A stretch of DNA of 32,628 bases from Planctomycetaceae bacterium (GTDB lineage Bacteria; Planctomycetota; Planctomycetia; Planctomycetales; Planctomycetaceae), in the NCBI GenBank assembly GCA_021732845.1, contig JAKFUF010000085.1:1-32628 (forward strand), in the 5' to 3' direction. The position numbers and the translations under genes were made by a program. Under the pieces are notes generated by a model. The model saw only the letters and a list, made by a program, of their open reading frames with translations. It was not told the DNA's origin and ran no database searches. Of this stretch, positions 1-32,628 are shown piece by piece (the stretch's first letter is position 1; each line of letters starts with the position of its first letter).

Positions 1-628
1 GGTCTGGAGCGCCTGCGATCGGAAAAACTTCCAGTGTTGACTGAACTGAAGAGAATATTGAGGATCCATGCCCGCGGCCTCCGTGCCTTTAGGGTTGTGT
101 GAGAACTTCCCCAATGTGCGCGAGAGGACGCGTTTTGCCTATGTCATTTCCCCCTGAGTACTTCCTTTCGATTAAGTGCCATTCGACTTCAGTCCACAAC
201 CAAGTTGCCGGCTCGTCATGGCCGTGTCGGCTCAAGCCGACACTACGGAAGCAGCCTGTCTCGCGCCCCCTCTCTGTGGTGGCCAGTTCGAACATCGGCT
301 GCGCCTGCCCGCCGGTGGATCGGGAATCGGGCGGTTCCAGGGAAGCGCCGCCTGTCTGCGGGCGATGGAGCAACCTTCGATCAGCGGTCTTGCCCCCTGT
401 CAGCCCCCGTGGCTTGGACTTGCGTCCACAACCAGATTTTTTCGGCAGTTGATGGCCGCGTCGGCTCAAGGCGGGTCAAACCGATGCCACGATAGCAACC
501 TGTCGTCGGAGTCGTCCTCACACGAAAAGTCGAACCACGAGTCACACGCTCCTCGACGAAGCTTGATGGTTCCCAAGTTGATTCAGTCGTGCGTTTCTTT
601 CGTGCCGGGGTAAAACGGGGAGACTCAA
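1..628. other. Intergenic repeat-bearing region, no convincing gene
   Basis: No reading frame here has recognisable protein features; overlapping frames on both strands are open only because the DNA is GC-rich. Positions 1-102 are open in frame 1 up to a TGA at 100-102 and could be the last 33 codons of a gene starting left of the window, but the peptide matches nothing I know. The rest holds a perfect palindrome with a TACGGAAGC tail (224-252), an imperfect direct repeat (about 192-239 and 424-475, both starting GTCCACAACCA and reaching GTCGGCTCAAG), and a degenerate AACCACGA-type repeat near 530-550. Confidence 0.5.
224..252. repeat. Dispersed palindrome with ACTACGGAAGC tail, copy 1
   Basis: GTGTCGGCT and AGCCGACAC form a 9-bp perfect inverted repeat around CA (224-243), followed by TACGGAAGC. 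The same plan, a palindrome with a TGAA/TCAA-like centre followed by ACTACGGAAGC, recurs at 11735-11761 with a different arm sequence. Shared tail plus variable arm suggests a dispersed REP-like element rather than a protein-binding site. Confidence 0.6.
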
Positions 629-1753
629 TCAAGCCCGGATCGGTTCACCGCTGCGCCAGGTCGCGCCTTCGCGGTGGACCCGCCGATAGAGCGTGTCGCG
701 CTCCACCGGGACGCGGCCGGCTTCGGTAATCAGATGATGCAACTGCGGGACCGTCATCCCCTCTGGGGTTTTGGCGCCGGCATCATGGTAGATCAGCTCA
801 TGGATGACGGTGCCGTCGAGATCGTCGGCCCCAAACCCGAGGGCCACCTGCGCGGTCTTCTCACCCAGCATGATCCAGTAGGCTTTGATGTGATCGAAGT
901 TGTCGAGCATGATCCGCGACAGGGCGATCACCGACAGGTCGGTCAGGCCGCTGGGCTTTTGTATGTGGTCGAGACCGGTGTTTTCCGGATGGAAGGCCAG
1001 CGGAATGAAGGTTTGAAAGCCATGCGTTTCGTCCTGCAGTTCCCGCAACCGGCAGAGGTGGTCGACTCTGTGCCACGGCTCTTCGATGTGGCCGTACAGC
1101 ATCGTGGCGTTGGTCCGCAGGCCAAGCTTGTGGGCCTCGCGGTGGATGTCGAGCCAGCCGGTGCCGTCGGCCTTATGTTCGCAGATCTTGTCGCGAATGT
1201 CGGGATGGAAGATCTCGGCCCCGCCGCCGGGCATGCTGCCCAGGCCGGCTTCAATGAGTTGCTCCAGCACCCATTTGGTGGGCTTCTTCGTGAGGTAGCT
1301 GAACCAGTTGATCTCGACTGCCGTCCAAGCCTTGATGTGCAGTTCCGGGTACGCCTCGTGGATCACGCGGACGATGTTCACGTACCAGTCGAACGGCTTT
1401 TGATGATGCAGCCCGCCGACGACATGGATTTCCGTGGCTCCTGCTGCCTTCGCCTCACCCACGCGGGCGCGAATCTGGTCGTCGGTAAACGTGTAGCCCC
1501 GCTCGGCCTTGAGGTCGGACCGAAAAGCGCAGAAGACGCAGCGGTAGACGCAGACGTTCGTCGGGTTCAGGTGGATGTTCGTGTTGTAGAACGCCAGATT
1601 GCCGTTCTTCCGCTCGCGGACAATGTTCGCCAGCCGCCCGAGAACCAGCGGATCGGCCTGCTCGGCCAGGAACACACCGTCGTCGTAACTGACACGCTGC
1701 CCCGCTTCGACCTGGGCGGAAATGTCGGCGAGACGGGACTGGGTGGAAAGCAT
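629..1753 (-). CDS. mqnE: Aminofutalosine synthase MqnE (radical SAM)
   Basis: Radical-SAM enzyme that joins the enolpyruvyl ether of chorismate-derived 3-[(1-carboxyvinyl)oxy]benzoate to S-adenosylmethionine, giving aminofutalosine in the futalosine route to menaquinone. The [4Fe-4S] motif is C68-x3-C72-x2-C75 in a HLNPTNVCVYRCVFCAF context. Further family blocks are GGLHHQ, LGSMPGGGAEIF, TNATMLYGHIEEP, RELQDETHGF and PLAFHPENT. The PGGGAEIF and LYGHIE stretches favour MqnE over the related cyclase MqnC. I chose the ATG at 1753 (374 aa); the frame stays open to an ATG at 1822, but those 23 residues are low-complexity and run into an intergenic repeat. No clear Shine-Dalgarno site. The next gene upstream on the same strand is mqnP, 434 bp away, so the two may not be co-transcribed. 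Confidence 0.9.
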   Translation of the reverse strand: MLSTQSRLADISAQVEAGQRVSYDDGVFLAEQADPLVLGRLANIVRERKNGNLAFYNTNIHLNPTNVCVYRCVFCAFRSDLKAERGYTFTDDQIRARVGEAKAAGATEIHVVGGLHHQKPFDWYVNIVRVIHEAYPELHIKAWTAVEINWFSYLTKKPTKWVLEQLIEAGLGSMPGGGAEIFHPDIRDKICEHKADGTGWLDIHREAHKLGLRTNATMLYGHIEEPWHRVDHLCRLRELQDETHGFQTFIPLAFHPENTGLDHIQKPSGLTDLSVIALSRIMLDNFDHIKAYWIMLGEKTAQVALGFGADDLDGTVIHELIYHDAGAKTPEGMTVPQLHHLITEAGRVPVERDTLYRRVHREGATWRSGEPIRA

Positions 1754-1814
1754 GATTTTGTCTTGGATTGAAGCTGTGTGCTTGATGGAGCTGCTGCGAC
1801 AGTTGTGTTTAAAT

Positions 1815-1847
1815 GATTTCAAATTTCAGATTTAAAATTTCACAGTA
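1815..1847 (+). repeat. AT-rich intergenic repeat, copy A (left arm)
   Basis: Reads GATTTCAAATTTCAGATTT, then AAAATTTCACAGTA. The same sequence occurs in the same orientation at 13410-13442 and inverted at 2143-2170, 13520-13551 and 30413-30443. It faces copy B across about 295 bp. Confidence 0.8.
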
Positions 1848-1984
1848 AAAGGCTTTCATCAGGCCTGCTCGATTCAAAACGAGGTGATTTGTTCCACAGC
1901 GAGCATTACCTGGGACAACGAATCAATCTGTTGGTCATGTCGACTGGTTCGGCAAAACGATGCGATGATCCCAGGTCAGAAATT

Positions 1985-2016
1985 AACCACGAATCTTACG
2001 AATCCCACGAATCATC
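1985..2016 (+). repeat. CGAATC-iterated repeat, left arm
   Basis: Starts AACCACGAATC and then repeats CGAATC at about 10-11 bp spacing, with three units in 32 bp. Its imperfect reverse complement is at 2057-2087. In one frame it reads NHESYESHESS, a known kind of spurious peptide from dispersed repeats. Confidence 0.75.
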
Positions 2017-2056
2017 AACCGGTGTGGTATCGCGGATGATGGAATCCATTTCGTTG

Positions 2057-2087
2057 TCATTCGTGAAGATTCGTCTGATTCGTGGTT
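2057..2087 (-). repeat. CGAATC-iterated repeat, right arm (inverted)
   Basis: Reverse complement begins AACCACGAATCAGACGAATC and matches the left arm at 1985-2016 with a few substitutions and one 1-bp length difference. The 40-bp loop between the arms has no notable content. Confidence 0.75.
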
Positions 2088-2142
2088 CCCTTTCTCGTTA
2101 TCCAAGATCGGCTTTCGTACACAGTTCGAAGTCAGGCCACAG

Positions 2143-2170
2143 ACTGTGAATTTTGAGATTTGAAATTCTT
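2143..2170 (-). repeat. AT-rich intergenic repeat, copy B (right arm)
   Basis: Starts ACTGTGAATTTTGAGATTTG; inverted relative to copy A. The preceding bases (CAGTTCGAAG ... ACAGACTGTGAA) are shared with copy D at 13502-13527, so the repeated unit extends beyond the AT-rich core. Confidence 0.8.
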
Positions 2171-2187
2171 TTGGCGTTTCTCTCTGA

Positions 2188-3075
2188 CTACCCTGCGACC
2201 CGGGGCACAAAGCTGTCCACCACGCCCACGACCAGCAGCCCGAGGCTGATGATCGCGTTGACATGGAAGAATGCCAGGTTGACCCGTGACAGGTCATCGG
2301 GCCGGACCAGTCGATGTTCGTAGATCAGGAGGGCGGCGACAACCGCAATGCCGGTCAGAAACACCCATCCGAGGTGCGCCTGCTGCCACAGCCCCAGGAG
2401 GCACAGCACCATCAACGCGTGGCTGCAGGCCGCCCACCGCAGCGACAGAGGAATGCCGAAGCGGGCGGGAATGCTGTGCAGCCCCCGGTCGCGGTCGAAC
2501 TCAAAATCCTGGCAGGCATAGAGGATGTCGAATCCGCCGACCCAGAAGAACACCGCCGCTCCCAACAGCACCGGTGGCCAGGCAACCTCGCCGCGAAGGG
2601 CGATCCACGCTGCAACCGGCGAGAACATCAGCGCCGCCGCCAGCCAGTAGTGGCACAGCGCGGTAAACCGCTTGGCGTACGAGTAGCCACACAGGAAGAG
2701 CAGCACCGGCACCGACAACAAGATCGGCAGGCGATTGGGGAGAAAGATCAGCGTCGAAGCGATGAACCCTGCGGCACAAACGAGGCAGAAGGTCACCACC
2801 GCTGGGACGGACAGCAAGCCCGCCGGAATATGGCGCTTTGCCGTCCGGGGGTTGTCGGCGTCAATCCGGCGGTCCACCAACCGGTTGAACGCCATCGCCA
2901 AAGACCGGGCAAACACCATGCACAGGACGATGCCCACCAGCTCGATCCAGCGGAATGGCCGCCCTTCCTGGGCGTTGAGCCGCCACGCCAGAAACGCCGC
3001 CAGCAAGGCAAACGGCAGCGCAAACAGCGTGTGGCTGAAGCGGATCATCTCCAATATGTGGCGTATCGCGGGCAT
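2188..3075 (-). CDS. mqnP: UbiA-family prenyltransferase, menaquinone pathway (MqnP-like)
   Basis: Integral-membrane prenyltransferase, 295 aa, expected to attach a polyprenyl chain to the naphthoate-type precursor in menaquinone synthesis. Both Asp-rich Mg-diphosphate motifs of the UbiA family are present: NRLVDRRID at 64-72 and DILYACQDFEFDRD at 183-196. About eight or nine hydrophobic segments fill the rest of the protein. The LPFALLAAF start and the NPRTAKRHIPAG and LHSIPARFG blocks are typical of the branch found beside futalosine-pathway genes, and mqnE lies downstream on the same strand. This context, not the motifs alone, is why I prefer MqnP to UbiA or MenA. The start is an ATG at 3075. 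Confidence 0.85.
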   Translation of the reverse strand: MPAIRHILEMIRFSHTLFALPFALLAAFLAWRLNAQEGRPFRWIELVGIVLCMVFARSLAMAFNRLVDRRIDADNPRTAKRHIPAGLLSVPAVVTFCLVCAAGFIASTLIFLPNRLPILLSVPVLLFLCGYSYAKRFTALCHYWLAAALMFSPVAAWIALRGEVAWPPVLLGAAVFFWVGGFDILYACQDFEFDRDRGLHSIPARFGIPLSLRWAACSHALMVLCLLGLWQQAHLGWVFLTGIAVVAALLIYEHRLVRPDDLSRVNLAFFHVNAIISLGLLVVGVVDSFVPRVAG

Positions 3076-3294
3076 TGGTCGAATTTAGCGAGGCGGGTTG
3101 TTCACAGCAAGAACCGCAATGGCCGTACAGGGTTAACCGAGCCTTCCACAGACAACTGCAGCCGCTTGGTGGACGACAACTATCGACACACTCTCGCACT
3201 CTCGCAGGCAGTTGCCTTGCCTTCGCCCACAGACACGGTGAGAATCGCCGACAGTTCTGGTTCCGTTCAAAATCCTTCAGGGAGGAGGCTGAAC

Positions 3295-4197
3295 ATGTCT
3301 TACCGCCGAATGCTATTTCCCGCAGTGGTGATTGTGGTTGTCGCTGCCATCACCATCCCTGTGGTCACTCTCCAGCGCCAATGGGCTGCAGCATCGGCAC
3401 TCAAGGCGCGAGGCAACTTTGTCTTCATGCAACCGCCGCCATTCGTGACCCTTTCGGAGCAGGAATGGTACGCCGATCTGTTCGGAATGGCAGACCAAGT
3501 CACTGCACTGGCGACACTTTCTGCGGAGGATGCCCGGCATTGTTGTCGCCTGCGTGGCTTGTCGTCGCTGTCCTTCGAGCGCTGTGACGATGCGGCATGG
3601 CCGGAACTGCCCCTGGACTTGGTGACTTTGCGGGCGGGTCTCAAGAAGGGTGAGATCAATCCCGCGGCATTGAAACAAATCGCCAGAATGCATCGGCTGG
3701 AAGGCCTCTTTTTATCCGCCCCCTGGCTGGCATCGCAGGAACGCCATGTGACGGCCGCACTGCCTGGGGCGCTGACCAGGCTGCAGCACCTCCGACGGCT
3801 GGGGTTTCAAAACGTCCATGTGCCAACCGACGTGTTGCAAACTCTACTTGGACAATTTCCCCATCTTGAACATCTGCAATTGTCCGGTGCGCAACTGACC
3901 GACGCGGACGTGGAACTTGTCAGCCGGCACACTGGTATTCGGTCTTTGGACCTGTCGCGCTCCCGAAAGACACCCCCGCTGACCGCCGCCAGCCTGGAGC
4001 ACCTCGTCGCCATGAAATCGCTGCGTGAATTGACGGTCGACAAGCCAAGCCTAGATCCAACGGTTCCCAAACCAGTATTCTCTGCCGAAAACTTGGCCTC
4101 CCTGAGCAAACGCCGGCCCGACATTCAGGTGGCCGTTTTCGATCCGCTGGATGTTCCCTTTCGGTCGGGGTCATTTCCTCCACCCGAGGACGAGTAG
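3295..4197 (+). CDS. Membrane-anchored leucine-rich-repeat protein
   Basis: A 300-aa protein of unknown function. The ATG at 3295 follows a strong Shine-Dalgarno site (GGGAGGAGG at about 3280-3288), unusual in this window, which fixes the start although the frame is open much further upstream. Residues about 7-26 form one hydrophobic segment (FPAVVIVVVAAITIPVV), so the protein is probably anchored with the rest outside the cytoplasm. The C-terminal half has degenerate LRR units, for example LQHLRRLGFQNVHV, FPHLEHLQLSGAQLTDADV and TGIRSLDLSRSR. LRR proteins of this type are common in planctomycetes and usually thought to mediate protein contacts. It stands alone, convergent with the FG-GAP gene 62 bp away; that gap contains the 10-bp palindrome GTGCATGCAC. 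Confidence 0.75.
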   Translation: MSYRRMLFPAVVIVVVAAITIPVVTLQRQWAAASALKARGNFVFMQPPPFVTLSEQEWYADLFGMADQVTALATLSAEDARHCCRLRGLSSLSFERCDDAAWPELPLDLVTLRAGLKKGEINPAALKQIARMHRLEGLFLSAPWLASQERHVTAALPGALTRLQHLRRLGFQNVHVPTDVLQTLLGQFPHLEHLQLSGAQLTDADVELVSRHTGIRSLDLSRSRKTPPLTAASLEHLVAMKSLRELTVDKPSLDPTVPKPVFSAENLASLSKRRPDIQVAVFDPLDVPFRSGSFPPPEDE

Positions 4198-4259
4198 AGG
4201 ATAGGTCATCGGGCAGTGCATGCACGCCCGCTGCCGTTGATCGCCTGCCTCCCGATGTC

Positions 4260-6068
4260 TCAGTTGAACTGGTTCATCGGTTCACCCGGCTCATGAATCA
4301 CCAGCGCCTGGTCCGGCGTCAGATCCTTGATCACCTGCCGCTTTCCGTCGGGCCAGCGGATTTCGGCTTCATACGGGCCGGCGTTTTCGCCCATGCCGAA
4401 AATGAGCACCGGTTCATGGGCGGCGGCGTAGCTTGTGCCACCGGCCAGTTCCCGCATCCAGGTGCCTGAGGTCGAGCGGAGGGTGACGCGGGTGCCAATC
4501 CCGTGGCGGTTGCTGGTGTGGCCGATGAACGAGAGTTTGAGCCACCGTCCGCGCGGGGAATCGTTGCGAAGGATGGCGACGGGAGAATTCTGCGGGATCA
4601 GCACGGCATCCAAATCGCCGTCGCCGTCGTAGTCACTCGTGGCCAAACCCCGCCCCACCAGTTTCCGCTGAAAGAAGGGACCGGCGGTTGAGCCACACTC
4701 ATCCCACGTTGCTCCGTTGTAGGCGAAGAGCTGTGTCTGCATCTGAAATTCGACCCCCTCTTCGCGACGGTCGTCGATATGGCCGTTGGCGACCAGCAAC
4801 TCCTGAAAACCGTCGAGATCAAAATCCTCCATCACCACCCCAAAGCCCAGCTTGTCCATGGTGGGGGTGGACAGCCGCGCCTGGGCGGTCACGTCATGAA
4901 AACCCTTGGGACCCAGGTTCTGATACAGCGTGTTCCATTCCTTGGAGAAGTGGGTCAGGTACAGGTCGAGGAAGCCGTTGCGGTCGTAATCGCCCAGAGC
5001 CACGCCCATGCTCGCCTGGGGGCTGCCGTTGATGTTGACCGCACAGCCCAGCAGCTTCGCCTGTTCCAGAAAATTGCCATCGCGCTGGTTGATGAACAAA
5101 AAGTTGTCAGTCGTGTCGTTGGCGACGTAGATGTCGGGCCAGTCGTCGTTGTCGAAGTCGGCAATCACCACGCCCAGGGCACGGTTTCCCGGCCCGAACA
5201 GCCCGCGTTCCTGGGCACAGGCCACAAATGTGCCGTCACCCTGGTTCACATAGAACTCATCCGGACAGGGTTCGACCTCCTTCGGGTGGCAGGTGCCGAT
5301 CTTTCCCGACTTGTGATGGCAGATCTTGGGGTGCAGCGGGTCGTACAGGCAGTAGCGGCAGACATATAAATCGAGATCGCCATCGCGGTCGATGTCGCCC
5401 CAAGCCGCCGTCGAACTCCAGCGGGATTCTGCGGCAATGGTGGCCGTTTCCACCGGTTCGAAGGTGCCATCACCCCGGTTGTGAAACAGAACGTTGTGCC
5501 CGACATTGCAGATCAACAAGTCGTCGAAGCCATCATTGTCAAAGTCCGCGGTCGAAACACCGTTCGTGCAGGACCGCTCGTCGATTCCGGCGGACTGTGC
5601 CACTTCCACAAAGCCCGCCTCCCCCATGTTGCGGTACAGGCAGTCGGCCGGTTGGCTGGGGGATGGCGGCAACGAAGGATCGCCGCCCTGGCCCAGATAC
5701 AGATCGCACAGACCGTCGCGGTCGTAGTCCAGCCACCCCCCACCGCCCATGGTGGATTCCACCATCAGCGACTTTCCGGTGGAGCCCGTCTGGCAGATGA
5801 AATCGATGCCCGAGGCGGACGCGACTTCGCTGAACAATGTTCGGTGTTCCATTTGCGGACGAACACTTTTGATGTCCAGGTCGTTGAAGATGTTGGAAAT
5901 ACCGGTGTCCGGCCGATCGGCCTGAGCATTGCCGGAAACCCCGCGACTGGTGACCCTGGCAGCCGCGGTTGGCGGCAGGGTCGATTCCGAGTGGCAACCG
6001 ACCTGCATTGCCAACAGCAGGAGCGGCGCTGCAAACCTTTCCAGACACGCGAGGGGGCGACGCTTCAC
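4260..6068 (-). CDS. FG-GAP/VCBS repeat and ASPIC/UnbV-domain lipoprotein
   Basis: Predicted exported beta-propeller protein related to the CRTAC1/UnbV family; substrate unknown. Many FG-GAP/VCBS calcium-binding loops of the D-x-D-x-D-G type are visible (DYDRDGLCDLYLG, DFDNDGFDDLLI, DIDRDGDLDLYV, DFDNDDWPDIYVAND, DYDRNGFLDLYL, DFDLDGFQELLVANG, DYDGDGDLDAVL). They are followed by a C-terminal ASPIC/UnbV domain (GIGTRVTLRS ... IRWPDGKRQVI). I place the start at GTG 6068 (602 aa), giving a basic N-terminus, a hydrophobic core and C25 as a possible lipidation site (MQVGC), although Q at -3 makes a poor lipobox. The frame stays open to 6587, but that 173-residue extension translates a palindromic repeat and is not credible protein. 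A CTG at 6071 is another possible start. Confidence 0.8.
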   Translation of the reverse strand: MKRRPLACLERFAAPLLLLAMQVGCHSESTLPPTAAARVTSRGVSGNAQADRPDTGISNIFNDLDIKSVRPQMEHRTLFSEVASASGIDFICQTGSTGKSLMVESTMGGGGWLDYDRDGLCDLYLGQGGDPSLPPSPSQPADCLYRNMGEAGFVEVAQSAGIDERSCTNGVSTADFDNDGFDDLLICNVGHNVLFHNRGDGTFEPVETATIAAESRWSSTAAWGDIDRDGDLDLYVCRYCLYDPLHPKICHHKSGKIGTCHPKEVEPCPDEFYVNQGDGTFVACAQERGLFGPGNRALGVVIADFDNDDWPDIYVANDTTDNFLFINQRDGNFLEQAKLLGCAVNINGSPQASMGVALGDYDRNGFLDLYLTHFSKEWNTLYQNLGPKGFHDVTAQARLSTPTMDKLGFGVVMEDFDLDGFQELLVANGHIDDRREEGVEFQMQTQLFAYNGATWDECGSTAGPFFQRKLVGRGLATSDYDGDGDLDAVLIPQNSPVAILRNDSPRGRWLKLSFIGHTSNRHGIGTRVTLRSTSGTWMRELAGGTSYAAAHEPVLIFGMGENAGPYEAEIRWPDGKRQVIKDLTPDQALVIHEPGEPMNQFN

Positions 6069-6712
6069 CAGAGTTGCCTTGAACAATTTTCGGGGGATCT
6101 GGCGGTTCGAGCAACGAACCTGCCGAATCTTCACGATAGCAAATGCGTGTGCCCCGAACCTCAAACAATTCGGGAATTTGTCGGCCGCACACCCTCCAAA
6201 AACGATCGAGGTGACGTTCGTCCTGGTTGATACACACAACTGGGGGGCAACAATGGGCTTTCCGTTTGGTGATCGACGTGGCGGGAGGGCGAGGCTCCTG
6301 CCGAGCCGCGAGCAAGAAAACACACGGTCTTTACGGCGCATCTGACCCCGTTCGTGAGGGAAAGGCGGCGAGGAGCGGGCACGCACTGTTGACCGCGGCT
6401 CAGCAGGAGCTTCGCCCTCCCGCCACATCGACATAGAATCAAACCCTACCATTTGCCGCGTGGCCAATGCCCCTGTCGACTTGTGTGTAACAACGAGGGC
6501 GCGGCTCCCCCATTCCGTCTTACCCACGGCGACGCTCCGCTTGCCCTGGGCTGACATGTTGAAGCCTTTCAGGCAAATGACAGTCAATGATTTCTGCGAT
6601 TTCCGACGCGATTCGTGAAACTCATCCTGATTGTCGCCAAGGTCCTCATGTGTCTCTGATGATATACTTTTCCCTGCATGTCCCTCCGCGCTTCAGACCC
6701 TGGAACCATCCC
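6069..6712. other. Divergent intergenic region with large inverted repeat
   Basis: About 640 bp between the divergent FG-GAP lipoprotein and redoxin genes. Open frames on both strands cross it but read through a repeat and show no domain. It must hold the promoters of both neighbours, though no convincing -35/-10 pair was found by eye. The main element is the inverted repeat at 6273-6431. Confidence 0.55.
6273..6431. repeat. Large inverted repeat (REGEAPAEP-type planctomycete element)
   Basis: Two 38-bp arms, 6273-6310 and 6394-6431, are reverse complements with three mismatches, separated by an 83-bp spacer. The arms contain GGCGGGAGGGCGAGGCTCCT and its counterpart. Translated in one frame the element gives REGEAPAEP and RLGRSLALP, peptides I recognise from spurious planctomycete ORFs. 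It lies between divergent genes, so it is more likely a mobile palindromic element or a bidirectional structural signal than coding sequence. Confidence 0.75.
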
Positions 6713-7351
6713 GTGACATCCCAATTTGAGCCACTCCGGCGTTGCCTGGCCCTGGCCGTGCTGTGTCTGCTGATTTTGGGAGGCTGCGGCCCCTCCTACA
6801 ACGAGTTTGACACATCCGGCATCGTCTTCAAGGATCACCTGTCGACGAACGACACGCCCGGCGACAAGACCGCCGACCTGCAGTTCACGGACCAGTCGGG
6901 AAAGACGGTGCCGCTCAAGTCGCTGTTCGGCGACAAGCCCCTGGTCCTCGTCATCACCCGTGGCTACAACGGCTCGATCTGCCCCTATTGTGCCACGCAG
7001 ACGGCGCGGCTGATCGCCAACTACAAGGAATTCACCAAGCGCGGGGCGGAAGTCGTCCTGGTCTATCCCATCGCCCAGCCGGCCGATGAACCGCGGCTGG
7101 CCGACTTCACCAAACGTGCCCTGAAACTCGATCCCGGTGCGGAGGCCGCCGGTGCCGTGCCGTTTCCCGTCCTGCTGGATGTGAACCTCGAGGCGGTGGA
7201 CGCCCTGGGGATCCGCAAAGATTTGTCCAAACCGTCGACATACATCTTCGACAAAACCGGCAAGCTGCATTTTGCCTACGTCAGCAGTTCCCTCACCGAC
7301 CGTCCCTCGGTCAAGGCGCTGCTGGAGCAACTGGACTTGTTGAAGCCGTGA
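6713..7351 (+). CDS. Peroxiredoxin-like (AhpC/TSA-family) lipoprotein
   Basis: Thioredoxin-fold redoxin of the AhpC/TSA superfamily, probably acting on peroxides or disulfides at the cell surface or in the periplasm. From the GTG at 6713 it has 212 aa with a lipoprotein signal: basic start, hydrophobic core (LALAVLCLLIL) and lipobox LGGC with C25. The redox motif is C90-P-Y-C93 in ITRGYNGSICPYC, followed by QTARLIANYKEF, EVVLVYP and the cis-Pro region VPFPVLLD. The CPYC pair suggests a two-cysteine redoxin; the electron donor cannot be told. ATG 6659 or 6587 would lengthen the N-terminus before the signal peptide. It lies 47 bp before the HhH-DUF1801 gene and may share its transcript. Confidence 0.75.
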   Translation: MTSQFEPLRRCLALAVLCLLILGGCGPSYNEFDTSGIVFKDHLSTNDTPGDKTADLQFTDQSGKTVPLKSLFGDKPLVLVITRGYNGSICPYCATQTARLIANYKEFTKRGAEVVLVYPIAQPADEPRLADFTKRALKLDPGAEAAGAVPFPVLLDVNLEAVDALGIRKDLSKPSTYIFDKTGKLHFAYVSSSLTDRPSVKALLEQLDLLKP

Positions 7352-7398
7352 GCAGCGAGGGGGCGGTGCTGAAGTCAGGCGACCCACAGAGAGGGGAC

Positions 7399-8010
7399 AT
7401 GAAAAAGAAACCCAGCTCCAGCAAATCACCGTTTCCCCCGGGACTGGCCCAACCGGCTTTGCGGGCCTTGGCCGGCGCGGGCTACGACCATTTGGAGCAA
7501 CTGGCCAGCGTGCCTGAAGCGGACGTGCGCAGCCTGCACGGCATCGGTCCCAACGCGCTCGCCAAGTTGCGGGACGCGTTGACCTCGCAGGGCCTGTGTT
7601 TTGCTGGCAAGAAGGGCACCCAGAGCGACTTCGAGACGTATCTTCTGCAGTTCCCGATTGATGTCCAAGGCGTGCTGCAGAAGGTGCGCGAGTGCATCCG
7701 CAAGGCTGCTCCTGACGCCAATGAGGTCATCAGCTACCAGATGCCCGCCTTCCGGCAGCACGGGATTCTGGTCTACTTTGCCGCCTGGAAAGGACACATC
7801 GGCCTCTACCCGCCGATCTCTGGCGACAAGCAGCTTGAAAAGGCCATCGCCCGCTATGCCGGTTCCAAGGGAAACCTGCAGTTCCCGCTGGACGAGCCAA
7901 TCCCCTACGACCTGATTGAACAGATCGTGAAGCTGCGGGTGAAACAGGACGCGGAGAAGGCGGCGAAAAAGAAACCAGCAGCCAAGGCCAAGTCGAAGTC
8001 ATCAGGATGA
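7399..8010 (+). CDS. Helix-hairpin-helix plus DUF1801 (YdhG-like) protein
   Basis: A 203-aa probably cytoplasmic protein of unknown function. Residues about 14-65 form a helix-hairpin-helix-like unit (PALRALAGAGYDHLEQLASV ... LHGIGPNALAKLRDAL), a fold that often binds DNA non-specifically. Residues about 80-190 match DUF1801/YdhG (PDANEVISYQMPAFRQHGILVYFAAWKGHIGLYP ... GNLQFPLDEPIPYDLIEQIV), sometimes called an iron-chaperone-like fold. The tail is Lys/Ala-rich (AAKKKPAAKAKSK), consistent with nucleic-acid contact. I chose the ATG at 7399, preceded by GAGAGGGG. A GTG at 7348 overlaps the redoxin stop as GTGA and would add 17 residues, so translational coupling is also possible. Confidence 0.75.
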   Translation: MKKKPSSSKSPFPPGLAQPALRALAGAGYDHLEQLASVPEADVRSLHGIGPNALAKLRDALTSQGLCFAGKKGTQSDFETYLLQFPIDVQGVLQKVRECIRKAAPDANEVISYQMPAFRQHGILVYFAAWKGHIGLYPPISGDKQLEKAIARYAGSKGNLQFPLDEPIPYDLIEQIVKLRVKQDAEKAAKKKPAAKAKSKSSG

Positions 8011-8283
8011 GCCGCAAACATTTCCCAATCGCCCGCACGTACCGCTCTGCGGATTGATGGATCGCAGCTTTCCCCTGGTGCGGGATGACAGTTTCCCAGA
8101 ACGCCCCATAAACCCGCTCATACTCGGACGGCTCTCTAAGCAATGCCGTGCCTTCACGCGCTTACGCACACCGGGCGGCGGCGGTAGACCGTACGCCGTC
8201 AGGTTAATCTCCCGCTTCCCTTGCGGTTCTGAGACTTAACCGCCAGCATCCAAATCCAGACTGCAAAGTGGCTTTTTCGACGA

Positions 8284-9042
8284 TTGGCAGCACACCACGT
8301 GGACACTCCGCTCGACAAGTCCGAAGCCCGCATCCGCAAGATGTTTGGGGAGATCTCCGGGCGATACGATTTCCTGAATCACCTGCTCTCCGGCGGGACC
8401 GACTACTACTGGCGGTGGCGCACCGTGCGGGCCGCCGCACCGCGTGGCTCAGCCCCCATTCTCGACGTCTGCACCGGCACCGGCGACCTGGCGATGGCCT
8501 ATTGGAACCGCGGCAAAGGCCAGGTCCCGGTCATCGGCACCGACTTCACCCAGGAAATGCTGGTCATCGCCGACAAGAAGACCGAGCGGCTTCGCAATCC
8601 TGCCAATGAGCAGCGACGCAACGAGCAGCAGCCATTTGTGTTCATGCAGGCCGACACCCAGGCCCTGCCGTTTGCCGACAATCTGTTCCAGATTGTGTCC
8701 GTCGCCTTCGGACTGCGCAACGTCACCGACACCTGCCGCGGATTGAAGGAGATGATCCGCGTCTGCCAGCCGGGCGGCCGGGTCGTGGTGCTGGAATTCT
8801 CCCTCCCCGGCAACGCCGTCATGCGGGGCTTGTACCTGTGGTACTTCCGCAACATCCTCCCCCGCATCGGCCAGTTGCTCGCCCGGAACCGCCAGGAGGC
8901 CTACAACTACCTGCCCAGCTCCGTGGCTGACTTTCCCTATGGCCAGAAACTGGCTGACCTGATGCGCGACTGCGGACTCAGATCCGTCAAATGGCATCCG
9001 CTGACGTTTGGCATTGCCACACTGTATATCGGGGAAAAATAG
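8284..9042 (+). CDS. menG: Demethylmenaquinone methyltransferase MenG/UbiE
   Basis: Class I SAM-dependent methyltransferase catalysing the last step of menaquinone synthesis, C-methylation of the demethylmenaquinone ring. Family blocks are in order: RIRKMFGEISGRYDFLNHLL near residue 17, the SAM-binding motif DVCTGTGD at 61-68, GTDFTQEML near 86, ADTQALPFADN, VSVAFGLRNV and a C-terminal YNYLPSSV ... FGIATLYIGEK. With only menaquinone-pathway genes around, MenG is preferred over ubiquinone UbiE. No ATG fits: the likely start is TTG 8284 (252 aa) or GTG 8299 (247 aa). It has 273 bp of empty DNA upstream and ends 12 bp from the convergent FGE-like gene. Confidence 0.9.
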   Translation: MAAHHVDTPLDKSEARIRKMFGEISGRYDFLNHLLSGGTDYYWRWRTVRAAAPRGSAPILDVCTGTGDLAMAYWNRGKGQVPVIGTDFTQEMLVIADKKTERLRNPANEQRRNEQQPFVFMQADTQALPFADNLFQIVSVAFGLRNVTDTCRGLKEMIRVCQPGGRVVVLEFSLPGNAVMRGLYLWYFRNILPRIGQLLARNRQEAYNYLPSSVADFPYGQKLADLMRDCGLRSVKWHPLTFGIATLYIGEK

Positions 9043-9054
9043 AGGGATGGTCGA

Positions 9055-10188
9055 TCACGGCGTGTGCACCGGTTCAGCAGTTTTCACACAGCGAAACCCA
9101 CAGTGATAGACGCCCGAGGTGGGTTCGCCTTTGCCGCGGGCCGAGCAGCGGTAGGCGGTGCAGTAGGTGTCGCTGCACAGGAATGAGCCACCGCGCTGGA
9201 TGCGTTTGGGGATGCCGGGTTCGTCGGGGTCTTCGCTGGAGTCGGGTCCCTGCGGGTTCCGGTCGGGGCTGTGCAGATAGTAGTCGGGCCGGTAGTTGTC
9301 ACTGCACCATTCCCAGACGTTGCCGGAGAGATCGACCAGGCCGTAGGCGTTGGGCGGGAACGTGCCCACGGGGGCCGTCGTGCGGAAGCCGTCGGCCTCG
9401 TCGTTGGTGAAGGGGAACTCGCCCTGCCAGATGTTGTTGAGCCACTTGCCGCCGGGGTTGCGTTCGTTGCCCCAGGGGAATGTCTGCCGGGGCTGGCCGC
9501 CGCGCGCGGCGAACTCCCACTCCGCTTCCGTGGGCAGCCGCTTGCCCGCCCACTGGCAGTAAGCCACAGCGTCGTTCCACGAGACATGGACGACGGGATG
9601 GTCCTGCTTTTTCTCGATGGACGATTCCGGTCCGTCGGGATGTTTCCAGTTCGCACCAGGGATGTACGCCCACCAGTTGTACGCACCTTTTGCGGCATCC
9701 AGGCCGTCGCGCGGCGGAGGCCGGAAGCAGATGGATCCGGGATGGTTGAGTTCCGGCTGAATCGTGGCGTTGGCCAGCGGCGAATCTGGTGGTACGACGA
9801 TCTTGGGCGGCTTCTCCGCTTCGGTCACATACTGCGTGGCTTCCACGAACTTCTGAAACTGGGCATTGGTTACTTCCGTGCGGTCCATCCAAAATCCGTC
9901 AAGCGCGACGGCGTGTTCGGCCTGCTCATCGGGATTGCCTTCGGCGTTGCCCATGACGAACGCGCCGCCAGGAACCCACACCATCCCCTCCGGCGCAGGT
10001 CCGGGCGGTGGCTCAGCGACAGCGGCTGGCTCCTCGGCGGCGACGGGAGCGGGCTTGCTCACAGTCTGTGCGACGGGCGTTTCTTTGATAACGGGGTCAG
10101 TGCAGCCGGTCATGGCTAACAGCAGCGCTGAAAGAATCGGGCTGCCAATGATGGAAAGCCCTCTGGAAAGCCTATGAACAGAACTCAT
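9055..10188 (-). CDS. Formylglycine-generating enzyme (SUMF1-family) lipoprotein
   Basis: A 377-aa SUMF1/FGE-sulfatase-family protein. The N-terminus is a lipoprotein signal with lipobox MTGC (C29), then a Pro/Ala-rich linker to about residue 66. The FGE fold follows: GMVWVPGGAFVMGN, WMDRTEVTNAQFQKFV, HPVVHVSWNDAVAYCQWAGK, RLPTEAEWEFAARGG, FPWGNE, GLVDLSGNVWEWCSD, and RIQRGGSFLCSDTYCTAYRC. In true FGEs two cysteines in that last block oxidise a sulfatase cysteine to formylglycine; here C338 and C343 match them with the same spacing of five. Many planctomycete SUMF1 paralogs lack this pair, so this one may be catalytic. The oddity is a lipoprotein signal on an enzyme that should act on unfolded sulfatases. 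Its substrate is unknown; no sulfatase gene is in the window. Confidence 0.85.
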   Translation of the reverse strand: MSSVHRLSRGLSIIGSPILSALLLAMTGCTDPVIKETPVAQTVSKPAPVAAEEPAAVAEPPPGPAPEGMVWVPGGAFVMGNAEGNPDEQAEHAVALDGFWMDRTEVTNAQFQKFVEATQYVTEAEKPPKIVVPPDSPLANATIQPELNHPGSICFRPPPRDGLDAAKGAYNWWAYIPGANWKHPDGPESSIEKKQDHPVVHVSWNDAVAYCQWAGKRLPTEAEWEFAARGGQPRQTFPWGNERNPGGKWLNNIWQGEFPFTNDEADGFRTTAPVGTFPPNAYGLVDLSGNVWEWCSDNYRPDYYLHSPDRNPQGPDSSEDPDEPGIPKRIQRGGSFLCSDTYCTAYRCSARGKGEPTSGVYHCGFRCVKTAEPVHTP

Positions 10189-10259
10189 GACTCACTCATC
10201 CTCGTCATAAAACGCCAAAAACTCTGGCAGCTCCGCGGAATCAATCAGGTCCATGAGGA

Positions 10260-11555
10260 TTACATGTCTTCATCATACTCCGCCAACGATTCCGGCTGTT
10301 TCGTGGCTTCGATTTCGGCGGACAGCTCCAGATCCTCTCGGAGCTTTATCCAGGCGGCGATTTCTGCGGCTGTGCACGCGGTTCCGTGAAGAGAGAGCTG
10401 TTCCAATTTCTCGATCACCGCCAGGTATTTCAGCCCGCGGCCGGTCACGCTGGTCGATTGCAGCGAGATCGCTGTCGCGGACGGACCGCCGGGACATTTT
10501 TCGGCTGTGGCCAAAAATCTGAGCCCCTCATCGGAAATACGGGTCTTGTCCAACCCCAATTCGCCGCACGCTGGCAAGTATCGCAGCCCGGCATCGTCAA
10601 GGGGCGTGCGGGACAGGTCCAGGTATCCAAGCGGCACGATGCCTTTCAACCCCGGCCCAGTCACCCGTGTGCCGGCCAGCCGGAGCAAGGTCAGGGCTTT
10701 GGCTCCAGCAAGGTGAGCCACGCCGGCATCGGTCAGCGGGATGTCGGCCAGCGACAGTTGATCCATCTTGGTGAGACTCAACAGCGCCGGCAGGCAACCG
10801 TCTGTCAGGCGGTTTTTTGACAGGTACAGACTCGCCAGCTCGGGAGAGCTCGAAAGCCGCGTGACCCCCGCATCCGTGATCGCCGTTTCCGTCAGGTCAA
10901 CGACTGCCAGCAGCGGAAAGCGATGCAGTTCGGCCACCCCGGCATCAGTGAAGGGCGACCCATTGGCGTCCACATACGTCAATCTTGAGGAAGCTCCCAT
11001 GGCTGCCAGTCCCGTGCCGGTCACCTGCGTGTGGCTCACATCCAACACGTCGAGTTCCGGCAAGTCCGAGAGGTGCTTCAACCCTTCATCGCTGATGCGG
11101 GTGTAGTCGAGTCCCAGGTTTCTCAACGCCCTCAGTTCGGCCAGATGCCGCAAAGCCGCATCGTCCACGTTTGTATGGCCAAGGTCCAAACCTTGGAGCG
11201 ACCGCAGTTTCTTGATCCGCAGCAGCCACGCCTCATCGACCTTGCAGGAGATGAGGGACAATTCCGTCACCCGTGTGTCGAACAACCATGTCCACTCCAC
11301 CAGGTCCGAAGTCATTTCCCAGTCGCTCAGCCATTCCGGCAGACAGGTGGTGACGGTCACTTCGCCACCCATCGCCTCTACCTCCCGCACCAGCCGCTGC
11401 GTCTGCACGTATGGCACCCAGACCGCGAGACTCAGCCCCGCCAGCACCAGCACGACGGCTGAACCAACGAGCCACAGCATGGAGGGAACACGAATTCGCG
11501 GGAGCTTCGACACGGGAGGGAATCGACGGTCGAACCAGGGAATCACATTTGCCAA
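10260..11555 (-). CDS. Membrane-anchored leucine-rich-repeat protein
   Basis: A 431-aa protein of unknown function. A hydrophobic segment at about 26-49 (MLWLVGSAVVLVLAGLSLAV) anchors it after a short basic, probably cytoplasmic, N-terminus. Residues about 95-390 hold a dozen or so LRRs of the cysteine-free RI/GALA-like kind with the recurring phrase T-x-(I/V)-(T/S)-D-(A/E)-G-(V/L), for example LGLDYTRISDEGLKHLSDL, VVDLTETAITDAGVTRLSS and LSLADIPLTDAGVAHLAGA. The C-terminus is acidic. It lies 71 bp upstream of the FGE-like gene on the same strand and may be co-transcribed with it. It is longer and more regular than the LRR protein at 3295-4197, and I see no sign that one is a recent copy of the other. 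Confidence 0.75.
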   Translation of the reverse strand: MANVIPWFDRRFPPVSKLPRIRVPSMLWLVGSAVVLVLAGLSLAVWVPYVQTQRLVREVEAMGGEVTVTTCLPEWLSDWEMTSDLVEWTWLFDTRVTELSLISCKVDEAWLLRIKKLRSLQGLDLGHTNVDDAALRHLAELRALRNLGLDYTRISDEGLKHLSDLPELDVLDVSHTQVTGTGLAAMGASSRLTYVDANGSPFTDAGVAELHRFPLLAVVDLTETAITDAGVTRLSSSPELASLYLSKNRLTDGCLPALLSLTKMDQLSLADIPLTDAGVAHLAGAKALTLLRLAGTRVTGPGLKGIVPLGYLDLSRTPLDDAGLRYLPACGELGLDKTRISDEGLRFLATAEKCPGGPSATAISLQSTSVTGRGLKYLAVIEKLEQLSLHGTACTAAEIAAWIKLREDLELSAEIEATKQPESLAEYDEDM

Positions 11556-11569
11556 AGCTAACTATAGCA

Positions 11570-11761
11570 GATGCGTGGCCGGACCTCGTGGCGTGGGCTT
11601 CAACCCGCATTCCCCAGCGTCCCTGACTGCAGCGTGGCTCAGATTGGATCCTGGACCGCATGTCGACTCAAGTCGACACCACGATGGAAGTGTCGACTGA
11701 AGTCCACCCGGCTAGGCGATCAACATCAACCGAGGTGGGTTGAAACCCACACTACGGAAGC
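11570..11761. repeat. Palindrome cluster beyond nuoN
   Basis: At least three palindromic units lie in the 217-bp gap after nuoN: a degenerate one near 11591-11609 (GTGGGCTTCAACCCGC), TGTCGACTcaAGTCGACA at 11661-11678, and GTGGGTTgaAACCCAC at 11735-11750 followed by ACTACGGAAG. A partial unit GTGTCGACTGAAGTCCAC lies at 11690-11707. The last unit and its tail match the layout at 224-252. Since nuoN is read leftward, these hairpins lie just past its stop codon and could stabilise or end the long nuo transcript. Confidence 0.6.
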
Positions 11762-11772
11762 CGGCCGCCGTT

Positions 11773-13329
11773 TCAGGAAGGCTGGCTGGTGGCACTGGCC
11801 TGTGCCGTGGGCACGGCCGGTGCCGGACCACGGAGGAAGTCGAAGACAGGGCCGGGAGCGAGGCCAATCGCGACGATGAGCACCGAGGAGATCACGGCGG
11901 CAGAGAAGGCACCGTAGCCGCCTTCCGGTTTCGGATGGGAAATCGGCTCATTCAGGAACATGATGAGCACGAGACGGAGGTAGTACACGATCGCCACGGC
12001 GGCGTTCAGCACGGCGATGATCGCCAGCGTGGTGAAGCCGGCATGCGTCATCAAGGTGAAACCATCGCCTCGGCCATGCACGCTGAGGGCGGTGTTGAAC
12101 AGGGCGAACTTGCCCCAGAATCCGGCCAGCGGAGGGATGCCGGCCATGCTGAACAGAAAGATCGCCGCAGCCACGGCCATGACCGGCTGTGTCCGGATGA
12201 GTCCAGTCAACTCTTCCCGATGTTCGATCTGCTTGCCTTTCCGGGCGAGGTAGATCAGCACGGAGAACATGCCGACACTGGCGACGCTGTAGAACAAGAG
12301 ATACAGCAGGCTGGCATGCACGCCACCCGGCAGGCTGCTTTGATTGTTGAGGCTCAGCTCAGGCCGAGTCTGGTCCCAGAAGCCGACGGCAATGCCGATC
12401 AGCATGTAGCCCGCGTGGGCGATACCGGAATAGGCCAGCATTCGCCGCACGTTGGTCTGCAGCAGGGCCAGGCAGTTCCCACCCGTCATGGTGATGATCG
12501 CGAGGATGAGGGCGGTCCGCTCACCGGCTTCCTCAAAGCCGGTCATGGTTTCATTCAGGACACGGATCAACGCGATCAGTCCGGCGGCCTTGGGCACGAC
12601 CGACAACAGTCCGGCGTTGAACGCCGAAGTTCCCTGATAAACGTCGGGGGCATAGAAGTGGAACGGGACGGCGGCCAGCTTGAAGCCCAGGCCGGCAAAA
12701 ATCAGAACGAGGGCCAGGATGCCAAACACCGAGCCCCCGCCGGTGGGGTAGCTCTCGGCGAGAACCAAGTGGGCGTATTTCAAATTGGTGGTGCCAGTCA
12801 GCCCATAGAGGAACGCGAACCCATACAGCAGGATCGCGGCGGACATCACGCTGAGCAGGAAATACTTCGTCGCCGCTTCCTGCGAGGCATAGTCGCGCCG
12901 GCCCAGGTACAACAGCACATAAGTCGGGACGCTGATCAGTTCCAGTGCCAACAGCAGCAGCACCAGGTCATTGGCCACGGACACCAGCATGGTCCCAGCC
13001 ACGGCGATCAGCAGCAGGGCATAAAACTCGGCGGCGGAATCTGACTCGGCGGCGTAGTTCATGGAAGCCAGCACGAACAGCGCCGCCGCCACCAGAATGC
13101 ACCACTGGAAGCCGGTCGCCAGCAGATCGTGCGTGACGGGCGAAGTGAGGGCTGGGGCCGGGCTGTAAGCCGGACGGCCGAACATGCACACCGCGGCAAT
13201 GGCCAGACTTCCCAACGCGGCCCATGACCAGGTCTGGGCGGGCACCTTGAAGGTTCCGCCGATGAGCAGCACGCACGCCAGGCATGCCAGCGCCACCTGG
13301 GGAAGCAGGATCAGAAAAGTCTCGGCCAC
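11773..13329 (-). CDS. nuoN: NADH-quinone oxidoreductase subunit N
   Basis: Antiporter-like membrane-arm subunit of complex I, 518 aa, about 14 transmembrane segments, one of three proton-pumping units. The key acidic residue lies in LLLALELISVPTYVLLYLG, and the lysine-bearing broken-helix region reads GLGFKLAAVPFHFYAPDVYQGTSAFNAGLLS. Other blocks are NVRRMLAYSGIAHAGYMLIG and FSMAGIPPLAGFWGKFALF. The start is GTG 13329. It is the last gene of the operon and is separated from nuoM by a 248-bp gap carrying an AT-rich inverted-repeat pair, the widest gap in the operon. Confidence 0.95.
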   Translation of the reverse strand: MAETFLILLPQVALACLACVLLIGGTFKVPAQTWSWAALGSLAIAAVCMFGRPAYSPAPALTSPVTHDLLATGFQWCILVAAALFVLASMNYAAESDSAAEFYALLLIAVAGTMLVSVANDLVLLLLALELISVPTYVLLYLGRRDYASQEAATKYFLLSVMSAAILLYGFAFLYGLTGTTNLKYAHLVLAESYPTGGGSVFGILALVLIFAGLGFKLAAVPFHFYAPDVYQGTSAFNAGLLSVVPKAAGLIALIRVLNETMTGFEEAGERTALILAIITMTGGNCLALLQTNVRRMLAYSGIAHAGYMLIGIAVGFWDQTRPELSLNNQSSLPGGVHASLLYLLFYSVASVGMFSVLIYLARKGKQIEHREELTGLIRTQPVMAVAAAIFLFSMAGIPPLAGFWGKFALFNTALSVHGRGDGFTLMTHAGFTTLAIIAVLNAAVAIVYYLRLVLIMFLNEPISHPKPEGGYGAFSAAVISSVLIVAIGLAPGPVFDFLRGPAPAVPTAQASATSQPS

Positions 13330-13409
13330 GATGGATCAATCTGAAGGTGGAATTTGCTCTTGGTCATCTTCTGTCTGACAGATCCGACAAGCCGAATCTG
13401 TGTCAGTAG

Positions 13410-13442
13410 AATTTCAAATTTCAGATTTCAAATTTCACAGTA
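13410..13442 (+). repeat. AT-rich intergenic repeat, copy C (left arm)
   Basis: Starts AATTTCAAATTTCAGATTTC; nearly identical to copy A at 1815-1847. It lies in the nuoM-nuoN gap, 77 bp from its inverted partner copy D, so the nuo mRNA could form a hairpin of about 32 bp between these two genes. Confidence 0.85.
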
Positions 13443-13519
13443 CGATTTTTTCTGCGTCGTCAGATGCAGTGGGATCCCCGACTTGCAGTGAGTTGCATCA
13501 GTTCGAAGCTGCTGTACAG

Positions 13520-13551
13520 ACTGTGAAATTTGACATCTGAAATTTGAAATT
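13520..13551 (-). repeat. AT-rich intergenic repeat, copy D (right arm)
   Basis: Starts ACTGTGAAATTTGACATCTG; near-perfect reverse complement of copy C. It shares flanking bases (CAGTTCGAAG and ACAG) with copy B at 2131-2144. Confidence 0.85.
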
Positions 13552-13577
13552 GTTTGGTCACATCTCTGGGAACGTGC

Positions 13578-15335
13578 CTATCGCTCAGTCTGAGCGGCAG
13601 CGACCACGGGGGTCACCGCCTGGGCGGCTGCGGTGTTCTTGACGGTTCTATTGCGGCGTTCGGCCAGCGTCTGGGCAATCTGGCGGAGCGAGGGGTCGAA
13701 GCGGTCAATGAAGAACTGCGGGAACAGGCCGATGGCCACCATCATCACCACCAGCGGCGTCAGCGCGGCGATTTCGCGGAAGCCGAGGTCATGAATCGGA
13801 TGGGCTTCGGGGGCATGCGGTCCCTGGGCATGGTGCCCGTGGGCGTCGATCACCGGTTCGCGGAGGCGGCCGAAGAAAGTGCGGGCCACCAGCGACAGCA
13901 TGTACCACGCTCCGAGAATGATGCCGGTCAGCCCCAGTGCACCAAACAGGAAATTCTCGCGGAACATGCCCATCAATGAGGTGATTTCGCCGGGGAACCC
14001 ATTCAGGCCTGGCAGGCCGATGCTGGAGAACGTGGTCACGACGAGGAAGAACGCCATGATCGGCAGCTTGCGGGTCAATCCGCCAAACGCCTCAATGTCG
14101 CGGGTGTGATACCGTTCGTACAGCATGCCGACGATGGTGAACAGCGCCCCGGTCGACAGGCCATGGTTGATCATCTGCAGCATGCCGCCGGTCATCCCCA
14201 CGATGTTCAGTGAGAACAGACCCATCAGGCACAGCCCCATGTGGCTCACCGAGGAGTAAGCCACGAGCTTCTTGATGTCGTCCTGCGCCAGGGCAAGCAA
14301 TGCCCCGTAAATGATCCCGATCGTCGACAGCCAGCCGATGATGTGGAAGTGACCCCAGCAGGCTTCGGGCACCAGCGGCAGCGCGAACCGCAGGAAGCCG
14401 TACGAGCCGATCTTAAGCAGCACGCCTGCCAGCAGCACGCTGCCCGCCGTGGGGGCTTCGACGTGGGCCAGCGGCAGCCACGTGTGGAATGGAAACAGCG
14501 GCACCTTGATGGCGAAGCCGGCGAACAGCGCCAGGAAAATCCATGGACTGACCCGGCCCCAGTAGGCTTGGTTGTCGGCAGTCTGCGCGATCACTGCCGG
14601 CAGCTTGGTGGTCAATTCGGGGATCGAGAACACCAGCTTCGGCTGGCCGGACATCCACGAATACGACAGAACAATGAACAGCAGGCCCAGGAACGTGAGG
14701 GCACTGCCGGCAAAGGTGTAGACGAAGAATTTCTGTGCGGCCCAGCGGCGGTCGTGACCGCCCCACAGGCCGATCAGGAAGAACAGCGGGATCAGCGTGA
14801 ATTCGAAGAACAGGTAGAACAGAATCAGGTCTTGCGCCGAAAACACCCCCACCATTCCGGCCTGCAGCAACAGCAGTAGGGAATAGAAGGCCGCGGGGCG
14901 ATCGGAGATGGCGTTCCAACTGACAAGGACGGCAGGGATCATCAGCAGGTTGGTGAGGCAGATGAGCCACAGGCTGATGCCGTCGACACCGACGTGAAAC
15001 CGGATGTCTGGTCCGCCCTTGGCCCCGAGCCACGGCAGATTCGTTTCCATCTGGAGCAATGCGGCACCAGACTTGAACACTGGCCGAACCGGGGCTTTGA
15101 CCTTCGCCGAAGATTCCGCGGTGGCCGCCGCGGCTTTCGCCTTGGCAGTCTCGGTTTTGTCGAACGGGTCGTAGTGCCACGCCATGATCACGGACAGCAG
15201 GAACGACAGCAGCACATTGACCAGGGCGATGGTGCGCACCTGGTTGCGCCCCAGCCCGGAAACGGAGGCTGCCAGGATCGACCCCAGGAAAGGGAGGGCG
15301 ACCATGATCAGCAGTAGATGAGGAACCTGCGGCAT
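13578..15335 (-). CDS. nuoM: NADH-quinone oxidoreductase subunit M
   Basis: Antiporter-like proton-pumping subunit of the complex I membrane arm, 585 aa. The essential glutamate lies in LFYLFFEFTLIPLFFLIGLWGG. The central lysine region reads GFAIKVPLFPFHTWLPLAHVEAPTAGSVLLAGVLLKIGSYG, and the C-terminal part has DIKKLVAYSSVSHMGL and SSIGLPGLNGFPGEI. Unusual is a low-complexity Ala/Lys insert at about 60-90 (KTETAKAKAAAATAESSAKVK), in a loop near the N-terminus, which makes the protein longer than typical NuoM (about 500 aa). The C-terminal tail is also Ala/Val-rich and variable. Start ATG 15335; 63 bp after nuoL. Confidence 0.96.
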   Translation of the reverse strand: MPQVPHLLLIMVALPFLGSILAASVSGLGRNQVRTIALVNVLLSFLLSVIMAWHYDPFDKTETAKAKAAAATAESSAKVKAPVRPVFKSGAALLQMETNLPWLGAKGGPDIRFHVGVDGISLWLICLTNLLMIPAVLVSWNAISDRPAAFYSLLLLLQAGMVGVFSAQDLILFYLFFEFTLIPLFFLIGLWGGHDRRWAAQKFFVYTFAGSALTFLGLLFIVLSYSWMSGQPKLVFSIPELTTKLPAVIAQTADNQAYWGRVSPWIFLALFAGFAIKVPLFPFHTWLPLAHVEAPTAGSVLLAGVLLKIGSYGFLRFALPLVPEACWGHFHIIGWLSTIGIIYGALLALAQDDIKKLVAYSSVSHMGLCLMGLFSLNIVGMTGGMLQMINHGLSTGALFTIVGMLYERYHTRDIEAFGGLTRKLPIMAFFLVVTTFSSIGLPGLNGFPGEITSLMGMFRENFLFGALGLTGIILGAWYMLSLVARTFFGRLREPVIDAHGHHAQGPHAPEAHPIHDLGFREIAALTPLVVMMVAIGLFPQFFIDRFDPSLRQIAQTLAERRNRTVKNTAAAQAVTPVVAAAQTER

Positions 15336-15398
15336 TCCGTAAAACCTTGTTTTGCGTTGTCGGCACCTCGCCGGAGAAACGCGGGTAAGTCGCGCGAA

Positions 15399-17534
15399 TT
15401 ACGCCTGTCGCAAGAGCAGCGCCCACAATAGCACTGCCAGGGCCAGCATCATGGACAGGGCATAGAACTGCACCAGACCGTTCTGCATCGGACGGGCTGG
15501 CTTGCCCAGCAACAGGCCGGGCAGGCTGCCAATGCCGTTGACGAGCAGCGTATCAATCAGGATCCAGTCGAGGAAGCGGCTGACCTGCGCCAGCGCCTTC
15601 AGCGGCATGACCAACAGCGAAGAGAAGGTTTCATCCAGATACAACTTCTTCTGGCTGGCGGTGGTCAGCGGACCAAACAGCTTGCCAAACAGAGCCGGCA
15701 GGCTGGAGGGCTGGCCGTACATCACGAACCCCAGGCCGATCCCGGCCAGTGCCAGAATCGTACTGGTGATCGCCACGGTCCAATTCATCGGCTCATGCGC
15801 AGCGGCCCCCTGGATGGTGAGCCCCAGGTATTCGTTGAACAGCCCCGTGGGGTGCCCCAACAGCATCCCGACCATCACCGCTCCGCCAGCCAGAATCCAC
15901 AATGGAATCGTCATGACAGGTGGTGACTCGTGGGCGTGATGACCGGCTTCGTGGGGGATCTTCTCTTCGCCCCAGAAGGTCAGGAAATACGCCCGCGACG
16001 TATAGAACGCCGTCAGGAAGGCGGTGAACACACCCGACCAGTAGAGGAACTTGAAGATCGTCCGCTGCTTGAGGCCGAAGACCGGATACTCGCGGCGTTC
16101 AATAGCGGTAAGGGAGAGCTTAGGAGCCTCGTGATTCTCCGCCGCCTTCGCGGTCTCCGTACCGGTCTTGTGTACCTCGGTTTTGTGCTCCGGCGGATGG
16201 CCGGCACCTTCCGCGTGATGTTCCACCTTCTCCGAGCCATAGGCCGCGGCATGCACCGCCGACAGGACGGTATCCTTGCTCCAGAAGCCCGACAGTGGGA
16301 ACAACCCGGCCAGCGCCAGGGCACCGCACAGGAATGTCATGTGCGTCTGCGGCATCACGTGCCGCAGACCGCCGAATTTCCGCATGTCGATGATCCCGCC
16401 CATGGCGTGCATCACGCTGCCAGCGGCGAGGAACAACAGTGCCTTGAAGAACGCGTGGGTCACCAGGTGGAACATCCCGCCAGTGACGCCCAGAATCGAC
16501 TGCGCCCCCAGGGCCAGCACCATGTATCCGAGCTGGCTGACGGTCGAGTAGGCCAGGACGCGCTTCAGATCGGTCTGCGTCAGGGCGATCAGTGCGGCCA
16601 GCAGTGCGGTGAGCCCGCCCACACAAGCCACCACCGTCTGGACATCCGGGACTTCCATGAACAGCAGGGTGCAGCGCGTGACCATGTAGACCCCGGCCGT
16701 CACCATCGTGGCGGCGTGAATCAGCGCGGAGACGGGCGTCGGCCCTTCCATCGCGTCCGGCAGCCACACCTGCAGCGGGAACTGGGCGCTTTTGCCCACC
16801 GCGCCGGTGAACAGGCCGAAGCAGATCATCGCCAGCACCGTCGGATCTTTGCCAGCAATGGCGCTCGGCACCAGGACCACGTCAAAATCGACCGACTTGA
16901 ACGTCACCCAGATCAGGAAGATGCCCAGGGCAAAGCCGAAGTCACCGATGCGGTTGACGATGAACGCCTTCATCCCGGCGGCGGCCGCTTCCGGCTTCTC
17001 GTACCAGAAGCCGATCAGCAGATAACTGCACAGACCGACCGCCTCCCAGAACATGAACAACTGAACGAAGTTGGAGGCCAACACCAGGTTGATCATCGAA
17101 AACACAAACAGCGCCACGACGCTGAAGAACCGCCAGTAGCCACGCTCGCCATGCATGTAGCCGGAGGCGTAGATCACCACCAGCGTGCTGATGAAGGTCA
17201 CCATGCTCAGCATCAGGGCCGTGAGCGAATCTGCCCGCAGCTTGATCTGAATCAGCACCGGCTGAATGGCATCGCCCACGCCGCCGCCCATCGCGCCGGG
17301 ATCCGCAAACTGCGGGATGTCCATCCAGGTGTAAAGCAGCTCGGCTTTGGTGTGCCCCGGAGCCGAATTGAGGTTGAGCATCAGGGCCAGCGAGCAGACA
17401 AACGACAGTCCACAGGCGATGGCCACCGGCCAGTGGCTGCGCTCGTGCAGCACCTTCGCGCCCAGCACCGCCACGATCAGACAGGCCAAGAGCGGGAACA
17501 GCGGAATCAGGATCAACAAAGTTTCGAGACTCAT
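15399..17534 (-). CDS. nuoL: NADH-quinone oxidoreductase subunit L
   Basis: Largest proton-pumping subunit of complex I, 711 aa, with the long lateral helix expected at the C-terminus. The key glutamate is in LFMFWEAVGLCSYLLIGFWYEKPEA and the lysine region is GKSAQFPLQVWLPDAMEGPTPVSALIHAATMVTAG. Also visible are DLKRVLAYSTVSQLGYM and FKALLFLAAGSVMHAM. A charged His/Glu/Lys-rich insert follows GFWSKDTVLSAVHAAAYG (about residues 425-470, with HHAEGAGHPPEHKTEVHK). It probably forms a surface loop and is absent from typical NuoL. The ATG start overlaps the nuoK stop by four bases, implying coupled translation. Confidence 0.97.
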   Translation of the reverse strand: MSLETLLILIPLFPLLACLIVAVLGAKVLHERSHWPVAIACGLSFVCSLALMLNLNSAPGHTKAELLYTWMDIPQFADPGAMGGGVGDAIQPVLIQIKLRADSLTALMLSMVTFISTLVVIYASGYMHGERGYWRFFSVVALFVFSMINLVLASNFVQLFMFWEAVGLCSYLLIGFWYEKPEAAAAGMKAFIVNRIGDFGFALGIFLIWVTFKSVDFDVVLVPSAIAGKDPTVLAMICFGLFTGAVGKSAQFPLQVWLPDAMEGPTPVSALIHAATMVTAGVYMVTRCTLLFMEVPDVQTVVACVGGLTALLAALIALTQTDLKRVLAYSTVSQLGYMVLALGAQSILGVTGGMFHLVTHAFFKALLFLAAGSVMHAMGGIIDMRKFGGLRHVMPQTHMTFLCGALALAGLFPLSGFWSKDTVLSAVHAAAYGSEKVEHHAEGAGHPPEHKTEVHKTGTETAKAAENHEAPKLSLTAIERREYPVFGLKQRTIFKFLYWSGVFTAFLTAFYTSRAYFLTFWGEEKIPHEAGHHAHESPPVMTIPLWILAGGAVMVGMLLGHPTGLFNEYLGLTIQGAAAHEPMNWTVAITSTILALAGIGLGFVMYGQPSSLPALFGKLFGPLTTASQKKLYLDETFSSLLVMPLKALAQVSRFLDWILIDTLLVNGIGSLPGLLLGKPARPMQNGLVQFYALSMMLALAVLLWALLLRQA

Positions 17535-18031
17535 CGATCCCCCTCCCGTCCCACGCCCACCGGCCGTGGTTCACCCATCGCGCCGCGCATCTTGCCTTCG
17601 CCCTCGGTGGTTTTGCCGTGACCCGGCAGCCGTCCCGCCACCGTCAACACCGGCCACTTCGTTTCCGGCGGCGGCTCTTCCGCCGGCGGCTCGTCTTCAT
17701 CAGGGGGCGGCTGGTCGGGTTCGCGCAAATCCTGCCACAGCGACACGTCGAGCGAGTTGCCGCGGCGGAACAGCACCACCACCAGCGCGAGAGCGATCGC
17801 CGCCTCGGAGGCTGCGATCGCCAGGCTGAAGATCGAGAACACCTGCCCGGCCCAGTTGTTGTGGAACCGGCTGAAAGCCACGAGGGTCAATGAGACCCCC
17901 TGCAGCATCAGCTCGGCGCACAGAAACATCACAATCAGATTGCGCCGCGCCAGAAACCCGACCAGTCCCAGCGAGAACAAGAGTCCCCCCAGGATCAAGC
18001 CATTGTTCAGCGCCGCTTCGCTTCCCGGCAT
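17531..18031 (-). CDS. nuoK: NADH-quinone oxidoreductase subunit K with Pro/Glu-rich tail
   Basis: Small membrane subunit of the complex I proton path. Residues 1-100 are standard NuoK with three transmembrane helices and both buried glutamates, in FLCAELMLQGVSLTLVAF and AIAASEAAIALALVVVLFRR. The oddity is a tail of about 65 residues, first acidic and proline-rich (DQPPPDEDEPPAEEPPPE) and then Gly/Arg-rich, taking the protein to 166 aa where about 100 is usual. The tail's last codons overlap the start of nuoL. It may be a tolerated read-on extension rather than a domain. Start ATG 18031, 67 bp after nuoJ. Confidence 0.93.
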   Translation of the reverse strand: MPGSEAALNNGLILGGLLFSLGLVGFLARRNLIVMFLCAELMLQGVSLTLVAFSRFHNNWAGQVFSIFSLAIAASEAAIALALVVVLFRRGNSLDVSLWQDLREPDQPPPDEDEPPAEEPPPETKWPVLTVAGRLPGHGKTTEGEGKMRGAMGEPRPVGVGREGDR

Positions 18032-18098
18032 GATGCCCCTTGTCGTGTTTTGCGAAAACTGAATTGCTCTGCGAACGTCTTGTTTGTGTCAATTTCCC

Positions 18099-19004
18099 CT
18101 ACGCGGGCTTCTCGACCTTGTGGCTCGTGATCAGCATCGCCCCGACGACCGCCGCCAACAGCAGCACGCCGACCGCTTCAACACTTGTGTAATGATCCAG
18201 ATACAGTGTCCGGCCCAGACTCGCCACATGCGGACCGTTGCCGATCGCCCATCTGGACGCCTGCTCTGCTGGTGTCCCCACTGTCTGCAAGGCGTTCACC
18301 GGAGGCAGTGAAGTCACGCTTCGGCTGCCGGGGGTTGCGTGCTCTGTCTTTGCCGAAAAATGAATCGTTCCCAGCAGCGCGGAGGCCATCAGCACACCCG
18401 CGATGCACGAAAACAGGGGTTCGCGGCTGGTCCGATCGTAGGCGGCGGCACCCATCGGCTGGGCCAGCATCACCACGAACAGGAACGTCACGATGATCGC
18501 GCCAGCGTAAATGATGATGGTCGACGCAGCGAGGAACTCGGCTCCCTGTTGGAAGTACAACCCAGAATTCGCCAGCAGCACCATCGCGAACCACAACGCC
18601 GAATACACCGGGTTGCGGCTGGTGATCATCATCAGGGCGGAAACAAGGCTGATGCCGGCGCAGGTGAAGAAGATCACATCGGCGGGGACATTGCCCAAGG
18701 GCCAGAACAATGAAGCCGGGTGACCCGCGGTGATCGCTGCAGAAACCGGGGCGGTCACCAGCAGAACCAGCGAGATGGTCGCCAGGATCGCACCGACGAA
18801 CCGGCCGCCTTCAGCCCCACCTTCGGTGCGACTGCGGCGCGGCAGCATCAAGAACAGCCCCAGGCCGCCAGCCGCCAAAATCGCCAGTGCGCGCACCACC
18901 ATGCCGCCAACGCTGGTGCCTTCGACGAGGCCCTTCCACATTGGGTTGGACGTGGTCTGCGCAAACATGGCTTGCGCAATCAGATTCATCGACAACACAG
19001 GCAT
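18099..19004 (-). CDS. nuoJ: NADH-quinone oxidoreductase subunit J
   Basis: Membrane subunit of complex I next to NuoK, here 301 aa. The conserved core starts near residue 105 with DVIFFTCAGISLVSALMMITSRNPVYSALWF and continues with QGAEFLAASTIIIYAGAIIVTFLFVVMLAQP, the pi-bulge helix region of NuoJ. The last helix is AVGVLLLAAVVGAMLITS. About 100 residues precede the core and contain two extra hydrophobic stretches (VRALAILAAGGLGLFLML and FVGAILATISLVLLVTAPVSAA), an N-terminal extension most NuoJ proteins lack. The ATG at 19004 is preceded by AAGGAC, and TGA of nuoI ends three bases before it. Confidence 0.93.
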   Translation of the reverse strand: MPVLSMNLIAQAMFAQTTSNPMWKGLVEGTSVGGMVVRALAILAAGGLGLFLMLPRRSRTEGGAEGGRFVGAILATISLVLLVTAPVSAAITAGHPASLFWPLGNVPADVIFFTCAGISLVSALMMITSRNPVYSALWFAMVLLANSGLYFQQGAEFLAASTIIIYAGAIIVTFLFVVMLAQPMGAAAYDRTSREPLFSCIAGVLMASALLGTIHFSAKTEHATPGSRSVTSLPPVNALQTVGTPAEQASRWAIGNGPHVASLGRTLYLDHYTSVEAVGVLLLAAVVGAMLITSHKVEKPA

Positions 19005-19007
19005 CGG

Positions 19008-19571
19008 TCAGTGTCCTTTCACGGGCCGAGCTGGAGCCGGATGTCCCGCGGACTTCATCGGTTCCTGATCTTTGGTCATGTCGTACACCGACAGCAGCTT
19101 TTCCTTGTCGAAGATCATCTCTTCGCGGCTCGCGCCCGTCAGGTCGAACAAACTGGTCAGCTCGATCGCATCGACCGGGCAGGCCTCTTCGCACATTCCG
19201 CAGAAGATGCACCGCAGTTCATCAATGACAAAGCTCTGCGGATATTTTTCGCGGTCTTCCCACGGGGCCTCCGTCCCGACGATGTCGATGCAGTGGGCCG
19301 GGCAGGCCGTGGCGCACAGGAAACAAGCCACGCATTTGACGCGGTTGTGTTCGTCCTTGTTCAGCCGATGCACACCGCGGTAGATCAGGGCGTTGCCGAA
19401 TGTCGGTCGCTGTTCGGGAAACTGCGTTGTGAAGTCGTCGCCCTGCACCACCTTGAACAAGTGCTTGATCGTTGTCGTCAAGCCGTCCACGAAGGGCGTC
19501 AGGTACATGCGGCCGGCGAACCCCAGTTGAGGCTCCTCGACCCACTTGATGGACTTGTCGTCGGTTTTCAT
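19008..19571 (-). CDS. nuoI: NADH-quinone oxidoreductase subunit I (main operon copy)
   Basis: Peripheral subunit carrying clusters N6a and N6b that pass electrons from NuoG to NuoB, 187 aa. Two complete [4Fe-4S] motifs are seen: C80-x2-C83-x2-C86-x3-C90-P and C121-x2-C124-x2-C127-x3-C131-P. The N-terminal helix region (FVDGLTTTIKHLFK) should lie along the membrane arm. The tail after residue 165 is variable. It differs strongly from the second NuoI at 27851-28402, which has a different N-terminus and a longer spacer after the second cluster. Start ATG 19571; 79 bp after nuoH and 3 bp before nuoJ. Confidence 0.96.
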   Translation of the reverse strand: MKTDDKSIKWVEEPQLGFAGRMYLTPFVDGLTTTIKHLFKVVQGDDFTTQFPEQRPTFGNALIYRGVHRLNKDEHNRVKCVACFLCATACPAHCIDIVGTEAPWEDREKYPQSFVIDELRCIFCGMCEEACPVDAIELTSLFDLTGASREEMIFDKEKLLSVYDMTKDQEPMKSAGHPAPARPVKGH

Positions 19572-19650
19572 GGTGACACAGATTTCATCGTTCTTGACGC
19601 AGGTTGTCGCTGCTTTGCTTGTCTCATCGCTTTGTTTCTATACCGCCCGA

Positions 19651-20835
19651 TCAAGTCCTGGCGGGAAGTTGAACCTTGGGAGCTTCCAGTGGCTTGAGGA
19701 CCGTCACCGCGAACACCGTCGCCGCCAGCGTCCCCCAGGCGATCAGCGCCTTCAGGAAGAACTGCTGTGGACCCAGGAATTCCTGGCAGGCCGCACTGAC
19801 GACCAGGTTCACCAAACCGAAGGGGATCATGACCTTCCAGCCGATGCTCATCAACTGGTCGTAGCGGAACCGCGGCCAGCTCCAGCGCGTCCACATGAAG
19901 AAAAACACCATCAGCAGCACTTTGAACGACAGCACCAGGACATAAATCACCCCGCCAAACATCGTCACCGTCTCCGGTTTCGCTGCCGGGGCGATGAACC
20001 ACAGGTGCCAGCCGCCGAAGAACAGGATCACTGCCAGGAAAGCGACCGTGATCATGTGGATGTATTCGGAGAGGGCGAACATGCCGAACTTCATGCCGGT
20101 GTATTCGGTGTGGTAGCCACCAACCAGTTCCTGCTCGGCTTCCGGCAAATCGAATGGCAGCCGGGCACTTTCCGCGAAGCCACTGATCAGGAAGACAATG
20201 AACCCCATGGGCTGCAGCAGGAAGAACCACCAGCCTGAGTTGGCCTGGGCGGTCATCACCGTTTCCATCTTGAGCGAGCCGGTCAGCAGCACGACCCCCA
20301 CCACCGACAGACCCAGCGGAATTTCGTAGCTCACCAATTGGGCACTGGACCGCAGTCCGCCCAGGAAGCTGTATTTGTTGTTGGACGCCCAGCCGCCGAG
20401 GATCACCCCGTACACGCCGAGGCTGCTGACCGCGAACACGAACAGCAGGCCGATGTCCAGGCCCGGTGAGATCGTCAGCTCAATTGGCTGCTTCACGCCG
20501 GGAAACGGCATGTAGTAACCGAAGGGAACCGTGGCGAAGGTCACCAGGGCCGTCGCCATGATCGAGATGGGCGCGATCAGGAACACCAGCTTGTCGGCAC
20601 CCGCCGGGATGATTTCTTCCTTCAGGATGAACTTCAACCCGTCGGCCAGTGGCTGCAGCAGCCCGAAGGGACCGACGCGGTTGGGGCCGAGACGGTCTTG
20701 AATGAACGCGGCGACACGGCGCTCGGCCAAGACGAGGTAAGCCACGGCTCCCTGCAGGACGCCGACGACCACCGCGATCTTGAGCAGCGGTTCGAGCCAC
20801 TCTTGAGGAGGTAAATAGGGAGTTAAAAAGTCCAT
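19651..20835 (-). CDS. nuoH: NADH-quinone oxidoreductase subunit H
   Basis: Membrane subunit that forms the quinone chamber with NuoB and NuoD, 394 aa from the ATG at 20835. Signature blocks are LAERRVAAFIQDRLGPNRVGPFGLLQPLADGLK, SFLGGLRSSAQLVSYEIPLGLS and the acidic funnel loop FAESARLPFDLPEAEQELVGGYHTEYTGMKF. Most complex I proteins have NRxPFDLPE in that loop; here it is ARLPFDLPE. Eight or nine transmembrane helices are evident. The ATG at 20835 has AGGTGGG about seven bases upstream. A GTG at 20841 would overlap the nuoG stop as GTGA and add two residues. Confidence 0.95.
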   Translation of the reverse strand: MDFLTPYLPPQEWLEPLLKIAVVVGVLQGAVAYLVLAERRVAAFIQDRLGPNRVGPFGLLQPLADGLKFILKEEIIPAGADKLVFLIAPISIMATALVTFATVPFGYYMPFPGVKQPIELTISPGLDIGLLFVFAVSSLGVYGVILGGWASNNKYSFLGGLRSSAQLVSYEIPLGLSVVGVVLLTGSLKMETVMTAQANSGWWFFLLQPMGFIVFLISGFAESARLPFDLPEAEQELVGGYHTEYTGMKFGMFALSEYIHMITVAFLAVILFFGGWHLWFIAPAAKPETVTMFGGVIYVLVLSFKVLLMVFFFMWTRWSWPRFRYDQLMSIGWKVMIPFGLVNLVVSAACQEFLGPQQFFLKALIAWGTLAATVFAVTVLKPLEAPKVQLPART

Positions 20836-20837
20836 TG

Positions 20838-22565
20838 TCACCCACCTGCCACATCAATGACTTCGAGCATTGGCGATGCCACGGAGCGGAACGTCGGCAA
20901 TGGATGCGTGACCGTTCCCAAGGCCGTGGTCGCCGGCTTCTTCTCCGTGCCCGTCACGAGGTTCAATCCCGCTTCCGGCACGCCGTCTCCCGCGCGGGCG
21001 AAGAACGGAATCACCGCGGCGATTTCCGCGAGCACATCCGCCGGGCTATACAACCCCTTGCGGCCTGACAAGTCGCAGAACGTCTGCCCGTCGGTGTGCG
21101 CCCCTTCGATTGGCCGCAGCGCCCATTCGGTTGACTGGATCAGCCCCGCATGGTTGACGTAACTGCCACCTTTCTCCGCGGAGGAGACGCCGGGGACGAT
21201 CAGATCCGCCCGCCGGGCCAGCTTCGACGGCAGCATGTCCTGCACGATCAGCGTGTGAACTTTTTCAAACACCGTGGCTTCCGCGTCGTCGATCCAGCTT
21301 CCTGGATAGTTCGCGGTCACATACACATCGGTGATCTCGCCGGCATCGATCTTCTTCAGCAGCATCGGCCAGTCCGAGTCTTTGCCTTCGACATGCTTCA
21401 GGACTTCTTCGACGCCACGGCGGTTCGGTGCCCGCTCGGCGCGAATGGTGAAGCCCGACTTAAAGACCTCGTCGCCAGCCGGATAGACGGGAATCTTCCC
21501 AACGGTCAGCACGACATGCCGCGACAGGTGCTTGGCGAACAAGGCCAGCAGATAGGCTTCTTCCACCGTCAGGAACGGGGAGAAGACGACCGCCAGTTTC
21601 GCCCCGCCATGCCGGTTGACGGCATCCTGCAGCGCGTCGCGAACCGCCTTGAGACCGTCCGACCAGTTCAGATCTTCCCAGCGGTCTTTCTGCCGCCGTT
21701 TGATCCCGTTGATCCGCTCGGGAGCGCGGACATGACTGTTTTCGTACCGCCCGATGTCGCACATCCACCAGTCATTGGCGTTGGGGTTGTACCGGGGCTG
21801 AATCCGGTACAGCTCGTTGTGGCTCGTCTGCAACTGGACGCTGCAGCCGGTGCTGCACTGGGTGCAGACCGAATCATGAGGCTGCATGAACCAGACGCGC
21901 TGCTGGTACAAGAAGTCCGTTGAACAGAGAGCACCCACCGGGCACAGGTCGTTCACATTGCCCGACATCTTGTCTTCGATTGGGAAGCCTTCGAAGACAT
22001 CGATTTCGGCATGATGGCCGCGGTCGATGACCATCAGCTCGCCGCCGCCGGAGACTTCCCGCGTGAAGCGGACGCAGCGGCTGCACATCACGCAACGGTC
22101 GGCAAACAGCGAAACGTGCGGCCCCAAGTCCCGCCGTTGGCTGGTGAACGGCTTGACGTCCGCCCGCCGTTCCTTGTGGCCGTAGTTGAAGTAATAGTCC
22201 TGCAGCCAGCACTCACCCGCCTGGTCGCAGATGGGACAGTCGACTGGGTGGTCGAGCAGCAGGCCTTCCTGGACAAAGTTCTGGTTGGCGCGGACCTTGG
22301 GGCTGTCGGTGACGACGACGGTGCCGTCTTTGGCGGGGGTCTGACAGGCGGGCACGAGCCGCGGCAACATATCGATCTTGCCGGTCTCTTTGTTCTTGGT
22401 GCCGACTTCGACCAGGCACATGCGGCAACTGGCGACAACGGTCAAACCCGGATGCCAGCAATAGAACGGAATCGGCTTGTGGACGCGGTCAGCCACCTGA
22501 ATCAGGTTCAGCCGCTCGTCGTCGCCAATCTGCACTTCAAGGCCATCAACAATGATGGTCGCCAT
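20838..22565 (-). CDS. nuoG: NADH-quinone oxidoreductase subunit G
   Basis: Fe-S subunit of the NADH module, 575 aa. All ligand sets are present: [2Fe-2S] C36, C47, C50, C74; the His-ligated N5 motif H106-x3-C110-x2-C113-x5-C119; [4Fe-4S] C158, C161, C164 with C208; and the extra N7 cluster, C234-x2-C237-x3-C241-x27-C269. N7 is known from E. coli, Thermus and Aquifex but missing from mitochondria and many bacteria. The molybdopterin-oxidoreductase-like C-terminal part is short compared with E. coli (908 aa), although phrases such as LIVQDMLPSKLARRADLIVPG and EKGGSYVNHAG remain. Start ATG 22565; the stop touches nuoH. Confidence 0.95.
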   Translation of the reverse strand: MATIIVDGLEVQIGDDERLNLIQVADRVHKPIPFYCWHPGLTVVASCRMCLVEVGTKNKETGKIDMLPRLVPACQTPAKDGTVVVTDSPKVRANQNFVQEGLLLDHPVDCPICDQAGECWLQDYYFNYGHKERRADVKPFTSQRRDLGPHVSLFADRCVMCSRCVRFTREVSGGGELMVIDRGHHAEIDVFEGFPIEDKMSGNVNDLCPVGALCSTDFLYQQRVWFMQPHDSVCTQCSTGCSVQLQTSHNELYRIQPRYNPNANDWWMCDIGRYENSHVRAPERINGIKRRQKDRWEDLNWSDGLKAVRDALQDAVNRHGGAKLAVVFSPFLTVEEAYLLALFAKHLSRHVVLTVGKIPVYPAGDEVFKSGFTIRAERAPNRRGVEEVLKHVEGKDSDWPMLLKKIDAGEITDVYVTANYPGSWIDDAEATVFEKVHTLIVQDMLPSKLARRADLIVPGVSSAEKGGSYVNHAGLIQSTEWALRPIEGAHTDGQTFCDLSGRKGLYSPADVLAEIAAVIPFFARAGDGVPEAGLNLVTGTEKKPATTALGTVTHPLPTFRSVASPMLEVIDVAGG

Positions 22566-22665
22566 CCGGTATTCTCCGATGCCCCGTAGAGGCCGTTTTG
22601 TTCGCCGCGAAACTTAAGTGGGTTGATCTATTGAGCGACGAAGCCTTGATAAGGAGTGCTGGCCA

Positions 22666-24021
22666 TCAGTGCCCCGCAATTCCCACCAGTTCCAGCGCCT
22701 CCACCGCGTGTTCTTCCATAAAGCCCGCCGGGTTGGTGCGGCGGATGTAGTCTTCAAATTCACCCCGAAACTTCTTGACTGCGTTCTTCATCGGCCAGGC
22801 GGCACCGTCCGCCAAGCCACAGATTGTGGTGCCCGGCATGATGCCGATCGACTCGGAGATGTTCAACAGAATGTCCAGATCCTTGAACCGCCCCTTGCCG
22901 GCCTTGATGCGGTGCATGATCCGTTCGGACCAGCTGGTTCCTTCGCGGCACGGCGTGCATTGTCCGCACGACTCGTGGGCGAAGAACCGGCAGCAGTTGT
23001 GCAGATAATCCACGATGGACACCGTTTCGTCCATGACCGTGACGGCCGCAGTTCCCAAACCGAGACAACCGACGGTCCCGGGGCCGGCAAAGTCCAGCTT
23101 GATGTCCAACTCTTTCTCAGTCAGCAGCCCCATGCTGATTCCACCGGGAACCGCCATCTTCACCTTGCGGCCCTTCCACACCCCGCCACCCTGGTTCTCG
23201 ATCAGTTCGCGGCAGGTGATCCCCATCGGGGCTTCGTAACAGCCGGGCTTGTTCACATGTCCGCTGACGCAATACAGTTTCGGGCCGTAACTCCCCGGAT
23301 CGCGCGGCCCCGTGGAGGGCACGCCGATCGACTTGTACCAGTCCACACCACGGTTGATGATGTGCGGCACGTTGGCGACGGTTTCGGGGTTGTTGACCAC
23401 GGTCGGCTTGCGGAACGCCCCTTCGACGGCAGGAAACGGTGGCTTGATCCGCGGCCAAGCCCGCTTGCCTTCCAGGCTCTCGATCAACCCCGTCTCTTCC
23501 CCGCAGATGTATGCGGCGGCACCGCGATGCAGGTAGATGTTCAGGTTGAAGTCACTGCCCAGAATCTTGTTGCCGAGCATGTTCTTGGCGTAACACTCGT
23601 CGATCGCCATCTGCAGCCGCTTGTAGGCGGTGGGGTATTCGTAGCGGACATAGATGTAGGCCGTTGTCGCCTTCGTGGCGTAACAGGCGATCATCGTGCC
23701 TTCGAGCACCTGATGCGGGTCCTGCTCCATGAGAATGCGGTTGTTGAACGTCGCCGGCTCACTCTCGTCGGCGTTGATGCACATATAGATCGGACCGGGA
23801 TGATTGGGCGGCAGGAAGCCCCATTTCACCCCTGTCGGGAACCCGGCACCACCGCGCCCGCGCAGACCCGCTGCCTTGACCTGGTCGATGACCTCCGTCG
23901 GCGACATCCCCTTCAAAACCTTGCGCAGCGCGCTGTATCCGCCGCCCGCCTCATACACACTCAGCGTGTGGCTGTCGGGCTTGTTGACGTTGGCCAGCAG
24001 GACGGGTTCGAAGTCAGGCAC
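22666..24021 (-). CDS. nuoF: NADH-quinone oxidoreductase subunit F
   Basis: NADH-oxidising subunit with FMN and cluster N3, 451 aa. The Gly-rich nucleotide motif GRGGAGFPTG spans 55-64; the FMN/NADH region has CINADESEPATFNNR and AAAYICGEETGLIESLEGKR. Cluster N3 ligands are C352, C355 and C358 in ESCGQCTPCREG, plus C401 in TTICGLADGAAWP. With nuoE and nuoG it makes a full NADH dehydrogenase module, so the main operon should accept electrons from NADH rather than from ferredoxin or F420H2. Start GTG 24021. Gaps of 127 bp to nuoE and 100 bp to nuoG contain no recognisable element. Confidence 0.97.
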   Translation of the reverse strand: MPDFEPVLLANVNKPDSHTLSVYEAGGGYSALRKVLKGMSPTEVIDQVKAAGLRGRGGAGFPTGVKWGFLPPNHPGPIYMCINADESEPATFNNRILMEQDPHQVLEGTMIACYATKATTAYIYVRYEYPTAYKRLQMAIDECYAKNMLGNKILGSDFNLNIYLHRGAAAYICGEETGLIESLEGKRAWPRIKPPFPAVEGAFRKPTVVNNPETVANVPHIINRGVDWYKSIGVPSTGPRDPGSYGPKLYCVSGHVNKPGCYEAPMGITCRELIENQGGGVWKGRKVKMAVPGGISMGLLTEKELDIKLDFAGPGTVGCLGLGTAAVTVMDETVSIVDYLHNCCRFFAHESCGQCTPCREGTSWSERIMHRIKAGKGRFKDLDILLNISESIGIMPGTTICGLADGAAWPMKNAVKKFRGEFEDYIRRTNPAGFMEEHAVEALELVGIAGH

Positions 24022-24148
24022 GATAAAACCGTTGGGTTGAACTCTGTTTCGACTGCACTGCGTTTCGACTGCACTGCCCGTTCGCCAGACGCGGCCGTCT
24101 CCACTACTCCTTCAACTCTGGCGAGCGAAGCCAGCTCAATTTGTCGCC

Positions 24149-24670
24149 TCAGTCCGCAGCACGGTCGGCCTGCGATTGCAACTGGCTGACCACATGCGAC
24201 ACCTGATCGACCGACATGTTCTTGTACACTTCATCGCCTGCGAGCATGGCCGGGGCGAAATCGCATACACCGAGGCACTCGCCGAACTCCAGCGTGACCC
24301 GACCGTCCTCCGTGGTCTCGCCGGGACGTACGCCCAGTTTGTCACTCATCGCCGACAACACTTCCTCTCCGCCCCGCAGCGCGCAACTGATCGACCGGCA
24401 AACCCAGGCCCGCACCTTGCCGCAGGGGGTGTGCTTGAAGAAGCCGTAGAACGTGAGCGTATCGTAGACCTGTGCTGGCGAAAGCTCCAGAATTTCGGCG
24501 ATCTCGGGGATCGCCCCCATCGGCACGCACCGCAAATGATCATTCACGATATGCAGCGCGGGAAGCGTCACCGCCTGCTTGGTCGGGTAGCGCGGCAGAT
24601 ACGCCTCGATCTCCTTGCGGATTTCCGGCGTCAAGACTGGCGTTTTGGAGGTTGCCGCTGCTGTGGCCAT
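24149..24670 (-). CDS. nuoE: NADH-quinone oxidoreductase subunit E
   Basis: Thioredoxin-like [2Fe-2S] subunit of the NADH module, 173 aa, binding cluster N1a beside NuoF. The ligands are C91 and C96 (CRSISC) and C132 and C136 (ECLGVC), with the family spacing. The N-terminal helical part contains YPTKQAVTLPALHIV and IAEILELSPAQVYDTLTFYGFF. Start ATG 24670. It follows nuoD after 125 bp and precedes nuoF after 127 bp. Confidence 0.96.
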   Translation of the reverse strand: MATAAATSKTPVLTPEIRKEIEAYLPRYPTKQAVTLPALHIVNDHLRCVPMGAIPEIAEILELSPAQVYDTLTFYGFFKHTPCGKVRAWVCRSISCALRGGEEVLSAMSDKLGVRPGETTEDGRVTLEFGECLGVCDFAPAMLAGDEVYKNMSVDQVSHVVSQLQSQADRAAD

Positions 24671-24795
24671 AACTTGAGATCACTTTGCTTCCGCACCGAA
24701 TGAACACCCCACGACGACGAGCAATCACTCACACCTGCCCGAGAACCGTTCGCGGCCTCACCCAATCGAAAATCCTTCTTCGAAAATCAAAAATC

Positions 24796-26022
24796 TTATC
24801 GGTCCAGCTCTGCCGCGATCACATTCAGGCTGCCCAGCACGGCCACGATGTCGCTCACCAGATGCCCGCGGATCAGGTGCGGGAACATGGCGAAGTGGAT
24901 GTAGCTCGGCGGCCGGCAGCGGGCGCGATAGGCGATTTCGCTGCCATCACCCACGAGGTAGAAACCCAGTTCGCCATTGGGGGATTCAATGGCCGAGTAG
25001 CATTCCGCCAACGGTGTCTGGAAGCCACGGTTCGTCATCACAACTTCGAAGTGGGAGATCAACCCTTCAATCGTGTTGTAGACCTTGGACTTATCCGGCA
25101 GAATGGTCCGCTCGTCGGCGTCGACATTCACCGGGCCGGCCGGCAGGTTCTCCAACGCCTGGTGAATGATCTTCAGGCTCTCCGTGATTTCATCCATCCG
25201 CACCAGGTAGCGATGGAAGCAATCGCCCTCCTTCGAGCAGATGACGTTGAAATCGAAGTCCTGGTAGGACATGTAGGGCTGATCTTTGCGCAGGTCGCGG
25301 GTGACACCGCTGGCCCGCGCGATCGGTCCGGTGGCACTGCGACTGATCGCCTCGGCCTTTGTGAGGACACCGATGCCCTTGGTACGCTCGACAAAGATCC
25401 GGTTCCGATTGAGGAGCCGCAGCACGTCGGCAAACACGGCAGGAAAGGTTTTGAGCCACCCACGAAGCTCGCTGATAAACGCCGGCGTCAGGTCGTACAT
25501 CAAGCCGCCGGTGCGGGTGTAGCTGGTCGTGAACCGCGCTCCGCACAGCGTCTCAAACAGGTGCATCAGCTTTTCGCGCTCATTGAACGCGTACAGGAAC
25601 GCCGTGAACGCTCCGGTGTCCAGGGCACAGGCACCGTTGCACAGCAGGTGGTCGCTGATGCGGGCCAGTTCGACCAGGATCACGCGGATGTACTGGCAAC
25701 GCTTGGGAACTTCGATCCCCAGCAGCTTCTCGACCGCGTTGTGCCACGCGACGTTGTTGGCGAGCGGCGAAATGTAGTTCATCCGGTCCGTGACAGTCAC
25801 GTACTGGTTGAAATTCAGGTGCTCGCCAATCTTCTCGAAGCCACTGTGCAGGTAGCCGATATCCGGCGTGGCTTCCACGACGCGCTCGCCTTCGATCTGC
25901 AGCACAAGGCGCAGCGTGGTGTGCGTGGCCGGGTGTTGCGGACCAAAATTCAGCGTCCAGCGGTAATCCAACTCCTCAGAGGACGGTGTGTCCGGCCGGG
26001 ATGCCTCGAGTGCTGTCGCCAT
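24796..26022 (-). CDS. nuoD: NADH-quinone oxidoreductase subunit D (main operon copy)
   Basis: The 49-kDa-type subunit that forms most of the quinone headgroup pocket, 408 aa. By comparison with Thermus Nqo4, the quinone-binding His and Tyr are H34 (GPQHPATHTTLRL) and Y83 (TDRMNYIS), with the partner Asp at D135 (LDTGAF). Two departures from the usual consensus are T instead of G after H34, and N instead of D just before Y83. The rest is standard, ending LGSLNVIAAELDR. No nickel-binding CxxC pairs are present, so it is not a hydrogenase. Its ATG overlaps the nuoC stop as TAATG. A second, divergent NuoD lies at 30485-31723. Confidence 0.96.
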   Translation of the reverse strand: MATALEASRPDTPSSEELDYRWTLNFGPQHPATHTTLRLVLQIEGERVVEATPDIGYLHSGFEKIGEHLNFNQYVTVTDRMNYISPLANNVAWHNAVEKLLGIEVPKRCQYIRVILVELARISDHLLCNGACALDTGAFTAFLYAFNEREKLMHLFETLCGARFTTSYTRTGGLMYDLTPAFISELRGWLKTFPAVFADVLRLLNRNRIFVERTKGIGVLTKAEAISRSATGPIARASGVTRDLRKDQPYMSYQDFDFNVICSKEGDCFHRYLVRMDEITESLKIIHQALENLPAGPVNVDADERTILPDKSKVYNTIEGLISHFEVVMTNRGFQTPLAECYSAIESPNGELGFYLVGDGSEIAYRARCRPPSYIHFAMFPHLIRGHLVSDIVAVLGSLNVIAAELDR

Positions 26023-26540
26023 TAGCCTTCTTCACGGGTGAGACGGTGGAAGTTGTGCCGCTCGCCGCGACCGCGCAGCGGATAATCTTTTCGGAGTGGA
26101 TGATCGGCGAACTCGTCCGGAAGCAGGATCCGCCGCAGATCAGGATGTCCGCCGAACACGATCCCGAACATGTCGTAGACTTCGCGCTCCAGCCAGTTCG
26201 CCCCTTCCCACAGGGGAACCGCCGACTCGACTGTCAGATCGGGCTCATTCAGGTAGCACCGAACGATCAACCGCTCGCTCGTGGTGGTATTGGCCAAGCA
26301 ATAGACCAGGCCAAACCGGTCCTTCGCATTGCGGAAGTGCAGGTAATCGACGCAGGTCACATCGACGAGAAGATCGAAGCCACAATCCGTCTTGAGAAAC
26401 TTCAGATATTTGGCCAGTTGCGATTGCGGCACCACAATCCGCGACTCGCCCGGACTGGCGGATGGCAGGCGGTCACCCGCCTTCCAGTCCGCCTCGCCGA
26501 AGCGAGCTTTCAGTTTGTCCAGTGTCGCAGTGTCAGCCAC
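26022..26540 (-). CDS. nuoC: NADH-quinone oxidoreductase subunit C (main operon copy)
   Basis: The 30-kDa-type peripheral subunit, 172 aa, which packs against NuoD and NuoI in the quinone module. The family signature ANWLEREVYDMFGIVFGGHPDLRRILLPDEF ends in HPLRKDYPLRGRGER. It is separate from NuoD, unlike the fused NuoCD of E. coli. Start GTG 26540. It lies 84 bp after nuoB and overlaps nuoD by one base (TAATG), so C and D are probably translated in a coupled way. Confidence 0.96.
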   Translation of the reverse strand: MADTATLDKLKARFGEADWKAGDRLPSASPGESRIVVPQSQLAKYLKFLKTDCGFDLLVDVTCVDYLHFRNAKDRFGLVYCLANTTTSERLIVRCYLNEPDLTVESAVPLWEGANWLEREVYDMFGIVFGGHPDLRRILLPDEFADHPLRKDYPLRGRGERHNFHRLTREEG

Positions 26541-26624
26541 GTTTAACCCCGAGCCTGTTCAATCCCTTGCCTGCCATCAACCACTCAACGCGCTGACCAC
26601 ACGCCCACCGCTTTCGGCAAGAAC

Positions 26625-27188
26625 TCACACCCGCGGCATTGGGCGCGGCAGCTCGTGCCCAGGGAGAATCTCCAAGAGGGCCCGCTTCTCCTGCTGGCGG
26701 GCAGCGGTTTTGAATTCGCGCCCCATCAATGTGCCCTCAGCCTGAATTTTGGCCTGCAGGTCGATCACCGCCTGAATCAACTGTTCCGGTCGCGGCGGGC
26801 AACCCGGGACATACATGTCAACCGGAATGAACCGGTCAATCCCCTGAACAACACAGTAGGTGTCAAACACGCCGCCCGTCGAGGCACAAGCCCCCATTGA
26901 GATGCACCACTTCGGCTCGGGCATTTGCTGCCAGATCCGCTGCAGCACCGGCAGCATCTTCATCACCACCCGGCCAGCCACAATCATCAGGTCGCACTGC
27001 CGTGGCGAGAAGCGAAACACTTCCGCGCCAAAGCGGGCGATGTCATGCTTGCTGGCACCGGTCGCCATCAACTCGATGCCACAACAGGCAGTGGCGAACG
27101 GCATCGGCCACAGGCTGTTTTTGCGGCACCAGCTCGCCATCTGATCGAGCTTGGTCACCACCACGTTGTCGGGAACTTCTACGCCCAT
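26625..27188 (-). CDS. nuoB: NADH-quinone oxidoreductase subunit B
   Basis: Subunit holding the terminal cluster N2 that reduces quinone, 187 aa. The four ligands are the tandem C35-C36 ([10 protein letters not shown]), C101 (GACASTGG) and C130 (VPGCPPRPE), with the same spacing as in Thermus. I chose the ATG at 27188, which has AAAGGGG upstream and gives a family-like start; ATGs at 27209 and 27260 lie inside nuoA. It is the only nuoB in the window, so any complex built with the second C, D and I subunits must use this protein or one encoded elsewhere. Confidence 0.95.
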
Positions 27189-27556
27189 TTGAACAGCCCC
27201 TTTCGCCATGTGTAGGCGAAGCCGACGGTCAGCACGGCGATGAACCCCATCACGGCCCAAAACACTGCATGGCCTTCGCCGAACCCGCCCGCGCCTTGCG
27301 CATCGTGCGCAGCCACGGCCCAGGGATAGAGAACGAGCAGCTCCACGTCAAACACCAGGAATTCGATGGCGATGAGGTAGAAAGAGATATTGAAACGATG
27401 CCGCGCGGAATGGATCGGATCCATCCCCGACTCATACGGCATCAGCTTCACTGCAGTCCGCTTTTTCGGGCCGACGAGCTGAGCGGTAATGAGAATGGCC
27501 AGCGACATGCCTGTCGCGATGGCCGCGAACAAAAAGATGGGCAGGGCGGTATTCAT
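27179..27556 (-). CDS. nuoA: NADH-quinone oxidoreductase subunit A (main operon copy)
   Basis: First gene of the main operon, 125 aa, three transmembrane helices at the junction of the membrane arm and the quinone module. The loop near the quinone entrance reads [20 protein letters not shown]. This ESG...SAR type resembles E. coli NuoA (FESGIDSVGSAR) and lacks the cysteine of the common ECG form. [12 protein letters not shown] follows. The stop overlaps the start of nuoB. A second nuoA (29104-29691) has the ECG form. The start is ATG 27556, facing a 294-bp divergent regulatory region. Confidence 0.94.
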
Positions 27557-27850
27557 AGCGTCCGCATGTTGGCAACTTTGGTTTTATTCCGCCAGTCCGC
27601 TTCCAAAATTCCTGCGCCACCTCCCGGAATTTCCCACCAGTGAGATTCAGGATGACACTTTGATTCCACTTTAGAGAGATCTTGCGCGGGCTGAGATCGA
27701 AGGCGCGGCAGTCCCTTGCGGGGCGATAAGCCAACTCTATAATCGGGCGGATGACTGTCCGGCGAGATCGGCTTCGCGCTGGTTTTTCCGTTCGCGGCGG
27801 ACAGTCTGAGTTTGGCAGGCGCATGCCCCAATCGTTCTGGAAGGGCAGTT
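27557..27850. promoter_or_regulatory. Divergent regulatory region between nuoA and nuoI2
   Basis: All 294 bp between the two oppositely directed nuo clusters. No ORF here looks coding. It should contain promoters for both the 14-gene operon and the I-A-C-D cassette, so one regulator could balance them. The only clear promoter element is the rightward pair at 27716-27743; no equally good leftward promoter was seen, and no obvious operator palindrome. Confidence 0.5.
27716..27743 (+). promoter_or_regulatory. Candidate sigma70-type promoter for nuoI2
   Basis: A perfect -10 box TATAAT (27738-27743) lies 16 bp after TTGCGG (27716-27721), which matches three bases of the -35 consensus TTGACA. Transcription would start near 27750, leaving about 100 nt before the nuoI2 ATG. 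The -10 match is strong but the -35 is weak. Confidence 0.4.
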
Positions 27851-28402
27851 ATGCTGGAGTGGTTCCGCAATATTTACGTCGCCGTTTCGACGGTGGCTCA
27901 GGGGATGTGGATCACCATCAAGTTGATGGTTGACACCTATCGGCGGCGGACGTTCACCGAGGTCTTCGAATACCCCGAAGTTCCCGTGCCAGTCAAAGCC
28001 CGCTACCGTGGCTTCCACCGGTATGACCTGACCACCTGCATCGGCTGCGACAAGTGCGCCGTCGCCTGTCCGGTGGACTGCATCTATATCGACAAAACCA
28101 AGGCTACGGTCGGCAAGGGGTTTCGGATTGATGGCTTCACCATCGATTACACAAAATGCATGTTTTGTGCGTTGTGTGTCGAGCCCTGTCCGGTCGATTG
28201 CATTTTTATGGGCTCGAACCACGACCTGAGCTGCTACAGCCGAGACGGATGCATTGTTGATTACGCGAAGGTTCCGCTGGAAGTGGCCTGGGGGCAGACG
28301 ACCTTGAACCCAACTGCCGTGGCGGAAAGCAAAGTGCTGTACGAACCGGTGTGGATCAAGGGTGAGCCCAGTCCGTTTGGTGAGCCTTCAGAGACGGTTT
28401 GA
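27851..28402 (+). CDS. nuoI: Second NADH-quinone oxidoreductase subunit I (NuoI2)
   Basis: NuoI-type ferredoxin subunit, 183 aa, first gene of the divergent cassette. Both [4Fe-4S] motifs are intact: C63-x2-C66-x2-C69-x3-C73-P and C103-x2-C106-x2-C109-x3-C113-P, each followed by VDCI. The N-terminus ([29 protein letters not shown]) is the membrane-associated helix and strand typical of the family, so it is a complex I subunit and not a free ferredoxin. The sequence after the second motif ([18 protein letters not shown]) differs from the main operon copy. The ATG at 27851 follows GGAAGGG; an upstream start at 27812 is less likely. The nearest downstream gene is DUF2203 after 181 bp containing a hairpin. 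Confidence 0.92.
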
Positions 28403-28444
28403 GGTGGGCTTTTCTTGGAGACGACGGAAAGGCCATCGAAAAAT

Positions 28445-28489
28445 CCTGAAGATGGTTGCCCGCGATTGGTGAATCGGGCATGCTTCAGG
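28445..28489 (+). other. Two-tier hairpin between nuoI2 and the DUF2203 gene
   Basis: Inner stem TGCCCG (28457-28462) pairs with CGGGCA (28475-28480) around a 12-nt loop. Outer stem CCTGAA (28445-28450) pairs with TTCAGG (28484-28489). No T-run follows, so it is not a classic intrinsic terminator; it could be an mRNA-processing or stability element within the cassette transcript. Confidence 0.4.
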
Positions 28490-28583
28490 TAGGCGATTCT
28501 TCACAGGCGAATCATTCGCGGTGGCAGGGGATATTCACCAACTTCCGGATGCGCCATTCGGAAGGCAGGCGACAGGCAGTGTC

Positions 28584-29033
28584 ATGGCCGGGACGCGGAA
28601 GTACTACACGATCGAGGAAGCCAACCAGACGCTGCCGTTCGTCAAGGCTGTCGTGGCCGACATCGTCCGGCAGTATCGCGAGGTCAGTGATCGTCGCGAC
28701 CGCCTGGAGGCGATTCGCAAGCGTGACAAGAAGGGGCGAGATTCGGTGTATTCCGAAGAAGTCGCCCATATTGAACAGGAGTTCGAAAAGGACGTGCGCG
28801 TCCTGCAGGGGTTCTTGGATGAGTTGAACGCCTTGGGCGTGGAATTCAAGGACTTCGAGAAGGGCCTGCTGGATTTCTGGAGCAAGATGGATGGCCGGGA
28901 TGTGTTTCTCTGCTGGCATCTGGGAGAAGACGAAGTTTCGCACTGGCACGAAGTCGACGCTGGATTCGCCGGGCGGCAATCGCTGCTCGCGGGTTCGGCG
29001 ACGGGAACCGACGAAGAAGTGAACGGCGCTTGA
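28584..29033 (+). CDS. DUF2203 family protein
   Basis: A 149-aa soluble protein of unknown function. It starts KYYTIEEANQTLPFVKAVV, continues with a charged, probably coiled-coil helix pair (REVSDRRDRLEAIRKRDKK ... EVAHIEQEFEKDVRVLQGFLDELN), and ends with the DUF2203 signature GVEFKDFEKGLLDFWSKMDGRDVFLCWHLGEDEVSHWHEVDAGFAGRQ-like block. I use the ATG at 28584; a GTG at 28521 in the same frame adds 21 residues without family character. It sits between nuoI2 and nuoA2 on the same strand (181 bp and 70 bp gaps). Nothing in the protein shows a link with complex I, so the position may be chance or may hint at an assembly role. Confidence 0.85.
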   Translation: MAGTRKYYTIEEANQTLPFVKAVVADIVRQYREVSDRRDRLEAIRKRDKKGRDSVYSEEVAHIEQEFEKDVRVLQGFLDELNALGVEFKDFEKGLLDFWSKMDGRDVFLCWHLGEDEVSHWHEVDAGFAGRQSLLAGSATGTDEEVNGA

Positions 29034-29103
29034 CAGCCGTGCATGATTTCGGGGCACGCCAGCGAACTAAACTTACCAGCGGTCGGGAAAGGTGTTCTGA
29101 AGC

Positions 29104-29691
29104 ATGGTTGATCTGGTTGGTCACTTCCTGATTTTCACGATCATCGGAATCGGGTTCCTGCTGGGGCCGTTGATTCTGGGGCTGTTCCTGCGGCCCGGCA
29201 ATCCCACCAAGGAAAAGCTCTCAGCCTACGAATGCGGCGAGCCGACCATCGGCTCCAGCTACATTCAGTTCGATCTGCGGTTTTACGTGGTCGCGCTGCT
29301 GTTCATCATCTTCGATGTCGAAGTCGCCTTCTTCTTCCCGTGGGCGACCATCTACGGCGGAGCCACACAGCTCGCAGTCGCGGATGGCCCCCAGGGGCTG
29401 ACCGCCGACCAGCGCCATATGCTGAGTGCCCGCCTGCTCGGCCAAGCTCAGGAGACTGTCGCTGAAGCCCAGATCGTAACCGTCGAGACCGCTCAAAAAC
29501 TGATGGAAATGGGGTTGATCGATCTGCTGGTGTTCTTCGGGGTGCTGCTGGTGGGCTTCGCCTACGTTTGGAAGCGTGGCGACCTCGATTGGGTTCGCGC
29601 CATGTCTGACACCAAGGTCAAGCGGAGCGCCCTCCAGGGAGCCACGCTCAATCCGGATCACGCGGGCGAACTGGTGGCTTCAGCACACTAG
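29104..29691 (+). CDS. nuoA: Second NADH-quinone oxidoreductase subunit A (NuoA2), with insert
   Basis: NuoA-type membrane subunit of 195 aa, much longer than the usual 115-145. The quinone-side loop is the common ECG form, YECGEPTIGSSYIQFDLRFYVVALLFIIFDVE, in contrast to ESG in the main operon copy. Between helices 2 and 3, residues about 85-135 form an extra Gln/Ala/Glu-rich helical insert (TADQRHMLSARLLGQAQETV and on). The third helix (LIDLLVFFGVLLVGFAYVW) and a variable tail follow. Weak AAAGG upstream of ATG 29104. It is 70 bp after the DUF2203 gene and 128 bp before nuoC2. Different loop type and insert point to a separate lineage, not a recent duplication. Confidence 0.92.
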   Translation: MVDLVGHFLIFTIIGIGFLLGPLILGLFLRPGNPTKEKLSAYECGEPTIGSSYIQFDLRFYVVALLFIIFDVEVAFFFPWATIYGGATQLAVADGPQGLTADQRHMLSARLLGQAQETVAEAQIVTVETAQKLMEMGLIDLLVFFGVLLVGFAYVWKRGDLDWVRAMSDTKVKRSALQGATLNPDHAGELVASAH

Positions 29692-29819
29692 GCGATTATG
29701 CCGTCTTGCCTGCGGCGGCCCTTGGTGATCCAGCGGGCTGTCGGCTTCGACTCAAGCGAATTCAACCGTGGTGTGAAACAGGACAATTGTTGTCCAGATC
29801 GCCCGCTCAGGACTTTCAG

Positions 29820-30350
29820 ATGACCCCTGCCGAAATTCATTCTCAGCTTGCCGCTCAATTTGGCGCTGCGGTCATTGAAGCCAAACTGGACGCCCTCGAT
29901 CCTTCGATCGAGATTGCCGCCGACTCCATTTTGGAAGTTGCCCGGTATCTCAAATCGGACCCGAACCTGCGGCTGGACGCCTTGAACGACCTCAGTGCGG
30001 TCGATTACTGCGAGCCGGATGCCGCGAAGCAGAAAAAGTTCGGGCATGAACCACACTTGGAGGTGGTTTACCACCTTTACAGCTATACGCACAAGCACTG
30101 GATCGTGATCAAGGTCAAGCTGCCACGCTGGAAAAACGACCAGACCGGTGAGATTCCCGACCTGGCCAGTGTCAGCAGCGTCTGGGCCATCGCCGACTGG
30201 CACGAACGGGAAGCCTACGACATGATGGGCATCCGCTTCACAAATCACCCGAACCTGCGCCGCATCCTGACCTCCGAGGACTGGGTCGGCTACCCGCTCC
30301 GCAAAGATTACGAGTTCCCGGCCGAATACCACGGAATCCGCAACCATTAG
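29820..30350 (+). CDS. nuoC: Second NADH-quinone oxidoreductase subunit C (NuoC2)
   Basis: NuoC-type subunit, 176 aa. Its signature is ADWHEREAYDMMGIRFTNHPNLRRILTSEDWVGYPLRKDYEFP, aligning with the main operon NuoC block but with many substitutions (WHEREAYDMMG against WLEREVYDMFG). The preceding beta-strand region (NLRLDALNDLSAVDYCEPD ... LEVVYHLYSYTHKHWIVIKVKLP) is typical. The ATG at 29820 gives a clean family start; the frame is open upstream to 29706 without family character. It lies 128 bp after nuoA2 and 134 bp before nuoD2. Confidence 0.93.
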   Translation: MTPAEIHSQLAAQFGAAVIEAKLDALDPSIEIAADSILEVARYLKSDPNLRLDALNDLSAVDYCEPDAAKQKKFGHEPHLEVVYHLYSYTHKHWIVIKVKLPRWKNDQTGEIPDLASVSSVWAIADWHEREAYDMMGIRFTNHPNLRRILTSEDWVGYPLRKDYEFPAEYHGIRNH

Positions 30351-30361
30351 GCCGCGACAGC

Positions 30362-30443
30362 AGAATTTCAGAGTTCAAATCCTCGCGAACGGTTGGTCTT
30401 CAGCAATCAGCCACTGTGAAATTTGAGATCTGAGATTTGAAAT
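30362..30443. repeat. AT-rich intergenic repeat, copy E, with degenerate partner
   Basis: Copy E, 30413-30443, starts ACTGTGAAATTTGAGATCTG and is close to copies B and D. A shorter, decayed copy in the opposite orientation (AGAATTTCAGAGTTCAAATC) lies at 30362-30381, so the pair arrangement seen at 1815-2170 and 13410-13551 is repeated here with a 31-bp spacer. It sits between nuoC2 and nuoD2. Confidence 0.7.
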
Positions 30444-30484
30444 CCCTTCGCTGACAAATCTCCATTTAAATTCGGACGACGTTC

Positions 30485-31723
30485 ATGAGCACGCAACTCG
30501 AAGATCCGCGGATTGTCGAATTCGACGTCCGCACCGACGAGATGCTGGTCAATATGGGACCGCAGCACCCCAGCACGCACGGCGTGCTCCGGCTCTTGCT
30601 GCGGACCGACGGCGAAGTCGTCCATGAAGTCACTCCGCACATCGGTTACCTGCACCGCTGTGCCGAGAAGATTGGTGAGAATCTCTCGACGCCGCAGTGG
30701 ATTCCGTACACCGACCGGATGGACTATCTGGCCGCGATGAACATGAATCTCGGCCTGGCGCTCACCGTCGAAAAGCTTGTCGGAATGGAAGTGCCCGACA
30801 AGGCGATGTGCCTGCGGGTCATCATTTGCGAACTCGGCCGTATCGCCAGCCACCTGGTGGGGATGGGGGCCTACGGTCTGGATCTGGGCAGCTTCAGCCC
30901 ATTCCTGTACGCCTTCCGCGAGCGCGAGATCATTCTCGACCTATTCGAAGAAGTCTGCGGCGCGCGGCTCACCTACAGCTACATCACTATCGGTGGCTCA
31001 ACCCACGATCTGCCCACCCAGATCACCATTCCGCCCGGTCTGGCTCAACTCGTCGGCAAGAGCCCGCGGACCACGCTGTCGTGGATCGACGCCTGTACGA
31101 TGTTCCTCGACTGGCTTGAGAAGCGGATTCCTGAATACCACTCACTACTGACTCAGAACGCGATCTTCATCAAGCGCACGGCGGGCCTCGGCGTTCTGTC
31201 CCGCGAGATGGCGATCGACTACGGCTGCACCGGCCCCGTCCTCCGTGGCTCGGGCGTCGACCACGACCTGCGCCGCGATGGGGACAAGATCTATACCCGG
31301 ATGTACAAGGGGTATGACTTCGAAATCCCCGTGGCTCCCTTCAAAGGGGCACCGCCGGAAGTCGTCGGCGGCGACAACTGGTGTCGGTTCTACGTCCGCA
31401 TGATGGAAGTCTCGCAGGCGATCCGGCTCGTCCGCCAGGCACTCGCCAAGTACCCGACCTCCACCGGTGCCTACCGGGTGCCGTTCAAGATGCAGACCAA
31501 GCTGCCACGCGCTGAAGTCTATCTCGAAACCGAAGCCCCGCGCGGCCAGATGGGCTTTTATCTGGTTGGCAACGACAGTGCCGAACCGCTCCGCGCCCGC
31601 GCCAAAAGCTCCTGCTTCTGCAACCTCTCCGTCACCGGCCCCCTCTCCGCCGGCTGCCTCATCGCCGACATCCCGGCCATCGTGGGGTCGCTGGATATCG
31701 TGATGGGGGAGATTGATCGGTAG
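30485..31723 (+). CDS. nuoD: Second NADH-quinone oxidoreductase subunit D (NuoD2)
   Basis: NuoD-type quinone-site subunit, 412 aa. It keeps the consensus residues throughout: H32 in GPQHPSTHGVLRL, Y81 in YTDRMDYLA and D133 in LDLGSF, matching Thermus His38, Tyr87 and Asp139. FLYAFREREIILDLFEEVCGARLTYSYITIGG, TGPVLRGSGVDHDLRRD and the terminus VGSLDIVMGEIDR are standard. It lacks the nickel-ligand CxxC pairs of group 4 hydrogenases. It is closer to the general complex I consensus than the NuoD of the main operon. No Shine-Dalgarno site precedes ATG 30485. It is the last intact gene of the cassette; decayed genes follow within 100 bp. Confidence 0.95.
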   Translation: MSTQLEDPRIVEFDVRTDEMLVNMGPQHPSTHGVLRLLLRTDGEVVHEVTPHIGYLHRCAEKIGENLSTPQWIPYTDRMDYLAAMNMNLGLALTVEKLVGMEVPDKAMCLRVIICELGRIASHLVGMGAYGLDLGSFSPFLYAFREREIILDLFEEVCGARLTYSYITIGGSTHDLPTQITIPPGLAQLVGKSPRTTLSWIDACTMFLDWLEKRIPEYHSLLTQNAIFIKRTAGLGVLSREMAIDYGCTGPVLRGSGVDHDLRRDGDKIYTRMYKGYDFEIPVAPFKGAPPEVVGGDNWCRFYVRMMEVSQAIRLVRQALAKYPTSTGAYRVPFKMQTKLPRAEVYLETEAPRGQMGFYLVGNDSAEPLRARAKSSCFCNLSVTGPLSAGCLIADIPAIVGSLDIVMGEIDR

Positions 31724-31816
31724 TTCGCAAGGATGTTGGTCATTTTTGGCGTCGGAATGGGAGAACCAGATGCCGAAAGGTGCAATCGATCCTTCGTTCA
31801 ACTGGATTATTCTGAG

Positions 31817-32149
31817 ATGACCGTCGGATTCTCGACCGGCAGCATTGCCCACGACGACGTGCGCCGTGGCATGCAGGAGGCTGAAGCGATCCTAAGGCGT
31901 TTTCAAAGCCGGCTTCGTCAAGTCCACATAAGCTACGTCAACTCACAGAGCCAGCACGAACGTCTGAATTTTGAAAGTATTCGGGCTTTTCGACAGGTTG
32001 CTCATTTGTTCGGAAAATCGATCCCGATCATTCTTGAAACTCCAGGGAGCCGTAGTGAGGTGGATGAGGAGATTTCGGCTGCTGAATTCGTTATGTCAGG
32101 CACCAATGCCAGTGGAACCCAGCGAATGCCAGTAGCGAGTCGCCGATAG
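31817..32149 (+). pseudogene. Remnant of a TIM-barrel sugar-isomerase-like protein
   Basis: The reading frame opens with TVGFSTGSIAHDDVRRGM, which resembles the first strand of planctomycete xylose-isomerase/endonuclease-IV-like TIM-barrel proteins. It then passes directly to a stretch like their C-terminal part: LRRFQSRLRQVHISYVNSQSQHERLNF, SIRAFRQVAHLFGKSIPIILETPGSRSEVDEEI. A full protein would have roughly 250-300 residues; here only about 110 join the first and last barrel strands, so the middle seems deleted. The frame extends upstream to 31733, ten bases after nuoD2. It could be a short functional gene, but the missing barrel core makes a pseudogene more likely. Family assignment is from memory of motifs. 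Confidence 0.5.
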
Positions 32150-32193
32150 TCCGTCATCATTCGGGTGGACCCGGACGGTATCGAGATCGTCAG

Positions 32194-32450
32194 CTACCCT
32201 CCCTTCGGCCCGCCGTCACCGAACGAGATGATATTCGGATCGGGTCGGACTTCGGATCGTGACGGCTCAATGGACTCGACCGCCGAACCTTCAGCAATTG
32301 CAACCTCGATTTCGCTGCGAGACACTCGCCGTGGCCTTTCGTTCCAGGCTCTTCGTCGCTGAAACAAAGAAAGAACAAGCGACCGTTTGGCCTGATAACC
32401 GTCGCCAATCCCTCGACGTAGCGGCGGCGGTCATGGGGTTCGACCAGTGC
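32194..32450 (-). pseudogene. Frameshifted C-terminal remnant of a SAM-dependent methyltransferase
   Basis: Reading leftward, one frame gives HDRRRYVEGLATVIRPNGRLFFLCFSDEEPGTKG, the typical late part of a class I methyltransferase (RPGGRLFLLCFSDEEPGTxGPRRVS). At about 32330-32342 the homology moves to another frame: PRRVSRSEIEVAIAEG, then AVESIEPSRSEVRPD and ISFGDGGPKGG, ending at TAG 32194-32196. One missing base would explain the shift. Upstream, the first frame meets TGA near 32459 and no SAM-binding motif remains, so only the last third of the gene survives. A sequencing error could cause the frameshift but not the missing N-terminal part. Confidence 0.65.
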
Positions 32451-32467
32451 TGCCTGTCAAACCCCTC

Positions 32468-32628
32468 CTACTTGGCAGGCAAAGTCCGTGAAAAACCGAC
32501 CGCCCGCTTGATCCAGACTTGCAAGTCTTCATCGGTGGCGATTCCAGCGGGTTCAATTCTGGCCCAGCCCTTCATCACCTTGCCTGTGATGTCCATCGGC
32601 TTCACGAAGGGTTCCGATTGCGTGGCTT
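32468..32628 (-). CDS. TfoX/Sxy-family N-terminal-domain protein (C-terminal end only)
   Basis: Partial gene entering from the right edge; its start lies beyond the window. The 53 visible codons end at TAG 32468-32470 and read PFVKPMDITGKVMKGWARIE, then PAGIATDEDLQVWIKRAVGFSRTLPAK. This matches the C-terminal end of TfoX N-domain proteins, where an M-(D/T)-x-T-G-(K/R)-x-M-K-G block is followed by a W-V-x-x-(A/G)-x-x-F helix and a terminal LPxK. In stand-alone form these are small (about 110 aa) and mostly of unknown function; full-length TfoX/Sxy proteins regulate competence genes. It is read toward the methyltransferase remnant 18 bp away. Confidence 0.6.
   Translation of the reverse strand, partial: ATQSEPFVKPMDITGKVMKGWARIEPAGIATDEDLQVWIKRAVGFSRTLPAK

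Follow-up and report, generated by a model that had tools for sequence, protein, structure and literature searches.

The FGE locus and its surroundings

The stretch of DNA analysed here (the window) comprises 32,628 nucleotides of contig JAKFUF010000085.1 from a Planctomycetaceae bacterium (assembly GCA_021732845.1). On its minus strand it carries an ORF for a protein of the formylglycine-generating enzyme (FGE) family, which starts with ATG, ends with TGA and is predicted to begin with an export signal (Table 1). A scan of 18 ORFs of the window, the FGE included, revealed Pfam-matching neighbours such as UbiE, LRR proteins, a redoxin and complex I subunits, and a PF00884 search of the window detected no sulfatase. 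Two distinct genes for the 49 kDa subunit of complex I are present, at 24796-26022 (-) and 30485-31723 (+), the former of which sits among complex I genes. Between an LRR gene and the FGE start, a 20-codon ORF read by eye at 10192-10254 (-) (MDLIDSAELPEFLAFYDEDE) stops 3 nt ahead of the FGE ATG, possibly by chance.

Table 1. Features of the FGE gene, in window coordinates
Feature	Position	Strand	Basis
Probably exported formylglycine-generating enzyme (FGE), 377 aa	9055..10188	-	PF03781, 287.7 bits; nearest solved structures are FGEs
Predicted export signal, residues 1-28	10105..10188	-	Sequence; hydrophobic-stretch rule positive (row L094, the window protein)
Lipobox-like MTGC, residues 26-29, predicted lipidated Cys29	10102..10113	-	Sequence pattern
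Pro/Ala-rich linker, residues 30-66	9991..10101	-	Sequence; model pLDDT <50 over residues 1-45
FGE catalytic core, residues 67-370	9079..9990	-	Pfam match 67-369; pLDDT of AlphaFold model
Catalytic Cys338 codon	9175..9177	-	Alignment; Cys in 59/59 close relatives
Catalytic Cys343 codon	9160..9162	-	Alignment; Cys in 59/59 close relatives

The catalytic core

Pfam recognises a single domain in the protein, FGE-sulfatase (PF03781; cut-off 23.3 bits), a match that is necessary but not sufficient for a SUMF1-type FGE because inactive relatives share the domain. The active site reads GGSFLC338SDTYC343, a C-x4-C arrangement within the GGS[FY]xC motif of copper-dependent FGEs. These two cysteines had been proposed from the sequence to be the FGE active-site pair, and this identification is borne out by phmmer, which aligns them with the catalytic pair of both the S. 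coelicolor FGE (2q17) and the human FGE (1y1e), at E about 7e-80; we take them to correspond to Cys336 and Cys341 in the human numbering. The best phmmer matches among solved structures are the S. coelicolor, human and T. curvata FGEs, with E values of about 1e-72 to 1e-80, and SUMF2, PorK, CalU17, EgtB and PvdO follow far behind. Furthermore, the window protein is identical to the human and S. coelicolor FGEs at 20 out of 20 positions, in columns that had been chosen as conserved, and 12 residues drawn from these columns (E125, W173, W181, N290, W292, W294, D297, S335, C338, C343, F365 and R366) are also invariant in all 59 close relatives.

The fold prediction points in the same direction. 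The AlphaFold model, built with 24 sequences, has a mean pLDDT of 81.4 and a pTM of 0.81; most 10-residue blocks of the core exceed a pLDDT of 85, with a dip at residues 131-170. In a Foldseek search of the PDB with this model, ranks 1-26 were all FGEs, the best being 2q17 with a TM score of 0.88 on the target and 45% identity. With regard to NCBIfam, no model scored the window protein above its cut-off, the best being GldK (TIGR03525), which requires 350 bits and reached 161.2. All of the tested features of sequence and fold thus place the protein in the FGE family as a canonical member; among bacterial FGEs it is a variant in its predicted location.

The predicted N-terminal export signal

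Export of the window protein is predicted from its N-terminus (MSSVHRLSRGLSIIGSPILSALLLAMTGC), in which an n-region with arginine and an uncharged hydrophobic stretch precede MTG|C, as in lipoprotein signals. The lipobox and linker described in the original prediction can be read from the sequence, the putative signal ending in a lipobox-like MTGC29, which presumably fits the lipoprotein pattern PS00013, and leading into a Pro/Ala-rich linker. For a comparison across proteins, a simple rule was used that asks for 11 residues without D, E, K or R and with a mean Kyte-Doolittle value of at least 1.8, within the 80 residues before the core. Among the 60 proteins of the window's kind, the window protein included, 59 were positive, that is, 58 of its 59 close relatives; the only negative one, L136, became positive once 130 residues were read. 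A lipobox-like site was found in 27 of these 60.

None of the four cytosolic-type proteins from Planctomycetota passed the rule. Additionally, in a wider scan of genome records, 35 of 50 proteins that hold the cysteine pair and lack CNRYR after it were positive (a set that includes L161 and the doubtful L235), and none of the 15 that carry both the pair and CNRYR. The rule was also satisfied by 12 of 195 interior windows of 80 residues and by 272 of 1200 shuffled N-termini, so that hydrophobic composition alone appears to meet it fairly often.

Sulfatases and other candidate maturases in the genome

The genome is a draft in 262 contigs, listed as 95.68% complete, and a second maturase could therefore be missing from the assembly. 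All of its 59 PF03781 matches were translated and aligned. Five do not show the site, being partial matches or interrupted by a stop, and among the others the Cx4C pair is found in the window protein and in L008 only. L008 is fused to a Ser/Thr protein kinase, and its site is missing an insertion of three residues that FGEs share after the second cysteine; the window protein is left as the only canonical FGE among the readable domains. FGE-like domains that lack the full pair are thus greatly expanded in this genome, several of them lying in very long ORFs, and 33 of the 59 retain the second cysteine only.

No anaerobic-type maturase (anSME) was found in this genome, as judged by the lack of any SPASM match and by a best score of 38.9 bits for TIGR03942 against a cut-off of 349.45. 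The window FGE is therefore the only recognisable sulfatase maturase in the draft genome. With respect to the possible substrates, there are 33 PF00884 matches, none of them on the contig of the window, and among the 28 that were read 22 are full-length sulfatases. The motif C-x-P/A-x-R is present in 20 of these 22, L046 has CRPSL and L050 has neither, so the target cysteine itself is found in 21. All 22 begin with a hydrophobic N-terminal stretch, and a twin-Arg-like motif is seen in one (L032).

Relatives in Planctomycetota

A protein search of 294 Planctomycetota genomes at E 1e-55 returned 65 places in 59 genomes, all of which were read. Those scoring at least 270 bits (the window and L095-L153, 60 places) are referred to as exported-type, and the lower-scoring L155-L158, which hold the cysteine pair and have no signal, as cytosolic-type. 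The pair is kept in 64 of the 65 places, the exception being L154 at 238 bits. The survey of orthologs that had been suggested as a check of the active site therefore gave a uniform answer for the close relatives, as both cysteines are retained in 59 out of 59, and the loss of the pair that had been named as counter-evidence is seen only further away, in L154 and in two distant relatives.

These two, L248 (G121; GGSWLSSEQEGV) and L249 (G205; GGSWLSTDQTGV), are FGE-like relatives of the exported clade from one family of the same class that have lost the pair, and are classed as SUMF2-like pseudoenzymes. A further candidate feature, an extra disulfide between C211 and C367 as the mark of an oxidising compartment, was rejected. 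We take this to be the position of a disulfide of human FGE, and the two residues turned out to be uncoupled in the 59 close relatives (Cys211 in 17, Cys367 in 52, with five rows having the former without the latter), so that no coupled extra disulfide distinguishes the exported kind among them.

A second search with L155 as the query brought the cytosolic-type genomes to five by adding G242, and also hit a place in G259, which was left unread. Overall, exported-type FGEs are present in at least 55 of the 294 genomes and cytosolic-type FGEs in at least 5 (the G259 place being unread), and the premise that bacterial FGEs normally act in the cytoplasm is thus too narrow for this phylum as sampled, where the exported type is the usual FGE. 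The anSME-like proteins (E 1e-60) occur in at least 52 genomes, at least 46 of the 294 have an anSME over the cut-off, and 14 of the 55 exported-FGE genomes also have an anSME. In 41 of the 294 genomes the exported-type FGE is the only maturase found; this count is approximate, as are those of genomes without a maturase, with up to 6, 6, 8 and 7 candidates scored per genome in the searches. Each of these 41 genomes also yielded one or more sulfatase matches at E 1e-20, in a census that took the best 7 PF00884 matches per genome.

A sister genus without a recognisable maturase

Five genomes of a sister genus of the same family (g3; G048, G069, G181, G227 and G238) have neither a pair-keeping FGE at E 1e-30 nor an anSME over the cut-off. 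One of them, G238, consists of one contig with a listed completeness of 100% and has 102 sulfatase matches at E 1e-20, a few of which are pieces of one gene. The loci drawn from it (L257-L303) include 30 sulfatases that were read, 28 of them with the cysteine motif and all 30 with a signal, and 17 aligned FGE domains, none of which shows the cysteine pair, three of them not reaching that region. The sulfatases of G238 would thus either be left unmodified or be modified by a maturase of a new kind, and the same may apply to the organism of the window. Since these genomes are rich in sulfatases and lack both the FGE pair and anSME, another maturation route may exist that could also serve the organism of the window, and this result counts against the window FGE being the exclusive maturase.

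Wider distribution and phylogeny

In the scan of titled genome records, the best 80 of at least 579 relatives were kept. Signal-bearing FGEs among these 80 come from Bacteroidota, Verrucomicrobiota, Cyanobacteriota and Burkholderiales; signal-less ones come from Actinomycetota, Bacillota and Chloroflexota, among others. For a quick tree, 41 of the 63 pair-bearing phylum rows besides the window's and 64 of the 65 motif-bearing rows of the wider scan were combined with the window protein and the human and Streptomyces FGEs, 108 rows in all. In this tree, made without bootstrap, the window protein falls within a clade of 82 rows with an SH-aLRT of 95. When 130 residues were read, a signal was scored in 72 of the 82 rows inside the clade versus 1 of the 25 scored rows outside, with the window and Streptomyces rows set by hand and the human one unscored. 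The trait requires a minimum of 5 changes on the tree. Ten rows inside the clade have no signal by the rule; eight of them group together as a single subclade, L194 is truncated where its contig ends and L211 narrowly misses the threshold.

The human and S. coelicolor FGEs lie outside this clade, together with cytosolic-type FGEs, and export of the human enzyme and of the window's kind therefore looks separately acquired. The window protein does not present the features of the cytosolic S. coelicolor kind, having a signal by the rule and belonging to a separate clade (SH-aLRT 95 in the quick tree).

Sulfatases beside FGE genes

Of 146 FGE loci, 45 have a sulfatase-like ORF in the flanking sequence that was fetched, about 0.5-4 kb. 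Where the FGE has a signal, so does the nearest readable sulfatase in 19 of 20 cases, versus 4 of 15 where the FGE has none (Fisher p 3e-5), and counting every sulfatase gives 22 of 24 versus 4 of 16. Within 500 bp the corresponding figures are 15 of 17 versus 3 of 8 (p 0.017). The neighbour rule was revised after a first-pass result by resetting domain starts; its first version had given 19 of 25 versus 3 of 16 (p 5e-4). Eleven entries are left out of the test because an end was cut, a motif was missing, no domain start was set or the FGE did not have the pair; L170 is also excluded, as its FGE is identical to that of L116 (G110). Because the association follows phyla and an independent-pair test holds only 2-3 pairs, it is not significant once descent is considered.

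There are also departures from the pattern. Signal-less FGEs are found beside exported sulfatases at L156 and L220. A clear exception is L140 (G185; locus 1-2201), where 3 bp separate an exported FGE from a signal-less sulfatase; the other flanking sulfatase has a twin-Arg-like signal, and the genome also carries an anSME.

A proposed role in sulfatase maturation outside the cytoplasm

Quite likely, the product of the gene is an FGE that is exported, probably with a lipid anchor, and that matures the sulfatases exported by Sec once these have been translocated. The Sec system delivers proteins unfolded. As FGEs act on cysteine and the substrates of Sec arrive in this state, an exported FGE would suit the sulfatases of this genome. 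The copper- and oxygen-dependent enzyme would itself be secreted by Sec and loaded with copper in its new compartment; its Cys29 would probably be lipidated and its linker would tether it to a membrane, from where it could oxidise the cysteine of CxPxR or CxAxR in sulfatases emerging unfolded from the Sec channel. Formylglycine would then be made post-translocation, as in the eukaryotic ER. The original prediction had reasoned that an exported active FGE would imply sulfatase maturation outside the cytoplasm, and this part is favoured by the genomic evidence, with the g3 genomes counting against its exclusivity.

With somewhat less assurance, we also lean towards a broader reading, in which a Gram-negative clade of exported and often membrane-anchored FGEs, the main type in Planctomycetota, would carry out periplasmic maturation as a counterpart of the ER system that arose apart, and part of a sister lineage would use an undescribed maturase.

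The compartment is the point at which a different account could enter, namely that the window FGE works before or during export, either as a shorter cytosolic form starting at Met69 or as a precursor on the cytoplasmic face. Met69 sits at the start of the core and is a methionine in 53 of the 59 close relatives, GGAGGGG precedes its codon, and the signal-less FGEs adjoining exported sulfatases offer a precedent. However, the GGAGG lies 2 nt from this codon, a short spacing, the residue is absent in 6 of the 59 relatives, and human FGE also has a methionine at this position of the core in the phmmer alignment. Moreover, signal-like N-termini persist through the clade and lipobox-like sites are common in it, which would be needless for a cytosolic enzyme, and an action ahead of translocation is accordingly unlikely.

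Extracytoplasmic maturation of sulfatases also has to be weighed against other uses of an exported FGE fold. The enzyme might oxidise the cysteine of some exported non-sulfatase protein, the different substrate that the original prediction had allowed for. The fold does have other roles, with PvdO, EgtB and PorK among the sequence and structure matches, and PMC12452194, as far as its accessible text goes, describes fusions of FGE-sulfatase domains with domains of the bufferin and cytochrome c kinds. Nevertheless, the similarity is specific to true FGEs with a canonical site, 20 of the 22 sulfatases of the genome carry the target motif with no other maturase found there, and relatives' FGE genes have sulfatase neighbours, so that a non-sulfatase substrate seems quite improbable. 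The least probable account is that of an exported pseudoenzyme or scaffold resembling PorK/GldK. The accessible text of PMC12421860 presents PorK as an outer-membrane-associated FGE-fold protein judged inactive, just 2 of the 59 FGE domains of the genome have the pair, and L248 and L249 have lost it. The invariance of the pair and of the listed core residues in all 59 close relatives speaks against such a role, as does the score with the GldK model, less than half of its cut-off.

Relation to known systems

Human FGE (SUMF1) acts on unfolded sulfatases and shares with the window protein the core fold, the cysteine pair and the core residues, but groups with cytosolic-type bacterial FGEs, and the signal of the window protein is lipoprotein-like. 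The part of PMC4505483 available describes the human enzyme as ER-resident and places the prokaryotic FGE in the cytosol. The FGEs of S. coelicolor (2q17, 6muj) and T. curvata have 43-46% core identity to the window protein in the structure search and the same site; the S. coelicolor enzyme differs in belonging to the cytosolic-type part of the tree, in which T. curvata is not included. PvdO, which is periplasmic and takes part in pyoverdine maturation, resembles FGEs in its fold (TM up to 0.74 on the target) but is distant in sequence, with a phmmer E value of 1.1e-14 and, for the window protein, 79.5 bits versus a cut-off of 500.

The PorK/GldK proteins of the type IX secretion system are likewise exported FGE-fold lipoproteins, although both catalytic cysteines are absent from PorK (PMC12421860, in the text available) and present in the window protein, which also stays far under the cut-off of the GldK family. 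According to the accessible text of PMC6388578, FGEs convert cysteine to formylglycine and anSMEs (TIGR03942) also make it in sulfatases, from cysteine or serine; the latter differ in being radical SAM enzymes, and none exceeds the cut-off in the genome of the window.

An account of a bacterial FGE that is exported was not found in the literature searched, which comprised few subscription papers or preprints, nor in the accessible text of PMC6388578, PMC9723792, PMC10154612, PMC10880615, PMC4505483, PMC8746622, PMC4807772, PMC12421860, PMC12452194 and PMC5066984. If true, an exported FGE clade would change the site of sulfatase activation in bacteria that degrade sulfated polysaccharides, one anchored enzyme could serve many Sec-exported sulfatases, and a copper enzyme would be placed outside the cytoplasm. 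Exported FGEs could also provide aldehyde-tag enzymes that work outside the cytoplasm.

A signal-less subclade

The signal-less subclade nested in the exported clade comprises L187, L191, L198, L202, L206, L212, L214 and L218, from Pseudomonadota, Actinomycetota, Chloroflexota and an Eremiobacterota record. Its site reads GGSHLC in seven members and GGSFLC in L218. The sulfatases beside L187, L191 and L218 are also without signals, and one beside L198 passes the rule.
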